A DNA stretch of 64,000 bases from positions 2,572,767 through 2,636,766 of the forward strand of contig NZ_CP076718.1 of assembly GCF_011682235.2 (NCBI RefSeq), given 5' to 3'. How positions within the stretch are numbered: the first letter of the stretch is position 1; every line of letters begins with the position of its first letter. The notes under the pieces are model-generated. The model had not been told where the DNA came from and ran no database searches. It saw nothing but the letters and a program-made list of their open reading frames with translations. A program made the translations under genes and the position numbers. Below, one piece after another: positions 1 through 64,000 of this stretch. Origin of the DNA: Rhodocaloribacter litoris (GTDB taxonomy: Bacteria; Bacteroidota; Rhodothermia; Rhodothermales; ISCAR-4553).

Positions 1-1
1 C

Positions 2-115
2 GCCGGCGACCCCACCACCGCCCGGCAGGCCCGGGCCGACCTGGACGCCGTCTGGCACCGCGCCGATCCCGGCGTCCGCAGCGAGCTGGCGCTCCTCTCC
101 GCCACCGCCCATTGA
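2..115 (+). CDS. C-terminal end of a truncated-by-window protein
   Basis: An open frame runs from the window edge to a TGA at 113-115 and gives 37 residues rich in Ala, Asp and Arg (ending LALLSATAH). Codon use is GC-rich like the neighbouring core genes. It converges with the minus-strand amidohydrolase gene, whose stop lies 8 bases further on, so the two genes are tightly packed end to end. The fragment is too short to identify. The helical, Ala/Asp-rich tail would fit a repeat or TPR-like protein, but that is only an impression. Confidence 0.5.
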   Translation, partial: AGDPTTARQARADLDAVWHRADPGVRSELALLSATAH

Positions 116-123
116 AAGCGCTC

Positions 124-1740
124 CTACGGCGCATGCCGCAGGACGCGACCGGGACGAACGCCCGTGAGCTTGCCGTCGTAGAGGACGGCCCGCCCGTTCA
201 CCAGCACATGCACCACCCCTTCGGCATAGCGGTGCGGGTCGGTGAACGTGGCGCGGTCGGCGACGGCGGCGGGGTCGAGCACGGCGATGTCCGCAAAGGC
301 CCCTTCCCGGAGGACGCCCCGGTCCGTGAGGCCGAGCCGCCAGGCCGGCAGGCTCGTCATCTTGCGGATCGCCTCCTCGAACGTCAGCACGCCGAGCTCG
401 CGCACGTAGCGGGCCAGCACCCGGGCGAAGGCGCCGTAATTGCGCGGGTGCGGCACGCCCACGCCCGGCGCGGGGATGCCGCCGTCGGAGGAAACCATCG
501 TGTAGGGGTGGCGCAGGATGCGCTGCACGTCCTCCTCGCTCATCGAGTGAAAGACGCCGGTGCAGCCTCCCCGCTCCTGGATCGACATCGCCAGATCGGC
601 CGCGTTCTCGAGCGTGACGGGCAGGCCCCGTTCCGCGAGCACGTCCGCCAGGCTCTTGCCGTTGAGGGTCGTATCGCCGGGGCAGTTCGCCAGCACCACG
701 GTCGCCGGGTCGCCGCCCCGTTCCTCGGCCAGGTGCCGCGCAATGTCGTCGCGGATGCGGGCGCGGGCTTCGGACCCGGCCAGGCGGGCCAGCAGCGCCT
801 CGGTGCCCCCGGCTTTGCTCCAGGCGGGAAAAAGGATCGTCAGGCCGGTGCTGGAGGCGGTGTACGGATAGACGTCACTCGAGACGTCCACGCCGCGGGC
901 GCGGGCTTCGTCCAGGAGGCGAAGGGATTCGGCGCTCCGCCCCCACCGTGCCGGTCCCACGACCTTGTGGTGCGTCACCTGCGCCGGCAGGCCGGCCTCC
1001 TCACCGATGCGGATCACCTCGGCGACGCTCTCGAGCAGGCCGCCCCCCTCGTCCCGGATGTGGCTGATGTAGAGGCCGCCGTGCCGGGCCGCCACCCGCG
1101 CCAGCGCAACCAGCTCTTCGGTCGGGGCGAAGGCGCCGGGCGTGTATTCGAGGCCGGACGAGAGCCCGAAGGCCCCGTCCTCCATGGCACGGGCGACCAG
1201 CGTCTCCATGCGGGCCAGCTCTTCGGCCGAGGGCGCCCGGTCCGCCTCGCCCATGACGGCGGCCCGGACGGTGCCGTGCCCCACGAACGCGCCGAAGTTG
1301 ACGGCGGCCGGCGCGGCGGCGAGCCGGTCCAGGTACGGCCCGAGGGGATAGGGCGAGGCCCCGTCCTGCCCCCCGATGACGGTGGTCACCCCCTGCCGGA
1401 GGTAGTTCTCCGCGAGCGGGCGGGCAAAGATGGGGCTGGTTTCCGGTGCCGGCCCGTCGGCGTGGCTGTGGATGTCGATGAAGCCGGGGACGACGGCCAG
1501 GCCGCGGACGTCCAGCCGGAAGGCGGCGTGACGCCCGGCCAGATCCCCGATGGCGGCAATGCGATCCCCCGCCAGCCCCACATCGGCCACGACGGGGGGG
1601 TTACCCAGGCCGTCGTAGACCGTGCCGCCTTCGAGGACCAGGGTAAACTCCGGCGGTTGCCGGACCGGCTGGGCCTGCACACCGAGCGCCAGGCCGAGCA
1701 CCAGCCCGGCCATACCACAAATACGCAACGAAAGAAACAT
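124..1740 (-). CDS. N-acyl-D-amino-acid deacylase-like amidohydrolase, exported
   Basis: Protein of 538 aa, the usual size for the D-aminoacylase branch of the amidohydrolase superfamily, which hydrolyses N-acyl-D-amino acids. An N-terminal signal peptide (about residues 1-23, ending VQAQ) predicts export. Visible metal-site motifs are IDIHSHADG (the HxH of strand 1), YISHIRDEGG, VTHHKVVG and SSDGG (the late Asp). The Cys found in classical D-aminoacylases (usually in a GNCG-like stretch) is not present; the sequence there reads GGQDGASP. It therefore belongs to a Cys-less subgroup and the exact substrate is uncertain. The ATG at 1738-1740 directly precedes the signal peptide. It is transcribed divergently from the Gfo/Idh-like gene. 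Confidence 0.85.
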   Translation of the reverse strand: MFLSLRICGMAGLVLGLALGVQAQPVRQPPEFTLVLEGGTVYDGLGNPPVVADVGLAGDRIAAIGDLAGRHAAFRLDVRGLAVVPGFIDIHSHADGPAPETSPIFARPLAENYLRQGVTTVIGGQDGASPYPLGPYLDRLAAAPAAVNFGAFVGHGTVRAAVMGEADRAPSAEELARMETLVARAMEDGAFGLSSGLEYTPGAFAPTEELVALARVAARHGGLYISHIRDEGGGLLESVAEVIRIGEEAGLPAQVTHHKVVGPARWGRSAESLRLLDEARARGVDVSSDVYPYTASSTGLTILFPAWSKAGGTEALLARLAGSEARARIRDDIARHLAEERGGDPATVVLANCPGDTTLNGKSLADVLAERGLPVTLENAADLAMSIQERGGCTGVFHSMSEEDVQRILRHPYTMVSSDGGIPAPGVGVPHPRNYGAFARVLARYVRELGVLTFEEAIRKMTSLPAWRLGLTDRGVLREGAFADIAVLDPAAVADRATFTDPHRYAEGVVHVLVNGRAVLYDGKLTGVRPGRVLRHAP

Positions 1741-1888
1741 GCTCGTAACAATGGTTCATGATACGGAACCCCGTCCAACCGGCTTCTTTTCGCAAAGTTT
1801 TGCCCGGAACATCCTCATTTTGCCATAAATTGTGCCCGGTACAAGGTACGTCGTAGACCTCGATTCATCCAATCGTTCGGCACGCGGT

Positions 1889-2698
1889 ATGCGGGTTGGG
1901 ATCATCGGATCGGGCACACGGGCGGAGATCCGCGCCGGCGTGGTGCGCAGCATGCCCGGCCTGGTCCTCACCGGATCGTTCACCCTGCATCCCGAAGATC
2001 CCGACCTGCCGGGGCTCGACGCCTTCCTCCACGAAACCGAGGTGGTTTTCATCACCGGTCCGGCAGCCGTACACGCCCACGTGGCGGCGGCAGCGGCCCG
2101 GCAGGGCGTGCATTTCTTCACCGAATGGCCGCCGGCCGCCTCGCTGCGTGAGGCCGAGGCCATGCTGCGGCTGGCGGAAGAGGCCGGGGTCGAGACCGGT
2201 GTGAGCCGCCCGTTCCGTTTCCACCCGGCGCTGGCAGCCCGGCCGGCGGCCTGGCGGGCGGCGCTCATCGTGCTGTCGATCCGAACCGGCCCGGAAGAGA
2301 CCGCCCTGCCGTTTCTGGCCGACGCGGTCGACCTGTGCTGCACCCTGGCCCGCAGCAGCACCGCCCAGCGCGTCGACGCCGAGGCCGTCCGGAGCGAGGC
2401 GGCCCGCCTCGACGCCGTGGCCTTCACCCTGCGGTTTCACAACGGCGCCCTGGCCCAGGCCCACGTGCGCCGGGCGGAGCCTCCCCACGGTCTCCACCTC
2501 TACGCCGCCGGCAACGGCCCTCCCCTCGACGCCCTCCTGGCGGCCGGCGAGGACGACGCCGGGACGCCGGCGCTGCTCGAAGCGGAAACCCGGGCGTTCC
2601 TGGCAGCCCTGCACGAACGCACCACACCGCCGGTGAGCCTGCTCGACGGCCTCCACACGCTCCGGCTCATCGAACGTGTGATGCAACGGCTGCGATAG
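1889..2698 (+). CDS. Gfo/Idh/MocA-like NAD(P)-binding protein
   Basis: Protein of 269 aa beginning MRVGIIGSGTRAEIRAG, a Rossmann nucleotide-binding start with a glycine-rich loop. This supports the ATG at 1889 rather than the GTG at 1832, which would add 19 residues before the fold. The layout (N-terminal Rossmann domain, shorter C-terminal alpha/beta domain) matches small Gfo/Idh/MocA oxidoreductases. The family's usual catalytic EKP motif reads EWP here (in FTEWPPAAS), so the conserved lysine is missing. It may bind a dinucleotide without ordinary sugar dehydrogenase activity. The protein is shorter than the usual 330-370 aa. Its substrate is unknown. Confidence 0.7.
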   Translation: MRVGIIGSGTRAEIRAGVVRSMPGLVLTGSFTLHPEDPDLPGLDAFLHETEVVFITGPAAVHAHVAAAAARQGVHFFTEWPPAASLREAEAMLRLAEEAGVETGVSRPFRFHPALAARPAAWRAALIVLSIRTGPEETALPFLADAVDLCCTLARSSTAQRVDAEAVRSEAARLDAVAFTLRFHNGALAQAHVRRAEPPHGLHLYAAGNGPPLDALLAAGEDDAGTPALLEAETRAFLAALHERTTPPVSLLDGLHTLRLIERVMQRLR

Positions 2699-2823
2699 CC
2701 CACCCCCGGGAATCGGGGCCGGATGAACGTCCTGTGCGCCTCGTGCGTTATCTTCCCCGCCGGCAATCCGGACGACGCAACCGAAACGAGCAACCGACGC
2801 GGAGCGACAGCGAATCAGACGCC

Positions 2824-4290
2824 ATGAACCTTTCCCGAAGGCTCAAGAAATACCCTTACGAACCGCTGCTCCGGCAGGTCGGTGAGGTGGCACAGCGCCA
2901 GGGCGTGGCGGTCTACGCCGTCGGCGGGGTGGTGCGGGACGTGATGCTGGGGCGCCCGACGACCGACATCGACTTCGTCACCGTCGGCCCCGGCACCGGC
3001 ATCCGGCTGGCCGAGGCCGTCGCCGCGGCCCTGGGCGGGCAGACGGCCCACGTCTACCCCAGCTTCGGCACGGCCGCCCTCCGCCTCGCCGGCTTCCTGC
3101 CCGGCGACCAGGCGCTCGTGCTCGAGTTCGTCGCCGCCCGCCGCGAAAGCTACCGCGCCGACTCCCGCAAACCCCTCGTCGAGGACGGCACGCTCGAAGA
3201 CGACCTGCGCCGGCGCGACTTCACGGTCAACGCCCTGGCGATCCACCTGGCACCGGACCGCTTCGGCGAGCTCATCGACCTGGACGGATCCGGCGTGCGC
3301 GACCTCGAGCGGCGCATCCTCCGCACCCCGCTCGACCCGCTCCAGACCTTCGAAGACGACCCCCTCCGGATGATCCGGGCCGCTCGCTTCGCCGCCCAGC
3401 TCGGCTTCACCATCCACCCGGAAACCTTCGCGGCCATGCAGCGCAAGGCCCACCGCGTCCGCATCCTCAGCCAGGAGCGCATCACCGACGAGCTGCAGAA
3501 GATCATGACCTCGCCCCGCCCCTCGACCGGCTGGCGCCTCCTCTTCGAGGCGGGCCTGCTCGAACCCCTCTTCCCCGAGCTGGCCGCCCTCAAAGGCGTC
3601 GAAACCATCGAGGGCTACCGGCACAAGGACAACTTCGACCATACGCTCCAGGTGCTCGACAACCTCATCCGACTCACCCGCGGCCGCTCCGGCGAAGCGA
3701 CGCTCTGGCTCCGCTGGGCCACCCTCCTGCACGACATCGGCAAGCCGAAGACGAAACGCTTCAAAGAGGGCATCGGATGGACCTTCCACGGGCACGAGGA
3801 CGTGGGCGCCCGTATGATCCCGAAGATCTTCCGCCGCCTGCGCCTGCCCTCCGACGAACGGATGCGCTACGTGCAGAAGCTCGTCCGCCTGCACCACCGC
3901 CCCGTGGCCCTGGTCGATGAAAACGTCACCGACTCGGCCGTGCGCCGCCTCCTCTTCGACGCCGGCGACGACATCGACGACCTGATGACGCTCGTCCGCG
4001 CCGACATCACGTCGAAGAACCCGCGCCGCGTGCGCCGTTACCTGCGGGCCTTCGACGAGGTGGAAAAGAAGATGGCCGAGGTGGAGGAAAAGGACCGGCT
4101 CCGCAACTTCCAGCCGCCCGTGGACGGGCACGAGATCATGCAGACGCTCGGCCTGAAGCCCGGCCCGGTCGTCGGCCGGCTCAAGGAGGCCGTCCGCGAG
4201 GCCATCCTCGAAGGCGTCATCCCGAACGAGCACGACGCCGCCTTCGACTACCTCATGCGGATCAAGGATGAGATCCTGGCCGATGCCTGA
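2824..4290 (+). CDS. CCA-adding-type tRNA nucleotidyltransferase with HD domain
   Basis: Protein of 488 aa in the class II poly(A) polymerase/CCA-transferase family, which builds or repairs the 3' CCA end of tRNAs. The catalytic head shows GGVVRD (residues about 34-39) followed by TDID (about 47-50), the carboxylates that bind metal, then the ERRILRT-containing neck region. A C-terminal HD domain with LLHDIGKP (about residues 301-307) and HGHEDVG is present, as in CCA enzymes carrying phosphohydrolase activity. The ATG at 2824 fits the family N-terminus; the upstream part of the same open frame is only a shadow of the Gfo-like gene. A poly(A) polymerase role cannot be excluded from sequence alone. 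Confidence 0.88.
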   Translation: MNLSRRLKKYPYEPLLRQVGEVAQRQGVAVYAVGGVVRDVMLGRPTTDIDFVTVGPGTGIRLAEAVAAALGGQTAHVYPSFGTAALRLAGFLPGDQALVLEFVAARRESYRADSRKPLVEDGTLEDDLRRRDFTVNALAIHLAPDRFGELIDLDGSGVRDLERRILRTPLDPLQTFEDDPLRMIRAARFAAQLGFTIHPETFAAMQRKAHRVRILSQERITDELQKIMTSPRPSTGWRLLFEAGLLEPLFPELAALKGVETIEGYRHKDNFDHTLQVLDNLIRLTRGRSGEATLWLRWATLLHDIGKPKTKRFKEGIGWTFHGHEDVGARMIPKIFRRLRLPSDERMRYVQKLVRLHHRPVALVDENVTDSAVRRLLFDAGDDIDDLMTLVRADITSKNPRRVRRYLRAFDEVEKKMAEVEEKDRLRNFQPPVDGHEIMQTLGLKPGPVVGRLKEAVREAILEGVIPNEHDAAFDYLMRIKDEILADA

Positions 4291-4356
4291 GAGCCGGCAC
4301 CGAAGCCCGCCGTCCGGTATTTTCCACCCGTATCTCAACCCGCCGGTGTACATGCC

Positions 4357-5724
4357 ATGACCCCCCTGCGGATACGAGCCGTGCCGGCCGTATGGCTGCT
4401 GGCCCTGACCGTCTTCCCCGCCCGTGTGGCGGCCCAGGAAGCCGTCCCCGTCATCCTGCCGCTGCGGGAACAGGCAGCCGTGGTGGACCACTGGCTCGAG
4501 CGGCGGCTCGATACGGTGGTGCCGGCACTGATGCGCCGCGAGGGCGTGGACATGTGGATCCTCATCGCCCGCGAGTACAACGAGGACCCGGTCCTGCGCA
4601 CGATGCTGCCGGCCACCTGGCTCTCGGCCCGGCGGCGCACCATCCTGGTGTTCTTCGACCGGGGGCCGGCGGCGGGCGTCGAGCGGCTGGCCGTGGCCCG
4701 CTACGACGTCGGGCGGCTCTTCACGGGGGCGTGGGACCCGGCGGCCGAGCCCGACCAGTGGCGGCGCCTGGCGGCCCTCATCGCCGAGCGCGACCCTGCC
4801 ACCATCGCCCTGAACCGCTCCGCGACCTTCGCCCTGGCCGACGGCCTCACGGCCACCGAGTACGAGGCGTTCCGCGAAGCCCTGCCCGCCCGCTTCCACG
4901 ACCGCCTCGTCAGCGGCGAGCGGCTGGCCGTCGGGTGGCTGGAGACGCGCATCCCCGAGGAGATGGCCGTCTACCCGATGATCGTTCGCCTGGCCCACGC
5001 GATCATCGCCGAGGGCCTCTCCGAGCGGGCCATCCAGCCGGGCGTAACGACGACCGAGGACCTGGCATGGTGGTTCCGCGAGCGCGTCCGGTCGCTGGGG
5101 CTGACGGCCTGGTTCCACCCGTCGGTGGACGTGCAGCGGCCCGAGGGCGACGCCCGCGACGGCGACTTCTCCGCCCGCCCCGGCGTCACCGTCATCCGCC
5201 CCGGCGACCTGGTCCACGTCGACTTCGGCCTCACGTACCTGCGGCTGAACACGGACACGCAGCAGCACGCCTACGTCCTGCGCCCCGGCGAGACGGACGC
5301 GCCCGAAGGCCTGCGCCGGGCCCTCGCCGTGGGCAACCGCCTCCAGGATATCCTCACCGAGCAGTTCGTGGCCGGGCGGACGGGCAACGCGATCCTCCGG
5401 GCGGCGCTGGAGCGGGCCCGCGCCGAGGGCATCGAGGCCACCATCTACACGCACCCCATCGGCTACCACGGCCACGGCGCCGGCCCCACCATCGGGCTGT
5501 GGGACCGGCAGGAGGGCGTCCCCGGCCGGGGCGACTACCCGCTCTTCCCGCACACGGCCCACTCCATCGAGCTCAACGCCGCCGTCCCCGTGCCCGAGTG
5601 GGGCGGGCAGCAGGTGCGCATCATGCTCGAAGAGGACGCCTACTTCGACGGCACCACCACCCGCTACCTCGACGGCCGCCAGACCCGCCTCTGGCTCATC
5701 CCCCGCCCCGGCGCCAACGAGTGA
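4357..5724 (+). CDS. Exported M24-family metallopeptidase (Xaa-Pro aminopeptidase-like)
   Basis: Protein of 455 aa with a signal peptide (residues about 1-26, ending RVAAQ), so it acts in the periplasm or outside the cell. The C-terminal pita-bread domain carries M24 metal-ligand motifs: Asp in HVDFG, Asp in NTDTQQ, His in YHGHGAGP, Glu in HSIELN and a late Glu in IMLEEDAYF. These suggest a dinuclear metal aminopeptidase that trims X-Pro N-termini, although exported relatives are mostly uncharacterised. The N-terminal half is the creatinase-like domain. It follows the CCA enzyme gene by 66 bases and marks the last core gene before the AT-richer island. Confidence 0.85.
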   Translation: MTPLRIRAVPAVWLLALTVFPARVAAQEAVPVILPLREQAAVVDHWLERRLDTVVPALMRREGVDMWILIAREYNEDPVLRTMLPATWLSARRRTILVFFDRGPAAGVERLAVARYDVGRLFTGAWDPAAEPDQWRRLAALIAERDPATIALNRSATFALADGLTATEYEAFREALPARFHDRLVSGERLAVGWLETRIPEEMAVYPMIVRLAHAIIAEGLSERAIQPGVTTTEDLAWWFRERVRSLGLTAWFHPSVDVQRPEGDARDGDFSARPGVTVIRPGDLVHVDFGLTYLRLNTDTQQHAYVLRPGETDAPEGLRRALAVGNRLQDILTEQFVAGRTGNAILRAALERARAEGIEATIYTHPIGYHGHGAGPTIGLWDRQEGVPGRGDYPLFPHTAHSIELNAAVPVPEWGGQQVRIMLEEDAYFDGTTTRYLDGRQTRLWLIPRPGANE

Positions 5725-5865
5725 GGCGCCACGCGAAGGGAGGGGGGAGATACCGTCAGGGCGAAAACTGAACAACCCGGTTTGAGTTACCTTCCCTCAT
5801 TATTACCTTACACCGTCTCCGCGCACTGTATTTGCTGAATCCTGGATAATTCATGTCGAAATTGA

Positions 5866-6777
5866 ATGGCGACTACATTTTCTTTTTCAGGTCACGAAAC
5901 CTTCCCGTTACGGTTCAACTGGCTAAAAAAGGCCGCTGATGCCGTCAATCGGCGACCTACGATATTCAGTTCCGATGAAGCCATTGCGGAGTTTGGCGTC
6001 GGTAAAAACATGGTCCGCTCTATCCGGCACTGGGGCCTAGCGACGGGGGTGCTGGAGCCGGACCCCGATGCAGAGGACCGAACGGCTCTGCGCGTGTCCG
6101 ACTTCGGGATCTACTTGCTTGGCGACGATGGAGCGGATCCTTACTGCGAGGACACTGCGACACTGTGGCTACTACACTGGCTACTTTGCCGGTCGCCTGA
6201 ACGGGCCACGCTATGGCATTTCGTTTTCGGTCACTGGCGTGAGGGTGCGCTCGAGCTACGCAACCTGCAACCCGTCCTCGAGCGATGGCTGGCCGAGCGA
6301 GGTGGCACGATGCCATCGGCTTCGACATTACATCGCGACCTGCAGTGCCTTCAGAACACGTACATCGCGCCGCGTTCGAAGGGGATACACCTGGAGGATG
6401 TAGCGGGGTGCCCCCTGGCTTCGCTGGGTTTACTCTACGAAAACGGCGGCGTGATCTACCTGCGTGAAGGTCGGCAGCGTGGCCTACCGCCGGAGATCTT
6501 CGCGTATGCGGTGCTCGATTACTGGGACCAAACCTTTCCAGAGACAGAGACACTGTCGGCGCAGGAAGTGCTGTTTCGGCGAGCGAGTCCGGGGCAGGTG
6601 TTCCTGCTGAGCGAGGAGCAAGCTTTTGACTTGGTCAATCGGATCGAGACGTTTGATGAGGTCCCGTTCCGCTACGACAACACAGCCGGCCTTCAACAGT
6701 TTTACCGTACGCCGGGCGTAACGCCGCAGGCTATGCTCGATCGCTACTATGCCCGTGTCCTGCATACGGCATCATGA
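5866..6777 (+). CDS. DUF4007-family protein, first gene of the defence-like island
   Basis: Protein of 303 aa starting MATTFSFSGHETFPLR, typical of DUF4007: an FSGHETFPLR-like opening, then a winged-helix-like stretch (FGVGKNMVRSIRHWG) and a long alpha-helical C-terminal part. An in-frame TGA directly precedes the ATG at 5866, which fixes the start. DUF4007 genes are known to sit beside PAPS-reductase/DndC-like genes and large ATPases in defence islands, and a DNA-binding or regulatory role has been suggested. The gene is 13 bases upstream of the ATPase gene, so the two are probably co-transcribed. Base composition is visibly less GC-rich than the preceding core genes. No enzymatic motif is visible. 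Confidence 0.82.
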   Translation: MATTFSFSGHETFPLRFNWLKKAADAVNRRPTIFSSDEAIAEFGVGKNMVRSIRHWGLATGVLEPDPDAEDRTALRVSDFGIYLLGDDGADPYCEDTATLWLLHWLLCRSPERATLWHFVFGHWREGALELRNLQPVLERWLAERGGTMPSASTLHRDLQCLQNTYIAPRSKGIHLEDVAGCPLASLGLLYENGGVIYLREGRQRGLPPEIFAYAVLDYWDQTFPETETLSAQEVLFRRASPGQVFLLSEEQAFDLVNRIETFDEVPFRYDNTAGLQQFYRTPGVTPQAMLDRYYARVLHTAS

Positions 6778-6790
6778 AGATCTGAATCCT

Positions 6791-9700
6791 ATGGTTGTTA
6801 TAAGGGGATCGTTTCAACGCAGCATCAACCTGGTCCGTGATTTCTACGGTGCTCAAAACCTTGATGGCTACATCGTCACGGTAAAAGCCCGCGAGTTGGT
6901 TGACCGCATGGCCGACGCGCTTGCTGCGCCTGTGGCTGGCCGGGCTTGGTCCATCACAGGACCGTACGGTGGCGGGAAAAGCGCCTTTGCCCTATTTACA
7001 GCTCATCTTCTGCGAGGCAATGATGCAGCATTTGCCAAACTCAAGGAAGCCGATGCGGGGCTTGCTGAGAAGCTACGCGCTGCGCGTGTGGGCGCGTTTT
7101 GCCCGGTGCTGGTCGTGGGGTCGCGAGAGTCGCTGGGAGCCGCCCTTTTGCGTGGGCTGGCGCAGGGTGTCTCGGCTTTTGTGGCCACCTTTGCTCGGCA
7201 TCGAGGCCGACCTAGCGAAGAGGTGAAAACGTGCCGTACGGTGCTTCAAAAGGTCGCTCGGGAAGCGGAAGCTGCCGCCTTGCAGGACGTGGGTGATGAC
7301 GTTGTGGTCGATCTGTACCAGCGGGCGGCGGCAGCGGTGCATAAAGCTACCGGCGGGGGGGTGCTCCTGATCGTGGACGAGCTAGGTAAACTGCTTGAGT
7401 ATGCAGCCCTGTACCCCGAGCGAAGCGACCTCTACGTGCTGCAGCGTCTAGCTGAACGAGCTTCGCGGACGGGCGACACGCCAGAGACGGCAGCTCCGCT
7501 TCTCGTTTTCACCATCTTGCATCAGGCCTTTGAGCGTTATGCCGGTCGTCTGAGCACGGCACAGCGTGACGAGTGGCGCAAAGTACAAGGTCGTTTTGAG
7601 GACTTTGCCTTCGTTGAACCGGTCGGTGAGATGCTGCGCCTGCTGGCGCATGCCGTCCAGGTCGAGGACCCGGCTATGCTACCCGGCGACGCCCCGGCCG
7701 TAATTGACCGGTTACTCGGCGCGGCTACTCTGCAACCGAGCCTGGACCGAGAGCAGGTACGGGAGCATCTAGGCGAGGCGCTCCCGCTGCATCCGGCTGT
7801 CAGCATGATTGTAGGTCCGCTGTTTCGGCGCTTGGCTCAGAACGAACGCTCGCTCTTTGCTTTCCTCGCCTCGGGCGAGCCGGGGAGCTTCCTGGATGTG
7901 CTGGCGCATTCGATGCCTAATGCTGCCAAAGAAGACCAGCTGCGCGATGCCCCGCAACGGGTGCCCCTCTATCGCCTCGATCACCTCTACGACTACCTCA
8001 TGGGGGCCGTCGGCGCAGCGCTTTTCAACGACCGCGTCGGCAAATTATGGGCCGAAACCGAGGCGGCCCTCTCCCGGCTGAAAGACCCTCAAGAGCTTGC
8101 GGTGCGCCTGCTCAAGCAGATCGCGCTTCTCAGCTTTGCCGGTCCACTGGCTGGCCTACCTCCTACGGCGGAGATCCTCCGTGCCACCGCCGATGCGCCT
8201 TCCGAGGCGGTGGATCGCACGCTGGAGAAGCTCAAGGCGGAGCGGCTCGTGACGTATCGCTCGTTCAAAGACGAGTACCACATCTGGCAGGGCAGCGATT
8301 TTGATCTCGAGGAGGCTCTCCGGAAGGCCCGCGAGCACGTCCCGGCCCGCACGCCCCTGGCCAAGCTGCTAGCCGACGTGCTACCGCCGACGCCGCTCAT
8401 AGCCCGCCGCCACTCATACCGCACCGGCACGACCCGCGTCTTCGAGGTCCTGTACGCCTCCGACGAAGCCTGGCCGTCACTCATACAGCAGCCGCACAAG
8501 CGGGCCGATGGGCGCATCATCTACGTGCTACCCGAGCACGACGGCGACACAGAGCACCTGATGGCCTCCCTGCAAGAAGCCGTCGATGATCCGCTGACGC
8601 TGGTGGCCGTACCTGATGGCGTGGCGGCACTGCGCGAGGTGGTGCGCGAGCTGGCATGCCTCGAATGGGTACGCAAGTATGATGATGCACTGGACGGCGA
8701 CGACGTGGCACGCCGCGAGGTCGACCAACAGCTTGCTGATCTGAGCGGCCTCGTCGAGCAGCGTCTCTCCACCTTGCTCGTCGCCGACGCTGAGGGCCGA
8801 AACCCTTGCACCTGGATCTACCAGGGACAGGTGTTCCGACTGCAAAACGAGCGTGCGTTACAGGATAAGCTCAGTCAGATATGCGACGAGATCTTTTCCC
8901 GGACACCGGAGATCTGGAATGAGTTGCTCAACCGCCACCAGCCCTCCTCGAGCGCTGTCAAAGGCCTGAAGCTCTTGCTGGAAGCGATGATCGAGCGAGG
9001 CGACCTCTACCGGCTCGGCATTGAGAAGCATCCGGCAGAGTATGGGATGTACGCCTCGATCCTCCAGGCCACGGGCATGCACCGCCCGGTATCCGATAAT
9101 TCGGAGCGCTGGCACTTTGCACGACCTGATCCGGATGAACGACCCGGCTGCGCGGCGGTTTGGGATGCCATCACGAATATATTGCGAGCGGCCAAAGGAC
9201 AGCGTGTGTCGGTGCGGGAACTCTACGAGGTTCTCCGACAGCCTCCCTATGGGGTGCGTGAAGGGCTGATCCCTGTCTTCCTGTTCGCGGTATACAAGGC
9301 GGCTGAAGACGAGATCGCCGTGTATGAGAACGGCACGTTTGTCTCCAGGATCGATTTTCAGACTATCGAGCGCCTGCTGAAAAGCCCGGACAAGTTCGAG
9401 ATGCAGTGGGTGGAGATCAAAGGGGCGCGGGAAGAGGTACTTCGTCGGCTAGCTCCGCTCGTAGGGTTGACAGCAGCAGAGCAAAAGCCGCTGCCCTTTG
9501 TGCTTCGTCTGCTTGGTCGTGTCCACGGTCTACCGCCCTACGTACGCAAGACGGCGACGCTCTCGCAGACAGCCCTGAATGTGCGTGAGGCCCTGCATCA
9601 TGCCGTCGAACCAACGACCTTGCTCTTTTCGGATCTGCCACACGCCTGCGGTGTCCGCTCGTTCCTGGTCGATGACGACGCCCGGTTGGACGATGTGGAG

Positions 9701-10345
9701 ACCTTCGCAGAGCGCCTACAGGAAGCGCTGCGCGAACTAGGTGGGGCTTATGATGGGTTGTTGGCAGACCTTCAGACGCAGATAGCCCACGTCTTCCGGC
9801 TTCACGCGAAATCGGCGGATGAACGCCGTCATGAGCTTGCGGAGCGAGCACGGCCGTTGCTTCCCCATGCTACCGATACGCGCCTGAAGGCCTTCCTCGT
9901 CCGGGCCACCGACGAGATTCTCGATACGCAGGGCTGGTATGAGTCGCTGGCTGCGCTTCTGGCAAAACGGCCGCCGGTACAATGGAGCGACGAGGATCAT
10001 GAGATCTTCGGCACTGCGCTTCGCGAAGTCGCTCGTCGGTTCCACACGCTTGAACCTATTGCCTTCGAGGCTGATCAGGAAGCGCCTGAACCGGAAGCAC
10101 CGGTAGCGGATACGCGGATTCTCAAGCGGGTGCGCCTTAGCGTCACCGTACAGTACGAGGATGAGCACGAACACGTGATCAGTATCCATCCAGAGGATAA
10201 CGACATCATCACGGCTGTTTATCGGCGTCTTCGCGAAGCCATCGATGCAGAAGACGTAGTGCTGGAAACAAAAATTGCCGCCCTGGCTCAATTAACCAAC
10301 GAACTGCTCTCCGAACGAGAAAAAACTTATAAAGACCATGAGTAA
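6791..10345 (+). CDS. Large BrxC/PglY-like P-loop ATPase
   Basis: Protein of 1184 aa. Near the N-terminus is a Walker A motif GPYGGGKSA (about residues 57-65), and near residue 195 a Walker B-like LLIVDELGKLLEY. Size, early P-loop and the GxYGxGKS form resemble the BrxC/PglY ATPases of BREX and Pgl systems and the large ATPases found with DUF4007. The ATG at 6791 was chosen over the one at 6749, because the latter overlaps the DUF4007 gene and adds only a non-conserved lead. Its 3' end overlaps the PP-loop gene by 8 bases (ATGAGTAA), a sign of translational coupling. The C-terminal half is helical with no recognised domain. It probably drives DNA remodelling or assembly of the modification complex; this is an inference from context. 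Confidence 0.82.
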   Translation: MVVIRGSFQRSINLVRDFYGAQNLDGYIVTVKARELVDRMADALAAPVAGRAWSITGPYGGGKSAFALFTAHLLRGNDAAFAKLKEADAGLAEKLRAARVGAFCPVLVVGSRESLGAALLRGLAQGVSAFVATFARHRGRPSEEVKTCRTVLQKVAREAEAAALQDVGDDVVVDLYQRAAAAVHKATGGGVLLIVDELGKLLEYAALYPERSDLYVLQRLAERASRTGDTPETAAPLLVFTILHQAFERYAGRLSTAQRDEWRKVQGRFEDFAFVEPVGEMLRLLAHAVQVEDPAMLPGDAPAVIDRLLGAATLQPSLDREQVREHLGEALPLHPAVSMIVGPLFRRLAQNERSLFAFLASGEPGSFLDVLAHSMPNAAKEDQLRDAPQRVPLYRLDHLYDYLMGAVGAALFNDRVGKLWAETEAALSRLKDPQELAVRLLKQIALLSFAGPLAGLPPTAEILRATADAPSEAVDRTLEKLKAERLVTYRSFKDEYHIWQGSDFDLEEALRKAREHVPARTPLAKLLADVLPPTPLIARRHSYRTGTTRVFEVLYASDEAWPSLIQQPHKRADGRIIYVLPEHDGDTEHLMASLQEAVDDPLTLVAVPDGVAALREVVRELACLEWVRKYDDALDGDDVARREVDQQLADLSGLVEQRLSTLLVADAEGRNPCTWIYQGQVFRLQNERALQDKLSQICDEIFSRTPEIWNELLNRHQPSSSAVKGLKLLLEAMIERGDLYRLGIEKHPAEYGMYASILQATGMHRPVSDNSERWHFARPDPDERPGCAAVWDAITNILRAAKGQRVSVRELYEVLRQPPYGVREGLIPVFLFAVYKAAEDEIAVYENGTFVSRIDFQTIERLLKSPDKFEMQWVEIKGAREEVLRRLAPLVGLTAAEQKPLPFVLRLLGRVHGLPPYVRKTATLSQTALNVREALHHAVEPTTLLFSDLPHACGVRSFLVDDDARLDDVETFAERLQEALRELGGAYDGLLADLQTQIAHVFRLHAKSADERRHELAERARPLLPHATDTRLKAFLVRATDEILDTQGWYESLAALLAKRPPVQWSDEDHEIFGTALREVARRFHTLEPIAFEADQEAPEPEAPVADTRILKRVRLSVTVQYEDEHEHVISIHPEDNDIITAVYRRLREAIDAEDVVLETKIAALAQLTNELLSEREKTYKDHE

Positions 10346-11273
10346 AGTCCGGCACATCGTCGCCTTCAGCGGGGGAAAGGATAGTAGTGCGCTCGCCATC
10401 TATTTGCACGACCCCGAGCGTTGGCGCCGGGCGCTCGGCAAGCAGGGACTTCCTCCGCGCCCGCCTTTGGAAGAGGCCGAGTATGTATTCTGTGACACCG
10501 GTACCGAGCTGGCCGAGACGTACGACTACCTTGACCGGCTTGAAGCCTACCTCGGGCGGCCTATCCAGCGGCTCCGTGCCAACGTGCCACCGAGCAAGCC
10601 CGGCGAGCCGGACAAGACACCCTTCGATCACTACCTCGAACTCTACGGCGGCTTTCTACCTAGCCCGAACATGCGGTGGTGCACCCGGATGCTGAAGTTG
10701 AAGCCGTTCGAAGACTACATCGGCGACGACCCGGTGATCAGTTACGTCGGCATCCGAGCGGATGAAGGCGAATGGCGCGTCGATCCAGAGACACAGCGCA
10801 AGTATTTCCAGCATCGCAAAGGGTACATCAGCACGAAGCCCAACATCAAAACCGTTTTTCCTTTCATTGAAGATGGCCTCGTAAAAGCCGATATCTACCG
10901 TATACTCGACGATAGCGGCGTTGGCCGCCCGGACTATTATACATGGCGTTCACGCAGCGGCTGCTACTTCTGCTTTTTCCAGCGCAAGAGCGAGTGGGTC
11001 GGCCTGCTTGAGCACCACCCGGACCTGTACAAGCGAGCGATGGAGTATGAAAAGATCGACCCCGAGACGGGAGAACGTTTTACCTGGTCGGATGCCGAGT
11101 CGCTGGCTGAGCTGGCCCGGCCTGAGCGCATCGCCGAGATCAAGCGCCGGACCAAGGAGCGCGAAGAACGCCTCCGGAAAAGCCGTGCCAACGTGACGCT
11201 CATGGAGCAGTTTTTCGACGAGGTGCGCGACCTGGAAGACAGCGGCGCGGGGTGCAATATTTGCCATCTATAG
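10338..11273 (+). CDS. PAPS-reductase/DndC-like PP-loop enzyme
   Basis: Protein of 311 aa with the PP-loop SGGKDSSA at residues 11-18, which binds ATP to adenylylate a substrate in PAPS reductases, DndC and BrxP-type proteins. Cysteines occur in WCTRMLKLKP (about residue 114), SGCYFCFF (about residues 207-210) and at the extreme end (CNICHL). Such cysteines could hold an Fe-S cluster or carry sulfur, as in DndC. The start ATG lies inside the end of the ATPase gene. In this context a role in sulfur-based DNA modification (phosphorothioation or a related reaction) is more likely than assimilatory sulfate reduction, since no other sulfate-assimilation gene is nearby. Confidence 0.85.
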   Translation: MSKVRHIVAFSGGKDSSALAIYLHDPERWRRALGKQGLPPRPPLEEAEYVFCDTGTELAETYDYLDRLEAYLGRPIQRLRANVPPSKPGEPDKTPFDHYLELYGGFLPSPNMRWCTRMLKLKPFEDYIGDDPVISYVGIRADEGEWRVDPETQRKYFQHRKGYISTKPNIKTVFPFIEDGLVKADIYRILDDSGVGRPDYYTWRSRSGCYFCFFQRKSEWVGLLEHHPDLYKRAMEYEKIDPETGERFTWSDAESLAELARPERIAEIKRRTKEREERLRKSRANVTLMEQFFDEVRDLEDSGAGCNICHL

Positions 11274-11313
11274 GCGTGATGTTCTCCACCTGCGCAGTTC
11301 AATTGAACACATC

Positions 11314-11385
11314 ATGAAGGCTAGCGAATTTTTACAGGCCCTGCAAACGTTCTTTCTCGACTTTATTGGAGCTATTATTCCTGGC
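11314..11385 (+). pseudogene. N-terminal remnant of a gene cut off by the IS3 element
   Basis: An ATG at 11314 opens a frame of 24 codons that runs exactly to the left end of the IS and then meets a stop 2 codons inside it. The peptide starts MKASEFLQALQTFFLDF and continues into a hydrophobic stretch (IGAIIPG), like the start of a membrane-anchored protein. It begins 40 bases after the PP-loop gene on the same strand, so it was probably the fourth gene of the operon. The matching C-terminal remnant lies on the other side of the IS in a different phase. The family is not recognised. Confidence 0.55.
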
Positions 11386-11442
11386 TGGAGTTAACCCGGT
11401 TTGGTGGACTATCTTCCACTTACGAACAACGAAGAGGTCCCC

Positions 11443-11757
11443 ATGCCACGAACACGTCCCGCGTATCCTACCGAGTTCCGCCAGCGACTCGTCGAACTGG
11501 CTCAGGCCGGTCGTAGCCCGCGTGAACTCGCTGAAGAATTTGAACCCTCCGAACAAACCATCCGCACCTGGATCAAACAAGCTGAGCGCGACGAGGGTAC
11601 CCGCACCGACGGGCTCACCTCGAGAGAGCGCGAGGAGCTGCGCCAACTCCGCAAGGAGAACCGTCGTCTCCAGCAGGAGCGCGACATCCTGGCAAAGGCC
11701 GCGGCCTGGTTTGCTCAGGAGACGAACGTGATACCGAAGCGATCTTCACGTTCATAG
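11443..11757 (+). CDS. IS3-family transposase OrfA
   Basis: Protein of 104 aa starting MPRTRPAYPTEFRQRLVELA. It has the helix-turn-helix of IS3 OrfA proteins (SPRELAEEFEPSEQTIRTW), followed by a leucine-zipper-like region (LRQLRKENRRLQQERDIL) used for dimerisation. A good ribosome-binding sequence (GAAGAGG) sits 6 bases before the ATG. The frame of orfB is -1 relative to orfA, so full transposase is probably made by -1 ribosomal frameshifting before the orfA stop. The orfB frame continues upstream of its first ATG through residues reading AIFTFIDAHQAEFP, which matches the usual fusion point. Confidence 0.88.
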   Translation: MPRTRPAYPTEFRQRLVELAQAGRSPRELAEEFEPSEQTIRTWIKQAERDEGTRTDGLTSREREELRQLRKENRRLQQERDILAKAAAWFAQETNVIPKRSSRS

Positions 11758-11789
11758 ACGCCCACCAGGCCGAATTCCCCATCCGCGTC

Positions 11790-12617
11790 ATGTGTGCAGT
11801 CCTGGCGGTCTCCACCAGCGGCTACTACGCCTGGCGCAACCGAGTCCCTTCCCAGCGAGCCCGAGACGACGCGATGCTGACCGAGCAGATCCATGCCATC
11901 CACGCGTGGTCCCGCGGCACCTATGGCGCCCCCCGTATCCATGCCGAACTCAAGGATCAAGGCGTGCATGTGGGGTGCAAGCGTGTAGCTCGTTTGATGC
12001 GAGCAGCCGGCTTGCACGGCATTAGCCGCCGCAAAGGACCCACCACGACGCGGCGGAGGGAGGGAGCTAGACCCGCGCCGGATCTCGTCGAGCGGGATTT
12101 CACCGCGACCGAGCCGAACCAGTTGTGGGTGGCCGACATCACCTACGTGCCGACGGCGGCCGGCTTCCTGTACCTGGCTGTTGTGCTCGACGCGTTCAGT
12201 CGCCGTATCGTGGGCTGGTCGATGGCCAATCACTTGAGGACGGAGCTGGTGGTCGCCGCGTTGGAGATGGCGCTTGAGCAGCGGAAGCCGGAGGCGGTCA
12301 TCCATCACTCCGACCAGGGGTCGCAGTACACCTCGATTGCCTTCGGGGTGCACTGTCGGGAAGCGGGTGTGGAGCCGTCAATGGGCTCGGTCGGTGACTG
12401 CTACGATAACGCCATGTGCGAGAGCTTCTTCGCTACGCTTGAATGCGAACTCATCGACCGTGAGGCCTTCGCGACGCGGGCCGAGGCGCGGATGGCGATC
12501 TTCGACTACATTGAAGGGTGGTACAACCCGCATCGGCGGCACTCGGCCCTGGAGTATCAGTCGCCGGTGAGCTACGAAAGAAGACACCAATCACAGGTCG
12601 CAGCCGAAAGCTGCTGA
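11790..12617 (+). CDS. IS3-family transposase OrfB (catalytic)
   Basis: Protein of 275 aa with the DDE integrase core: the first Asp in WVADITYVP, the second in HHSDQGSQY and the Glu in MCESFFATLECEL. An HTH_21-like segment (YGAPRIHAEL) precedes the core. The typical IS3 ending YNPHRRHSALEYQSPV is present. No in-frame stop or deletion is visible, so the element may still be active. OrfB probably starts as a frameshift product of orfA, and the ATG at 11790 is only the first methionine of the frame. Confidence 0.9.
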   Translation: MCAVLAVSTSGYYAWRNRVPSQRARDDAMLTEQIHAIHAWSRGTYGAPRIHAELKDQGVHVGCKRVARLMRAAGLHGISRRKGPTTTRRREGARPAPDLVERDFTATEPNQLWVADITYVPTAAGFLYLAVVLDAFSRRIVGWSMANHLRTELVVAALEMALEQRKPEAVIHHSDQGSQYTSIAFGVHCREAGVEPSMGSVGDCYDNAMCESFFATLECELIDREAFATRAEARMAIFDYIEGWYNPHRRHSALEYQSPVSYERRHQSQVAAESC

Positions 12618-12645
12618 CTGTCCACTAAAGCGGGGTAACTCCACT

Positions 12646-12825
12646 CGCGCGCTAGGCAAACATATAGTACTTGTTGAAGAGCACCCTTCAGAGCAGCGAC
12701 GACGCTATTTTGGAATGCCGAGGGCTTGCGCCGATGTGACATTCTCCTCACTGAATGAAGGAGTGCTATATTTGCGATCCCTCTCAGTAGCTGCTCCAAC
12801 ACAGGAGAAGGATATGCTCGCCTGA
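12646..12825 (+). pseudogene. C-terminal remnant of the IS3-interrupted gene
   Basis: Immediately right of the IS an open frame of 59 codons runs without a start codon to a TGA at 12823-12825. It reads like real protein (for example GKHIVLVEEHPSEQ, then RYFGMP, and ending EKDMLA). It lies in the same direction as the genes on both sides and ends 56 bases before the next gene. Its phase does not match the 24-codon remnant left of the IS, so middle sequence has been lost or rearranged. The family is unknown. This suggests that the island has lost one component. Confidence 0.5.
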
Positions 12826-12881
12826 TTGAACAGCCGCTTTCTACTCTAAACGCAATACCCCAGATTGCATTGGTGAATCCG

Positions 12882-15323
12882 ATGATCCAGGAGGAAGCTC
12901 TATTCCACGCCCTCTACCAAGCGTCAACGGAAAGCGAGGTAGATGAAGTCATCCAGCAGCATCCGGAGGTCTTCAAGCAGGAAAACTGGTATCCGTACGG
13001 CCAGAATGAGAGCAACTTCGGTGTGGTCGAGAACCAACAGGCCTCTCCGATTCCTGCACTGGTCGAAAAGGTGATCAATTCCATCGATGCCATTCTGATG
13101 AAACGCTGCCTTGAAGAAGGCATCGATCCGAAGTCACCTCAAGCGCCTCGTTCGGTCGAAGACGCCGTAAAACGTTTCTTCCCTGATGCGAAGAATTGGG
13201 ATCTTCCTTCGTTCAGAGCACAACAGGCCGAGGCCATACAAATTCTGGCAGACGGCCCTCGCCTCAATACATCCCTTGTCATTTACGACGACGGGGAGGG
13301 GCAACACCCCGAAGATTTCGAAGACACCTTCCTTTCCTTGCTAAGGGGCAATAAGAACGAGATCCACTTCGTCCAAGGGAAATACAATATGGGCGGAGCC
13401 GGTGCTATTGTGTTCTGCGGGAAGAAGCGTTACCAACTGATCGGCTCGAAACGATTCGATGGGACAGGTTTGTTCGGCTTCACGCTCATGCGCAAGCACC
13501 CGCTGAGTGACGAGGAACGCAAGAGCAAGAAGAACACTTGGTATGAATATCTGAAGATTGACGGCAAGATCCCATCGTTCCACATCGATACGATGGATCT
13601 CGGTCTTTACAACCGGCTGTTCAAGACCGGGACGGTCATCAAACTATATTCCTATGACCTGCCGGAAGGTGCTCGTTCGGTCATCTCTCGGGACCTGAAC
13701 CAGAGTATCAACGAATACCTGTTCGAACCTGCACTGCCGATCTACACCATTGATAAAGAAGAGCGCTATCCCAATGACCGCGCGCTTCAACGGCACCTCT
13801 ATGGGTTGAAGCGCCGCCTTGAAGAGGAAGGCAGCAAGTATGTTGAGACGTACTTCTCGGAGACATATTCCGATGAGACCATCGGAACCGTGAAGATCAC
13901 CTGCTACGTGTTCAAACCACGAATCGAAGGCAAAAATGCCAAGGAGAGCCGGGAAACCATCCAGCGGGAGTTTTTCAAGAACAACATGTCCGTGTTGTTC
14001 TCCATCAACGGGCAGGTGCACGGGCACTACACATCGGAATTCATCACGCGGTCGTTGAAATTCTCTCTACTGAAGGGCTATTTGATCATCCACGTGGACT
14101 GCACCCACGTGAACCTCGAGTTCCGTAACGAACTGTTTATGGCTTCCCGGGATCGCCTCAAGGCGGGGGAAGAATCCCGGACCCTGCGTCATGTCATTTC
14201 GGACGTTTTGTCCAAAAGCAAGCTCAAGGATATCTACAAGCAACGCCGCCAGGCCATCACCGTCGAGGGTGAGGATACAAAAGATCTACTCAAGAGCTTC
14301 ACGGATAACCTGCCTCTGAAGGATGATCTCCTGTCTCTGCTGAACCAGACGTTCAAGCTAGATCAGAAGACGAAACGGGAGCCGCAACCCAAGCAGCACA
14401 AACCGTCACAGAACAATGGGCAGCAGCCACCGCCATTCAATCCTCAGCGGTTTCCGTCTTTTCTCAAAATCGAGGTCAAGGCTCAGGATAAGGATGGGTT
14501 GCCAATGGTAAAGGTCCCTCTGGGCGGTGAGCGCACCGCACGCTTCTCGACCGACGTGGAGGATCACTACTTCGACCGTGTGGAGGAACCGGGCGACTTA
14601 CAGATTGCCATTCTGGACTACCGACCTAATGAGAGGGAGGGAGGGAGTCAGCCTGGCATTCCGGATAAGGTCGAATACTTCTTCAACGTGGCGCGCTCGA
14701 GCCCTAATCAGGGAATCATTAGAATCGCCTTCAATCCGACCGATAAGGTACAGGTAGGCGATGCGGTAAAAATCAAGGCCACGCTCATGGGCGCTGGCCA
14801 GAAATTCGAGGAAATCTTCTGGATAAAGATCTCGGAGCCGGAAAAGAAACAGAACAAGCAAAAGGCGAAACCGTCGAAAGAAGATGACAGAATCGGCCTA
14901 CCTGCGCTGCATCTTGTTTACGAAGAGAAGAGGGACGGATACCTCGACTGGGAGGCACTCGAAGCCCAGGGGATTTCGATGAACCATGACACCGTGATGC
15001 ATCCGAGCGTCGAAGGCGATAAGCTCGATGCCATCTATGTTAACATGGATAGTCGGGTGCTCAAGGACTACAAGTCCAAGTTGAAAACGGCAGAGCAGCT
15101 TGATCTGGCGGACAAGAGGTATATATCTTCTGTTTACTTCCATACCCTCTTCCTCTACATGATCACCCGCAATCGCAAATACACCATCTACCAGCAGCAA
15201 GGTGGACATGATGAGGAGCCGGTTGACCTCACCGACTATCTAAAAGACATCTTCGAAAGCTATTACTCAGCGTTCCTGCTCAACTTCGAAATGAGCGAGC
15301 TGATTGCTAGCTTGGAAGACTAA
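12882..15323 (+). CDS. GHKL (Hsp90/MORC-like) ATPase 1
   Basis: Protein of 813 aa from the ATG at 12882 (TTG at 12870 and GTG at 12873 are alternatives). The N-terminal half carries the Bergerat-fold boxes: ALVEKVINSIDAI (N box), YDDGEGQHPEDF (G1) and GKYNMGGAGAIVF (G2, the lid). GHKL ATPases such as Hsp90, MutL and MORC dimerise on ATP binding. The middle part is rich in charged residues, with a Gln/Pro/Lys linker around residues 500-535 and a distinct C-terminal domain of about 270 aa that is not recognised. It is followed after 16 bases by a second GHKL gene, so the pair is probably co-expressed. The region is clearly less GC-rich than the core genome, consistent with horizontal acquisition. 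Confidence 0.8.
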   Translation: MIQEEALFHALYQASTESEVDEVIQQHPEVFKQENWYPYGQNESNFGVVENQQASPIPALVEKVINSIDAILMKRCLEEGIDPKSPQAPRSVEDAVKRFFPDAKNWDLPSFRAQQAEAIQILADGPRLNTSLVIYDDGEGQHPEDFEDTFLSLLRGNKNEIHFVQGKYNMGGAGAIVFCGKKRYQLIGSKRFDGTGLFGFTLMRKHPLSDEERKSKKNTWYEYLKIDGKIPSFHIDTMDLGLYNRLFKTGTVIKLYSYDLPEGARSVISRDLNQSINEYLFEPALPIYTIDKEERYPNDRALQRHLYGLKRRLEEEGSKYVETYFSETYSDETIGTVKITCYVFKPRIEGKNAKESRETIQREFFKNNMSVLFSINGQVHGHYTSEFITRSLKFSLLKGYLIIHVDCTHVNLEFRNELFMASRDRLKAGEESRTLRHVISDVLSKSKLKDIYKQRRQAITVEGEDTKDLLKSFTDNLPLKDDLLSLLNQTFKLDQKTKREPQPKQHKPSQNNGQQPPPFNPQRFPSFLKIEVKAQDKDGLPMVKVPLGGERTARFSTDVEDHYFDRVEEPGDLQIAILDYRPNEREGGSQPGIPDKVEYFFNVARSSPNQGIIRIAFNPTDKVQVGDAVKIKATLMGAGQKFEEIFWIKISEPEKKQNKQKAKPSKEDDRIGLPALHLVYEEKRDGYLDWEALEAQGISMNHDTVMHPSVEGDKLDAIYVNMDSRVLKDYKSKLKTAEQLDLADKRYISSVYFHTLFLYMITRNRKYTIYQQQGGHDEEPVDLTDYLKDIFESYYSAFLLNFEMSELIASLED

Positions 15324-15339
15324 ACATCTATCTACTCCT

Positions 15340-17109
15340 ATGAGCGAAGTTGCTACAATGAGCGAAATTAACCTTGATTGGAATCCGGGCCGTGTCTTGT
15401 TCGGCCTCAGCAGAATTGGTTATACGCCTGCCTCCGCGCTGTGTGACTTGGTTGATAATGCCGTTCGTGCCAATGCTTCAGCGGTTCACATTCTTATCCA
15501 CAAAGAGCGCGAGGACCTGAGCGACAGGAGCAAAAACAATGTCCGTGAATATCTCATCATCGACGACGGGGATGGCATGGACGAGGCCGGGCTAAAAAAT
15601 GCGCTAATGCTTGGTTCGTCTGATCTAGAATACGAAAATCATGCATTGTGCAAGTTTGGCCTCGGCCTCAAATCCGCTTCCCTCTCACAGGGCGACGAGT
15701 TGCATGTCATTTCGTCTACAGGTGATGGCAACTTCCTGAAGTACATCCTCTCTTTGCCTGCCATTCAAAATAGAGGACAATATTTCGCTACCAAAGCTCA
15801 CCTCAGTGAAGAAGACCGAGCACTCATTGACGAGTACCTGACTGATGGGCGGGGTACGATTATCCGCATCGGCCAGGTTCGTAAGAATAATCACCCCAGC
15901 GTTCGTAGCACCGTTGAAGAGCTTGAGTACAAGATCGGCGTTATCTACTTTTACTTCATGAAAGAAGATGGCTTAAAGATTTATGTGGACGGCAAGGAGA
16001 TTTCACCCTTTGACGTACTCTTCATAGATGAAGCCAATGCCAACGGTAATTTGGACGAAAATGAATGGGATGGGCGTTCAACGAGATGGATTCAGCGTCC
16101 CAAAGATATATCGATAGATGCGGACTACGAACTAAAAGCTAGGATCGAAGTCACCCAACTACCTTATCCGCCTATTTTTGACTTAGACGGTGCCGGCGAA
16201 CAGGCAAAAATCCGCGATAAGTATCGCATTGGAGCCGGCAACTATGGTTTCTATGTCTATCGAAACAAGCGTCTGATTTCTTGGGCAGAACGTTTTGGTG
16301 GCATTATTCCCCAAGACCAAGACTATTACTCTTTCAGAGGCCGCATCCTGATCGACGACTCGGCGGACGACGCTTTCAACATTGATGTTAAGAAAGCGAC
16401 TATCACGCTTTCTGACGACGCCGAACGAACGATTAGTGACTACTCGGCAAACTACAAAAGCAAGAGCAAAAAAGCTTGGAATCGCGCTAACAATCTGCGC
16501 AAAGAGCGCCAGGGCGATGATCCTAATCTAGTTGCTAACCAAATCGTAGAAGAGTACACCCCTCCGCCTAACTTACCGGGCGAAGGCATTCCCTCAACAG
16601 AGGAAATCCAGAAGCAGCGAGAACGAGAGACGGAACTCCAAGAGGAGATGCGCGACAAACTGCGCAAGGAAACCGCCCGCAAGAAACAGGAGAAAGAAAA
16701 TCAACCCATTTCGGAGGAAGAGCTAACCGAAGAGGACCTAGAAGCGGTGCTCCGGGAAAACACGCATCCAGCAGCCCACAAAATCTTCCAAGTCAGTACT
16801 ATCCTAGACAATTTGCTTTGGGAGCCCTACCATGATGCTGAACACGAACACTGCGTGCGCATCAATCGAGGACACCGATTTGGAAGGTTGATATATGATG
16901 ACAACCATAGTAATACGGACCTGCAGGTGATTTTCGAGCTGATGCTACTTCAGCTTGCTATTGCCGAAGTATATGCGCAAAAGAATCTAACAAAATATAA
17001 ACGAGAGAATGTGAATAACATCGTTACCGAGTTCAGGCGGTACACTTCCGAATTTCTAGCTGACATGTGCCGTAAACTCGATCATAAGCTACCTAAGTCT
17101 AGCAGCTAG
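15340..17109 (+). CDS. GHKL (MORC-like) ATPase 2
   Basis: Protein of 589 aa. The Bergerat-fold boxes are ALCDLVDNAVRANAS (N box), IIDDGDGMDEAG (G1) and KFGLGLKSASLSQG (G2), close to the ATPase domains of defence-associated MORC/Hsp90-like proteins. A highly charged, probably coiled-coil stretch (about residues 420-475, rich in Glu/Lys/Arg) precedes a C-terminal helical domain of about 110 aa. Two ATGs are available (15340 and 15358); the first is used because it leaves only a 16-base gap to the previous gene. It is not a duplicate of the upstream ATPase: the two share only the fold motifs. A clamp-like partnership with ATPase 1 is an inference. Confidence 0.82.
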   Translation: MSEVATMSEINLDWNPGRVLFGLSRIGYTPASALCDLVDNAVRANASAVHILIHKEREDLSDRSKNNVREYLIIDDGDGMDEAGLKNALMLGSSDLEYENHALCKFGLGLKSASLSQGDELHVISSTGDGNFLKYILSLPAIQNRGQYFATKAHLSEEDRALIDEYLTDGRGTIIRIGQVRKNNHPSVRSTVEELEYKIGVIYFYFMKEDGLKIYVDGKEISPFDVLFIDEANANGNLDENEWDGRSTRWIQRPKDISIDADYELKARIEVTQLPYPPIFDLDGAGEQAKIRDKYRIGAGNYGFYVYRNKRLISWAERFGGIIPQDQDYYSFRGRILIDDSADDAFNIDVKKATITLSDDAERTISDYSANYKSKSKKAWNRANNLRKERQGDDPNLVANQIVEEYTPPPNLPGEGIPSTEEIQKQRERETELQEEMRDKLRKETARKKQEKENQPISEEELTEEDLEAVLRENTHPAAHKIFQVSTILDNLLWEPYHDAEHEHCVRINRGHRFGRLIYDDNHSNTDLQVIFELMLLQLAIAEVYAQKNLTKYKRENVNNIVTEFRRYTSEFLADMCRKLDHKLPKSSS

Positions 17110-17119
17110 CCATTGTATC

Positions 17120-17587
17120 ATGCCTTCTGTAATTGGTGCCTGCTTCGATGGAAGATTGGCATACATTTATATTTGGCTCTCGAAGAAGCATCGTGTTGTT
17201 TACGTCGGCCAGACCAACGGTACGGAGGGTACGCTTGGGAGGGCCGCACAGCATGTTACGATAAGAGGTACTTTCCGTCAACGCTTTGAGGAAGTAGTAG
17301 GACTCCAGCTCGAAGCGATAGACGATCTGATTCTTCTGAGCTTTCCGCTGCCCTTTGAGCCAGAATTCACCGGCATTGAATCTTCGTTTCGTGAAGGCGT
17401 TGAGTTTCTCGTTCAGCAAGGCCTGCTTGACGCCCGCAGCAATCTTACGCCCATGTATCGGGTCATATCAACCGTTCGGCCTACGGCACAAGCCTCTCTG
17501 AAAAGAGTACAAACTTGTGCTGATGACATTGTGAAGCAGTTCGTGGTGGCCTATGCAACCCTCACCCCGCTGCCGCCTATTTACTGA
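17120..17587 (+). CDS. GIY-YIG nuclease-like protein
   Basis: Protein of 155 aa, the size of a minimal GIY-YIG domain with a short extension. The N-terminal strand pair reads YIYIWLSKKHRVVYVGQT, matching the GIY and YIG half-motifs with substitutions. A conserved-type Arg follows in TLGRAAQH, and a Glu in GIESSFREGVEF is at the expected place for the metal-binding residue. It starts 10 bases after the second GHKL ATPase gene and is the last gene of the same-strand run, so it could be the DNA-cleaving partner of the ATPases. No extra DNA-binding domain is visible. Confidence 0.7.
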   Translation: MPSVIGACFDGRLAYIYIWLSKKHRVVYVGQTNGTEGTLGRAAQHVTIRGTFRQRFEEVVGLQLEAIDDLILLSFPLPFEPEFTGIESSFREGVEFLVQQGLLDARSNLTPMYRVISTVRPTAQASLKRVQTCADDIVKQFVVAYATLTPLPPIY

Positions 17588-17631
17588 CGAATCAAACAAA
17601 ACGCCTCTGCAATCAGTCCCCTTTATGGGAA

Positions 17632-17800
17632 CTACATATCCGCCTTCTTCTTCTGGATCTCGCAGCGGGTGTCGAGGTGCTCGCTAGAATACATCGAACC
17701 AGTGTCTTCGATCAGGACAGACGGCACGGGCGCGTCCGCCACCCGAGTCGCTGCACCCTCACCGCTGCCATCGCCCGGCTTGTTGAAAAGCACATTAGAT
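17632..17800 (-). pseudogene. Possible C-terminal gene fragment cut by the DDE insertion sequence
   Basis: On the minus strand an open frame enters from the left end of the IS at 17800 and runs to a TAG at 17632-17634, giving about 55 residues (including VLIEDTGSMYSSEHL and the ending QKKKADM). On the far side of the IS the same frame hits a stop at once, so there is no intact gene. The rest of 17588-17800 shows no other feature. It may be an old gene end or a chance frame. Confidence 0.3.
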
Positions 17801-18910
17801 GAGGGTCGGACATAAATGTTAAGTTGAGCAAAAACAGAGCCGCACCGAGCGTGTGCCCCGTACGGCTCCTGCTGTACCTTGAGGGTATCGAGCCTCTCAA
17901 GTTCAACAGCAAGAGCCATGATACACCCCGACGCGCTTCTGTTCAAACTCATCGCGCTCATTGACAAACTGCCCCAGCCCAAGACTTCACCCCGAAGAGG
18001 ACGCCCGGTGGTTTATCCCGAGACGCTCTTTCTTAAGGCGCTCGTGATCATGACGCTGCGCCACCTCTATCAGGTTGGCGCGTTCCTCGCCGTGCTCGAT
18101 CAACCGGATATGGCTTCTGTCAAGGCCGTCTTGCTCGATGAGCAGGGACGCTTTCCCTGTCGGCGAACCTGGGAACGACGACTGGCCAACCTTCCCGAAT
18201 CCCTGCCCGCACGGATCGGGCTGATCGGACGCATGCTCGTCGAGATGATCAAGCCGTGGGCCAACTCGGGACGCGCTGTGGCGCTCGACTCGACCATTTT
18301 GCACGCTTCTGGCGGGGTGTGGCACAAAAAACACCGTGATGCAGGCCTTGTGCCCCACAGCCGGATTGACACCGAGGCGGCCTGGACGCAGAGCGGCTGG
18401 CACGGCTGGGTCTACGGCTGGAAGCTGCATCTGGCCGTGACCGTGGCCTCGGTCTGGATTCCGGTGGCGGCTCGGCTGCGCCCGGCCAACGAGGCCGACA
18501 ATGTCGTGGCCGAGGATCTGATCCCGGAGCTTCCCTTCGAGGTGCGCTATGTGCTGGGCGACAAGCATTACAACGCACCCAACGTCACGGCAGCGTGTCG
18601 GTTGCGCAACTTGTTTGCCGTGACGACGAAGCGGGGCGCCTACCCGCACACGGACGACGGGGTCGAAGTCCGGCGCATCTTTCACAAGTTGCGCTCGGTT
18701 GCCAATGAGAACTTCAATGAACAGTTCAAGGCCATCTTCAATGGGCACGACCGGGTACCCACGAAAGGCCTGGTCGCGACGCAGCGGTATGCGCTCGGGG
18801 CGGTGCTAGTCTACCAGTTGGTGCTCTGGCACCGCTATGAGCAAGGCTTGCCTTTGCGTCAGGGGCTAAAGGCTTATATCAAAGCCGCTTAACATTTATT
18901 TCCGACCCTC
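17801..18910 (+). mobile_element. DDE insertion sequence, IS4/IS5-like (1110 bp)
   Basis: The ends are 23-bp inverted repeats, GAGGGTCGGACATAAATG... at 17801-17823 and its complement at 18888-18910, differing at one position. The element holds a single transposase gene whose stop codon lies inside the right repeat. Both flanks begin with AT next to the element, which could be a 2-bp target duplication, but no longer duplication is visible. It lies just downstream of the defence-like island and forms its right boundary. Confidence 0.85.
17918..18892 (+). CDS. DDE transposase (IS4/IS5-like)
   Basis: Protein of 324 aa from the ATG at 17918. N-terminal features (RRGRPVVYPETLFLKALVIM) are followed by a DDE-type core: AVALDSTILHASGG (first Asp), YVLGDKHYN (second Asp) and NENFNEQFKAIF near the end for the Glu. 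The frame is complete between the two terminal repeats. The open frame extends 39 bases upstream of this ATG, but that part lies in the element's lead region and is not needed. The exact IS group cannot be settled by eye. Confidence 0.82.
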   Translation: MIHPDALLFKLIALIDKLPQPKTSPRRGRPVVYPETLFLKALVIMTLRHLYQVGAFLAVLDQPDMASVKAVLLDEQGRFPCRRTWERRLANLPESLPARIGLIGRMLVEMIKPWANSGRAVALDSTILHASGGVWHKKHRDAGLVPHSRIDTEAAWTQSGWHGWVYGWKLHLAVTVASVWIPVAARLRPANEADNVVAEDLIPELPFEVRYVLGDKHYNAPNVTAACRLRNLFAVTTKRGAYPHTDDGVEVRRIFHKLRSVANENFNEQFKAIFNGHDRVPTKGLVATQRYALGAVLVYQLVLWHRYEQGLPLRQGLKAYIKAA

Positions 18911-19496
18911 ATTTGGGTCAAAGTCCCTGAGTAGCGCTATACCCACAAGCCGTTATAAAAACACCTCATACTTTTGCCCTGATTCTCACCGTGTCCCGTC
19001 CGTCGCCGGGTGGACGGTGAACGAGCGCATCATGCCGGCGTGGCGCTGTGCCTGCCCGGCATGGCCCTCATCCTCTTCGGCCCCCGCCCGGGGTGAAGCG
19101 TACGGCGTCTTGCATGCGGGCCCGGAGCGCGTCGGCGTTTGCCGGGAGAAATTGCCATTAATGAGATATTTAAAGGCAGGTTTGTTGCGTGCAGGCGCTC
19201 CGCCTATCTGGACCGGTGAGCGCCGGCCGCTGGTGGCAGGGGAAGAATACGGATCATGACCACTTGCGGTGTCCTCTGCGCAATTGATCTGCCGCGAGGC
19301 GTTTTTACCTAAATGCTCTTTCGAGCAGGACGTGTACCTCTGGGTGCTGCCGGCGCCGAAACGAGCCACACGACCCTTTCTTCCCGGCAGGGAAAGACCC
19401 CGGAAGGAAGGAGAGAGGGGCATGTCCGCCACGTGCATCACGCCGCGGCCGGTGTGATAGGTAACCGGGTTCGTTGAATCAAGCGAGGTAAATACC
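18911..19496. other. Gene-poor stretch with a multicopper-oxidase tail fragment
   Basis: No convincing gene is seen in these 586 bases. It begins with the right flank of the insertion sequence, then has CCGTTATAAAAACACCTC at 18953-18970, a string also found at the right end of the cassette array (27756-27773). Next comes copy A of the multicopper-oxidase 3' fragment (18985-19090). The rest is unassigned and ends in the ribosome-binding sequence of the next gene. Confidence 0.5.
18985..19090 (-). repeat. Multicopper-oxidase 3'-end fragment, copy A
   Basis: Read on the minus strand it encodes HAGMMRSFTVHPATDGTR and a stop. The intact oxidase at 28235 ends HAGMMLSFTVHPATGGTR. The copper-ligand HCHIAEH just before this is replaced by GHAGQAQR, so the copy is decayed or from a diverged paralogue. 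About 68 bases of it are nearly identical to copy B. Confidence 0.7.
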
Positions 19497-20033
19497 ATGC
19501 CAGCACTTCAGCGTCTTCCGAGAAGAGCCACCTCGCGGGGGTTCTCGATACCCCTGATGTATGGATTCAATCATGCGGGGGCGATGGTCTCTTCGCTCGT
19601 GAATGTCAATCATCGCAACGAATATCGACTCAAGGCCGGCGCCGACGTGTCGAAAGCGCATGCAAGGCGCGTCTGGACTTTCAGGGACAATGAACACATG
19701 TTGCTTGCATTGAACGAGTGGCTTGCCGGTGGGAGCAGTTATCCGTTCTTGACTGCGTTTCTGGGTATTGCGGTTGGGTTCATAAGCACGCCGGCGGGAG
19801 TAGCATGGTCCGTCTTCTTCGCCGCAATGGACAACGCGCGGTCGAATCTTTCCGCTCAGTGTTTCGCACGCGTTGCCGACCAGCTCTGGATGGTTGAGGC
19901 GGTCGGGTTGGACGACGGTGCTCCCGTCTACATGCGGCAGATCTGGTTGGTCGATCCGCTGCGAAATGGCAATTCGGGCCCGCCTGCCTCGAGCTGGTGC
20001 ATCGCTGAAGATCGCTATGAGGTCGCCCTGTAG
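19497..20033 (+). CDS. Hypothetical protein with a hydrophobic middle segment
   Basis: Protein of 178 aa starting MPALQRLPRRATSRG, with a plausible ribosome-binding sequence (AAGCGAGG) about 8 bases upstream. A hydrophobic stretch around residues 82-108 (FLTAFLGIAVGFISTPAG then VAWSVFFAAM) could be one membrane hairpin. The C-terminal part (QIWLVDPLRNGNSG) looks soluble. The frame is alone in the region and its composition differs from the core genes. No family is recognised. It lies between two oxidase-tail fragments and upstream of the attC sites, so it may itself have arrived as a cassette. Confidence 0.5.
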   Translation: MPALQRLPRRATSRGFSIPLMYGFNHAGAMVSSLVNVNHRNEYRLKAGADVSKAHARRVWTFRDNEHMLLALNEWLAGGSSYPFLTAFLGIAVGFISTPAGVAWSVFFAAMDNARSNLSAQCFARVADQLWMVEAVGLDDGAPVYMRQIWLVDPLRNGNSGPPASSWCIAEDRYEVAL

Positions 20034-20449
20034 CCGGTCAACCGCCGGTTCGTGCAACGAAGCCGGCGTGTCGTATCCGTCAGGCCCCGCCCGTGCCTGA
20101 ACGCTGGACCGGACCTGCCGCTCGGCCGGGATCGGGCGTCATCACGCTTTCTTCACAATTCCTCTGGCCCCTCACCCGGTCTTTTCGCGTGATCGTTACT
20201 GGAGGGGGTGCCGGCAGGACGCGGCGCCGTGGAGTCTTCGCACGAGCCGCGAAACCCGAAGCTTCGGCGCGGGTGGCCCTCCGGGTGCACGCTGGAGTTT
20301 GGAACGTGCCCGCCCTGTTTCCTTGTGTTTGAAAAGCATGGGGTTGCATCGTACCTTGATGGCGGGATGCACCGCGCGCTGCATCCAGGCAAGACCACCC
20401 GGCGGGGGGCGAGGCTCGATCTGATCAACTAACGTCTACGGAGGGTGAC
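20034..20449. other. Intergenic stretch without visible gene
   Basis: These 416 bases contain only short, start-poor frames. The last 15 bases hold a strong ribosome-binding sequence (GGAGGGTGAC) for the next gene. No attC-like fold, terminator or repeat was found by eye. Confidence 0.4.
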
Positions 20450-21787
20450 ATGACAGGGACGCAATGGATGAAACGGGCGGGATGGATGATGCTTGCCGTC
20501 GTGTTGGTGGCAACGGTTCCGCAGGAAGCCGAGGCGCAACTGCTGAAGCGGTTGAAGAACCGGGCCAAGGAGACGGCCGAGAACGCGCTCGAACGGAAGG
20601 CCGAGGAGGCGGTGGACCGCGCCGTAAACCGTGCCGTGGACCGGGCCGTGGATGGCTACATCGACCGCGCCATGACACGGGTCTTCGGGGAGAAGGCCGC
20701 CGCCGAGGGAACCCAGCGCAATGCCGGTATGCGGGAGCTGGAGGCTGCCATGATCAGCCTGTACGGCTACGGCCAGGCCGCCGGCGCAGTGGAGCCGGTG
20801 CCGTTCCGCGACTTGAAGGCGCTGCTGCCCGACCGCGCCGCCGGCCTCGCCCGCACCGATGACTCCGGCGAGACGACCCGGGCCTACGGCATCAGCATGT
20901 CCCAGGCCGAGGCCACCTACGGCAGCGGCGACCGCGCCGTCGACCTGGCCATCCTGGACCTGGGGTCGATGCAGAGTATGGCGCTCTACGGCTATGCCTG
21001 GCTGATGACCGACATCGACGTCGAGACCGAAGACGGCTACGAGCGCACCACCACGTTCGAGGGCTTTCCGGCCTTCGAGTCGTCGAAACAGCGGCAGGGG
21101 GGCGAGGAGACGGCCTTTCAGGTGATCGTCGGCCAGCGCTTCGTCGTGGCCGCCAACGGCCGCGGCGTCCCGATTGACGCCCTGAAGGAGGCCGTCGGGG
21201 ACGTCGATCTGCAGCGGCTGAACGAGCTGCGCAGCTACGGGCTCTCCGAGGAAGCCGCGGCCGCGCAAGAACAACAGCGGCGGGCCATGCAGGGCACGGC
21301 CGACAGCCTGCGCGCGGCCTACGGGACGGCGGGAGGCGTGGAGGTGGCCGACTTCCGCGCCCTGAAGGCGCTGCTCCCCGAACGCCTGCCCGGCATGGTG
21401 CGGGAGGACGCCCAGGGCCAGAAGGGCTCCGCGATGGGGATTACCACCTCTTCCGCCGAGGCGGCCTTCCGCAGCGAGGACGGCCAGGCCTGGATGAACG
21501 TCAGCATCACCGACCTGGGCTCGCTCCAGAGCCTGACGATGATCAGCTACGGCTGGCTCAACACGCAGATCGAGACGGAAGACGACACCGGCTACGCGCG
21601 CACGACGACCTTCAAAGGCTATCCGGCCTACGAGGAATTCCGGCGTCGGGATGGTGAGACGAGCGCCTCGATGCAGGTGATCGTCGGGCAGCGCTTCGTC
21701 GTGTCCGCCGAGGGCCAGGGCATCGGCATGGACGACGTGAAAGCCGCACTCGAGCGGATCGACCTGGGCGCTGTCGCCGCGCTGTAG
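20450..21787 (+). CDS. Exported protein with two tandem copies of an unknown domain
   Basis: Protein of 445 aa. A signal peptide (about residues 1-29, ending EAEAQ) is followed by an Ala/Arg/Glu-rich helix with DRAV repeats (about 37-75). Two related domains of about 150 aa come next: both contain FRxLKALLPxR, then AYGI/AMGITxSxAEA, a Tyr-rich YGYAW/YGWLN segment, RTTTFxGxPAxE and VIVGQRFVV. They start near residues 105 and 300, which indicates an internal duplication. The family is not recognised; export suggests a periplasmic or surface role. The start has a strong ribosome-binding site (GGAGGGTGAC). The GC-rich codon use matches the core genome better than the nearby cassette genes do. Confidence 0.72.
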   Translation: MTGTQWMKRAGWMMLAVVLVATVPQEAEAQLLKRLKNRAKETAENALERKAEEAVDRAVNRAVDRAVDGYIDRAMTRVFGEKAAAEGTQRNAGMRELEAAMISLYGYGQAAGAVEPVPFRDLKALLPDRAAGLARTDDSGETTRAYGISMSQAEATYGSGDRAVDLAILDLGSMQSMALYGYAWLMTDIDVETEDGYERTTTFEGFPAFESSKQRQGGEETAFQVIVGQRFVVAANGRGVPIDALKEAVGDVDLQRLNELRSYGLSEEAAAAQEQQRRAMQGTADSLRAAYGTAGGVEVADFRALKALLPERLPGMVREDAQGQKGSAMGITTSSAEAAFRSEDGQAWMNVSITDLGSLQSLTMISYGWLNTQIETEDDTGYARTTTFKGYPAYEEFRRRDGETSASMQVIVGQRFVVSAEGQGIGMDDVKAALERIDLGAVAAL

Positions 21788-22111
21788 CGCCCGCCCCGTC
21801 GCAGCAGCGATACGCGGAGGACCGGCATCAGGTGAATGGCCGGTGCCCCCACTATTCCGGCCGGATGCACCGTGAGCGAGCGCATCATGCCGGCGTGGCG
21901 CTGTGCCTGCCCGGCATGGCCCTCATCCGCTTCGGCCCCCGCCCGGAGGACCGCGGACACACAGGGAAGCGGCCATCAGCTGGCTTCGTGCACGCGGAAT
22001 AACCGGGGCCTTGATGATTCACGAAAACATGTGCAAGACGTGTCGGGATTATATGTCACCTGGCGGCATATTTCCAGACTGGTCCAGACTGTAAGTTATT
22101 GCATCATCATC
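21788..22111. other. Gene-free stretch with copy B of the oxidase tail
   Basis: No gene is supported here. Copy B of the multicopper-oxidase 3' fragment occupies about 21857-21947. After it the sequence turns abruptly AT-richer and leads into the first attC-like site at 22112. Confidence 0.45.
21857..21947 (-). repeat. Multicopper-oxidase 3'-end fragment, copy B
   Basis: On the minus strand it encodes DEGHAGQAQRHAGMMRS then LTVHPAG, almost the same as copy A (which has SFTVHPA). About 68 bases are nearly identical to 19023-19090. The final residues of the oxidase are lost. Confidence 0.65.
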
Positions 22112-22195
22112 GCTTAACAGGTATATTAACGCGGTGATACATGGCCGTGGGGCGCGTTGTAATACGGCCAATTGCAGGTTAATAATAGGTTATAC
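22112..22195 (+). other. Integron attC-like recombination site 0
   Basis: An 84-bp imperfect palindrome begins with GCTTAAC (a perfect RYYYAAC) at 22112-22118 and ends with GTTATAC at 22189-22195. The arms share a TATTAAC/GTTAATA pairing and GGCCGT/ACGGCC around a GC-rich loop, with unpaired bases between. Recombination would fall between G22189 and T22190. The sequence following the site (GTTATACAGCCCT) is the exact complement of the start of site 1, as expected when both belong to one cassette. Confidence 0.55.
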
Positions 22196-22415
22196 AGCCC
22201 TCGCACCAGCTCACGCCGCAGAGACAGCGGCAGTTGAAGGAACAGGAACAACATGCCTTACACCAAGCCCGCTATCCAGGCGGAAGCTTGCGGAGAACAA
22301 GCCGAAGCCAGCATCAAAATCGAGGAAGGCAGCAGCCTGACTCCGCCGGTCCGGCGACGCAACCTTCAGGTGAATGCCGTATGCCGTCACTGTACAAACT
22401 AAAAGAGGTTCATCC

Positions 22416-22702
22416 ATGGTTACGAGATACGTTCTAACCACCGTCTTTTTAGGCGTGTTCTACTCATCTCACTCGCTTCTTGCGACTCGGCTGAGATAAC
22501 CGATTCTCCATCTCCTCAGGAAGAGAGAATGCCTCTTCAAACTAGCTCCTCTGAGTTTGCCCAAGCACGGGGGCAGTTAAACGCCTCGCTCATTCCCAAT
22601 TCTCTCGACGACATTTTCGTCAAACTAGCCGATCGCTTCGACGGCTTCGGGGGCGTATATGAAAACGAAGAAGGTCAGTTGGTGCTCGTCTCCAGGGAGC
22701 CT
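22416..22702 (+). pseudogene. N-terminal part of a serine protease gene split by ISAs1
   Basis: The in-frame protein part runs to the ISAs1 insertion point (MPLQTSSSEFAQ from 22529, ending LVLVSREP at 22702). Upstream, the same frame encodes a lipoprotein-like signal ending LLISLASC followed by DSAEI, but lacks a start codon. An ATG at 22416 in the neighbouring frame begins MVTRYVLTTVF and joins it if the T run at 22446-22450 had one more T. Either the gene carries a one-base deletion in the signal region or a rare start is used. Removing the IS and one copy of its target duplication fuses this part in frame to 23944-25110. Confidence 0.65.
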
Positions 22703-23933
22703 CAGGGCGAGCGCATTCTAAAATAGGCTAGTGTTAATGGCCTGGGATGTCGTAAGCTGTGCCGGTTCGTCAGCCGTTCCAGTTTGCTCCCCTCCGTTCA
22801 TGTCTGAGACCTGCTTTATTCGCTATTTTGACCACCTTGAGGACCCCCGACGCGATCAGGGCAAACGCCACCGGCTCGAGCACGTGCTCGTGATCGCCCT
22901 CTGTGCCGTTGTTGCCGGTGCTGAGGGCTGGGATGACATCGCCACGTTCGCCCAGGCCAAAGTCTCCTGGCTGACCCAACGGCTCGACCTCAAACATGGC
23001 ACGCCCTCGGGCGACACCTTCCGCCGCGTCCTGGCCGCCATCTGCCCGGAGGCCTTCGCCCGCGGCTTCGTACGCTGGGTGGAGGCGCTGGCCCAACAGA
23101 CGGCCGGCGAGGTCATTGCCATCGATGGCAAGACGCTGCGCCGCAGTTACGACAAAGACGACCCGAAGGCCGCCCTGCACATGATCTCGGCCTGGGCGTG
23201 TGAGCAGCATCTGGTGCTGGCGCAAGAGAAGGTCTCGGCCAAGAGCAATGAGATTACCGCGATTCCGGCGCTTCTGGAGGTGTTGGACCTCGAAGGCTGC
23301 ATTGTGACGCTCGATGCGATGGGCACGCAGACCGAGATTGCCGAAGCGATCTGCGCGCAGGGGGCGGACTACGTGTTGGCCCTGAAGGGCAACCAGGGCC
23401 TGCTCCACCGTGAGGTGCGGGCCTACTTCGAGCAGGGGCGCACGCGGCACTGGCGGGCGATGCCGGTCGCCTACGCGGAGCGCTGTGACCTGGGGCACGG
23501 GCGCAAGGAAGTGCGTCGGCTGTGGATCTCGACCGATGTGGCCTGGGTGCCCAAGGCCGAGGCGTGGCGTGACCTGAACAGCCTCGTGATGGTCGAACAC
23601 GAGCGCCACACGCAGCAGGGCGTGAGTCTGGAGCGCCGCTTCTACATCAGCAGCCTCGCGACCACAGCGGAGCAGATGCTGGATATCATCCGGAGTCACT
23701 GGGGCATTGAGAATCAGCTGCACTGGGTGCTCGATGTGGTGTTTCGGGAGGATGAGAGCCGTATTCGGCGCGATCACGGGGGGCAGAACATGGCGGTGGT
23801 GCGGCAGCTAGCGCTCAACCTGTTGCGCAAGGACGAAACGAAGCGGTTGAGTCTGCGCATGAAGCGAAAACGGGCCGGTTGGGACGATGCCTTCCTGGCG
23901 CAGATCGTCGGAATTTAGAATGCGCTCGCCCTG
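22703..23933 (+). mobile_element. ISAs1-family insertion sequence (1231 bp) with 10-bp target duplication
   Basis: The ends are perfect 20-bp inverted repeats (CAGGGCGAGCGCATTCTAAA at 22703-22722 and its complement at 23914-23933). The sequence CAGGGAGCCT is duplicated directly on both sides (22693-22702 and 23934-23943). The clean ends and perfect duplication point to a recent insertion. It interrupts the protease gene exactly at a codon boundary. Confidence 0.95.
22800..23918 (+). CDS. ISAs1-family transposase
   Basis: Protein of 372 aa from the ATG at 22800, starting MSETCFIRYFDHLEDPRR, typical of ISAs1 transposases (DUF4338/DDE_Tnp_1 type). Visible features are HVLVIALCAVVAGAEGWDDI-like N-terminal sequence, the first catalytic Asp in VIAIDGKTLRRSYD, the second in VTLDAMGTQTEIA and YVLALKGNQ, and the C-terminal SHWGIENQLHWVLDV with the Glu. 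The gene is complete and its stop lies at the edge of the right inverted repeat, so the element is probably functional. The open frame before 22800 is part of the element's lead and not coding. Confidence 0.92.
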   Translation: MSETCFIRYFDHLEDPRRDQGKRHRLEHVLVIALCAVVAGAEGWDDIATFAQAKVSWLTQRLDLKHGTPSGDTFRRVLAAICPEAFARGFVRWVEALAQQTAGEVIAIDGKTLRRSYDKDDPKAALHMISAWACEQHLVLAQEKVSAKSNEITAIPALLEVLDLEGCIVTLDAMGTQTEIAEAICAQGADYVLALKGNQGLLHREVRAYFEQGRTRHWRAMPVAYAERCDLGHGRKEVRRLWISTDVAWVPKAEAWRDLNSLVMVEHERHTQQGVSLERRFYISSLATTAEQMLDIIRSHWGIENQLHWVLDVVFREDESRIRRDHGGQNMAVVRQLALNLLRKDETKRLSLRMKRKRAGWDDAFLAQIVGI

Positions 23934-25110
23934 CAGGGAGCCTGAGAACACAAGAGCCGCCCGGGACGAACTCGTCGCTGAATTATTTGAGGTGATGGAG
24001 ATCGACGATAAATCCCGCGACGCTTATTTGAGCAAGGAGATTCCTGTACAGCCGGGCGCTTACAGTTTCACGGAACTGGCTGTCCACCGTGATTTAATTG
24101 AAAGAAACCTGCGAGACGCTATCCCTCTCGTGCTTACCGACGTTGACGAGCGCAGGAATGTGGTGGTGATTGGCCTTGATGAAACGGCAAACATATCAAT
24201 AGCCGATGTGATTTCAAAGATGGCTCGGTTGGGAGTTCCGCCCGAGGCTGTTGTGTTCGAACGGATGCCCATTCCTCAAGCTGCGATAGATATGTCGCCT
24301 GACCCGAAACTTCCCACTTCAACGCTGCTTCCACAGCTAACCGACTATGTGCGTCCGCTCGCAGGGGGACTCAAGATTGATAGAAACGGCGGGTGTACAC
24401 TTGGTATACCAGTATGGTACGGGAACCCTGGGAATCAAACGCGCGGATTCCTGACCGCTTCACATTGCACAGGGTTCGTCGGTTATAATAACGGAAGCCA
24501 GTGGGGACAGCCCTTGCTTAGCAATGCTATCGGAGTAGAATTTGAAGACCCGCCGCTTACGAACTGCGGATCAGGATATTGTGATTTAACGGATGCCGCG
24601 CTGATCGACCTGAACAGCGCCCACGACAATAGTTCTATGGCCCTCCCCGGCCATGTGTATCTTACAGATTTCAGCAGCAGCACAGGACCTGGAGGGTATG
24701 CTGTCACAGGTGAAACGCTCCCGCTCGGGGTCCAGTCGCCCTTCATGGGTTTGGACGTGAACAAAGTAGGCGTTCGGACGGGGTGGACCACGGGTGAAAT
24801 TACAGGTACTTGTGTTACGACCTACGTTGTGGTCCGCCATCCTGATGGTGTTCAACGATTAACGCGTCTCCCTTGCTACATTCGAGCGACCACGCCCGTC
24901 AACAGCGGTGATAGCGGATCAGCCTTGTTTCGTATAGTCTACGATCCTGATCCAGACGGAGGCAATTTCCTGGGCATTTTGTCTGCATGTAGCGGATGTA
25001 ATCCCGATGTGACCTCACAGACAGGTGACGGCTTCTACGTCTCGTGGTCCGCCATCAGTCAAGCCATGAATCAACATATTACGATGGTGGAGGATCAAGG
25101 GATTGAGTAG
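23934..25110 (+). pseudogene. Catalytic part of the IS-split trypsin-like serine protease
   Basis: After the target duplication the frame continues as REPENTRAARDELVAELF through to a TAG at 25108-25110, about 390 residues. The S1 protease triad is present: His in LTASHCTG, Asp in TDAALIDLN and Ser in NSGDSGSALF. Cysteine pairs and the absence of membrane segments fit an exported enzyme, and the N-terminal part carries a lipoprotein-type signal. An N-terminal region of about 100 aa (VEI/DDVDERRNVVVIGLDE-like) resembles a propeptide. The enzyme would be functional only if the IS is lost precisely. It is followed after 4 bases by the YWTD-propeller gene, so both formed one operon inside one integron cassette. 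Confidence 0.8.
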
Positions 25111-25114
25111 AACT

Positions 25115-26365
25115 ATGGCGCAATATCATTCAGCCTTGTTCCTTGCTCTGATGCTCGCTTCACTGGGGGGTGTCCGTTCTGCCCATGCGCAGGAGCAATA
25201 CATCTACTGGATTGGAGCAATCCAGCCGGAGGAGACCAGAGGCAACACGATTTTTCGTTACGCGCTCGATAGTGGCGTAGTGGACACCCTAGTGCAATCC
25301 GGGGAACTAGGCCCGGAAGAGCATGTGCCGCGGTATTTTTACTATGTGACCGTCGACACACTCCGCGGGCATATCTACTGGACGGATTCGGGGGGGACGG
25401 AGCCAGATGGGGCGGAATTACTCGGAGCCATCCGACGCGCGTCCCTGGATGGCGATAGTGCTGAGGTATACCTGGGGGGTATCGTGTGTGGCGTGGGTGC
25501 ACTGAAAGATATTGAGATCGACACCGCGGGAGAAACAGTTTATTGGAGCGAAAACTCAGACTGTTATAGACCTCTGCATCGCACAGACCTGGTACGGCCC
25601 GATCCTTTTCAGAGTTTGCTTCCAACAAACGGTCCTTATGCCGTGTCGGCTATTGAGCTCGATCTCCGCAATCAGATGATCTATTGGACGAACAACGATT
25701 TCTTCGTCCAAAAACCTCTCGGGATTCTACGGGCTCCCCTTAACGATACTGTGTCTGATGAATACATCATAACGGGTTGTATTGGGGACATCGCCCTGGC
25801 CCATATGCTGTCCAAAGTCTATTGGGCTCCCTGTAACAGTAGCACCATCCGGCGCGCCAATCTCGATGGTACCGAGGTCGAGAATGTGATCGTAAGCCAG
25901 GGAGCGGTAGGTAATCTGGCTATAGACCACAAGGGAGGGAAAATCTACTGGACCGAGACCAGCGAAGGCACCATCCGGCGCGCCAATCTCGACGGCAGTG
26001 AGGTGGAAGATCTCCTGTCGGGGCTGGTCGTGCCCACCAGCCTGGCGCTCAATTTCGGGTGGGATGTCCGCGTAGACGTAGAGACGGACGCGGGGCTGCC
26101 GGATCGCGTAGAACTGCAGGACATCTATCCCAATCCGGTGCAGGAAAGGGCCATCATTGCGTTTGTGCTTACCGAGCCGGCTCACGTCACGCTGGAGATC
26201 TACGACCAGCTAGGTCGCCGGGTCGAAATCCTCGCCTCGGGTACGTATCCGCCCGGTACGTTCCGTGTTCAATGGAACCCGACTGATCAGGCGAATGGAG
26301 TGTATTTTTGCAGAATGGCTTCCGATAATCGGTCTGAGACCATTGTGCTCGTATTACAACGATAG
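25115..26365 (+). CDS. Secreted YWTD beta-propeller protein with T9SS sorting domain
   Basis: Protein of 416 aa from the ATG at 25115 (4 bases after the protease stop; the TTG at 25103 is less likely). A signal peptide (about residues 1-25, ending AHAQ) is followed by LDL-receptor class B-like repeats with motifs such as IYWIG, IYWTDSGG, VYWSENS, IYWTNND and IYWTET. These build a six-bladed propeller used in protein-protein contacts. The last 85 residues start LQDIYPNPVQERA and contain LEIYDQLGRRVE and NGVYFCRM, the type A Por/T9SS secretion signal. It is the second gene of integron cassette 1. The pairing with a protease could reflect a secreted enzyme and partner, which is inference. Confidence 0.8.
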   Translation: MAQYHSALFLALMLASLGGVRSAHAQEQYIYWIGAIQPEETRGNTIFRYALDSGVVDTLVQSGELGPEEHVPRYFYYVTVDTLRGHIYWTDSGGTEPDGAELLGAIRRASLDGDSAEVYLGGIVCGVGALKDIEIDTAGETVYWSENSDCYRPLHRTDLVRPDPFQSLLPTNGPYAVSAIELDLRNQMIYWTNNDFFVQKPLGILRAPLNDTVSDEYIITGCIGDIALAHMLSKVYWAPCNSSTIRRANLDGTEVENVIVSQGAVGNLAIDHKGGKIYWTETSEGTIRRANLDGSEVEDLLSGLVVPTSLALNFGWDVRVDVETDAGLPDRVELQDIYPNPVQERAIIAFVLTEPAHVTLEIYDQLGRRVEILASGTYPPGTFRVQWNPTDQANGVYFCRMASDNRSETIVLVLQR

Positions 26366-26535
26366 AAAAGGATGTTGAAATCCCATGTGGGTGTCGAGCG
26401 TGATATGCGTCGGGTGGCTAGCGGTTGTGGAGGGCGATAGTTCTGTTAGGTGCCGTCGGGGTAATCAACTCTGAGCGGCTGGAATGCATCAGAGAGTGAC
26501 TCGTACGTTAGCTGTTGCCAGGCGAGTACAGGGCT
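26366..26535. other. Non-coding 3' part of cassette 1 before attC
   Basis: This stretch between the propeller gene and attC site 1 holds no open frame of note. It contains GTTAGGTGCC at 26445-26454, identical to the first ten bases at the cassette 2 boundary (26656-26665), which may be a remnant of an older cassette junction. Confidence 0.4.
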
Positions 26536-26662
26536 GTATAACCCGCGCATCAACGCGGACGCACCGCTGGTCGGCGTTTTCACGCTGCCCGAGTGTCAGT
26601 GTTTCCGTAGCTTGTTGAAACCATGTGCCAGCGGTGCGCCGGTTATGCGCAAATCGTTAGGT
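26536..26662 (+). other. Integron attC-like recombination site 1
   Basis: This is the clearest attC. It starts GTATAAC (26536-26542) and ends GTTAGGT (26656-26662, a perfect GTTRRRY). The left arm CGCATCAACGCGGACGCACC pairs with the right arm, which contains GGTGCGCCGGTTATGCG, over about 25 bp, leaving three single unpaired bases, the hallmark of folded attC sites. The arms enclose a variable loop. The left end and flank (AGGGCTGTATAACC) are the exact complement of the start of the cassette at 22188 (GGTTATACAGCCCT). Cassette biology demands this, because the two ends meet in the excised circle. Confidence 0.8.
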
Positions 26663-26678
26663 GCCCCAGGAGGCTGTC

Positions 26679-27623
26679 ATGAAGATCTGCTCTCTCATGC
26701 TCCGGTCGCTGTTGTTTGCGCCGCTTGTCTACGGCCAAGCGAACGCGGGATCTGTTGTACCTGATACCCTCGATTGGAAACGATATTTTCCGCTCCAAGT
26801 CGGCAATGTATGGGAATACGTCGTTACTGAGCCTACCTCGGAGCTGCGTAGAGAAATCATCAGCGATACGCTTGCCGGCGGTCACAGATACTTTCTGATG
26901 ACGGAAACATGGCAGGGAGCTACCATTCTGCCCGTAGATACGGTCTTTGTGCGGTACGATACGGCTGGAGTTGTGGTCATCATCGAAGCGGTTGAGGCAG
27001 ATACCGCGGCAGTACCTCGCCGTTTTCCTATCGGTGAAGGCGATAACGACAATTTTCTTGAGTATTTCGACCTGCGCGCAGCCTTCGGCGATACACTGTT
27101 CTTTGACGCTCAGGAACAGGAACCCTACTGGATCAGCGGGGGATTTGAGGAAGAAGTTCTGATAAATGGCGATCGTGTAGAGGTGGGGGCTCTTAAATGT
27201 CTCCACCGGCTGTGGTGGTTCGAGTGCTATGGGACGGATATTGGTTTTGTCGAAGGAGGAAGCCTGCTGTTCTACCGATTGGTCTATGCGAGAATCGGGA
27301 GACGAGAATACGGGGCAAGTTTGTTTACCGCTGTAGAACCCGAAGTAGATCTGAGCAGACAGTTTCTCATCAAGGCTGTTTATCCGAACCCGTTCACTGA
27401 TGAAGCAACGGTTGAGTATGAACTCGCAGGGTCGGAGCGTGTGACGATAGAACTGTTCGATCTGCTCGGGCGAAAGCTGAGATCAGAGGTATTGTCGTAT
27501 CGGCGCGCAGGCAGGCAACAGTATTTTCTTAAGGCAGGGGATCTTGCCTCAGGCATGTACATTATTCGCGCTATAAGTGGAAAGGGCGAGCAATCTGTCC
27601 GGCTCATAACGAAACGCAGGTGA
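26679..27623 (+). CDS. Secreted cassette-borne protein with T9SS sorting domain
   Basis: Protein of 314 aa from the ATG at 26679, preceded by a good ribosome-binding site (CCAGGAGG). A signal peptide (about residues 1-23, MKICSLMLRSLLFAPLVYG) leads into a beta-rich body with WKRYFPLQVGNVWEY, a motif seen in uncharacterised secreted Bacteroidota/Rhodothermota proteins. The last 80 residues are a type IX secretion signal (AVYPNPFTDEATVEY, ELFDLLGRKL, SGMYIIRAI). The gene fills integron cassette 2: it begins 22 bases after the attC1 crossover and ends 7 bases before the attC2 R'' box, which is the normal compact cassette arrangement. Its function is unknown. Confidence 0.8.
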   Translation: MKICSLMLRSLLFAPLVYGQANAGSVVPDTLDWKRYFPLQVGNVWEYVVTEPTSELRREIISDTLAGGHRYFLMTETWQGATILPVDTVFVRYDTAGVVVIIEAVEADTAAVPRRFPIGEGDNDNFLEYFDLRAAFGDTLFFDAQEQEPYWISGGFEEEVLINGDRVEVGALKCLHRLWWFECYGTDIGFVEGGSLLFYRLVYARIGRREYGASLFTAVEPEVDLSRQFLIKAVYPNPFTDEATVEYELAGSERVTIELFDLLGRKLRSEVLSYRRAGRQQYFLKAGDLASGMYIIRAISGKGEQSVRLITKRR

Positions 27624-27629
27624 AGGGAA

Positions 27630-27764
27630 GCATAACCAGGCGCTGCGCGCGGACCCAAAGCCGGTCGGTGTTTTCTCGACCACCGTTGCTACCGCTATAG
27701 GTTTTCCCGACCTTGAGCGATGGTGCCCGCAAGCCCTGGGCCGGTGAGCGCCCATCCGTTATAA
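27630..27764 (+). other. Integron attC-like recombination site 2
   Basis: It starts GCATAAC (27630-27636) and ends GTTATAA (27758-27764). The arms GGCGCTGCGCGCGGACCCA and GGGCCGGTGAGCGCC pair with single unpaired bases, enclosing an 80-base variable part. The last box departs from GTTRRRY at one place. It directly follows the stop of the cassette 2 gene. The same GTTATAAAAACACCTC string that follows it also occurs at 18955. Confidence 0.6.
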
Positions 27765-27787
27765 AAACACCTCCGCCCCCACCCACA

Positions 27788-27890
27788 CCCCTCACCGTGT
27801 CCCGTCCGTGGCCGGGTGGACGGTGAACGAGCGCATCATGCCGGCGTGCAGGGGCTCGGCGAGGGGTCCGTGCAGCATCCCGTCGCCGGA
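27788..27890 (-). repeat. Multicopper-oxidase 3'-end fragment, copy C
   Basis: About 103 bases match the end of the intact oxidase gene (28231-28332) with roughly one change per eight bases. Minus-strand reading keeps the HAGMMRSFTVHPATDGTR ending. Copies C and D are direct repeats flanking the antitoxin and truncated toxin. Confidence 0.75.
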
Positions 27891-27979
27891 ACGTATCGAA
27901 AGATGACCGGAACGATTTCGAAGCAGACCGAATACAAACGCAAGCCCCCTCGCCGCAACCGCTCGTCCCGCCTACCGAT

Positions 27980-28189
27980 ATGCCTGCCGCCAAAGAGCCA
28001 CCACGCTACGTGACCGACCTCGAAGGGAACCGCGTGGCCGTCATTCTCGACCTGGACCTGTATGAGCAGCTTCTCGAGGCCGCGGAGGAGCTGGAGGAGA
28101 TCCGTGCCTACGATGAGGCCAAAGCCTCCGGGGACGAGGCCATTCCGTTCGAGCAGGCCATCCGCGAGATCGAGCAACAGCGCCGGTGA
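27980..28189 (+). CDS. Type II antitoxin-like small protein
   Basis: Protein of 69 aa. The N-terminal half (PRYVTDLEGNRVAVILDLDLY) is beta-rich, and the C-terminal half is a charged helix (LEAAEELEEIRAYDEAK, then PFEQAIREIE), as in RelB/Phd-type antitoxins paired with RelE/ParE toxins. Its stop overlaps the next start (GTGA at 28186-28189), the classic arrangement of a toxin gene. The toxin is broken, so the module is no longer complete. It sits between oxidase-tail copies C and D. Confidence 0.72.
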   Translation: MPAAKEPPRYVTDLEGNRVAVILDLDLYEQLLEAAEELEEIRAYDEAKASGDEAIPFEQAIREIEQQRR

Positions 28190-28269
28190 GCTATCGGGTC
28201 GAGATCTTACGCCGGGCGCAGAAGGCGCTACCCCTCACCGCGTCCCGCCCGTGGCCGGGTGGACGGTGA
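28186..28269 (+). pseudogene. Truncated RelE/ParE-type toxin start
   Basis: A GTG at 28186 begins MSYRVEILRRAQKAL, the typical first strand and helix of RelE/ParE toxins. After about 15 residues the frame runs into the reverse complement of the oxidase gene end (from about 28231) and stops at 28267-28269. The rest of the toxin, including catalytic residues, is missing. The antitoxin upstream remains intact, as often seen in decayed modules. Confidence 0.6.
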
Positions 28270-29929
28270 ACGAGAGCATCATGCCGGCGTGCAGGTGCTC
28301 GGCAATGTGGCAGTGCAGCATCCAGTCGCCGGGGTTGGACATGTCCACCAGCAGGTCGACCGTGGAGCCGACGGGGATGATGGCGGTGTCTTTCCACACC
28401 AGGTTGTCGTTCGGCACGCCGTCCATCGAGAGGACGAGGAAGCGCTGCCCGTGGATGTGGATGGGGTGGTGCATCGGGTGAAACGTCTCCGGGTCGTTGA
28501 AGACGCGGAGCTTCACCACGTCGCCCTGCCGGAAGTCCCAGTGCACGTCCATGTTCTCCCGGCCGGTGGCCGCGTCGCGGAGGAGCCACGTGACCTCGTG
28601 GGCGGTGGAGAGCCAGTTCATCATGGGCATGGCGTCGTTCCACTCCACGGGCGGCACGTAGAGCGTGTCGAGCTCCATGGCGAGCATGATGGGCAGCGGC
28701 AGGTTCTTCACGCGCACGCCCAGGGTCAGCGTGTGGTCGACGGGCTTGTCGAAGAAGGGGCGGAAGGCGTCGAGGTCGCGTCGCACGTCGGCGGGGGCGC
28801 GGAGGGTGTCGAAGGCGGCGGCCGGCCCCGGCGGCGCAGGCTCGTCGAGGACGGTGACGAGGCCGAGGGTGTCGACGTGCGGGTAGAACTCGCCGCGGAA
28901 GTGGTCGACGGCCTGGATGGCGTTCTTCAGGGCGTAGGTGCCGGGCGCGTCGAAGCGCACCTCGACGACGTACCGCTCGGCGGGGGCGATGGGCACGCTG
29001 CCCACCCACGCCTCGCGCTCGTACCGGCTCACGTCGGAGGCCACCACCTTGGCCCGCCCGCCCTCGAAGACCACGTTGAACGTCCGCGCGTTGGCCACGT
29101 TGGTCAGGTAGAAGCGCACCACCTCACCCCGGCGGACGGTCAGGCGGTAGTCCGGCGCGCCGTTGACGAGCATCACGTTGCCGAAGCGCCCCATGAGCGT
29201 GTGGGTCGGGGCGTCGTCGCCGTAGGGGATCAGGCCGGCGTCGTCGAGCAGGAGGTCGTCCAGGATGAGCACCTCCTCGCGGTGGACGGGCCCGTAGGAG
29301 CCCGCGCCCGGCGGGTCGACGAGCATGTTGCCATAGAGGCCCAGGTCCTGCTGGACGTCCTCGCGCACGTGGGGGTGGTACCAGTAGATGCCGGCGTCGG
29401 GGAAGCGGACCTCGTAGGTGAACGTCTCGCCCCGCCCCACGGGGGCCTGCGTCAGGCCGGGGACGCCGTCGAAGCGGTTGTCGAGGCGGAGGCCGTGCCA
29501 GTGGACGGTGGTGGGCTGCTCGATGTCGTTGTGGAAGCGGACGACCACCTTCGTCCCCTGCCGCACGCGCAGGAGGGGGCCGGGGTACTGGCCGTTGTAG
29601 CCGTACATGACGAGCGTCTTGCCGCCGAGGGTGCGGCGCACCAGCCCCGCCCGCAGCTCCAGCGTGTCGCCGTCGGCCAGGGCGACGACCTCGCGGGGGC
29701 GGGCCTCGGGCAGCCGCGCCGGGTCGATCCCCTGGCCGGGGAGGTACGGCCCGGCGGTGGGCAGCGCCCCTTCGAGGCCCGGCAGCATGGGCATGCTCAT
29801 GTCCATCGGCGGCATGCGCCAGGCCAGGCTGTCGGCGGGGCCGTGCATCCCGTGGTGGCCGTGGTGCTGGGCCGGGGCGGCCGTCGCCAGGCAGAGGAAG
29901 AGGCCGAGGAAAGCGAGGCGCTGGATCAT
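28235..29929 (-). CDS. Multicopper oxidase, exported
   Basis: Protein of 564 aa from the ATG at 29927-29929. A Sec signal peptide (about 1-21) is followed by a His-rich (QHHGHHGMHG) and Met-rich (MPPMDMSMPMLPG) segment that could gather copper. The copper ligands are all visible: HWHG at 143-146, WYHPHV near 180, HPMHHPIHIHG in the last domain and HCHIAEHLHAGMM at 539-551. It should be a three-domain laccase/CueO-like oxidase of the periplasm, oxidising Cu(I) or phenolic substrates. The start overlaps the stop of the upstream gene by one base (TGATG), so the pair is translationally coupled. Its 3' end is the source of the repeats A-C. Confidence 0.92.
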   Translation of the reverse strand: MIQRLAFLGLFLCLATAAPAQHHGHHGMHGPADSLAWRMPPMDMSMPMLPGLEGALPTAGPYLPGQGIDPARLPEARPREVVALADGDTLELRAGLVRRTLGGKTLVMYGYNGQYPGPLLRVRQGTKVVVRFHNDIEQPTTVHWHGLRLDNRFDGVPGLTQAPVGRGETFTYEVRFPDAGIYWYHPHVREDVQQDLGLYGNMLVDPPGAGSYGPVHREEVLILDDLLLDDAGLIPYGDDAPTHTLMGRFGNVMLVNGAPDYRLTVRRGEVVRFYLTNVANARTFNVVFEGGRAKVVASDVSRYEREAWVGSVPIAPAERYVVEVRFDAPGTYALKNAIQAVDHFRGEFYPHVDTLGLVTVLDEPAPPGPAAAFDTLRAPADVRRDLDAFRPFFDKPVDHTLTLGVRVKNLPLPIMLAMELDTLYVPPVEWNDAMPMMNWLSTAHEVTWLLRDAATGRENMDVHWDFRQGDVVKLRVFNDPETFHPMHHPIHIHGQRFLVLSMDGVPNDNLVWKDTAIIPVGSTVDLLVDMSNPGDWMLHCHIAEHLHAGMMLSFTVHPATGGTR

Positions 29930-30504
29930 CAGTTGAACCCGTAGTTCGTGCAGGGCTCCTGCTGGAAGGGCCCGTGGCCGGCCATCGTGTGCATGAACCC
30001 GCTCTTCGAGAGGCCCCGGAGCACCACGGGGCCGGTCCACCGTGCCGCCGGTTCGGCCGAGGGCTCGAGCGTGATGAAGACGAGGAACTTGTTGAAGTGT
30101 ACCCGGCCTTTCGCCGTTCCGTTGGCGTCGAGGGGGCCCAGGCGCTCGACGACGTCGAGGGCGGGGGTGGCGACCCAGGCGACGTATACGCCCTGCGTCG
30201 AGGGAGGCAGGCGCTCGACGGCAACGCGCAGGTCGTAGACGTAATGCCCCTCCGGCGTGACGGCGATGCCGAAGGGGGACTTCGCGAAGGTGACGTAGCC
30301 TGCACCGCGTGCCGCGCGCGTGCCGGGCAGGCGCTTCGTGCTGACCAGGTCGATCCGGTAATATTCGGGCGGGCCGGGGTCGGGCGTGCACGGGGCCGGC
30401 GCGGTGCCGGCCGTCGGGCCGGGCACCGGCGCCATCCCGAACGCCAGGAGGGCCATGCCGAGAAGGCCGGCCCGCTTGCCCGCCTGTTTTCTCTTTTGCT
30501 CCAT
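29929..30504 (-). CDS. Exported anti-sigma-K-like domain protein, partner of the oxidase
   Basis: Protein of 191 aa from the ATG at 30502-30504; a longer frame from 30558 is possible but adds no signal. An N-terminal basic plus hydrophobic segment (about 1-32) is a signal peptide or anchor. The body, with VYVAWVATPALDVVERLG, ANGTAKGRVHFNKFLVFI and TLEPSAE, resembles the extracytoplasmic domain of RskA-like anti-sigma factors, although the cytoplasmic zinc-finger part is missing. It may rather be a soluble beta-sandwich protein of the same fold. The stop overlaps the multicopper oxidase start, so the two are made together and may work together in copper handling. Confidence 0.65.
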   Translation of the reverse strand: MEQKRKQAGKRAGLLGMALLAFGMAPVPGPTAGTAPAPCTPDPGPPEYYRIDLVSTKRLPGTRAARGAGYVTFAKSPFGIAVTPEGHYVYDLRVAVERLPPSTQGVYVAWVATPALDVVERLGPLDANGTAKGRVHFNKFLVFITLEPSAEPAARWTGPVVLRGLSKSGFMHTMAGHGPFQQEPCTNYGFN

Positions 30505-30595
30505 CACAGGGCCGGGAGTGTCGTTCTTGTTTCGTTCCGGCACCTTCTCCCAACGCACGACGCGCCCTGTTTCTCCCGTACGGGCCGAACCGTGT

Positions 30596-31906
30596 TCAAT
30601 GCGTTCCCATCGGCCCCTCGTCCCACTTCTGGGCGCTGGAGATGTCCGGCACGCCCCAGTCGGCGCCGTTCCATCCGTCGAAGCCCTCCATCCGGAAAAC
30701 CCAGAAGCCGGTGGTCATGTCGCTGACGACGATCAGCCCGTCGGCGTTGCGCACGTCGACGCCGAAGGCGCCGTTGAAGACGGGGTAGCGGTCCTCGTTC
30801 GGCGGGCCGATATAGGTGTCGTAATAGGCCACCGTAACGGGATTCTTCGGGTCCATGAGGGAGAAGACCTGGAGGCCGTCCAGGTAGCCGGAGACGAAGA
30901 CATAGGGCCAGCGCACCTCGTGGTTGTGGGTCAGGTGGCGCCAGTCGGCCGTCCAGGCGGAGATGGGCTGGCTGATGTTGGTCACCTCGCCGTCGAGGGC
31001 GGGCTGCAGGTCGAAGATGCGGAGCGGGGCGTACTGGTACTCGGTCTCGGCCACCACGTAGCGGCCGCGCGGGCCGGGTGTGAAGGTGTGCCCCCAGGCC
31101 ACGCCCGGGATGTTGGTCAGCGTGACGAGCAGTTCGGGGTTGGACAGGTCCGTCACGTTGTAGACGTAGTAGCCGCCCGTACCGCCGCCGTAGAAGCGGT
31201 CCTGGCCGCTGTCCGGATGGTAGCCGACGTAGAAGTCGTGGTAGCCGCGTCGTCCCTCGTTGGGGTTGGGCACCTCGCCCACGAGGGCGCCTGCCAGGTT
31301 GCCCTCCACCACCCGGCCCAGGTCGTAGACGTGCGCGGTGGGGCCGTTCGTCGTGGCGAAGAGGAGCACGCGGCCGTTCGAGTGCTTGTAGACGAAGATG
31401 TTGTGGAAGCCGCCGGGTTTCTCCGGCTCGCGGATGCGGGCCACCTCCTTGACCGTCGAGGGGTCGGGCAGGCCGGTCACGTCGAGCACGACGGCGCCGA
31501 GGTCGGGGTTGGGTCCGCCCTGTCGGAACTGAAGCGACTGCACCACATAGTAGCGGCCGTTCCATTTGAAGTGCTTCACGTCCATCGCGCCGGTGCCGAC
31601 GTGGAGGTCCTGGTTTTCGATGCGCCAGCGGTAGATGACCTTCGGCTTCGTGGGGTCGGCGAGGTCGATGATGTCGGTGCCGCGCGGGCCCTCGTCGCCG
31701 TAGACCATGCGGGAGACGTAGGCGTAGGGCCGCGTGAGCTCCTGTTCGATATCGAGGTCAGCCACGCTCAGGCGCGGCCCGAGCGGCAGGTGGGCCAGCA
31801 CCTCGATGTTGTCACTGCCGGGTTTCTCCGGCGTCCACTGCGCATGGGCCGGCACGGTCGCCAGTCCCACCAGGAGCAGGCCCGCGAGAAAGGGTCGGGT
31901 GTTCAT
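30596..31906 (-). CDS. Secreted LVIVD/beta-propeller-type protein
   Basis: Protein of 436 aa with a signal peptide (residues about 1-22, ending AHAQ). The body contains LVIVD-like repeats (TDIIDLADPTKPKVIY, AVVLDVTGLPDPS, YYVYNVTDLSNPELL, LQVFSLMDPKNPVTV), a repeated beta-propeller pattern found in secreted proteins of this phylum. It lies 91 bases upstream of the oxidase operon on the same strand and near a second, longer LVIVD protein. There are no obvious catalytic residues. It may be a surface or periplasmic binding protein; no known substrate. Confidence 0.72.
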   Translation of the reverse strand: MNTRPFLAGLLLVGLATVPAHAQWTPEKPGSDNIEVLAHLPLGPRLSVADLDIEQELTRPYAYVSRMVYGDEGPRGTDIIDLADPTKPKVIYRWRIENQDLHVGTGAMDVKHFKWNGRYYVVQSLQFRQGGPNPDLGAVVLDVTGLPDPSTVKEVARIREPEKPGGFHNIFVYKHSNGRVLLFATTNGPTAHVYDLGRVVEGNLAGALVGEVPNPNEGRRGYHDFYVGYHPDSGQDRFYGGGTGGYYVYNVTDLSNPELLVTLTNIPGVAWGHTFTPGPRGRYVVAETEYQYAPLRIFDLQPALDGEVTNISQPISAWTADWRHLTHNHEVRWPYVFVSGYLDGLQVFSLMDPKNPVTVAYYDTYIGPPNEDRYPVFNGAFGVDVRNADGLIVVSDMTTGFWVFRMEGFDGWNGADWGVPDISSAQKWDEGPMGTH

Positions 31907-32032
31907 GGGGCTTTGCCTCGTGTCGTGTATGGGTTTCGTTGTACGTCGTGCGGATACTGTGATGCGCGAGGGCGCGGGTCGTCCTGTCTCCGGTAGGACT
32001 TACGCAGTTGAGCCCTGTGCGGTGGCAGGACG

Positions 32033-32087
32033 ACCCCTCCGTCGCTTCGCGACACCTCCCCTTGGCAAGGGGAGGGGCTTTAAAGGT
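32033..32087. repeat. Short interspersed repeat, copy 1
   Basis: Contains CCCCTCCGTCGCTTCGCGAC and CCTTGGCAAGGGGAGGGGCT, ending TTAAAGGT. The middle forms small hairpins (CCCCTTGGCAAGGGG; GTCGCTTCGCGAC). Copy 2 at 32202 differs by only a few bases. Confidence 0.75.
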
Positions 32088-32201
32088 AACAAAAAACGCC
32101 CTGCGAGCCCTTCCCCCTGGCCGCAGGCCGCACAGGGGGAAGTACCCCGAAGGGGGGGATGGGGGTCATGACCGCCGCATCGCTTCCATCGCCCGGGGTC
32201 T

Positions 32202-32258
32202 ACCCCTCCGTCGCTTCGCGACACCTTCTCTTGGCAAGGGGAGGGGCTTTTAAAGGTC
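32202..32258. repeat. Short interspersed repeat, copy 2
   Basis: Same orientation as copy 1, with two substitutions in the centre and one extra T near the end. The high identity within non-coding DNA suggests a small mobile or REP-like element. Confidence 0.75.
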
Positions 32259-32396
32259 GCCGTCTCCCTGGTCGTGGGGGCCTGCCACGAAGCAAAAGGG
32301 GAGAAACCCGGCGGCTTTGTGGCCTATTGCGTAACGCCTGTTCGGTTCGTCCACGTGACCGTTTCTACCCACGAAATACGCACCACGCACCACACA

Positions 32397-34757
32397 TCAG
32401 ATGTCCACGTCCTTCCTTTTCAGGATGAAGACGCCTTCGCGCATACTCGTGACCACGATGATGCCGCTTTTGAAGAAGGGATAGTTGCTCCAGGAGCCGT
32501 TGAAGACGGGGGCGTCCGTCTCCGGGACGGTGTCGAAGAAGCCGATCTCCACGGGCTGCTCGCGGTTGGTGATGTCGAGGATGCGCAGGCCCGAGACGTA
32601 GTTCGACTCGAAGATGAGGTTGCCTTTCACGTACAGGTTGTGGTCGACCGACGGTACCGGGGCGATGTAGGCGCCGACGAACTGGGGGTCGTCGAGGTCG
32701 GTGACGTCCCAGATGACGGTGCGGGTGCCGGGCACGAGGCCGCTCATTTCGTCGCCCTCGTCGTTCAGGTAGAAGTAGCGGTGGTCTTCGGTGAGCCAGC
32801 CCTGATGGGCGTAGGCGACGTTCGGGTACGTGGCGCGGGCGATGGCCTTCGGGTTGGCTTTGTCCGTCACGTCGGCGATGGAGAGGGCCGTCTCGTTCGA
32901 GCCGAAACAGATCTCCCGGCCCTGGTAGTCGGCATCCGGGCCGCGGTAGACGACGCACTGCGCGTCGTGCGTGCCGCCGGTGCCGTTGTTGCCGGTGCCT
33001 GCGTGGCTGAAGCAGCCGGCGAACTGCGGGTTCTTCGGCTCGCGGATGTCGATCATGTGCAGGCCGCCGCCGCACGTCTCGCCGCCCATGCGGTTGCCCA
33101 CGGCAAAGGCAAAGCCGGTCTCCTCGTTGATGACGATGTTGTGCGAGCTGTGGATCCGGGTGTAATGGGCGTCGGGGGTGAAGGTGACGGGCGGGTTCTC
33201 GACGCTCCGGAGGCGGGTCAGGTCGAAGACCTGCATGCCGTGCGGCCCGGCGCCGTCGGCCACGATGAAGGCGTGGTTCCGGTAGACCTTGACGTCGCGC
33301 CAGAGGCTGGCCGGGACGCCCTCGGTGCGGGGCAACTCGCCCAGGTAGACGGGGCGGGTGGGGTCGGAGACGTCGATGAAGGCGAGGCCGACGTTCTTGC
33401 CGACGAGGGCGTACTCGCGGCCCGTCTCGGGGTCGGTCCAGCCCCAGAGGTCGTTGACGAAGACACCCCGCTCGCCGCCGAGGTCTTCGACGGAGAGGAA
33501 CGAGAGCAGGTCCACGTTTTCACAGGTGAACGCGGCGGCTTCGCCGTCGGTGCAGTTCACCTGCCCGCCGGTGATCGAAGGCGGGGTGCCGGTTTCTTTG
33601 AGCAGCACGGCCGCCTCGTGCCAGGTGCCGTCCTCCTGTCTTTCGTAGAGGACGGCGCGGCCCAGGCCGTAGTCGCCTTCCGGCGCGCCGGCGACGGCAT
33701 GCCGGCCGGCCGCGGCCAGGCCCCGCCCGAACTGGTTGCCGGTCTGGCGGGCGGGATCGTGCAGCGTGTGTTTCGGCACCCCGGTGTTCGCATCGAACAC
33801 GTAGACGTGTCCCGTCTGCTCCGGCGTTCCCGGGGCACCGACCCACAGGTTGCCACCGGCGAGGATCAGGGCTGCGCCGAAGTGGGCCGGTGCGTCCGTG
33901 CCCGGGGCCAGGGTGCTCATCAGCACCCAGCCGCGTTCGTCATGCCGGGCAAAGCGGGCCACGCGGCCGGCGCCGTCCGTGTGCAGGGGGGCGCCGGCGA
34001 AGGCCAGGTCGCCCGCGAGGGCCACGGCTGCGCCCAGGTGGGCGCCTTCGTCCGCGTCTTGGCCGCCCGTGAGCCTGCCGGCCGCGTGCCAGGTGCCGCC
34101 GGCCGGGTCGTAGCGGTAGACGTGGACGGCGCCGCGCCCGCCGTCGTGGCCAGGGGCGCCCACCAGGGCATGGGTGCCGTCGAAGGCCAGGGCGGTGCCG
34201 AACCGGTCGCCGGCGGCCGTGTCGTCGCCGCCCAGGGTGGTCTGATGGGTCCAGGCCCCGTCCGGCCCGCGCCGGTAGACGTGGACGGCGCCGCGCATGC
34301 CGTTCTCGACGTGGGCGCCGACCAGGGCGACGTCGCCCGCGAGGGCCACCGCCACGCCGAAGCCGCCGGCGCCTTCCGGGGCTTCGAGGCGGCCGGCTTC
34401 ATGCCAGGTGCCGGCGGCGTCCCGCTCAAAGACGTACACCGTGTTCGGCGGGGCGCCGGGGAACGGTGCCTGGGCGACGGTGCCCACCAGGAGCGTGCCG
34501 CCGTCGAGGGCGAGGCTCTGGCCGAAACCGTCGCCAAAGCGCGGTGCGGCCGCCTGGAGCCGGCTCACTTCGCGCCACCCCCCATCGTCCTTCCGGAAGA
34601 CGAACACCGTCCCGGGATCGGACAGGCTCATGGGCTGCCCGATGAATACCTCGTGCTCGGACAGGGCGAGGGACGAGCCGTACGTGGCATACTGCGCCCG
34701 CACCGGAGCCAGGGCGATGCACGCAAGAAGGAGACAGAGCAGGAGCGAGCGTTTCAT
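32397..34757 (-). CDS. Secreted choice-of-anchor-B protein with FG-GAP-like repeats
   Basis: Protein of 786 aa from the ATG at 34755-34757, where a signal peptide begins (MKRSLLLCLLLACIALAP). Residues about 30-390 hold FG-GAP-like repeats (FGQSLALDGGTLLVG, FGVAVALAGDVALVG, FGTALAFDGTHALVG and others), the propeller of integrin-like proteins. From about 400 a second part with LVIVD-type repeats and HSSHNIVINEETGFAFAVG matches the choice-of-anchor-B family. The final residues (VFILKRKDVDI) do not form a classical T9SS tail. It probably acts at the cell surface or outside. It is on the same strand as the other LVIVD protein, 490 bases further down, but with a repeat-containing gap between. Confidence 0.8.
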   Translation of the reverse strand: MKRSLLLCLLLACIALAPVRAQYATYGSSLALSEHEVFIGQPMSLSDPGTVFVFRKDDGGWREVSRLQAAAPRFGDGFGQSLALDGGTLLVGTVAQAPFPGAPPNTVYVFERDAAGTWHEAGRLEAPEGAGGFGVAVALAGDVALVGAHVENGMRGAVHVYRRGPDGAWTHQTTLGGDDTAAGDRFGTALAFDGTHALVGAPGHDGGRGAVHVYRYDPAGGTWHAAGRLTGGQDADEGAHLGAAVALAGDLAFAGAPLHTDGAGRVARFARHDERGWVLMSTLAPGTDAPAHFGAALILAGGNLWVGAPGTPEQTGHVYVFDANTGVPKHTLHDPARQTGNQFGRGLAAAGRHAVAGAPEGDYGLGRAVLYERQEDGTWHEAAVLLKETGTPPSITGGQVNCTDGEAAAFTCENVDLLSFLSVEDLGGERGVFVNDLWGWTDPETGREYALVGKNVGLAFIDVSDPTRPVYLGELPRTEGVPASLWRDVKVYRNHAFIVADGAGPHGMQVFDLTRLRSVENPPVTFTPDAHYTRIHSSHNIVINEETGFAFAVGNRMGGETCGGGLHMIDIREPKNPQFAGCFSHAGTGNNGTGGTHDAQCVVYRGPDADYQGREICFGSNETALSIADVTDKANPKAIARATYPNVAYAHQGWLTEDHRYFYLNDEGDEMSGLVPGTRTVIWDVTDLDDPQFVGAYIAPVPSVDHNLYVKGNLIFESNYVSGLRILDITNREQPVEIGFFDTVPETDAPVFNGSWSNYPFFKSGIIVVTSMREGVFILKRKDVDI

Positions 34758-34933
34758 GGCGTTCTCGGGGGTGATGCGGTTTCTGGCAGAGCGGCCGGGC
34801 AGGCCGGCGGGGGAAAAGCAACACCGGGCTGCCTCCGGCGTGTGTGGACCTACCCGGGATTCGACGCGAGGCGGGGAAAAGCGCGCCGGGAACCGGACAA
34901 GCATAAAAAACCGGCGGCGCAAAAGCAAAGCAA

Positions 34934-34965
34934 AAGGGTGGTGCCGCGCGGGCAGCACCACCCTT
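34934..34965 (-). terminator. Rho-independent terminator after groEL
   Basis: A perfect 11-bp inverted repeat (AAGGGTGGTGC at 34934-34944 and GCACCACCCTT at 34955-34965) lies 25 bases after the groEL stop. On the minus strand the stem is followed by TTTTGCTTTGC. It ends the groES-groEL transcript. Confidence 0.8.
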
Positions 34966-34989
34966 GATCTCGTGGCGGGCGGGGCGGAC

Positions 34990-36681
<1,692 letters not shown>

Positions 36682-36702
36682 TTAGCGGCCGGCACAACCC
36701 GT

Positions 36703-37008
36703 TCAGGCCGGCACGGCTTCCTCCTGCAGGATGCCGAGGATGTCGGTCTCGCGCATGATGAGGTACTCTTCGTCGCCGAGGCGGACTTCGGTGCCGGCGT
36801 ACTTGCCGTAGAGGACCGTATCGCCTTCCTTGACGGTCATGTCGATCTTGGTGCCGTTTTCGACGCGTCCGGGGCCGACGGCGACGACGGTGCCGCGCTG
36901 GGGTTTCTCCTTGGCGGTGTCGGGGATGTAGAGCCCGCTGGAGGTTTTCTCCTCGGCCGGTTCGGGTTTGACGACCACGCGGTCGCCCAGCGGTTTGATG
37001 TGGATCAT
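36703..37008 (-). CDS. groES: Co-chaperonin GroES
   Basis: Protein of 101 aa starting [15 protein letters not shown], with the mobile loop around [17 protein letters not shown] and the conserved [10 protein letters not shown] and [14 protein letters not shown]. The ATG at 37006-37008 has a strong ribosome-binding site (AGGAGG) 7 bases upstream; the longer open frame to 37122 overlaps the barrel gene and is not needed. It caps GroEL rings. No CIRCE element (TTAGCACTC inverted repeat) is visible in the 52-base gap to the upstream gene, so the operator, if any, lies further up. Confidence 0.96.
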
Positions 37009-37060
37009 GGTTGGTCCTCCTGTTTGGTCTATGGGATACACAAGGGCTGTTTGTCGTCTC

Positions 37061-37741
37061 TCAGAAACCGACGCCCACGGAGACGCTCCAGCCTTCGAGC
37101 CGGAAGCCGGGGCGCAGTTCATCCCGGAAAAGGTTTGTCAGGCTTCGCACGTACCGGGTATCGAACAGGACGGAGCGTCCGAAGAGCCGGTTTTCGAGGC
37201 TGGCGCCGAAGGTCAGTCCCAGTATGCCAGCCCGGTATTGGTCGTCTGCATCGAAGTACGGGGTCTGCCGTTCGGGCAGGTCAAGGTCCCGGTAGAGGTG
37301 GTAGCTGGCGACGGGGCCGGCGAACAGGGCGGGCTGTGCCGTTCGGCCGGTGAAGGGATAGAACTTCAGCAGCACCGGCACGTCCAGCATCCCGAAGGTG
37401 TAGTCGACCCGTTCCGCCGGGAAGACGATGCCGTGGTGGGTCACCTGCCCCTGGCGCACGGCGAACACCACCTCGGGTTGCAGGGCGAAGTGCCGGCTGA
37501 AGCGGTAGTTCAGGTACGCGCCGCCACTGAAGCCCATGGCCTCGTTGTCTTCATGGACGGCGTCTCCCGTGAAGCCGTTATAGAGGGCTCCGAGACGGAA
37601 GCCGTAGGTCAGGGTGTGGGCCGGTTCCAGGGCCGGTTGGGCGGGGGGGACCTGGGCCCGGCTGGTGACGGCACCGGCGCTCAGAAGGAGAGTCAGCATC
37701 GCCGGCACCACCATTCTCCGAATGCGGGCTAGCGATTTCAT
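37061..37741 (-). CDS. Outer-membrane beta-barrel protein
   Basis: Protein of 226 aa with a signal peptide (about 1-31, ending TSRAQ). The rest alternates hydrophobic and polar residues in short strands ([52 protein letters not shown]) and ends in the aromatic strand SVSVGVGF, as for outer-membrane proteins of the OMP_b-brl_2 type. The start ATG at 37739-37741 follows a near-perfect Shine-Dalgarno (GAGGAGGTGATCA). It lies between hsp20 and groES on the same strand, which suggests co-expression under stress; its role is unknown. Confidence 0.8.
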
Positions 37742-37778
37742 CACTGATCACCTCCTCGTCCTGTCCATGTTCGGGGGT

Positions 37779-38180
37779 TCAGGTTATCCTGATGCGCCGC
37801 GCTTTGCTCTCCGCGGCCTTTGGCACCATCACGCGCAGCACGCCATGCTCGTAGTGGGCCACGATGCCGGCCGGGTCGATGGCCTTCGGGAAGAGGAACA
37901 CCCGTTCGAAGGCACCGGTCCCACGCTCCCGGTGCAAGGGGCGTTCGTGGGGGGCCTCCGGAGGACGGTTGCCGCGGATGTGCAGTGCCTGTTGCTCCAC
38001 GCGGAGGTCGAAGGCGCTACGCGGCAGGCCGGGGGCATCCAGCGCCACGAAATAGCTTTCGGCCGTCTCGACCACGTCGGCGGCCGGGATCCAGCTCCGG
38101 ATGCCGCTTGAGCCGGCGCGCACGGCCGGAGGCGGCCGGCGTTCGAGGTCGTGCAACACCGCGATGGCCAGGTCGTGCAT
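37779..38180 (-). CDS. Small heat-shock protein (Hsp20/alpha-crystallin)
   Basis: Protein of 133 aa. The alpha-crystallin domain spans about residues 34-125 (WIPAADVVETAESYFVALDAPG, HIRGNRPP, RVFLFPKAIDPAGIVAHYEHG, LRVMVPKA). The C-terminal RIRIT offers an I-x-I motif that docks into neighbouring subunits of the oligomer. The ATG at 38178-38180 is used. The protein holds unfolding proteins in a refoldable state. The gene is first in a same-strand run with the barrel protein and groES-groEL, which fits a heat-shock regulon. Confidence 0.9.
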   Translation of the reverse strand: MHDLAIAVLHDLERRPPPAVRAGSSGIRSWIPAADVVETAESYFVALDAPGLPRSAFDLRVEQQALHIRGNRPPEAPHERPLHRERGTGAFERVFLFPKAIDPAGIVAHYEHGVLRVMVPKAAESKARRIRIT

Positions 38181-38486
38181 GGGGGAAAGACCGTCGTGGT
38201 TTCCTGGGTCAACACGTTGGCCCCTGCGGGGCATCACGGCTGGCGGCGACTCAAGCGATGTGCCAAACCGTGTGCTGTGTCAGAGTGACAAAACCGCGCC
38301 GGAGGGTCTTGAAAATTCGACAGAGACGGGCCCGCGCCCCGCTTCAAAAATGTCAGCGTCGCGCCGGGCGATTCGGGCAAATCTTCTTTTGCGCCCCAGC
38401 GGGCCGATGCGTAAGATAGGCGGTGAAAAGCGCTTCCGGCATAGGCCGCGACGCGTGGCGTGTACGTGAACGAAGCGGAAGACGGG
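38181..38486. promoter_or_regulatory. Divergent control region of hsp20 and arginase
   Basis: These 306 bases contain no gene. A TGTCA-GAG-TGACA inverted repeat at 38278-38290 is a possible regulator site. Promoter boxes were not assigned with confidence. Confidence 0.35.
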
Positions 38487-39389
38487 ATGGTACGGGAGGC
38501 TACGTCCATTCGCCTGATCGGGGTTCCGATGGATCTGGGGCAGAACCTGCGCGGCGTCGACATGGGGCCGAGTGCCCTCCGGTATGCCGGGCTGGCGGAT
38601 CGCCTGGCCCGCCTCGGTCATCAGGTACAGGATGCGGGTAACGTCGAGGTGGCCGTGCGCGGTACGCTCGACGCGGAGCGGCAGGGCATTGCCTACCTGG
38701 AGGAGATCAGCAGGAGTTGCGAGCGCGTCTACGAGGCCGGCCGCCGGGCCATCGCCGACGGATGCTTCCCGCTTTTCATCGGCGGCGACCACTCCATCGC
38801 CGTCGGCACCATCGGCGGGGTGACGCACGAGGGTTCGGTGGGGGTGCTCTGGATCGACGCCCACGGCGACTACAACACGCCGGAGACCTCCCCGAGCGGC
38901 AACGTGCACGGCATGCCGCTGGCGGCGCTGATGGGACTGGGCGCCCCCGAGCTGGTCGACCTGGGCCGGCCCGGGCCCAAGCTCCGCCCCGAAGACGTGA
39001 TGCTGCTGGCCGTGCGCGACCTCGACGCGTCCGAGCGCAAGCTGCTGCGGGAGAGCCGCATCGGTATCTACACGATGAGTGAGATCGACGAGCGCGGCAT
39101 CGCCGAGGTCACGCGCGAGGCCCTGCGCCGCCTCGGTCATTGCGAGCGCCTGCACGTGAGCCTGGACATGGACAGCCTCGACCCGATGTACGCCCCGGGC
39201 GTGGGCACCCCCGTCCCCGGCGGTCTCACCTTCCGCGAGGCGCACCTGCTCATGGAGATTCTGGCCGAGGACGGCCGCGTCGGCTCGGCGGACGTCGTCG
39301 AGATCAACCCCATGCTCGACGAGCACAACCGCACCGCCGAGATGGCCGCCGCGCTGCTGATGTCCCTGCTGGGCAAATCCATCCTCTGA
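38487..39389 (+). CDS. rocF: Arginase
   Basis: Protein of 300 aa from the ATG at 38487, the usual arginase length; GTG at 38460 would add nine residues without support. The ureohydrolase metal motifs are all present: [22 protein letters not shown] and [14 protein letters not shown], which bind two Mn ions. The substrate loop [12 protein letters not shown] also matches arginase. It hydrolyses arginine to ornithine and urea. The start has a purine-rich GGAAGACGGG just upstream. It stands alone on the + strand, with no urease or ornithine genes near. Confidence 0.92.
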
Positions 39390-39574
39390 GGGTTGCTTCT
39401 CAAGGGGGAACCACCCGGCTGCGCGGGGCCGGGCAAGGAGACCTTGCCGCCGCGGGAGAACCTTTTTCGTGCGGCGGATCGTTCACGTCCTGCTTGCCCG
39501 TCCGGCCATCGCTTTTTGCGCGGGCGTGCTATAGCCGGAGCTACGGCCCGCCGAATTCAGAGAGGGACAGACCG

Positions 39575-40696
<1,122 letters not shown>

Positions 40697-40725
40697 ACCC
40701 GCACCGCCGGTCTTCCGCACGCGGC

Positions 40726-43479
<2,754 letters not shown>

Positions 43480-43823
43480 GGCCGGTTTCCTCCCCTCCTC
43501 CCGTGAGGCCAAATCGTTCGGACAATCATTGCTTTGATTACTACTTTCACGAAGCACATCTCTCGTTTGGACTGCATGGCGCTGGCCGTCCGTTCTCGGA
43601 GCGGATCCGCCGGCCCGCAGAAGGTGTCGGTTCTCCTACCTTCTGCCGCCTCGGGGAACAAATACCGTGCAAATTTGGGGAGGAGGCGCGGTGCCCGGGC
43701 CCTTTTTCAGCGTCATTCCGCTTTTTATCCCCGCGGGCCGGCGCAGTGAAGAAGGGGGCGAACGGCGGGAACGGAAATATTTTCCTCCGGCGGGCCCGAC
43801 GTGGCGATGCCCGTGAGCGCGCC
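43480..43823. other. Intergenic stretch, no gene seen
   Basis: These 344 bases separate two minus-strand genes. No frame with a convincing start or composition is present. It should hold the promoter of the hybrid kinase, but the boxes are not clear. Confidence 0.4.
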
Positions 43824-44612
43824 TCAAAGGTTGAAGACCGGCTCGAAGTCCCGGAGGGGCAAGCCGTGCGCCGCGGAGGGCAGGCGCCGCGGGTCGCGTT
43901 CCAGTTCGAGTTCGTAGGCGACCCGGTCGCTCCGGTAATAGCGTTGCTGGTAGTAGATGTGGCGGTCGCCGTGGGTGGTCGAGAGGCGGGTGATCAGCAG
44001 CAGGGCGCGTCCTTCGGCGACGCCGAGCGTGGCTGCCAGTTCGGCATCGGCGTTGACGGCTTCGATGCGGTAGCGCCCGCGCAGCACCGGCACCCCGTAG
44101 TTGTGTTCGAGGATATGGTAGATGGTTTCGGTTTCGAGGTCGTGTCCTTCGAGCAGCTGGGCATAGAAGACCGGCAGCCACGTCCGGTCGAAGGCCACGG
44201 GCTCGCCGTTTCCGAGGCGGCGTCGATCCAGCCGGATGACGGTGGTGCCTTCGTCCAGGCCGAGGGCCCGGGCGACCTCCGGCGGGGCCGGCACCGGGCC
44301 GTGAAAGAGCACCTGCGACGACGGCGTGAGCCCGGCCTGGGTCATGTCTTCCACGAAGTCGGTCAGGCGGACGAGCCCCTGCCGCACCCGCTGATCCCGG
44401 ACGAACGAGCCCAGTCCCTGCCGCCGGTAGATCAGCCCCTCGTTTTCAAGCGTTTGCAGGGCCCGCCGCACCGTGATGCGGCTGACACCGAAGCGTTTGC
44501 CGAGCTGGCTTTCGGAGGGAAGCCGGGAATCCACCTCATAGACCCCCTGTTCGATCTGTTCCCGCAGCCAGTCGCTCAACTGTTCGTGCCGCGGACGTCC
44601 CGGTTTCAGCAT
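43824..44612 (-). CDS. GntR-family (HutC/UTRA) transcriptional regulator
   Basis: Protein of 262 aa from the ATG at 44610-44612. The N-terminal winged helix (about 9-75: LSDWLREQIEQGVYEV, LPSESQLGKRFGVSRITVRR, ALQTLENEGLIYRRQG) is the GntR DNA-binding domain. The C-terminal UTRA domain (about 90-250, with FDRTWLPVFYAQLLEG) binds a small effector, often a sugar or amino acid. It is divergent from the Crp/Fnr gene, with 122 bases between, and the inverted repeat TCGTCTCC...GGAGACGA at 44640-44670 in that gap may be its operator. Effector unknown. Confidence 0.88.
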   Translation of the reverse strand: MLKPGRPRHEQLSDWLREQIEQGVYEVDSRLPSESQLGKRFGVSRITVRRALQTLENEGLIYRRQGLGSFVRDQRVRQGLVRLTDFVEDMTQAGLTPSSQVLFHGPVPAPPEVARALGLDEGTTVIRLDRRRLGNGEPVAFDRTWLPVFYAQLLEGHDLETETIYHILEHNYGVPVLRGRYRIEAVNADAELAATLGVAEGRALLLITRLSTTHGDRHIYYQQRYYRSDRVAYELELERDPRRLPSAAHGLPLRDFEPVFNL

Positions 44613-44639
44613 ACCCACCTCGCTGTTCTTATCATGGGT

Positions 44640-44670
44640 TCGTCTCCACCGGCAGCCCGTCCGGAGACGA
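44640..44670. promoter_or_regulatory. Inverted repeat between divergent regulators
   Basis: TCGTCTCC (44640-44647) and GGAGACGA (44663-44670) are perfect 8-bp arms with a 15-base spacer. It lies 28 bases upstream of the GntR start, so it is a good candidate operator. Confidence 0.45.
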
Positions 44671-44734
44671 TACAGGTCATGACAGGTTAAGATAGGCTTT
44701 TTTTCATCCATCCGCACCCACCTTTCGGTTGCCC

Positions 44735-45418
44735 ATGAGCTCTTCAGACGCGTTCAAGGACGAAGTGTACACGGTGCTGCCGTTCCTGCGTACGGCCCCT
44801 GCCGCTCTGCGCGAGGCGTTCTTCGCCCGGGCGATCCGCGCCGACATGCCGGCGGGACGCCACCTGTGTATGGAAGGCGACCGGTGCCTGCACCTGCCGA
44901 TCGTGCTGGCCGGCAGCGCCCGCATCTACAAGATCGGCGGGCAGGGCCGCGAAATTACGCTCTACCGGCTCGAACCGGGCGACAGCTGCATCCTGACGGC
45001 CTCGTGTCTCATCGGTAACCACGACTTCCCGGCCTTCGCCATCACAGAGACGGATGTGGTGGCGGCGCTGGTTCCGGCCACGGACTTCCTCCGATGGCTG
45101 GGAGAACACGCGGCCTGGCGCACGTACGTGTTCGGCCTGCTCTGGAACCGACTCGTCGACGTCATCAGCCTCGTCGAGGAGGTCACCTTTCGGCGCATGG
45201 ACGCCCGCCTGGCCGAGCACCTGCTCAAACTGACCGGCAACGTCGTGGGGACGATCCACACCACCCATGAGGCCCTCGCCGACGAACTGGGCACCGCCCG
45301 TGAGGTCGTCAGCCGCATTCTGAAGGAATTCGAGCGTCAGGGCTGGGTGGCCCTCTCCCGTGGCACCATCCGCGTCTGCGACCCCCGAGGGCTGCTCGGC
45401 AAGGCCCGGCAGAACTGA
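44735..45418 (+). CDS. Crp/Fnr-family transcriptional regulator
   Basis: Protein of 227 aa from the ATG at 44735. It has a cyclic-nucleotide-binding-like beta barrel (about 20-120, with LVLAGSARIYKIGGQGREI and RLEPGDSCIL), a long dimer helix and a C-terminal HTH (about 170-215: THEALADELGTAREVVSRILKEFERQG). The N-terminal Fnr-type cysteine cluster is absent, though several Cys occur (CMEGDRCLHL, CILTASCLIG), so redox or other sensing is possible. It is followed by two small membrane-protein genes, as in clusters handling sulfide or stress where DUF2892 genes often follow Crp/Fnr regulators. Confidence 0.88.
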   Translation: MSSSDAFKDEVYTVLPFLRTAPAALREAFFARAIRADMPAGRHLCMEGDRCLHLPIVLAGSARIYKIGGQGREITLYRLEPGDSCILTASCLIGNHDFPAFAITETDVVAALVPATDFLRWLGEHAAWRTYVFGLLWNRLVDVISLVEEVTFRRMDARLAEHLLKLTGNVVGTIHTTHEALADELGTAREVVSRILKEFERQGWVALSRGTIRVCDPRGLLGKARQN

Positions 45419-45534
45419 GGTGCTCTCGCGGCACAATGGGCGGCTGCTCGGTCACCCCGTGTGACCTTATCACAGAACACAACGGGGCAGTGGATCGATC
45501 TTTTTTTCATTCGGATGAAAAGGTCGCCAGAACC

Positions 45535-45672
45535 ATGGATGCCTCGACCAGGCGCAAGCTGCTGATCGTCTGCCTGCTCTGTGCGGGGCTGATTGCCGGC
45601 CTGGTGCTGCTGGTCGAGGCCGTCTGGGGTGCGGCGCCCTCGTACCCACCAACCCTCGAGGTACTGCCATGA
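45535..45672 (+). CDS. Small single-pass membrane protein
   Basis: Protein of 45 aa from the ATG at 45535. One membrane helix (about 8-30, LLIVCLLCAGLIAGLVLLVE) follows a short basic start, and the tail is Pro-rich. Its stop overlaps the start of the next gene (ATGA at 45669-45672), so the two are translationally coupled. No family is recognised. Confidence 0.55.
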   Translation: MDASTRRKLLIVCLLCAGLIAGLVLLVEAVWGAAPSYPPTLEVLP

Positions 45673-45875
45673 CGAAGAACATGGGCTCCATCGACCGCAT
45701 CCTCCGCGTAGCCGTCGCGGTGATTATCGGCGTGCTCCTCCTGACCGGCACGCTGCAGGGCACCCTGGCCACCATCCTGGGCATCCTCGCCATCGTTTTC
45801 CTGCTGACGAGCGCCATCGGCTTCTGCCCGCTCTACGCGCCGTTCAAACTGTCGACGCGCGGCAAAGAGGGCTGA
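45669..45875 (+). CDS. DUF2892 (YgaP-type) inner-membrane protein
   Basis: Protein of 68 aa beginning MTKNMGSIDRILRVAV, with two membrane helices (VAVIIGVLLLTG and TILGILAIVFLLTSAIG) and the family end FCPLYAPFKLSTRGK. DUF2892 proteins match the membrane part of the rhodanese YgaP and are often near Crp/Fnr-type or sulfur-related genes. The start overlaps the previous stop. Role unknown. Confidence 0.82.
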   Translation: MTKNMGSIDRILRVAVAVIIGVLLLTGTLQGTLATILGILAIVFLLTSAIGFCPLYAPFKLSTRGKEG

Positions 45876-45941
45876 ACGGGGCGGGCTGAGCCGGGAAAAA
45901 AGCGTATCTTGGCGCGCTTTCGTTCACCTGTTCAGCCTGTC

Positions 45942-46958
45942 ATGTCGCCGCCCTCACGCCCGGCCTTCACCGCCGACGACGCCGCACGCCTGGCCCGCAC
46001 CCACTTCGGGCTGAGGGCCGAGGCCCGAGAACTGCCCAGTTATCTGGACCAGAACTTCCTCCTCCGGGCAGACGATGGGCACCGTTTCATCCTCAAGATC
46101 GCCCATGCGGAGGAAGACCCGGCCGTGCTGGACTTCCAGCAGGCCGTGCTGGCGCACCTGGCCACCCGTCCGCTCCCGCTGCGCCTGCCGCGCGTATGCC
46201 CGGCGCCCACGGGCGAGCGCCTCGTCCCCCTCACCGGCACCGACGGCCGGACGCATCGTGCCTGGCTCGTCACCTACCTCTCCGGCACGTTCCTCGCCGA
46301 CCTGCCCCTTCGGTCCCCTGCGCTCCTACGCTCCCTCGGCCATGCCCTGGCTCACCTCGACAACGCCCTCGACGGATTCAGCCATCCGGCCATGAACCGT
46401 CCCCTGCCATGGGACGTGTGCCGATACGCTGACCTGTATGGGTTCCTCGGCGAACTGCCCGATTCGGATCAGCGGAGGCTTGTCGAGCGGTGGCTTCGGC
46501 GCGTTGAAGTGCACACCGCCCCGTTGCTCCCCGACCTCCCCCGGAGCGTCATCCACAACGACGCCAACGACCACAATGTCCTGGCCACCCCCGAAGCCGT
46601 CACCGGCCTGATCGACTTCGGCGACATGGTGCACACCGTCACGGTGGCCGAAGTCGCCATCGCCGCCACGTATGCCATGCTCGGCACGACGGACCCGATC
46701 GGGACGGCGGCCCAGGTGGTGGCCGGCTACCATGCCGCATATCCGCTGACCGGGGCGGAGGTCCGGGCTTTCTTCGGGCTGATCGCGATGCGCCTGTGCA
46801 CGAGCGTCTGCCTCTCCGCCTACCGGCGACGGCAGGACCCGCACAACGCCTACCTGACCGTCAGCGAACAACCGGCCTGGGAGATGCTCGAGCGCCTGGC
46901 CGCCGTCTCGTTCGACGAGGCCGAGGCCACCTTTCGCCGCGCCTGTGCCCTGTCCTGA
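45942..46958 (+). CDS. Aminoglycoside-phosphotransferase-fold kinase
   Basis: Protein of 338 aa from the ATG at 45942; a TTG 11 codons earlier is less likely. The kinase-like fold is shown by NFLLRADDGHRFILKI (nucleotide loop and Lys), the catalytic loop VIHNDANDHNVL (HxDxxxxN) and the metal Asp in LIDFGDMVHT. This version, with HNDANDHN, is close to hydroxylysine/homoserine-type kinases (AGPHD1-like) rather than to true antibiotic resistance enzymes. It phosphorylates a small amine or hydroxy-amino acid, substrate unknown. It stands alone between the DUF2892 gene and a convergent exported protein gene. Confidence 0.8.
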   Translation: MSPPSRPAFTADDAARLARTHFGLRAEARELPSYLDQNFLLRADDGHRFILKIAHAEEDPAVLDFQQAVLAHLATRPLPLRLPRVCPAPTGERLVPLTGTDGRTHRAWLVTYLSGTFLADLPLRSPALLRSLGHALAHLDNALDGFSHPAMNRPLPWDVCRYADLYGFLGELPDSDQRRLVERWLRRVEVHTAPLLPDLPRSVIHNDANDHNVLATPEAVTGLIDFGDMVHTVTVAEVAIAATYAMLGTTDPIGTAAQVVAGYHAAYPLTGAEVRAFFGLIAMRLCTSVCLSAYRRRQDPHNAYLTVSEQPAWEMLERLAAVSFDEAEATFRRACALS

Positions 46959-46972
46959 AGCCCCCGGCCCGA

Positions 46973-47701
46973 CTAGTCGACCCGGACCATCTGCCGTGTC
47001 ATCTTGAGGTCCCCGGCCTCCAGGACGTAGCTGTAGAACCCCGAACCGAGACGACGCGCATCGAAGACGACCTGGTGACGGCCGGCAGGGTAAACCCCGT
47101 CGACGAGACGGGCTACTTCCTGCCCCAGGAGATTGTACACCGTCAGCCGGGTCATCCCGGTTTCGGACAGCTCGAAAGGGATCCGGGTCGTTGCGTTGAA
47201 AGGGTTGGGGTAGTTGAGGCCCAGTGCCGGACGTGTGGGAAGTGCGGCGCGCGCTTTTTGTGCACCACCGGGTATGGCAAGCCTGTCGATCACATAAATG
47301 CCCCTGAACCGATAGGTTCCGCCTTTTCCGAGAGGCCCCGCCGCGTCGTGTCGCAGTTGCAGTTGCCGTTCCTCCGTGCCGTCGAAAAAGCGCAACTGCA
47401 GCGAGTCTCCGGACCGGAACCCATCCACCTCGTCCGTGAGGAAATCATCTCCCCACACGGTCAGGGCATGCGGTGCCGCCGTCCAGACGATCACGCCTGC
47501 ACACGCGCCGGAAGGCGTAATGGCCGCCACCTCGTCGCCCGCTTTGAACGGATAGACCGGTCCCTCCGGGAACACCACGACGGCCTGATTGCCGGTGTTC
47601 GCGTGGCAGTCCGTGAAATGATGCTGTGCCCGTCCTCCGGTCGCCGCCAGCATCCCGAGCATCCCGAGTCCCCATAACGTGCGCTTTAAGTTCGGTGCCA
47701 T
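46973..47701 (-). CDS. Exported protein with T9SS sorting domain
   Basis: Protein of 242 aa from the ATG at 47699-47701, with a signal peptide (about 1-25). The middle part (FKAGDEVAAITPSGACAGVI, VWGDDFLTDEVDGF) resembles small beta domains seen repeated in secreted proteins of this phylum. The last 85 residues carry the type IX secretion signal: LGLNYPNPFNATTRIPF, LTVYNLLGQEVARLV and SGFYSYVLEAG. It should be exported across the outer membrane and perhaps anchored. It converges with the phosphotransferase gene, with 14 bases between the stops. Confidence 0.82.
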   Translation of the reverse strand: MAPNLKRTLWGLGMLGMLAATGGRAQHHFTDCHANTGNQAVVVFPEGPVYPFKAGDEVAAITPSGACAGVIVWTAAPHALTVWGDDFLTDEVDGFRSGDSLQLRFFDGTEERQLQLRHDAAGPLGKGGTYRFRGIYVIDRLAIPGGAQKARAALPTRPALGLNYPNPFNATTRIPFELSETGMTRLTVYNLLGQEVARLVDGVYPAGRHQVVFDARRLGSGFYSYVLEAGDLKMTRQMVRVD

Positions 47702-48015
47702 GGATGCGTTGACGGATTGGATCAGCAGGGGAGCACGACCTCGGGGATATAGCAGGACCATTCAGGACCGGGCAGGGGCTCCGTGAGGCGCCGGCTTTCC
47801 TTCCGGTGCTTTCGGGTTCATGAACGCCCGCTCCTTGCGCCGGGCAGAATATGCTGTGATCCCGGCCCGGCACCGTTGGCGCGAGTGTGGCAAAAGTGCA
47901 ACAAATCTGTGACACCGGGTTTGCGTGGCGGCAGGGGAAACCGGGGCGGCATGTTTTGAATCTTCCCGCCGGAATCGCTACGTTCAGCCACCTCCCAACT
48001 GCTTCGTATGCCGCC

Positions 48016-50133
48016 ATGTCCTACCGTCCTCTTGCCCTCCTATGCCTTGTGGCCGTTCTGCCGGCGGTCGTCGCGCAGGCCCGGCAGCCCTTCACCGTCG
48101 AGCAGGTGCTCAGCGCGCCGTTTCCTTCGGACCTGGTGGCCGCGCCTGTGGGGGCGCGTGTAGCCTGGGTGTTCAATGCCGAAGGCGTGCGCAACCTCTG
48201 GGTGGCCGACGGGCCGGATTTCCGGGGCCGGCCGGTGACGTCTTACGCCGAGGACGACGGCCAGCCGCTCGGCGACCTGGTCTTCACCCCGGAGGGCGAG
48301 CGGATCATCTACGTACGCGGGGGCGACCCGAACCGGCAGGGAGAACACCCGAACCCGGCAGGTCATCCCGACGGCGCAAAACAGGAGATCTGGATCGTCC
48401 CGGTGGCAGGCGGCGCCCCGCAACGGCTGGCCGAGGGACAGGCCCCGGCCGTCTCGCCCGATGGTCGTACCCTGGCCTTCCTCCGTCGCGGGGAGGTCTG
48501 GTCCGTCGCGCTCGACCACGGTGAACCGGAGCCGAAGCAGCTCTTCGAAAGCCGGGGACGTGCGCGCCAGCTCCGCTGGTCGCCCGACGGCGCACGGCTC
48601 GCTTTCGTGAGCGATCGCGGGGACCATGCCTTCATCGGCGTCTACGAGCCGGCCACCCGCCGCCTGCGCTACCTGGATCCGTCACTCGACCAGGACATGG
48701 ATCCGGTGTGGTCGCCGGACGGGCGGCGCATCGCGTTTATCCGCATCCCGCACGAACGGCAGGTGTTGCCTTTCATGCCGCGTCGCGAAGCCCTCCCGTG
48801 GTCGATCCGCGTGGCCGACGTCGAGACGGGCCAGGGGCGCGAGGTGTGGCGGGCCCGGCCGGGTACGGGCAGTGCCTTCCGCGGCCTCTCGGCCCAGAAT
48901 CAACTCTTCTGGGGAGCGGGCGACCGGATCGTCTTCCCCTGGGAAGGAGACGGATGGACGCACCTCTACGCCGTGCCGGTGGCGGGTGGTGAAGCCACGC
49001 TGCTGACCCCCGGCCCCTTCGAGGTGCAGTTCGTCTCGATGACGCCGGACCGCCGTGCGCTGCTTTTCTCGTCGAACCAGGACGATATCGACCGGCAACA
49101 CGTGTGGCGGGTGGCGGTGACGGGCGGCCCTCCGCAGCCGGTCTCCTTGCGGCACCGGCATGCCGATGGCGCCGGCATCGAGTGGGCCCCGGTGATGACC
49201 GCCGACGGAACGGCGATCCTGGCGCTGGCCTCCAGCGCGACGCATCCCGCCCATCCCGCCCGGCTCGACGGCGATACGCTGCAATGGCTGGCGCCCGAAG
49301 CGATCCCGGAGGATTTTCCGACCCGGCATCTCGTCACGCCCCGCCCCGTCGTCTTTCCGGCAGCCGACGGCCTGCCGATCCACGGGCAACTCTTTCTTCC
49401 GGGGGACCATGCGCCGGGCAGAAAATACCCGGCCGTGCTTTTCTTTCACGGCGGCTCGCGACGGCAGATGCTGCTCGGCTTTCACCATCGCGGGTACTAT
49501 CACAATGCCTACGCTTTCAACCAGTACCTGGCAGCCCAGGGCTTCATCGTGCTTTCGGTCAATTACCGGAGCGGTATCGGGTACGGGATGATGTTTCGGG
49601 AAGCCCTGAACTACGGGGCGCGGGGGGCCAGCGAGTTCAACGACGTGCTCGGGGCCGGCCTCTATCTCCGCAGCCGCGACGACGTGGACCCCGGCCGCAT
49701 CGGGCTCTGGGGCGGTTCCTACGGCGGCTACCTGACGGCCCTGGGACTCGCCCGCGCTTCCGACCTCTTTGCCGCCGGCGTCGACCTGCACGGCGTGCAC
49801 GACTGGAACGTGGTCATTCGCAACTTCGTGCCGGCCTACGATGCCGCCACACGCGAAGAGGTGGCCCGTCTGGCCTTCGCCTCCTCCCCCCTGGCCTTCA
49901 TCGACACATGGCGCTCGCCGGTGCTGCTCATTCACGGCGACGACGACCGTAACGTACCCTTCAGCGAGTCGGTGGATCTGGCCGAGGCCCTCCGGCGGCA
50001 GGGCGTGTCCTTCGAGCAGCTCGTCTTTCCCGACGAGGTGCACGGCTTCCTCCTTCATCGAAGCTGGACGGCCGCCTACGAGGCCGCCGCCGATTTTCTC
50101 ATCCGGCACCTGAAAGCGGACGAGCGCCCGTGA
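48016..50133 (+). CDS. Exported S9-family prolyl oligopeptidase-like peptidase
   Basis: Protein of 705 aa from the ATG at 48016, where a signal peptide begins (MSYRPLALLCLVAVLPAVV). The N-terminal half is a WD40/TolB-like propeller (VSPDGRTLAFLR, LRWSPDGARLAFVSD, DPVWSPDGRRIAFIR). The C-terminal alpha/beta hydrolase has the nucleophile in GLWGGSYGGYLTAL, Asp in HGDDDRNVPFSES and His in DEVHGFLLHRS. It cleaves dipeptides or short peptides in the periplasm. The length and triad match DPP-IV-like enzymes. Confidence 0.9.
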   Translation: MSYRPLALLCLVAVLPAVVAQARQPFTVEQVLSAPFPSDLVAAPVGARVAWVFNAEGVRNLWVADGPDFRGRPVTSYAEDDGQPLGDLVFTPEGERIIYVRGGDPNRQGEHPNPAGHPDGAKQEIWIVPVAGGAPQRLAEGQAPAVSPDGRTLAFLRRGEVWSVALDHGEPEPKQLFESRGRARQLRWSPDGARLAFVSDRGDHAFIGVYEPATRRLRYLDPSLDQDMDPVWSPDGRRIAFIRIPHERQVLPFMPRREALPWSIRVADVETGQGREVWRARPGTGSAFRGLSAQNQLFWGAGDRIVFPWEGDGWTHLYAVPVAGGEATLLTPGPFEVQFVSMTPDRRALLFSSNQDDIDRQHVWRVAVTGGPPQPVSLRHRHADGAGIEWAPVMTADGTAILALASSATHPAHPARLDGDTLQWLAPEAIPEDFPTRHLVTPRPVVFPAADGLPIHGQLFLPGDHAPGRKYPAVLFFHGGSRRQMLLGFHHRGYYHNAYAFNQYLAAQGFIVLSVNYRSGIGYGMMFREALNYGARGASEFNDVLGAGLYLRSRDDVDPGRIGLWGGSYGGYLTALGLARASDLFAAGVDLHGVHDWNVVIRNFVPAYDAATREEVARLAFASSPLAFIDTWRSPVLLIHGDDDRNVPFSESVDLAEALRRQGVSFEQLVFPDEVHGFLLHRSWTAAYEAAADFLIRHLKADERP

Positions 50134-50221
50134 GCGGTCCGGTCACCCTTTCTACGTCCAAACTTCATGATGGGCCGTCGTATCTTGGGGCTCCCGACAA
50201 ACGTTCCTCTCGAAAGGGTTC

Positions 50222-51478
50222 ATGACTGTTTCACGTGCACGCCGGGCCGGGTGGGGCGGGTTCGTCCTGCTGGGGCTGTTTGTGCTGGCGCGATGCGCCG
50301 GCTCCGGGCCGGCCGTACCGGCCGCGCCGCCTGCCGGCGCGCCCGAGGCCCCGCGCGGCCCGGCCTACACCACCGTCTTTTTCGACGCCGGTGCGCTCCG
50401 GCAGCGTGACGAACGCACCGGCGAGGTGACGACGCTCCTGGCCGGTGCCCGCTACGCCGGCCCGCGGGTCCATGCGCCCGCCGGCGACCGCCTCGCCTTC
50501 GGATACGTGGCCGGCGACAGCAGCCACCTGGCCGTGCTCGACCCGGCCACCGGTGCCGTGCACACGCTGCACACCGCCGCCCGGAACACCGTCTACACCG
50601 CCGCGTGGTCGCCCGACGGCACGGCCCTCGCCTTCGGCTTCTACGCACCGCGCCGCACCGACGACGGCGCCGAGGAGATGGGGCCGGGCGGGATCCGCAT
50701 CGCCACCGGCGACGGCCCGGCCCCGTTCGCGCGGGCGGTCGTGCGCGATGCCGGGTGCCGGGCCGCCCGCGCCGTCGAAGCCTGGCTCCCCGGCGGCCGC
50801 CTCGTCGTCCGGGACCAGCGACAATGGGACCGGCGCACCCTCTACGTCGTCTCCCCCGAGGACTGTGCGGACCAGGCCCGCATCGACGCCCGCAAGATGC
50901 ATGCGGTCACCTTCTCGGCGGACGGCCGGTGGATGGCCTACCTCGAACGCAACCTGCGCTACAACCGGGAAAACCGGGCCTATGAGCCGGATACCACCCT
51001 CTTCGTGGCCGATGCCTACGGCAACGATCCGCGCCGGGTGGCCGGTCCCGAGGCCCGCCCCCGCCGTCCGGCCTGGTCGCCGCGGGGCGCGCAACTCGCC
51101 TACGACCGGCTTGCCCCGGACAACCCGGCGATCCGGCAGATCTACTTCTACGAGCCGGCCGAAGCCCGGCACACGGTGCTCAGCCCGGAGGCCCTGGTGC
51201 ACGAGGCGAACCTCCGGTGGTCGCCTTCGGCCACCCGTTTCGTCTTCGACCGGCGGCCGGATGCCGTCACCTTCCAGAAGGTGGTGCGTATCTTCGGCGG
51301 CTACCGGGTGGTGGACGAAACGACCGCCGCCGGGCGTCTGGCGACAACCTGGGGCTGGCTCGACGACGAGCACCTGGTCCTCCTCGACGACGGCCGGGTC
51401 CGCCTCGTCGACGTGAACGCCGAACGCGCCGACACGCTGCACGCCGGATCGCAGCTGCTTCATCTGAAAGCCCGTTGA
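50222..51478 (+). CDS. TolB-like beta-propeller lipoprotein
   Basis: Protein of 418 aa. The N-terminal segment ends in a lipobox (LFVLARC, then AGSG), so it is probably lipid-anchored. Propeller repeats like YTAAWSPDGTALAFGFY, VTFSADGRWMAYLE, RPAWSPRGAQLAYD and LRWSPSATRFVFD fill the rest. There is no hydrolase domain. It follows the S9 peptidase gene by 88 bases and may be transcribed with the genes after it. Function unknown. Confidence 0.75.
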   Translation: MTVSRARRAGWGGFVLLGLFVLARCAGSGPAVPAAPPAGAPEAPRGPAYTTVFFDAGALRQRDERTGEVTTLLAGARYAGPRVHAPAGDRLAFGYVAGDSSHLAVLDPATGAVHTLHTAARNTVYTAAWSPDGTALAFGFYAPRRTDDGAEEMGPGGIRIATGDGPAPFARAVVRDAGCRAARAVEAWLPGGRLVVRDQRQWDRRTLYVVSPEDCADQARIDARKMHAVTFSADGRWMAYLERNLRYNRENRAYEPDTTLFVADAYGNDPRRVAGPEARPRRPAWSPRGAQLAYDRLAPDNPAIRQIYFYEPAEARHTVLSPEALVHEANLRWSPSATRFVFDRRPDAVTFQKVVRIFGGYRVVDETTAAGRLATTWGWLDDEHLVLLDDGRVRLVDVNAERADTLHAGSQLLHLKAR

Positions 51479-51493
51479 ACCGCACCGCGCGCC

Positions 51494-51937
51494 ATGCCCA
51501 CCCTGGAAGATGCCATCGCTCTGGCCGTCGAGGCCCACCGGGGACAGCGGGACAAGGCCGGAGCCCCCTACGTGCTGCACGTCCTCCGTGTCATGCTGGC
51601 CATGCCGGACGAGACCGCCATGATGGCCGCCGTGCTGCACGACGTGGTCGAGGATACCGGCTACACGCTGGACGACCTGCGCGCCGCCGGCTACCCCGAG
51701 GCGGTCGTCTCCGCCGTCGACGCCCTGACGCGCCGCCCGGGGGAAACGTACGAGGCGTTCGTCCGGCGCGCCGCCGCCCATCCCGTGGGCCGTCTCGTCA
51801 AGCAGGCCGATCTGGAGGACAACATGGACCTGCGGCGCCTCGGACCGCTCACCGAGGCAGACTGTGCCCGGCTCCGGCGGTACCGGGACGCCTGGGCCTG
51901 GCTCTTGGAGGATGCAGGGCCCGCTCCCGGCGGATGA
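51494..51937 (+). CDS. HD-domain phosphohydrolase (MESH1/SpoT-like)
   Basis: Protein of 147 aa, the size of small alarmone hydrolases. The HD motifs are clear: AHRGQRDKAGAPYVLHVLRV, the catalytic AAVLHDVVEDTGYT (HD with ED), and the third part LVKQADLEDNMD. It resembles the hydrolase domain of SpoT/RelA proteins without the synthetase part. It may degrade (p)ppGpp or a related nucleotide. It begins 15 bases after the TolB-like gene. Confidence 0.85.
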   Translation: MPTLEDAIALAVEAHRGQRDKAGAPYVLHVLRVMLAMPDETAMMAAVLHDVVEDTGYTLDDLRAAGYPEAVVSAVDALTRRPGETYEAFVRRAAAHPVGRLVKQADLEDNMDLRRLGPLTEADCARLRRYRDAWAWLLEDAGPAPGG

Positions 51938-51991
51938 CGGCATGCCGTGCCCCGAAACGCTCTTTATTCCACGAATCGGAGGGGAAGCATC

Positions 51992-52384
51992 ATGGAAAGA
52001 CGGAATGTCTCCTCGGGAACGAAATGGGAGCCGGTGGTAGGGTATGCCCGCGCCGTGCGCGTCGGCCCGCACGTGCACGTCTCCGGCACCACGGCGACCG
52101 ACGCTACCGGCGCCCTCGTCGGGGCCGGCGACGTCTACGCGCAGACCGTCCAGACGCTGCAGAACATCCTGGCGGCGCTTCGTGCGGCCGGCGCCGGCCC
52201 GGAACACGTCGTCCGCACGCGGATCTACGTGACGAACATCGAGGACTGGGAAGCTGTGGGGCGGGCGCACGGCGCGGTCTTCGGGGCTGTTCGCCCGGCC
52301 ACGTCCATGGTCCAGGTGGCCCGCCTGATCGACCCGGAGATGCTCGTCGAGATCGAGGCCGACGCCTACGTGCCGGAGGATTGA
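51992..52384 (+). CDS. RidA-family (YjgF/YER057c) protein
   Basis: Protein of 130 aa from the ATG at 51992 with a good ribosome-binding site (GGAGGGG). Family features are [38 protein letters not shown] and [19 protein letters not shown], including the Arg that binds the carboxylate of imine substrates. RidA proteins deaminate reactive enamine/imine intermediates; many paralogues have other substrates. Downstream is an FKBP gene. Confidence 0.88.
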
Positions 52385-52485
52385 AGCCGTTTCCCGGCCC
52401 CCGGATCGCGGGCGCGAACATCCCCCCGGCCTGCGAGTACACCTTTGTTGTTTCCGACATCACGTACTTCAAAAGGTATTTTATC

Positions 52486-52914
52486 GTGGCAAACGCAAAG
52501 CAAGGGGATTCCGTCGAGGTGCATTACACGGGCAGGCTGAAGGACGGAACGGTGTTCGATTCGTCGGAGGGCCGTCCCCCGTTGTCCTTTACGCTCGGGG
52601 CCGGGCAGGTCATTCCGGGTTTCGAGGAAGCCGTCCTCGGGATGGCGGAAGGTGAGACGAAGCAGCATACGATTCCGCCGGAGGAAGCGTATGGCGCGTA
52701 CCGGGAAGACCTCGTCGTGCCGATTCCCCGCGCGCACCTTCCTCCGGGTGCTCCGCCCGAGCCGGGCCAGCACCTCGAACTGCACCTGCGCGACGGCGGA
52801 GTCATCCAGGCCCGCGTCGAAGCCGTCACGGACGACGCCGTCGTCATCGACGCCAACCATCCCCTGGCGGGCCAGACGCTCGTCTTCGATATAGAACTGG
52901 TCAAGATCCGTTGA
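52486..52914 (+). CDS. FKBP-type peptidyl-prolyl isomerase (SlyD-like)
   Basis: Protein of 142 aa from GTG at 52486; no ATG is available before the conserved domain. The FKBP core reads VEVHYTGRLKDGTVFDSS and GAGQVIPGFEEAVLGM, and the inserted flap HTIPPEEAYGAY is the SlyD-like IF domain with chaperone activity. The His-rich metal tail of E. coli SlyD is absent. It is cytoplasmic and speeds proline isomerisation in folding. It is separated from the RidA gene by about 100 bases. Confidence 0.88.
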   Translation: MANAKQGDSVEVHYTGRLKDGTVFDSSEGRPPLSFTLGAGQVIPGFEEAVLGMAEGETKQHTIPPEEAYGAYREDLVVPIPRAHLPPGAPPEPGQHLELHLRDGGVIQARVEAVTDDAVVIDANHPLAGQTLVFDIELVKIR

Positions 52915-53251
52915 AGGTTTTTCGGGGTCGGGAACCGGTTTCGTGAGGGGCGCATTGGCGCCTGCGCGGGGCGTGTTTCGAAGGAAAGCGCCGTGGTTGA
53001 CTCGGGAGACGCCGGCACCTATATTTTGCATGCGCTGGCGAGGAAGGGGGCCGGTTCATACGAAAGGGCTCCCGTTCTTCGTTGGCTTTTTGTGTCCCTG
53101 ACGGTATAGTCGGTCTCCACGGTGCCGATACCCCCACCATGACGTCTCCCGCGGGCGGTCCGCGTGCCCTGCGCCCCGGGCGCCGGGTGGGCCGTATGTA
53201 AGCGCCTCCGGGTGCCCGCGGGGTATGCGCAGGCCCAAAAAGACGGTCCGT
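52915..53251. promoter_or_regulatory. Intergenic region with a strong promoter-like sequence
   Basis: No gene is present. It holds TTGACT (52997-53002) and TATATT (53020-53025) separated by 17 bases, and leads to the M23 peptidase gene. Confidence 0.5.
52997..53025 (+). promoter_or_regulatory. Sigma70-type promoter upstream of the M23 peptidase
   Basis: TTGACT, 17 bases, TATATT: five of six matches at -35 and at -10 (TATATT against TATAAT), with the preferred spacing. It would give a leader of about 220 bases. Confidence 0.5.
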
Positions 53252-54229
53252 ATGCCGAAGAATCGATACTATTACTACGACCAGGAGCAGTGTGCCTTCG
53301 TCGAGCACCGGGCGACGCGGGCACAACGGGTCAAAAAGGCGGCCGGCGTTGCCGTGGTGGCCCTTATGCTGGCGGGTGTTTACGTCTGGGGGTTCGATCG
53401 GATGATCGAGACCCCGCAGGAGCTGGCCCTGAAGGCCGAGAACGAGGCGCTTCAGGAGCAGCTTGCCCTCGTCGGGGAACGCATGGCCGCCTTCTCCAAA
53501 GAGCTGGAGAAACTCTCGGAGACGGATCAGCGGCTGTACCGGTCCCTGCTCGAAGCCGAGCCGATCTCCGACGACGTGCGCCAGGTCGGAGTCGGTGGGG
53601 CCGATGCCTACGAGGAGTATAGCCGCTTTTCGGCTTCCACGTCGTCGCTTTTGCGGCAGACGGCCCGTCAGATCGACCAGCTGGAGCGCCAGATCGGCCT
53701 GCAGAATGCCAGCTACCGGGAGCTGACGCGGCTGGCGGAAGAGCATGCGGCCCGTATGACCGAGATGCCGGCCATCCTGCCGGCCGACGGTCCGGTTGTC
53801 TCCGGCTTCGGAATGCGTTTCCACCCCATCCTGCGCGTCCGGCGCATGCATTACGGCGTCGACGTGCTCGTGCCCCGGGGCACGCCGGTCGTTGCTACCG
53901 GCGACGGGGTCATCGAAGAGGCCGGCAAGGGTTCCGGTTACGGCAATTACGTCAAGGTGAAGCACCCGACCCTTGGCTACAGCACCCTCTACGCCCATCT
54001 TTCCCGCATTCCCGGGCACATTCGCCGGGGACGGAAGGTCAAGCGCGGCGAGGTGATCGGCTACAGCGGCAACACGGGCCTTTCGAACGCCCCCCACCTG
54101 CACTACGAGGTGCACGACGCCGACGGTCGCGCCCTCAACCCGATCTTCTTCTTCGCGCCGGGCCTGACGCCGACCGAGTACCAGCGCCTGCTGGAAGCGG
54201 CCGAGCAGTCCACCACCTCGCTCGACTGA
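53252..54229 (+). CDS. M23 peptidoglycan endopeptidase, membrane-anchored
   Basis: Protein of 325 aa from the ATG at 53252 (MPKNRYYYYDQEQ); the ATG at 53225 is an alternative. A single membrane helix (about 33-52, VAVVALMLAGVYVWGFD) is followed by a coiled coil (about 60-180). The LytM/M23 domain has GFGMRFHPILRVRRMHYGVD (H and D zinc ligands) and LYAHLS with APHLHYEVHDAD (HxH). It cleaves stem-peptide crosslinks or activates amidases in the cell wall, as for the NlpD/MepM class. Confidence 0.88.
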   Translation: MPKNRYYYYDQEQCAFVEHRATRAQRVKKAAGVAVVALMLAGVYVWGFDRMIETPQELALKAENEALQEQLALVGERMAAFSKELEKLSETDQRLYRSLLEAEPISDDVRQVGVGGADAYEEYSRFSASTSSLLRQTARQIDQLERQIGLQNASYRELTRLAEEHAARMTEMPAILPADGPVVSGFGMRFHPILRVRRMHYGVDVLVPRGTPVVATGDGVIEEAGKGSGYGNYVKVKHPTLGYSTLYAHLSRIPGHIRRGRKVKRGEVIGYSGNTGLSNAPHLHYEVHDADGRALNPIFFFAPGLTPTEYQRLLEAAEQSTTSLD

Positions 54230-54256
54230 ACGCGCGCCGGGACGGGGAAAAACGCT

Positions 54257-54282
54257 CCGGTTCCGGCACGAACGGGTTTTTT
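54257..54282 (+). terminator. Probable Rho-independent terminator after the M23 gene
   Basis: CCGGTTC (54257-54263) pairs imperfectly with GAACGGG (54270-54276), followed by TTTTTT at 54277-54282. It lies about 30 bases after the stop of the peptidase gene. Confidence 0.5.
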
Positions 54283-54322
54283 CGTGTAGTCCCCGGCATC
54301 CGGGGAACCAAATCCGCTTTGC

Positions 54323-54351
54323 TTGCTTTTGTCAAGCCGACGTGCTATAGT
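54323..54351 (+). promoter_or_regulatory. Sigma70-type promoter of the DUF2795 gene
   Basis: TTGCTT (54323-54328), 17 bases, TATAGT (54346-54351), about 64 bases before the ATG. The same CGTGCTATAG string occurs about 50 bases before the RR-HK gene at 39575. Confidence 0.45.
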
Positions 54352-54414
54352 GCTCCACCTGCGGTAGCGCTGCCTGTGCGCTCCGGCTCCATGCACTTTG
54401 CCCATCGAGAGACT

Positions 54415-54633
54415 ATGTACTGGACGCTGGAACTTGCCTCGTACCTCGAAGATGCGCCCTGGCCGGCCACACGGGATGAGCTCCTGGACTACGCCGAGCG
54501 CACCGGGGCTCCGATCGAGGTGCTGGAAAACCTCCGGGCCCTCGAAGACGATGGTGAGCCCTACGAAAGCATCGAGGAGATATGGCCGGACTACCCCACG
54601 GCCGACGACGACTTCTACTACGAAGACGAGTAA
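54415..54633 (+). CDS. DUF2795-type small acidic protein
   Basis: Protein of 72 aa from the ATG at 54415, starting MYWTLELASYLEDAPWPA. The core (ELLDYAERTGAPIEVLENL, then YESIEEIWPDY) matches DUF2795-like proteins, which have a compact three-helix shape with a very acidic tail (ADDDFYYEDE). The longer frame from 54319 includes the promoter and is not used. It lies in front of the large barrel-protein gene. Function unknown. Confidence 0.75.
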   Translation: MYWTLELASYLEDAPWPATRDELLDYAERTGAPIEVLENLRALEDDGEPYESIEEIWPDYPTADDDFYYEDE

Positions 54634-54719
54634 ATGAGGGGAACCTCCGGCCTGCCGAACGGGCCGGAAACGGAGAATCGGGCCGTCGTCCGGTTCCGTC
54701 ATCTGCTTCCGCTGCTTTC

Positions 54720-57188
54720 GTGACGTGCGCACTGGTCAGGGCGGTTGTGCTCGGTCTGTGGGTGGGCCTGGGTCTCCACCCTTTTTTTGCGTTTGCGCAG
54801 GCCGACCGCCCGGCGGCCGACACCGTTGCCGCACCGCCCATCGTCAGCGAGGTGCGTTTCGCGGGCACTCCCTTCTTTCCCGATGAGACCCTGCGCCTGC
54901 ACGTCCGCACCCGCGCCAACCGTCGCTTTCTGGGTATTCCCGGCCTGAACTGGTGGCTCTGGCTCTACCGCCTCGGTGACACCGTGGGAGGCGGGGTGGG
55001 GCGGGCCCTGATGGCAACCGGAGAGGCCCCCGCCCACCTCGATACCCTGGTCCTCCGGGCCGACGTCGAACGGCTCCGGCTTTTCTACGCCCGCGAGGGG
55101 TTCCGTGCGGCACAGGTGGCGGCCCGGGTTCGGCCCACGCGGGATCCGGACCGGGTGCGGGTCGTCTTCGAGATCGAGGCCGGGCAGCCCACCTTCCTGC
55201 GGCAGGTCCGGTACGATGGTGTCGAGAGCCTGACGCCGGAGCAGCAGCGGCAGCTGAGCCGGGCCACGCTCCTGCGGCCCGAGCGCCTCGATGCGGGACA
55301 GCCGCTGCGCTTCCGGGTCCGGGACAGCCGGTATTCCGCACCGACGCTGCTCGAGGAGGGGCGCCGCATCCTGGCCTTCCTCCGCCGGGAAGGGTATGCC
55401 GCCGTCACGCGCGACTCCATCCACGCCATCGTCATACCGGTCCGCCCGGATTCGTTCGACGTCGTATTTCGCATCCGGCCGGGCCCGCGCTACCGCTTCG
55501 GCGACGTGCACTTTCACGTGAGCGGCCCCCTGCCGGAGGTCCCCGCCCGCACCGACACGCTGCGGCTGCCGCCGCCGGCCGACAGCGTGGCCGGCGGCCT
55601 GTTGACCGTGCATCGGGAGGGAGAAAACCGGATCGACGCCGGGCTGCTGACCCGCACCCTGCGCTTCCGCCCCGGCGACTGGTACAACCAGGACCTCCTG
55701 CTGGCCACCAAGCGCCGCCTCGACGCCACCGGCGTTTTCGCCTTCACCGACATCCTGCCGCTTCCCGGTGACACGGTGCGCCTGCGGCCGGATGCACCGC
55801 CCCGCCTGCCGCATCGCATCGACCTGCGCACCCGGCCCCGCCACCAGATCCGCCTCGAGACGTTCATGCTCCAGCGCAGCGGGGCCCTCGCCGACGCCGA
55901 CAACGAACTCGGCACCGGCCTGGGCGTCTCGTACGAGAACCTGAACCTCTTCGGCAGCGGCGAAGCCTTCAGCCTGCGGGCCACCGGCTCGGTCGCCTTC
56001 GACCTCGACGCCCGCTTCGGCGTCACCTCGTCGCAGTGGGAGGTCAGCGCCGCACTGGCCTATCCGTACCTGATCTCGCCGTTTCACGGCCTGGAACGCA
56101 CCCTCGGCCTCTTCGACGCCCGGACGCGGCTCTCGCTCAGCCTGCTGGCCGCACGCCGGGAAGCCCTCCGCCTGGTGCTGCGCGGGCGCGGCGCGGCCCG
56201 CTTCCGCCTGGAGATGCGCCACAACCCCATCGTCACCTCGCTCGTCGACCTGCTCGACATTACCGTCAACAACCCCGACACGCTCGACGGCTTCCGCGAG
56301 GCCTTCCTGGAGGACGTGCTCTCGTCCATCCGGGATACCGTGCAGCAGGCCCAGATCATCGAAGACTACACGCAGCCGCAGATCAACAATGCGCTCCGGT
56401 ATACCCTGCGCTCGGCACGGGTGAATCCGCTGACCCGCGACCGGGGACACGCCTACGAGGCGGCCTTCGAGGTCGGCGGCAACCTGCCCTACCTGCTGGA
56501 CCGCTTCGTCTTCTCCCCGGACACCCTCGAAGGAACCCTGCCGGGGCTGCCCTTCTTCGGCGGGGATCGCTCGACAAACCGGCTGCTGTATCGGCAGTAC
56601 GTCCGTTTCGTCGCCGATCTCCGGCACTACGACCGGCTCAGCCCGCGCTCGGTCTTTGCCTGGAAACTGCTGCTCGGCGTGGCGCATCCGACCGGCCGGT
56701 CGGACATCGTGCCCTTCGACCGGCGCTTCTACAGCGGCGGCGCCGCCAGCGTGCGCGGGTGGCGCCTGCGCGAACTCGGTCCCGGTACGGTCTCCTTTAC
56801 CCGAAACACCACGACGACCGACGGGAACGAAGACGGCACGACCAACATCCTCGGCGGGGACATCAAGCTGGAGGGCAGCCTCGAGCTGCGTAACACGTTT
56901 CTGGAATCCGTGCTGAAGGCGGACTGGATCGTTGCCCTCTTTGCCGATGCCGGCAACGTCTGGTTCGGGCCCCGCAACCCCGGCACCCGGGAGGGACGGT
57001 TCCGCTTCGAAACGTTCTTTCAGGAGCTGGGCGTCGGGGCAGGCCTGGGCATGCGCATCGCCTGGGAATACCTCATCCTCCGGCTCGACCTGGCTGCCAA
57101 AGTGCATGACCCCGTGCGGCAGGGGGAGCTGTTGCCGGACGGCCTGCGTAACCCGTTGCTCCACTTCGGCATCGGCCATACCTTCTGA
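54720..57188 (+). CDS. BamA/TamA-family outer-membrane protein
   Basis: Protein of about 822 aa from GTG at 54720, chosen because it directly precedes a signal peptide (ALVRAVVLGLWVGLGLHPF). The N-terminal third has POTRA-like domains (VSEVRFAGTPFFPDETLRL, FLRQVRYDGVESLTPEQQRQL). The C-terminal half is a 16-stranded barrel of the Omp85 superfamily, with the hairpin RFYSGGAASVRGWRLRELG (VRGW/Y signature) and ending LLHFGIGHTF, with the terminal Phe. It inserts proteins into the outer membrane or helps in their export. It may be TamA-like rather than the essential BamA. Confidence 0.88.
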   Translation: MTCALVRAVVLGLWVGLGLHPFFAFAQADRPAADTVAAPPIVSEVRFAGTPFFPDETLRLHVRTRANRRFLGIPGLNWWLWLYRLGDTVGGGVGRALMATGEAPAHLDTLVLRADVERLRLFYAREGFRAAQVAARVRPTRDPDRVRVVFEIEAGQPTFLRQVRYDGVESLTPEQQRQLSRATLLRPERLDAGQPLRFRVRDSRYSAPTLLEEGRRILAFLRREGYAAVTRDSIHAIVIPVRPDSFDVVFRIRPGPRYRFGDVHFHVSGPLPEVPARTDTLRLPPPADSVAGGLLTVHREGENRIDAGLLTRTLRFRPGDWYNQDLLLATKRRLDATGVFAFTDILPLPGDTVRLRPDAPPRLPHRIDLRTRPRHQIRLETFMLQRSGALADADNELGTGLGVSYENLNLFGSGEAFSLRATGSVAFDLDARFGVTSSQWEVSAALAYPYLISPFHGLERTLGLFDARTRLSLSLLAARREALRLVLRGRGAARFRLEMRHNPIVTSLVDLLDITVNNPDTLDGFREAFLEDVLSSIRDTVQQAQIIEDYTQPQINNALRYTLRSARVNPLTRDRGHAYEAAFEVGGNLPYLLDRFVFSPDTLEGTLPGLPFFGGDRSTNRLLYRQYVRFVADLRHYDRLSPRSVFAWKLLLGVAHPTGRSDIVPFDRRFYSGGAASVRGWRLRELGPGTVSFTRNTTTTDGNEDGTTNILGGDIKLEGSLELRNTFLESVLKADWIVALFADAGNVWFGPRNPGTREGRFRFETFFQELGVGAGLGMRIAWEYLILRLDLAAKVHDPVRQGELLPDGLRNPLLHFGIGHTF

Positions 57189-57281
57189 CCGTGCCTCCGG
57201 GCCGGGAAGAATCGGCGAAGCCGGAACAGCCGCCCCGGCCCCGCGCTTCTACGCCCGCTGCCTGAACCGAGACTGCCGCTC

Positions 57282-57893
57282 ATGCCGACCCTGCACAACG
57301 TCTTCAGCACCCTGCGCGGGCTCCACCGGCGGCTCTTGCGCCGGGAAGAAGACGCGCGCCTGCGCCGGATCGTCGACACGCTGCGGGAAACCACGGCGTT
57401 TCGGGCGCTCGCCCGCCGGGATCTGTGGGCACTCGCCGAGGCCGTACATCCGCGTCACTACCACCCCGACGAGTATTTCTACTATGAAAACGATCCGGGG
57501 CTGGGACTCTACGTGGTGCAGCGCGGCCGCGTACGCCTGCTGGTCGAAGACGGCGACGGGGGGCTGCAGGAGGTGCGGCAGGTGGGCGAGCACGAGCTTT
57601 TCGGGGAAAGTGCGCTCTTCGGCACCGCCGAGCTGCGGCGTACCGAGACGGCGCAGGCCGTCACCGAGACGGATGTGCTCGGCTTCTTCAGTCCCGACCT
57701 GAAAACGCTGCAACGGCGCAATCCCCGGGCTGCCGCCGCCGTCACGGGCGCGCTGGCACGACACCTGGCCCTGCGGCAGGTGGCCCTGCTGCACCGGCTC
57801 TCCGAGCGCGACGGCAAGGTGGTCACGATGCGCCTGTTTCACGAAACCGGTGCCTCCGCGGTCGGGTTGCCCCCGTACACCGCCCGGCGCTGA
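57282..57893 (+). CDS. Cyclic-nucleotide-binding-domain protein
   Basis: Protein of 203 aa. Residues about 40-160 form a cNMP-binding beta barrel (FRALARRDLWALAEAVHPR, LYVVQRGRVRLLVEDGDG, GEHELFGESALFGTAELRRTET), with GESALFG close to the phosphate-binding cassette consensus. There is no DNA-binding or kinase domain. It may bind a nucleotide and regulate a partner, or the pocket may be inactive. It is 94 bases downstream of the BamA-like gene. Confidence 0.78.
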   Translation: MPTLHNVFSTLRGLHRRLLRREEDARLRRIVDTLRETTAFRALARRDLWALAEAVHPRHYHPDEYFYYENDPGLGLYVVQRGRVRLLVEDGDGGLQEVRQVGEHELFGESALFGTAELRRTETAQAVTETDVLGFFSPDLKTLQRRNPRAAAAVTGALARHLALRQVALLHRLSERDGKVVTMRLFHETGASAVGLPPYTARR

Positions 57894-57927
57894 GTTTACT
57901 GCGCTTACCCCGCTCTGTCTCGTAGCC

Positions 57928-59334
57928 GTGAAGAAAGGCACCGAAATCGTCCTCGACATCGAAAAGTTCGCCGACCGGGGCAAATCGCTCGCCCGCGTCG
58001 ACGGCTACGTCGTCTTTGTGCCCGGCGCCGTGCCGGGGGACCGTGTGCGGGCGGCCGTCATCAAGCGGAAGAAGAACTACGCCGAGGCCCGCCTGCGCGA
58101 GGTGCTCGTGCCGAGCCCGCTGCGCACCGAGCCCCGCTGCCGGTACTTCGGCACGTGCGGCGGCTGCAAATGGCAGCACGTCGCCTACGCGGCGCAGTGC
58201 GAGGCCAAGCGGCAGAGCGTGGCCGACGCCTTCGTGCACCACGGCGGCTTCGAGGCCGTCGAGGTGCGCCCCACCCTGGGCGCCGATCCGATCTACGGTT
58301 ACCGCAACAAGATGGAGTTCTCCTTCAGCGCCGAGCGGTGGCTCACGCCCGAGGAGATCGCCTCCGGCGAGGACTTCGACACCGGCTTCGCGCTGGGGCT
58401 CCACGTGCCCGGCAACTTCCACAAGGTGCTCGACCTGACGGAGTGCCACCTGCCGCCCGAGATCAGCGTACGGTTGCTGAGCGGCGTGCGCGCCTTCGTC
58501 CGCGAGCAGGGCTGGAAGCCGTGGGACATCCGCCGCCACGAAGGGTACCTCCGCCACCTGGTCCTCCGCACGGGCACCCATACGGGCGAGGTGATGGTCA
58601 ACCTGGTCACCAACGGATGGGCCCCGCCGCGCATGGAGCGCATGGCCGCCTACCTGCAGGAGCACTTCCCCGAAGTCACCACGTTCGTCAACACCATCAA
58701 CACCGGCCCGGCGCAGACCGCCTTCGGCGAGGCCATCCACACCCTCTACGGTCCCGGCGTCATCCACGACCGCATCGGCCCCTACACGTTCGAGATCGCC
58801 CCGAACGCCTTTTTCCAGACGAACACGCGGCAGGCCGAGCGGCTCTACGAGGTGGCTCGCGACTTCGCCGGGCTGCGGCCGCAGGACCTGGTCTACGACC
58901 TCTACTGCGGCGCCGGGACGATCTCCATCTTCGTGGCGGAGCGGGCGCGGCACGTCGTGGGCGTCGAGCTGGTCGAGGAGGCCGTCGCCAACGCGCGGGC
59001 CAACGCCGCCGCCAACGGCGTCACGAACTGCACCTTCGTCAGCGGCGACCTGATGCGGCTCTTCACCCCGGCGTTCGTCCGCAAGCACGGTGCCCCGGAC
59101 GTCCTCATCGCCGACCCGCCGCGGGCCGGCATGCACCCGAAGGTCGTCGAGCAGATCGGCCGCCTGCGGCCGGAGCGCTTCGTCTACGTGAGCTGCAACC
59201 CGCTCACGCAGGCCCGCGACCTGGCCCTGCTCCGCGACGTCTACGAGATCGAGGTCGTCCAGCCCGTCGACCTGTTCCCCCACACCCATCACATCGAGAG
59301 CGTGGCGAAGCTGCGCCGTCGCACCCGGCCCTGA
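57928..59334 (+). CDS. rlmD: 23S rRNA (uracil-5-)-methyltransferase RlmD-like
   Basis: Protein of 468 aa from GTG at 57928. It has an N-terminal TRAM-like domain (KFADRGKSLARVDGYVVFV), an Fe-S cluster motif (CRYFGTCGGCKWQH) and the SAM-dependent methyltransferase core with DLYCGAGTISIF, VGVELVEEAV, IADPPRAGMHP and the catalytic VSCNPLTQARDL. The family methylates uracil in 23S rRNA or tRNA; RlmD is the best match, but the RlmC/TrmA branch cannot be excluded. The neighbouring epimerase gene follows by 13 bases. Confidence 0.88.
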   Translation: MKKGTEIVLDIEKFADRGKSLARVDGYVVFVPGAVPGDRVRAAVIKRKKNYAEARLREVLVPSPLRTEPRCRYFGTCGGCKWQHVAYAAQCEAKRQSVADAFVHHGGFEAVEVRPTLGADPIYGYRNKMEFSFSAERWLTPEEIASGEDFDTGFALGLHVPGNFHKVLDLTECHLPPEISVRLLSGVRAFVREQGWKPWDIRRHEGYLRHLVLRTGTHTGEVMVNLVTNGWAPPRMERMAAYLQEHFPEVTTFVNTINTGPAQTAFGEAIHTLYGPGVIHDRIGPYTFEIAPNAFFQTNTRQAERLYEVARDFAGLRPQDLVYDLYCGAGTISIFVAERARHVVGVELVEEAVANARANAAANGVTNCTFVSGDLMRLFTPAFVRKHGAPDVLIADPPRAGMHPKVVEQIGRLRPERFVYVSCNPLTQARDLALLRDVYEIEVVQPVDLFPHTHHIESVAKLRRRTRP

Positions 59335-59347
59335 CCCAGGCACCACC

Positions 59348-60364
59348 GTGGAAACGAACGCGCCCCGGAACACCGCCTCCACCGGAAAGACCGCCTTCGT
59401 GACGGGCGGGACGGGCTTCGTCGGAAGCCACCTGGTCGAAGAGCTGAAGCGTCGCGGCTACGGCGAGGTGCGGTGCCTGGTGCGCCGCCGCCGCAAGTGG
59501 CTCGAGGGCCTGGACATCGTGCCGGTGGAAGGCGGTCTGGACGACGAGGACGCCCTGCGCGAGGGCGTGCGCGGCGTGGACTACGTCTACCACGTCGCCG
59601 GGCTGACGCGGGCCACCGCGTGGGACGCCTTCGAGGAGGCCAACGTGCGGGGCACGCTGCGGCTGCTCGACGCCGTCCGCGCCGTCAACCCGAACGTGAA
59701 GCGTGTGCTCGTCACGAGCAGCCTGGCCGCCGTCGGCGAGGCGGACGTGCCCGTGGCCGACGAGACGACTCCGCTGCGGCCCATCAGCCAGTACGGCAAG
59801 AGCAAGGCGCTGATGGAGGAACGCCTGGCTCCCTATCACGCCGACCTGCCCCTGGTCGTCGTGCGCCCGCCGGCCGTCTACGGCCCCCGCGAGGCGGACA
59901 TCTTCACCTTCTTCAAGACCGTCGACCGCGGCCTGTGCCCCATCGTCGGGGAGGCGCACCGGCCCGACCTGAGCCTCGTTCATGTGCGCGACCTGGTGCG
60001 GGGCATGGTCGATGCCGCCGAGCACGAGGCGACCCCCGGCGAGACCTACTTCATCGGCAGCGAGGAGCACTACAGCTGGGCGCAGATCCGGGATGCGACG
60101 ATGGCGGCGCTGGGCAAGAAGGCGCTCACGGTGCCCATCCCCGGCGCCCTCGTCGAGGTCGTCGGGACGCTGGCCGAGGGGGTGGGGCGGCTCCTGGGCA
60201 CGTATCCGCCCCTCAACCGGGAGAAGGCCCGCGAGATCCGCCGCGCCTGCAAGATGTGCGCGGTGGACAAGGCCCGCGCCCACTTCGGCTACCGGCAGAC
60301 GATCCCGCTCGAGGACGGCCTCCGGGAGACGATCGCCTGGTACCGCTCCGCCGGATGGCTCTGA
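59348..60364 (+). CDS. NAD-dependent epimerase/dehydratase
   Basis: Protein of 338 aa from GTG at 59348. It has the extended SDR Rossmann motif FVTGGTGFVGSHLVEEL, the catalytic Ser in VLVTSSLAAVG, the SQYGKSKALMEE active-site YxxxK and the VRPPAVYGPRE signature. Substrates of such enzymes are nucleotide sugars or short-chain steroids and flavonoid-like ketones; the form VYHVAGLTRA suggests the DFR-like branch. It is 13 bases after RlmD and 5 before the HAD gene, so they are probably one operon. Confidence 0.87.
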   Translation: METNAPRNTASTGKTAFVTGGTGFVGSHLVEELKRRGYGEVRCLVRRRRKWLEGLDIVPVEGGLDDEDALREGVRGVDYVYHVAGLTRATAWDAFEEANVRGTLRLLDAVRAVNPNVKRVLVTSSLAAVGEADVPVADETTPLRPISQYGKSKALMEERLAPYHADLPLVVVRPPAVYGPREADIFTFFKTVDRGLCPIVGEAHRPDLSLVHVRDLVRGMVDAAEHEATPGETYFIGSEEHYSWAQIRDATMAALGKKALTVPIPGALVEVVGTLAEGVGRLLGTYPPLNREKAREIRRACKMCAVDKARAHFGYRQTIPLEDGLRETIAWYRSAGWL

Positions 60365-60369
60365 GTTGC

Positions 60370-61062
60370 ATGCTGTCGTTTCTTCCCATGACGTCGAACC
60401 ACCTTCCCTTCGCGCGGGGCCTCCGGGGCCTCATCTTCGATCTGGACGGCGTCCTCATCGACTCCGAGCCGCTGCACGAGGAAGCCGAGCGCCGCGTCTT
60501 CGAAGCCCTGGGCCTGACGCTGACGCCCGCACACTTCCGCGAGATCAAGGGGATGGTGACCCGCGAAGCCATCGCCCACCTGCTGCATCGCTGTGCGGGG
60601 GAAGGGCACGACGTCGACGCCGTGGTGGCCCGCAAGGAGCGCCTGTTCCACGACCTGCTGGCCGGCGTACAGCCCGTCCCCGGCGCGCTGGCGTTCCTGC
60701 GGCGGGCGGCCCCCCGCTTCGAGCGCCTGGGCCTGACCACCTCGTCCGTGCCCGCCACGCAGCGGTTCGTCTTCGACCGCTTCGGCCTCCACCCGTACTT
60801 CCACGCCGTCGTGACGGCAGCCGATGTGACCCGGCCGAAGCCCGACCCGGAGCCCTACCGGCTGACGGCGCAGCGGCTCGGCCTGCCGCCCGAAGCCTGC
60901 CTCGTCATCGAGGACTCGGTCAACGGCGTGCGCTCGGCGGCGGCGGCCGGCTGCCGCGTGGCCGGGCTGACCACCTCGTTCGACGCCGCAGCCCTGCGCA
61001 AGGCCGGGGCCCACGTCACCGTCGCCGGCTTCGACGAATTTGCCCGGCACCTGGGGTGGTGA
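60370..61062 (+). CDS. HAD-family phosphatase (beta-phosphoglucomutase-like)
   Basis: Protein of 230 aa from ATG at 60370 (ATG at 60388 is also possible). HAD motifs: LIFDLDGVLIDSE (nucleophile Asp), LTTSSVPATQ, RPKPDPEPY (Lys) and CLVIEDSVNGVRSAAAAG (motif IV), with a helical cap between motifs I and II. It is a small-molecule phosphatase or phosphomutase. Fused neighbours are absent. It lies 5 bases after the epimerase stop. Confidence 0.88.
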   Translation: MLSFLPMTSNHLPFARGLRGLIFDLDGVLIDSEPLHEEAERRVFEALGLTLTPAHFREIKGMVTREAIAHLLHRCAGEGHDVDAVVARKERLFHDLLAGVQPVPGALAFLRRAAPRFERLGLTTSSVPATQRFVFDRFGLHPYFHAVVTAADVTRPKPDPEPYRLTAQRLGLPPEACLVIEDSVNGVRSAAAAGCRVAGLTTSFDAAALRKAGAHVTVAGFDEFARHLGW

Positions 61063-61185
61063 GGCGTTTCGCTCAACCCAAAATCCAAATGCCAAAATCC
61101 AAAATCGCGGAATCCTTACCCTTTCCGCTTCGTTACGGTACCACGAAAGCCAAATCCTTCTTTCATCAACAGCCGCCGCCTGACC

Positions 61186-64000
61186 GTGAGCACGCTTGGG
61201 TTTAACACCGGTTACGTCGAGGAGCTGTACCGCCAGTACCTGGCCGATCCCGAAAGTGTCAGCGAGAGCTGGCGCGAGTTCTTTGCCGACTACCATCCGA
61301 CCGAGTCGTTCGTGGCCGTGCGGGAGGCGCGCGCGCCGGAGGCCGTGCCCGAGGTGGCGCCGGCACAGGCCCGGGGAGACGGGGCCGTGAGCGAGCCGGA
61401 GGCCCCTGCCGTTCCGATCCCGGAGGGGGCGGAGGTCCGCCCGTTGCGTGGACCGGCCGCCCGCATCGTCGAGAACATGGAGGCGAGCCTGAGCGTGCCC
61501 ACGGCCACCTCGGTGCGGACGATCCCGGTCAAGCTCCTGGCCGAGAACCGGGCCCTCATCAACGACTACCAGCGCTACGTCGGCGGCGAGAAGGTGTCCT
61601 TCACCCACCTCATCGCGTGGGCCATCGTGAAGGCGCTCAAGGCCTTCCCCAACATGAACACCCTCTTCCGCCGGGAAGACGGCACGTTGCAGCACGTCGT
61701 GCCGAAACAGGTGAACCTGGGGCTGGCCATCGACATCGAGCGGCGGGGCAAGCGCATGCTGCTCGTGCCCAACATCAAGGGGGCCGACCAGATGACCTTT
61801 CCCCAGTTCATCGGCCTCTACAACGACCTCGTCCGCCGCGCCCGGGACGGCCAGCTCGACGTGGCCGACTTCGAGGGGACGACCGCCACGATCACCAACC
61901 CCGGCATGATCGGCACGGTGCTCAGCGTGCCCCGGCTGATGCAGGGGCAGGGCGTCATCGTGGGCGTCGGCGCCATCGGCTACCCGACCGAATACTACGC
62001 CATCCCGCCCGAGCTCATCGGCAAGACGGGCATCTCGCAGGTGATGACCATCACCTCGACGTACGACCACCGGGTCATCCAGGGCGCCGAGAGCGGGGCC
62101 TTCCTCCAGTACATCGAAGAACTGCTCCTGGGCGAGCACGGCTTCTACGGCGAAATCTTCGGCCAGCTCGGTATCCCCTACCAGCCCTACCGCTTCGACC
62201 GGGACAACACCCCGCAGGTGGGCCGGGCCGGCGGGGAAGGCTCGATGGAGATGATCCATAAGCAGGCCCGTGTGCTCCAGCTCATCCGGGCCTACCGGGT
62301 GCGCGGCCACCTGCAGGCCGACGTCAACCCGCTCGGCTACGAGTGGGTCTATCACCCCGAGCTCGACCCGGCCCGCTACGGCCTGACCATCTGGGACCTC
62401 GACCGGGAGTTCGTCACCGGCGGCCTCGGCGGCGCGGACGTGCTGCCCCTGCGCGAGATCCTCGACATCCTCCGGCAGACCTACACCCGCAAGGTCGGCA
62501 TCGAGTTCATGCACATCTCCGACCCCGACGAGCGGCGGTGGCTGCAGGAGCGCATCGAGCCGGTGCGCGGCGTCGAGCCGATCTCGAAGGCGGCCAAGCA
62601 CCGGATGCTGCAGAAGCTCAACGCCGCCGAAGCCTTCGAGACGTTCCTCCACACCAAGTACATCGGGCACAAGCGGTTCTCGCTCGAAGGGGCCGAGACG
62701 CTCATCCCGATGCTGGACCGGCTGCTCTCCGACGCGGCCGACCAGGAGGTGCACGAGGTCGTCATCGGCATGGCGCACCGGGGCCGGCTCAACGTGCTGG
62801 CCAACATCATGAACAAGCCCTACGAGGTGATCTTCTCCGAGTTCGAGGGCAACCTCGACCCGAACACGACGCAGGGCTCGGGCGACGTGAAGTACCACCT
62901 GGGGGCACGGGGCGAGCACACGGCGCCCAGCGGGGCGAAGGTGAAGCTGACGCTGGCCTCGAACCCGAGCCACCTGGAGGCCGTCAACCCGGTGGTCGAG
63001 GGCATGGTACGGGCCAAGCAGGAGCTCCTGCGCGACGAACACGTCGACGCGCCCACCGGCGACTACCACGACGCCGTGATCCCCGTGCTCATCCACGGCG
63101 ACGCCGCCTTCGCCGGGCAGGGCGTCGTGGCCGAGACGCTCAACCTGAGCCAGCTTCCTGGCTACCGCACCGGCGGCACCATCCACATCGTCATCAACAA
63201 CCAGATCGGCTTCACCACCGGGCCGAAGGACGCGCGCAGCTCCACCTATGCCACCGACATCGCCCGGATGATCCAGGCCCCCATCTTCCACGTGAACGGG
63301 GACGACCCCGAAGCCTGCATCCGCGTGGCCCGGCTGGCCCTGGACTACCGCCAGGTCTTCAACAAGGACGTCGTCATCGACATGCTCTGCTACCGCGTCC
63401 GCGGGCACAACGAGGGCGACGAGCCGACCTACACCCAGCCCCTGCTTTATCGGAAGATCGAGGCCAAGCGGTCCGTGCGCAAGCTCTACACCGAGCTGCT
63501 GCTGCGCCGGGGCGAGATGAGCCCGGAGGACGCCGAGCACATGCTCGACGACTACCGGGACCGGCTCCAGGAAGCCTTCGACCGGGTGAAGGCCCTCGAA
63601 GCCGAGAAGGAGGGGGAGGCCCATCCCCCGCTTCGGAGCCCGTCCCCCGTCCCGGAGGACGACGTCGACACGCGGGCCCGGCGCGAGGACCTCGAGGCCG
63701 TCGTCCGCGCCCTGACCAACCTGCCCGAATCGTTCCACGTCCACAAGAAGCTGGACCGCCAGTTCCGCCGGAGGGAGAAAGTCTTCCACGAGGAGCGCAA
63801 GATCGACTGGGGCTTTGCCGAGGCGCTGGCCTTCGGCACGCTCCTGCTCGAAGGCACGAAGGTGCGCCTGAGCGGGCAGGACTCCCGGCGCGGCACCTTC
63901 AGCCACCGCCACGCCGTGCTCTACGACCAGGAGACGGGCGAGGAGTACATCCCGCTCAACCACATCCGTGAAGGCCAGGCCCTGCTGTCGATCTACGACA
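61186..64000 (+). CDS. 2-oxoglutarate dehydrogenase E1 fused to E2 catalytic domain (partial)
   Basis: At least 938 codons from GTG at 61186; the 3' end is outside the window. The N-terminal 40 aa are the E1-typical start (TLGFNTGYVEELYRQYLADPE). Next comes an E2 succinyltransferase catalytic domain (about 80-330, with VPNIKGADQMTFPQF and TYDHRVIQGAESGAF, the DHRxxxG site). From about 360 follows the thiamine-diphosphate E1 domain (QARVLQLIRAYRVRGHL, VIGMAHRGRLNVLANI, IPVLIHGDAAFAGQGVVAE, VINNQIGFTT). No lipoyl domain is seen in the N-terminal part, as in the actinobacterial Kgd/OdhA type. It converts 2-oxoglutarate in the TCA cycle, and the E2 part may pair with a separate lipoyl carrier. 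Confidence 0.9.
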   Translation, partial: MSTLGFNTGYVEELYRQYLADPESVSESWREFFADYHPTESFVAVREARAPEAVPEVAPAQARGDGAVSEPEAPAVPIPEGAEVRPLRGPAARIVENMEASLSVPTATSVRTIPVKLLAENRALINDYQRYVGGEKVSFTHLIAWAIVKALKAFPNMNTLFRREDGTLQHVVPKQVNLGLAIDIERRGKRMLLVPNIKGADQMTFPQFIGLYNDLVRRARDGQLDVADFEGTTATITNPGMIGTVLSVPRLMQGQGVIVGVGAIGYPTEYYAIPPELIGKTGISQVMTITSTYDHRVIQGAESGAFLQYIEELLLGEHGFYGEIFGQLGIPYQPYRFDRDNTPQVGRAGGEGSMEMIHKQARVLQLIRAYRVRGHLQADVNPLGYEWVYHPELDPARYGLTIWDLDREFVTGGLGGADVLPLREILDILRQTYTRKVGIEFMHISDPDERRWLQERIEPVRGVEPISKAAKHRMLQKLNAAEAFETFLHTKYIGHKRFSLEGAETLIPMLDRLLSDAADQEVHEVVIGMAHRGRLNVLANIMNKPYEVIFSEFEGNLDPNTTQGSGDVKYHLGARGEHTAPSGAKVKLTLASNPSHLEAVNPVVEGMVRAKQELLRDEHVDAPTGDYHDAVIPVLIHGDAAFAGQGVVAETLNLSQLPGYRTGGTIHIVINNQIGFTTGPKDARSSTYATDIARMIQAPIFHVNGDDPEACIRVARLALDYRQVFNKDVVIDMLCYRVRGHNEGDEPTYTQPLLYRKIEAKRSVRKLYTELLLRRGEMSPEDAEHMLDDYRDRLQEAFDRVKALEAEKEGEAHPPLRSPSPVPEDDVDTRARREDLEAVVRALTNLPESFHVHKKLDRQFRRREKVFHEERKIDWGFAEALAFGTLLLEGTKVRLSGQDSRRGTFSHRHAVLYDQETGEEYIPLNHIREGQALLSIYD

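Follow-up and report, generated by a model that had tools for sequence, protein, structure and literature searches.

The window, the whole 64,000-nucleotide stretch of Rhodocaloribacter litoris DNA that was analysed, contains the modification genes of an Ssp single-stranded DNA phosphorothioation (PT) system, sspBCD, upstream of and in the same direction as two genes for GHKL ATPases (GHKL1 and GHKL2) and one for a GIY-YIG nuclease-like protein (GIY). The first gene, sspB (5866..6777, + strand), encodes the triple winged-helix DNA-nicking subunit (PADLOC SspB, 275 bits, E 1.6e-82), which we take to be the DUF4007 family, following the naming in the original prediction and in annotated related loci. 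It is followed by the genes for the SspC ATPase (6749..10345, +; PADLOC SspC, E 0, 1114 bits; Walker A GPYGGGKS) and for SspD, a PAPS-reductase-like sulfur-transfer enzyme (10338..11273, +; PADLOC SspD, E 1.7e-103; PF01507 above cut-off). The three genes are adjacent, the arrangement by which an Ssp system is recognised; the PT site of such systems in host DNA is 5'-CCA-3'. For SspA, the cysteine desulfurase, the matches listed include no Aminotran_5 domain in the window, and 21 Aminotran_5 matches, representing cysteine desulfurase-type genes, lie elsewhere in the genome; since IscS can supply or replace SspA (PMC8092258), the lack of an adjacent sspA is permitted. No SspE-type protein (GmrSD_N/DUF262 plus GmrSD_C) was matched among the window proteins scanned.

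Between sspD and GHKL1 lies an insertion sequence (11386..12643, +) with two transposase ORFs (11401-11757 and 11790-12617), assigned to the IS3 type on the basis of this ORF layout. Its terminal inverted repeats are 39 nt long and 74% complementary, and no target duplication is visible around it. Because the element separates the two gene sets, co-transcription of sspBCD with GHKL1-GHKL2-GIY is uncertain here. A further transposase-like ORF is present at 17879, after GIY.

GHKL1 (12882..15323, +) has an open frame with two candidate starts, TTG at 12870 (817 aa) and ATG at 12882 (813 aa), and its relatives are annotated as 'hypothetical protein'. Its N (EKVINSID), G1 (DDGEG) and G2 (GKYNMGGAG) boxes show little or no variation among 17 relatives; the Pfam HATPase_c_3 score was 22.1 bits, just under the cut-off of 25, and the AlphaFold model (pLDDT 72) matched Hsp90 (E 4e-9) and MORC3 (E 4e-7) in Foldseek. 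GHKL2 (15340..17109, +) is MORC-like and passed the same Pfam cut-off of 25 with 80.7 bits. Its ORF is open from 15304 (15304-17109 as listed), and the likelier starts are ATG 15340 (about 589 aa) or ATG 15358 (about 583 aa). A PDB sequence search with GHKL2 gave no more than marginal matches, to MORC4 and MutL. The G1 box of GHKL2 is DDGDG and its N box CDLVDN, with Asp for the usual Glu; the Asp was rejected as a special feature, being common to most related paraMORCs. Two unlike GHKL ATPases carrying N, G1 and G2 boxes had been predicted at this locus; the boxes were confirmed, and BLASTP found no significant similarity between the two proteins (best E 3.9). The boxes, which belong to the Bergerat fold, the Pfam match of GHKL2 and the model of GHKL1 support the view that both proteins are true GHKL ATPases, of the kind represented by MORC and Hsp90.

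GIY (17120..17587, +; 155 aa) starts, as predicted, 10 bases past the GHKL2 stop, in an open frame. All 7 distant homologues compared retain Y17, Y28-V-G30, T32, R41, H45 and E95 unchanged, and the catalytic residues are kept in homologues of only about 21–24% identity. Against the Pfam PF01541 cut-off of 22.6 bits the window protein scored 17.4, whereas its orthologue in L083 scored 23.8 (passing) and the L129 protein 22.4 (just under). The AF2 model (pLDDT 82.9, pTM 0.83) suggests a GIY-YIG-like domain; its best overlap in a Foldseek search of the PDB was the I-TevI catalytic domain, but this match was not significant (TM 0.53 by target length, E 2.0), and no GIY-YIG chain was returned when PDB sequences were searched by profile. 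Conservation of the key residues supports a genuine GIY-YIG active site in the window protein.

A survey of about 85,000 species genomes recovered 238 relatives of GHKL1, of which the best 80 were examined. All 72 of these loci with enough flank had GHKL1 beside sspBCD, at a median distance of 2.2 kb and a maximum of 6.4 kb; in the remaining 8 of the 80 the contig breaks off on one side or both, and sspD was found elsewhere in the genome for 6 of these. Judged by record titles, about ten phyla were represented among the relatives surveyed, and the closest plasmid relatives (Hymenobacter, Devosia and Ensifer) all adjoin sspBCD. Within the window's phylum (394 genomes), SspD was present in 21 genomes, with a full-length GHKL1 beside it in 4 of the 21, and one further GHKL1 was a pseudogene beside sspB/sspC; by these counts, GHKL1 is tied to Ssp and not universal in Ssp. 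Distant relatives outside the clade were located in DNA-methyltransferase systems (L108, L136 and L007) or had no such link, so that the role of GHKL1 may not be PT-specific. In L136 the relative is next to an N6/N4 methylase, and L108, which lacks Ssp, contains a C5-methyltransferase, a MutH-type nuclease, the GHKL1 relative, a calcineurin-type phosphoesterase and a second GHKL protein. A phage-borne origin was rejected: GHKL1 was absent from the viral contigs searched, and the GHKL2 relatives there were distant and without GIY or ssp; a PHROGs search gave nothing informative on this point.

Analysis of gene neighbourhoods revealed that the apparent trio consists of two units, GHKL1 on the one hand and GHKL2-GIY on the other. 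The order GHKL1-GHKL2-GIY occurred only in the window and in L032, GHKL1 being located apart elsewhere. GHKL2 and GIY were adjacent in 14 loci, 13 of them beside sspBCD (the window, L027, L032, L055, L073, L076, L077, L083, L084 and L171–L174) and one directly downstream of dndCDE; because nine of the 14 are near-identical Flavobacteriaceae copies, they represent about six independent lineages. By record titles, the genes of the trio turn up in four phyla, which is beyond chance. The sole Dnd-linked case, L129 (genome G355), was recovered by searching with GHKL2 as the query and carries dndC, dndD, dndE, GHKL2 and GIY consecutively on one strand (DndE Pfam E 1.8e-27). In the GHKL2-query searches, every GIY-partnered GHKL2 in the phylum sample (the window and G355) and in the family sample (G746, G774, G787, G947 and G355) adjoined PT-modification genes, and the other GHKL2 relatives in the 394 phylum genomes and in 274 genomes of the class of L055 showed no GIY partner among the neighbourhoods read. 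The GIY-partnered GHKL2s formed one clade with a support of 100/100, distinct from a second clade of Ssp-linked GHKLs as well as from the remaining paraMORCs. An obligate pair of GHKL1 and GHKL2 was rejected: the two units assort independently, GHKL1 mostly occurring without GHKL2, and G355 has GHKL2-GIY and no GHKL1 match.

These distributions bear on the original prediction, which had regarded the three genes as a standalone defence module separable from the sulfur genes. Conserved co-occurrence in other genomes and a defence context were both supported, and neither of the two outcomes that the prediction had named as refuting it, a motif that does not fold into a GIY-YIG-like domain or genes that never co-occur elsewhere, was obtained. 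Separability was not supported, given the association of GHKL1 with sspBCD wherever flanks allowed and of GHKL2-GIY with ssp or dnd genes. A self-contained GHKL-GHKL-GIY-YIG module that is merely a neighbour of Ssp in a defence island would be consistent with the IS element between sspD and the trio, and with the loosely parallel layout without Ssp in L108. That layout is, however, itself tied to a DNA methylation system; GHKL2-GIY was never seen away from ssp or dnd, nor GHKL1 of this clade away from ssp where flanks allow, and the independent assortment of the two units also argues against a single module, making this explanation quite improbable.

Comparison of the genes beside sspBCD-GHKL1 revealed a variety of families: full SspE, DUF262 with SIR2, DUF262 with a Ser/Thr kinase, GHKL2-GIY, DndB-like proteins, a double-GHKL protein with a 630–680-aa partner, and a three-gene set (F14-F23-F28). 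SspE (PADLOC E 3e-220) fills, in L062, the slot taken by GHKL2-GIY elsewhere, and the F35 family also fills the SspE slot in L039, L051 and L082. Counting SspE, DUF262 modules, double-GHKL, GHKL2-GIY, F14-23-28, F19 and F43 as classes, with DndB set aside, exactly one effector class was present in 58 of the 60 loci with a recognised class. Two loci contained two classes, against 13.9 with two or more expected at random (0 of 20,000 draws were as low), a contrast that is inflated by kinship among the loci. SspE is a demonstrated effector and alternates with GHKL2-GIY; therefore, the simplest reading is that GHKL2-GIY does the same job. We consider it probable, from homology, active-site conservation, linkage to two kinds of PT genes, monophyly and the near-exclusive alternation of effectors, that GHKL2-GIY is an alternative restriction effector of PT systems and that GHKL1 is a common accessory ATPase of Ssp.

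The trio might instead tune or repair the PT modification, for example as a MutL-like clamp and a nicking enzyme serving SspB/SspD, with no function as a restriction effector. The presence of GHKL1 whatever the effector type is as expected of a modification-side factor, and SspB has been described as a nicking enzyme (PMC8092258). Against this stand the alternation of GHKL2-GIY with SspE and other candidate effectors and the GIY-YIG nuclease, which is more typical of restriction; moreover, Ssp modification functions without GHKL2-GIY in E. coli 3234/A and in the Vibrio systems (PMC8092258), and a role in modification accordingly appears unlikely.

We also compared the locus with known systems. 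SspABCD-SspE has the same sspBCD and, likewise, one effector in one locus, with the SspE slot beside GHKL1; it differs in that SspE is a GmrSD_N/C protein (DUF262 plus HNH-type), whereas here a MORC-like ATPase and a separate GIY-YIG protein are encoded, together with the extra GHKL1 ATPase. SspABCD-SspFGH shares a multi-gene effector beside sspBCD, and in Vibrio anguillarum FF-93 the three-gene cassette adjoining sspBCD likewise comprises three downstream genes, as would be expected if the trio were SspFGH or a divergent form of it. SspFGH, compared here by its described features, nevertheless has a Walker A motif in SspF and an FtsK/SpoIIIE-like end in SspH, with no reported GHKL or GIY-YIG domain, whereas the trio comprises GHKL, GHKL and GIY-YIG proteins; as none of the three contains G....GK[ST], identity with SspFGH, judged from these features, was rejected, and even a divergent relationship is very improbable. 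The Mza system was rejected as well, since the NCBIfam MzaB profile scored 90 bits, with the cut-off at 850; the likeness to MzaB of MzaABCDE is confined to the GHKL domain, and full-length MzaB is absent here.

Partial parallels were found in the literature. GIY-YIG (URI) nucleases have been noted near Dnd modification genes (Rakesh et al. 2024, PMC10853773), in a study that mentions no GHKL/MORC ATPases and did not survey Ssp loci for them; here, in contrast, the GHKL partners of GIY all belong to one clade, in Ssp and Dnd loci alike. MORC/paraMORC ATPases of prokaryotes act in restriction-modification (Iyer et al. 2008, PMC2292703), and GHKL2 belongs to the same HATPase_c_3/paraMORC radiation, in which GHKL proteins likewise accompany DNA modification and nucleases; the partners in that account are, however, methyltransferases, SFII helicases and other nucleases, and no mention of PT (Dnd, PAPS) or GIY/URI was found in it. 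VcSduA, a GHKL-Shedu fusion, is a demonstrated anti-phage combination of GHKL and nuclease (PMC12137116), but it carries a PD-(D/E)xK nuclease in one chain and PT genes are unmentioned. No description of GHKL with phosphorothioation of this kind was found in the open-licence, non-preprint papers searched.

In the mechanism we propose, the trio would be part of an Ssp defence locus beginning at 5866. Sulfur would be introduced into the host DNA backbone by SspB, SspC and SspD together with a cysteine desulfurase from another part of the genome, and GHKL2 and GIY would serve as the restriction effector in place of SspE or the other modules of related loci. The GHKL2 ATPase dimer may close on DNA in the manner of MutL, MORC or Hsp90, and only where the PT state marks DNA as foreign would this ATP-driven closure allow GIY to nick it; the nuclease activity would thus be gated by PT within a complex and would confer defence against phage. 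A clamp combined with a nuclease, as originally envisaged, remains a sensible mechanism, whereas the idea of a paired clamp is weakened, because GHKL2 is missing from most loci with GHKL1, and GHKL1 from the Dnd locus with GHKL2-GIY. The position of GHKL2-GIY beside Dnd, apparently with no GHKL1 in G355, suggests that the unit is able to sense PT or unmodified DNA on its own.

GHKL1 would be a separate accessory ATPase of many Ssp systems, whichever effector they carry, and its most likely part is to connect the effector with PT status or with the modification complex. PT protects in SspFGH and DndFGH and activates in SspE; GHKL2-GIY may follow either pattern. A bolder version, which we hold only tentatively, is that GHKL1, as a MutL/Hsp90-like ATPase found throughout a large branch of Ssp systems and so far undescribed, acts as a shared switch that reads PT-marked DNA and licenses the neighbouring effector, with exchangeable killers and with GHKL2-GIY portable between Ssp and Dnd. 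If so, PT defence would be a modular platform in which a common GHKL1 switch is combined with exchangeable effectors (SspE, DUF262-SIR2, DUF262-kinase, double-GHKL and GHKL2-GIY-YIG).

Of 2,678 sspBCD clusters, only about 7% each carry SspFGH or SspE (PMC8092258), which leaves most Ssp systems without a known effector. The present analysis names a candidate, GHKL2-GIY-YIG, which adjoins modification genes of the Ssp as well as the Dnd kind, and exposes GHKL1, with its 238 relatives, as a GHKL ATPase that accompanies Ssp with many effectors. Judged by gene content and linkage, GHKL2-GIY-YIG looks like a so far undescribed attack arm of sulfur-marking defence and not like a separate system. If this is right, the control of restriction by PT would be testable with a defined set of two or three proteins.

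Comparison of the genes adjoining the ssDNA phosphorothioation genes sspBCD revealed double-GHKL proteins of ~790 aa, with one HATPase_c_3 and one HATPase_c domain, that are annotated as 'sensor histidine kinase' and accompanied there by a partner of ~640–680 aa (L003, L004, L011, L014, L015, L021, L112, L113 and L123); a related double-GHKL form occurred with two other partners (L036, L049, L058, L070 and L127). Short DUF262 proteins comprising GmrSD_N only also adjoined sspBCD, partnered by either a SIR2-domain protein (11 loci, e.g. L002, L040 and L050) or a Ser/Thr protein kinase (11 loci, e.g. L010, L019 and L065). These modules look like the restriction effector SspE parted from its nuclease half and supplied with alternative killers.

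A second Ssp-linked GHKL cassette was observed in L114–L119 and L176, positioned between or after sspD. Pfam searches of L119 and L176 identified an SF2 helicase (ResIII/DEAD, ~550 aa), a MORC-like GHKL (~630 aa) and a PLD/HKD-type protein (~310 aa); the PLD part was also detected in L115, and the remaining loci of the L114–L119 set contained genes comparable in length. Those GHKLs that were tested formed one clade in the tree (support 100/100). The cassette resembles methylation-type MORC operons but adjoins sspBCD. L108 showed a layout parallel to the Ssp/GHKL loci but free of Ssp, with a C5 methyltransferase, a MutH-type nuclease, one further gene, a relative of the Ssp-associated ATPase GHKL1, a calcineurin-type phosphoesterase and a second GHKL on one strand (L108:5018–15208).

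The GHKL1 gene adjoining sspB/sspC in genome G267 (L109:9375–10916) is a decaying copy with five in-frame stops. The L055 GIY-YIG protein (L055:12705–13700), whose gene is positioned like GIY elsewhere, is possibly a DNase–RNase fusion; its C-terminal stretch matched HEPN_Swt1 weakly, under the Pfam cut-off. Downstream of the Ssp/GHKL region of the window, further transposase-like ORFs were located at 17879–18892 and 22731–23918, so that insertion sequences enclose the region. Among several Flavobacteriaceae genera (L073, L076, L077, L083, L084 and L171–L174), the MORC-like ATPase GHKL2 was nearly identical and the island order GHKL1–sspBCD–GHKL2–GIY–sspA was kept whole, which together argue for recent horizontal spread.
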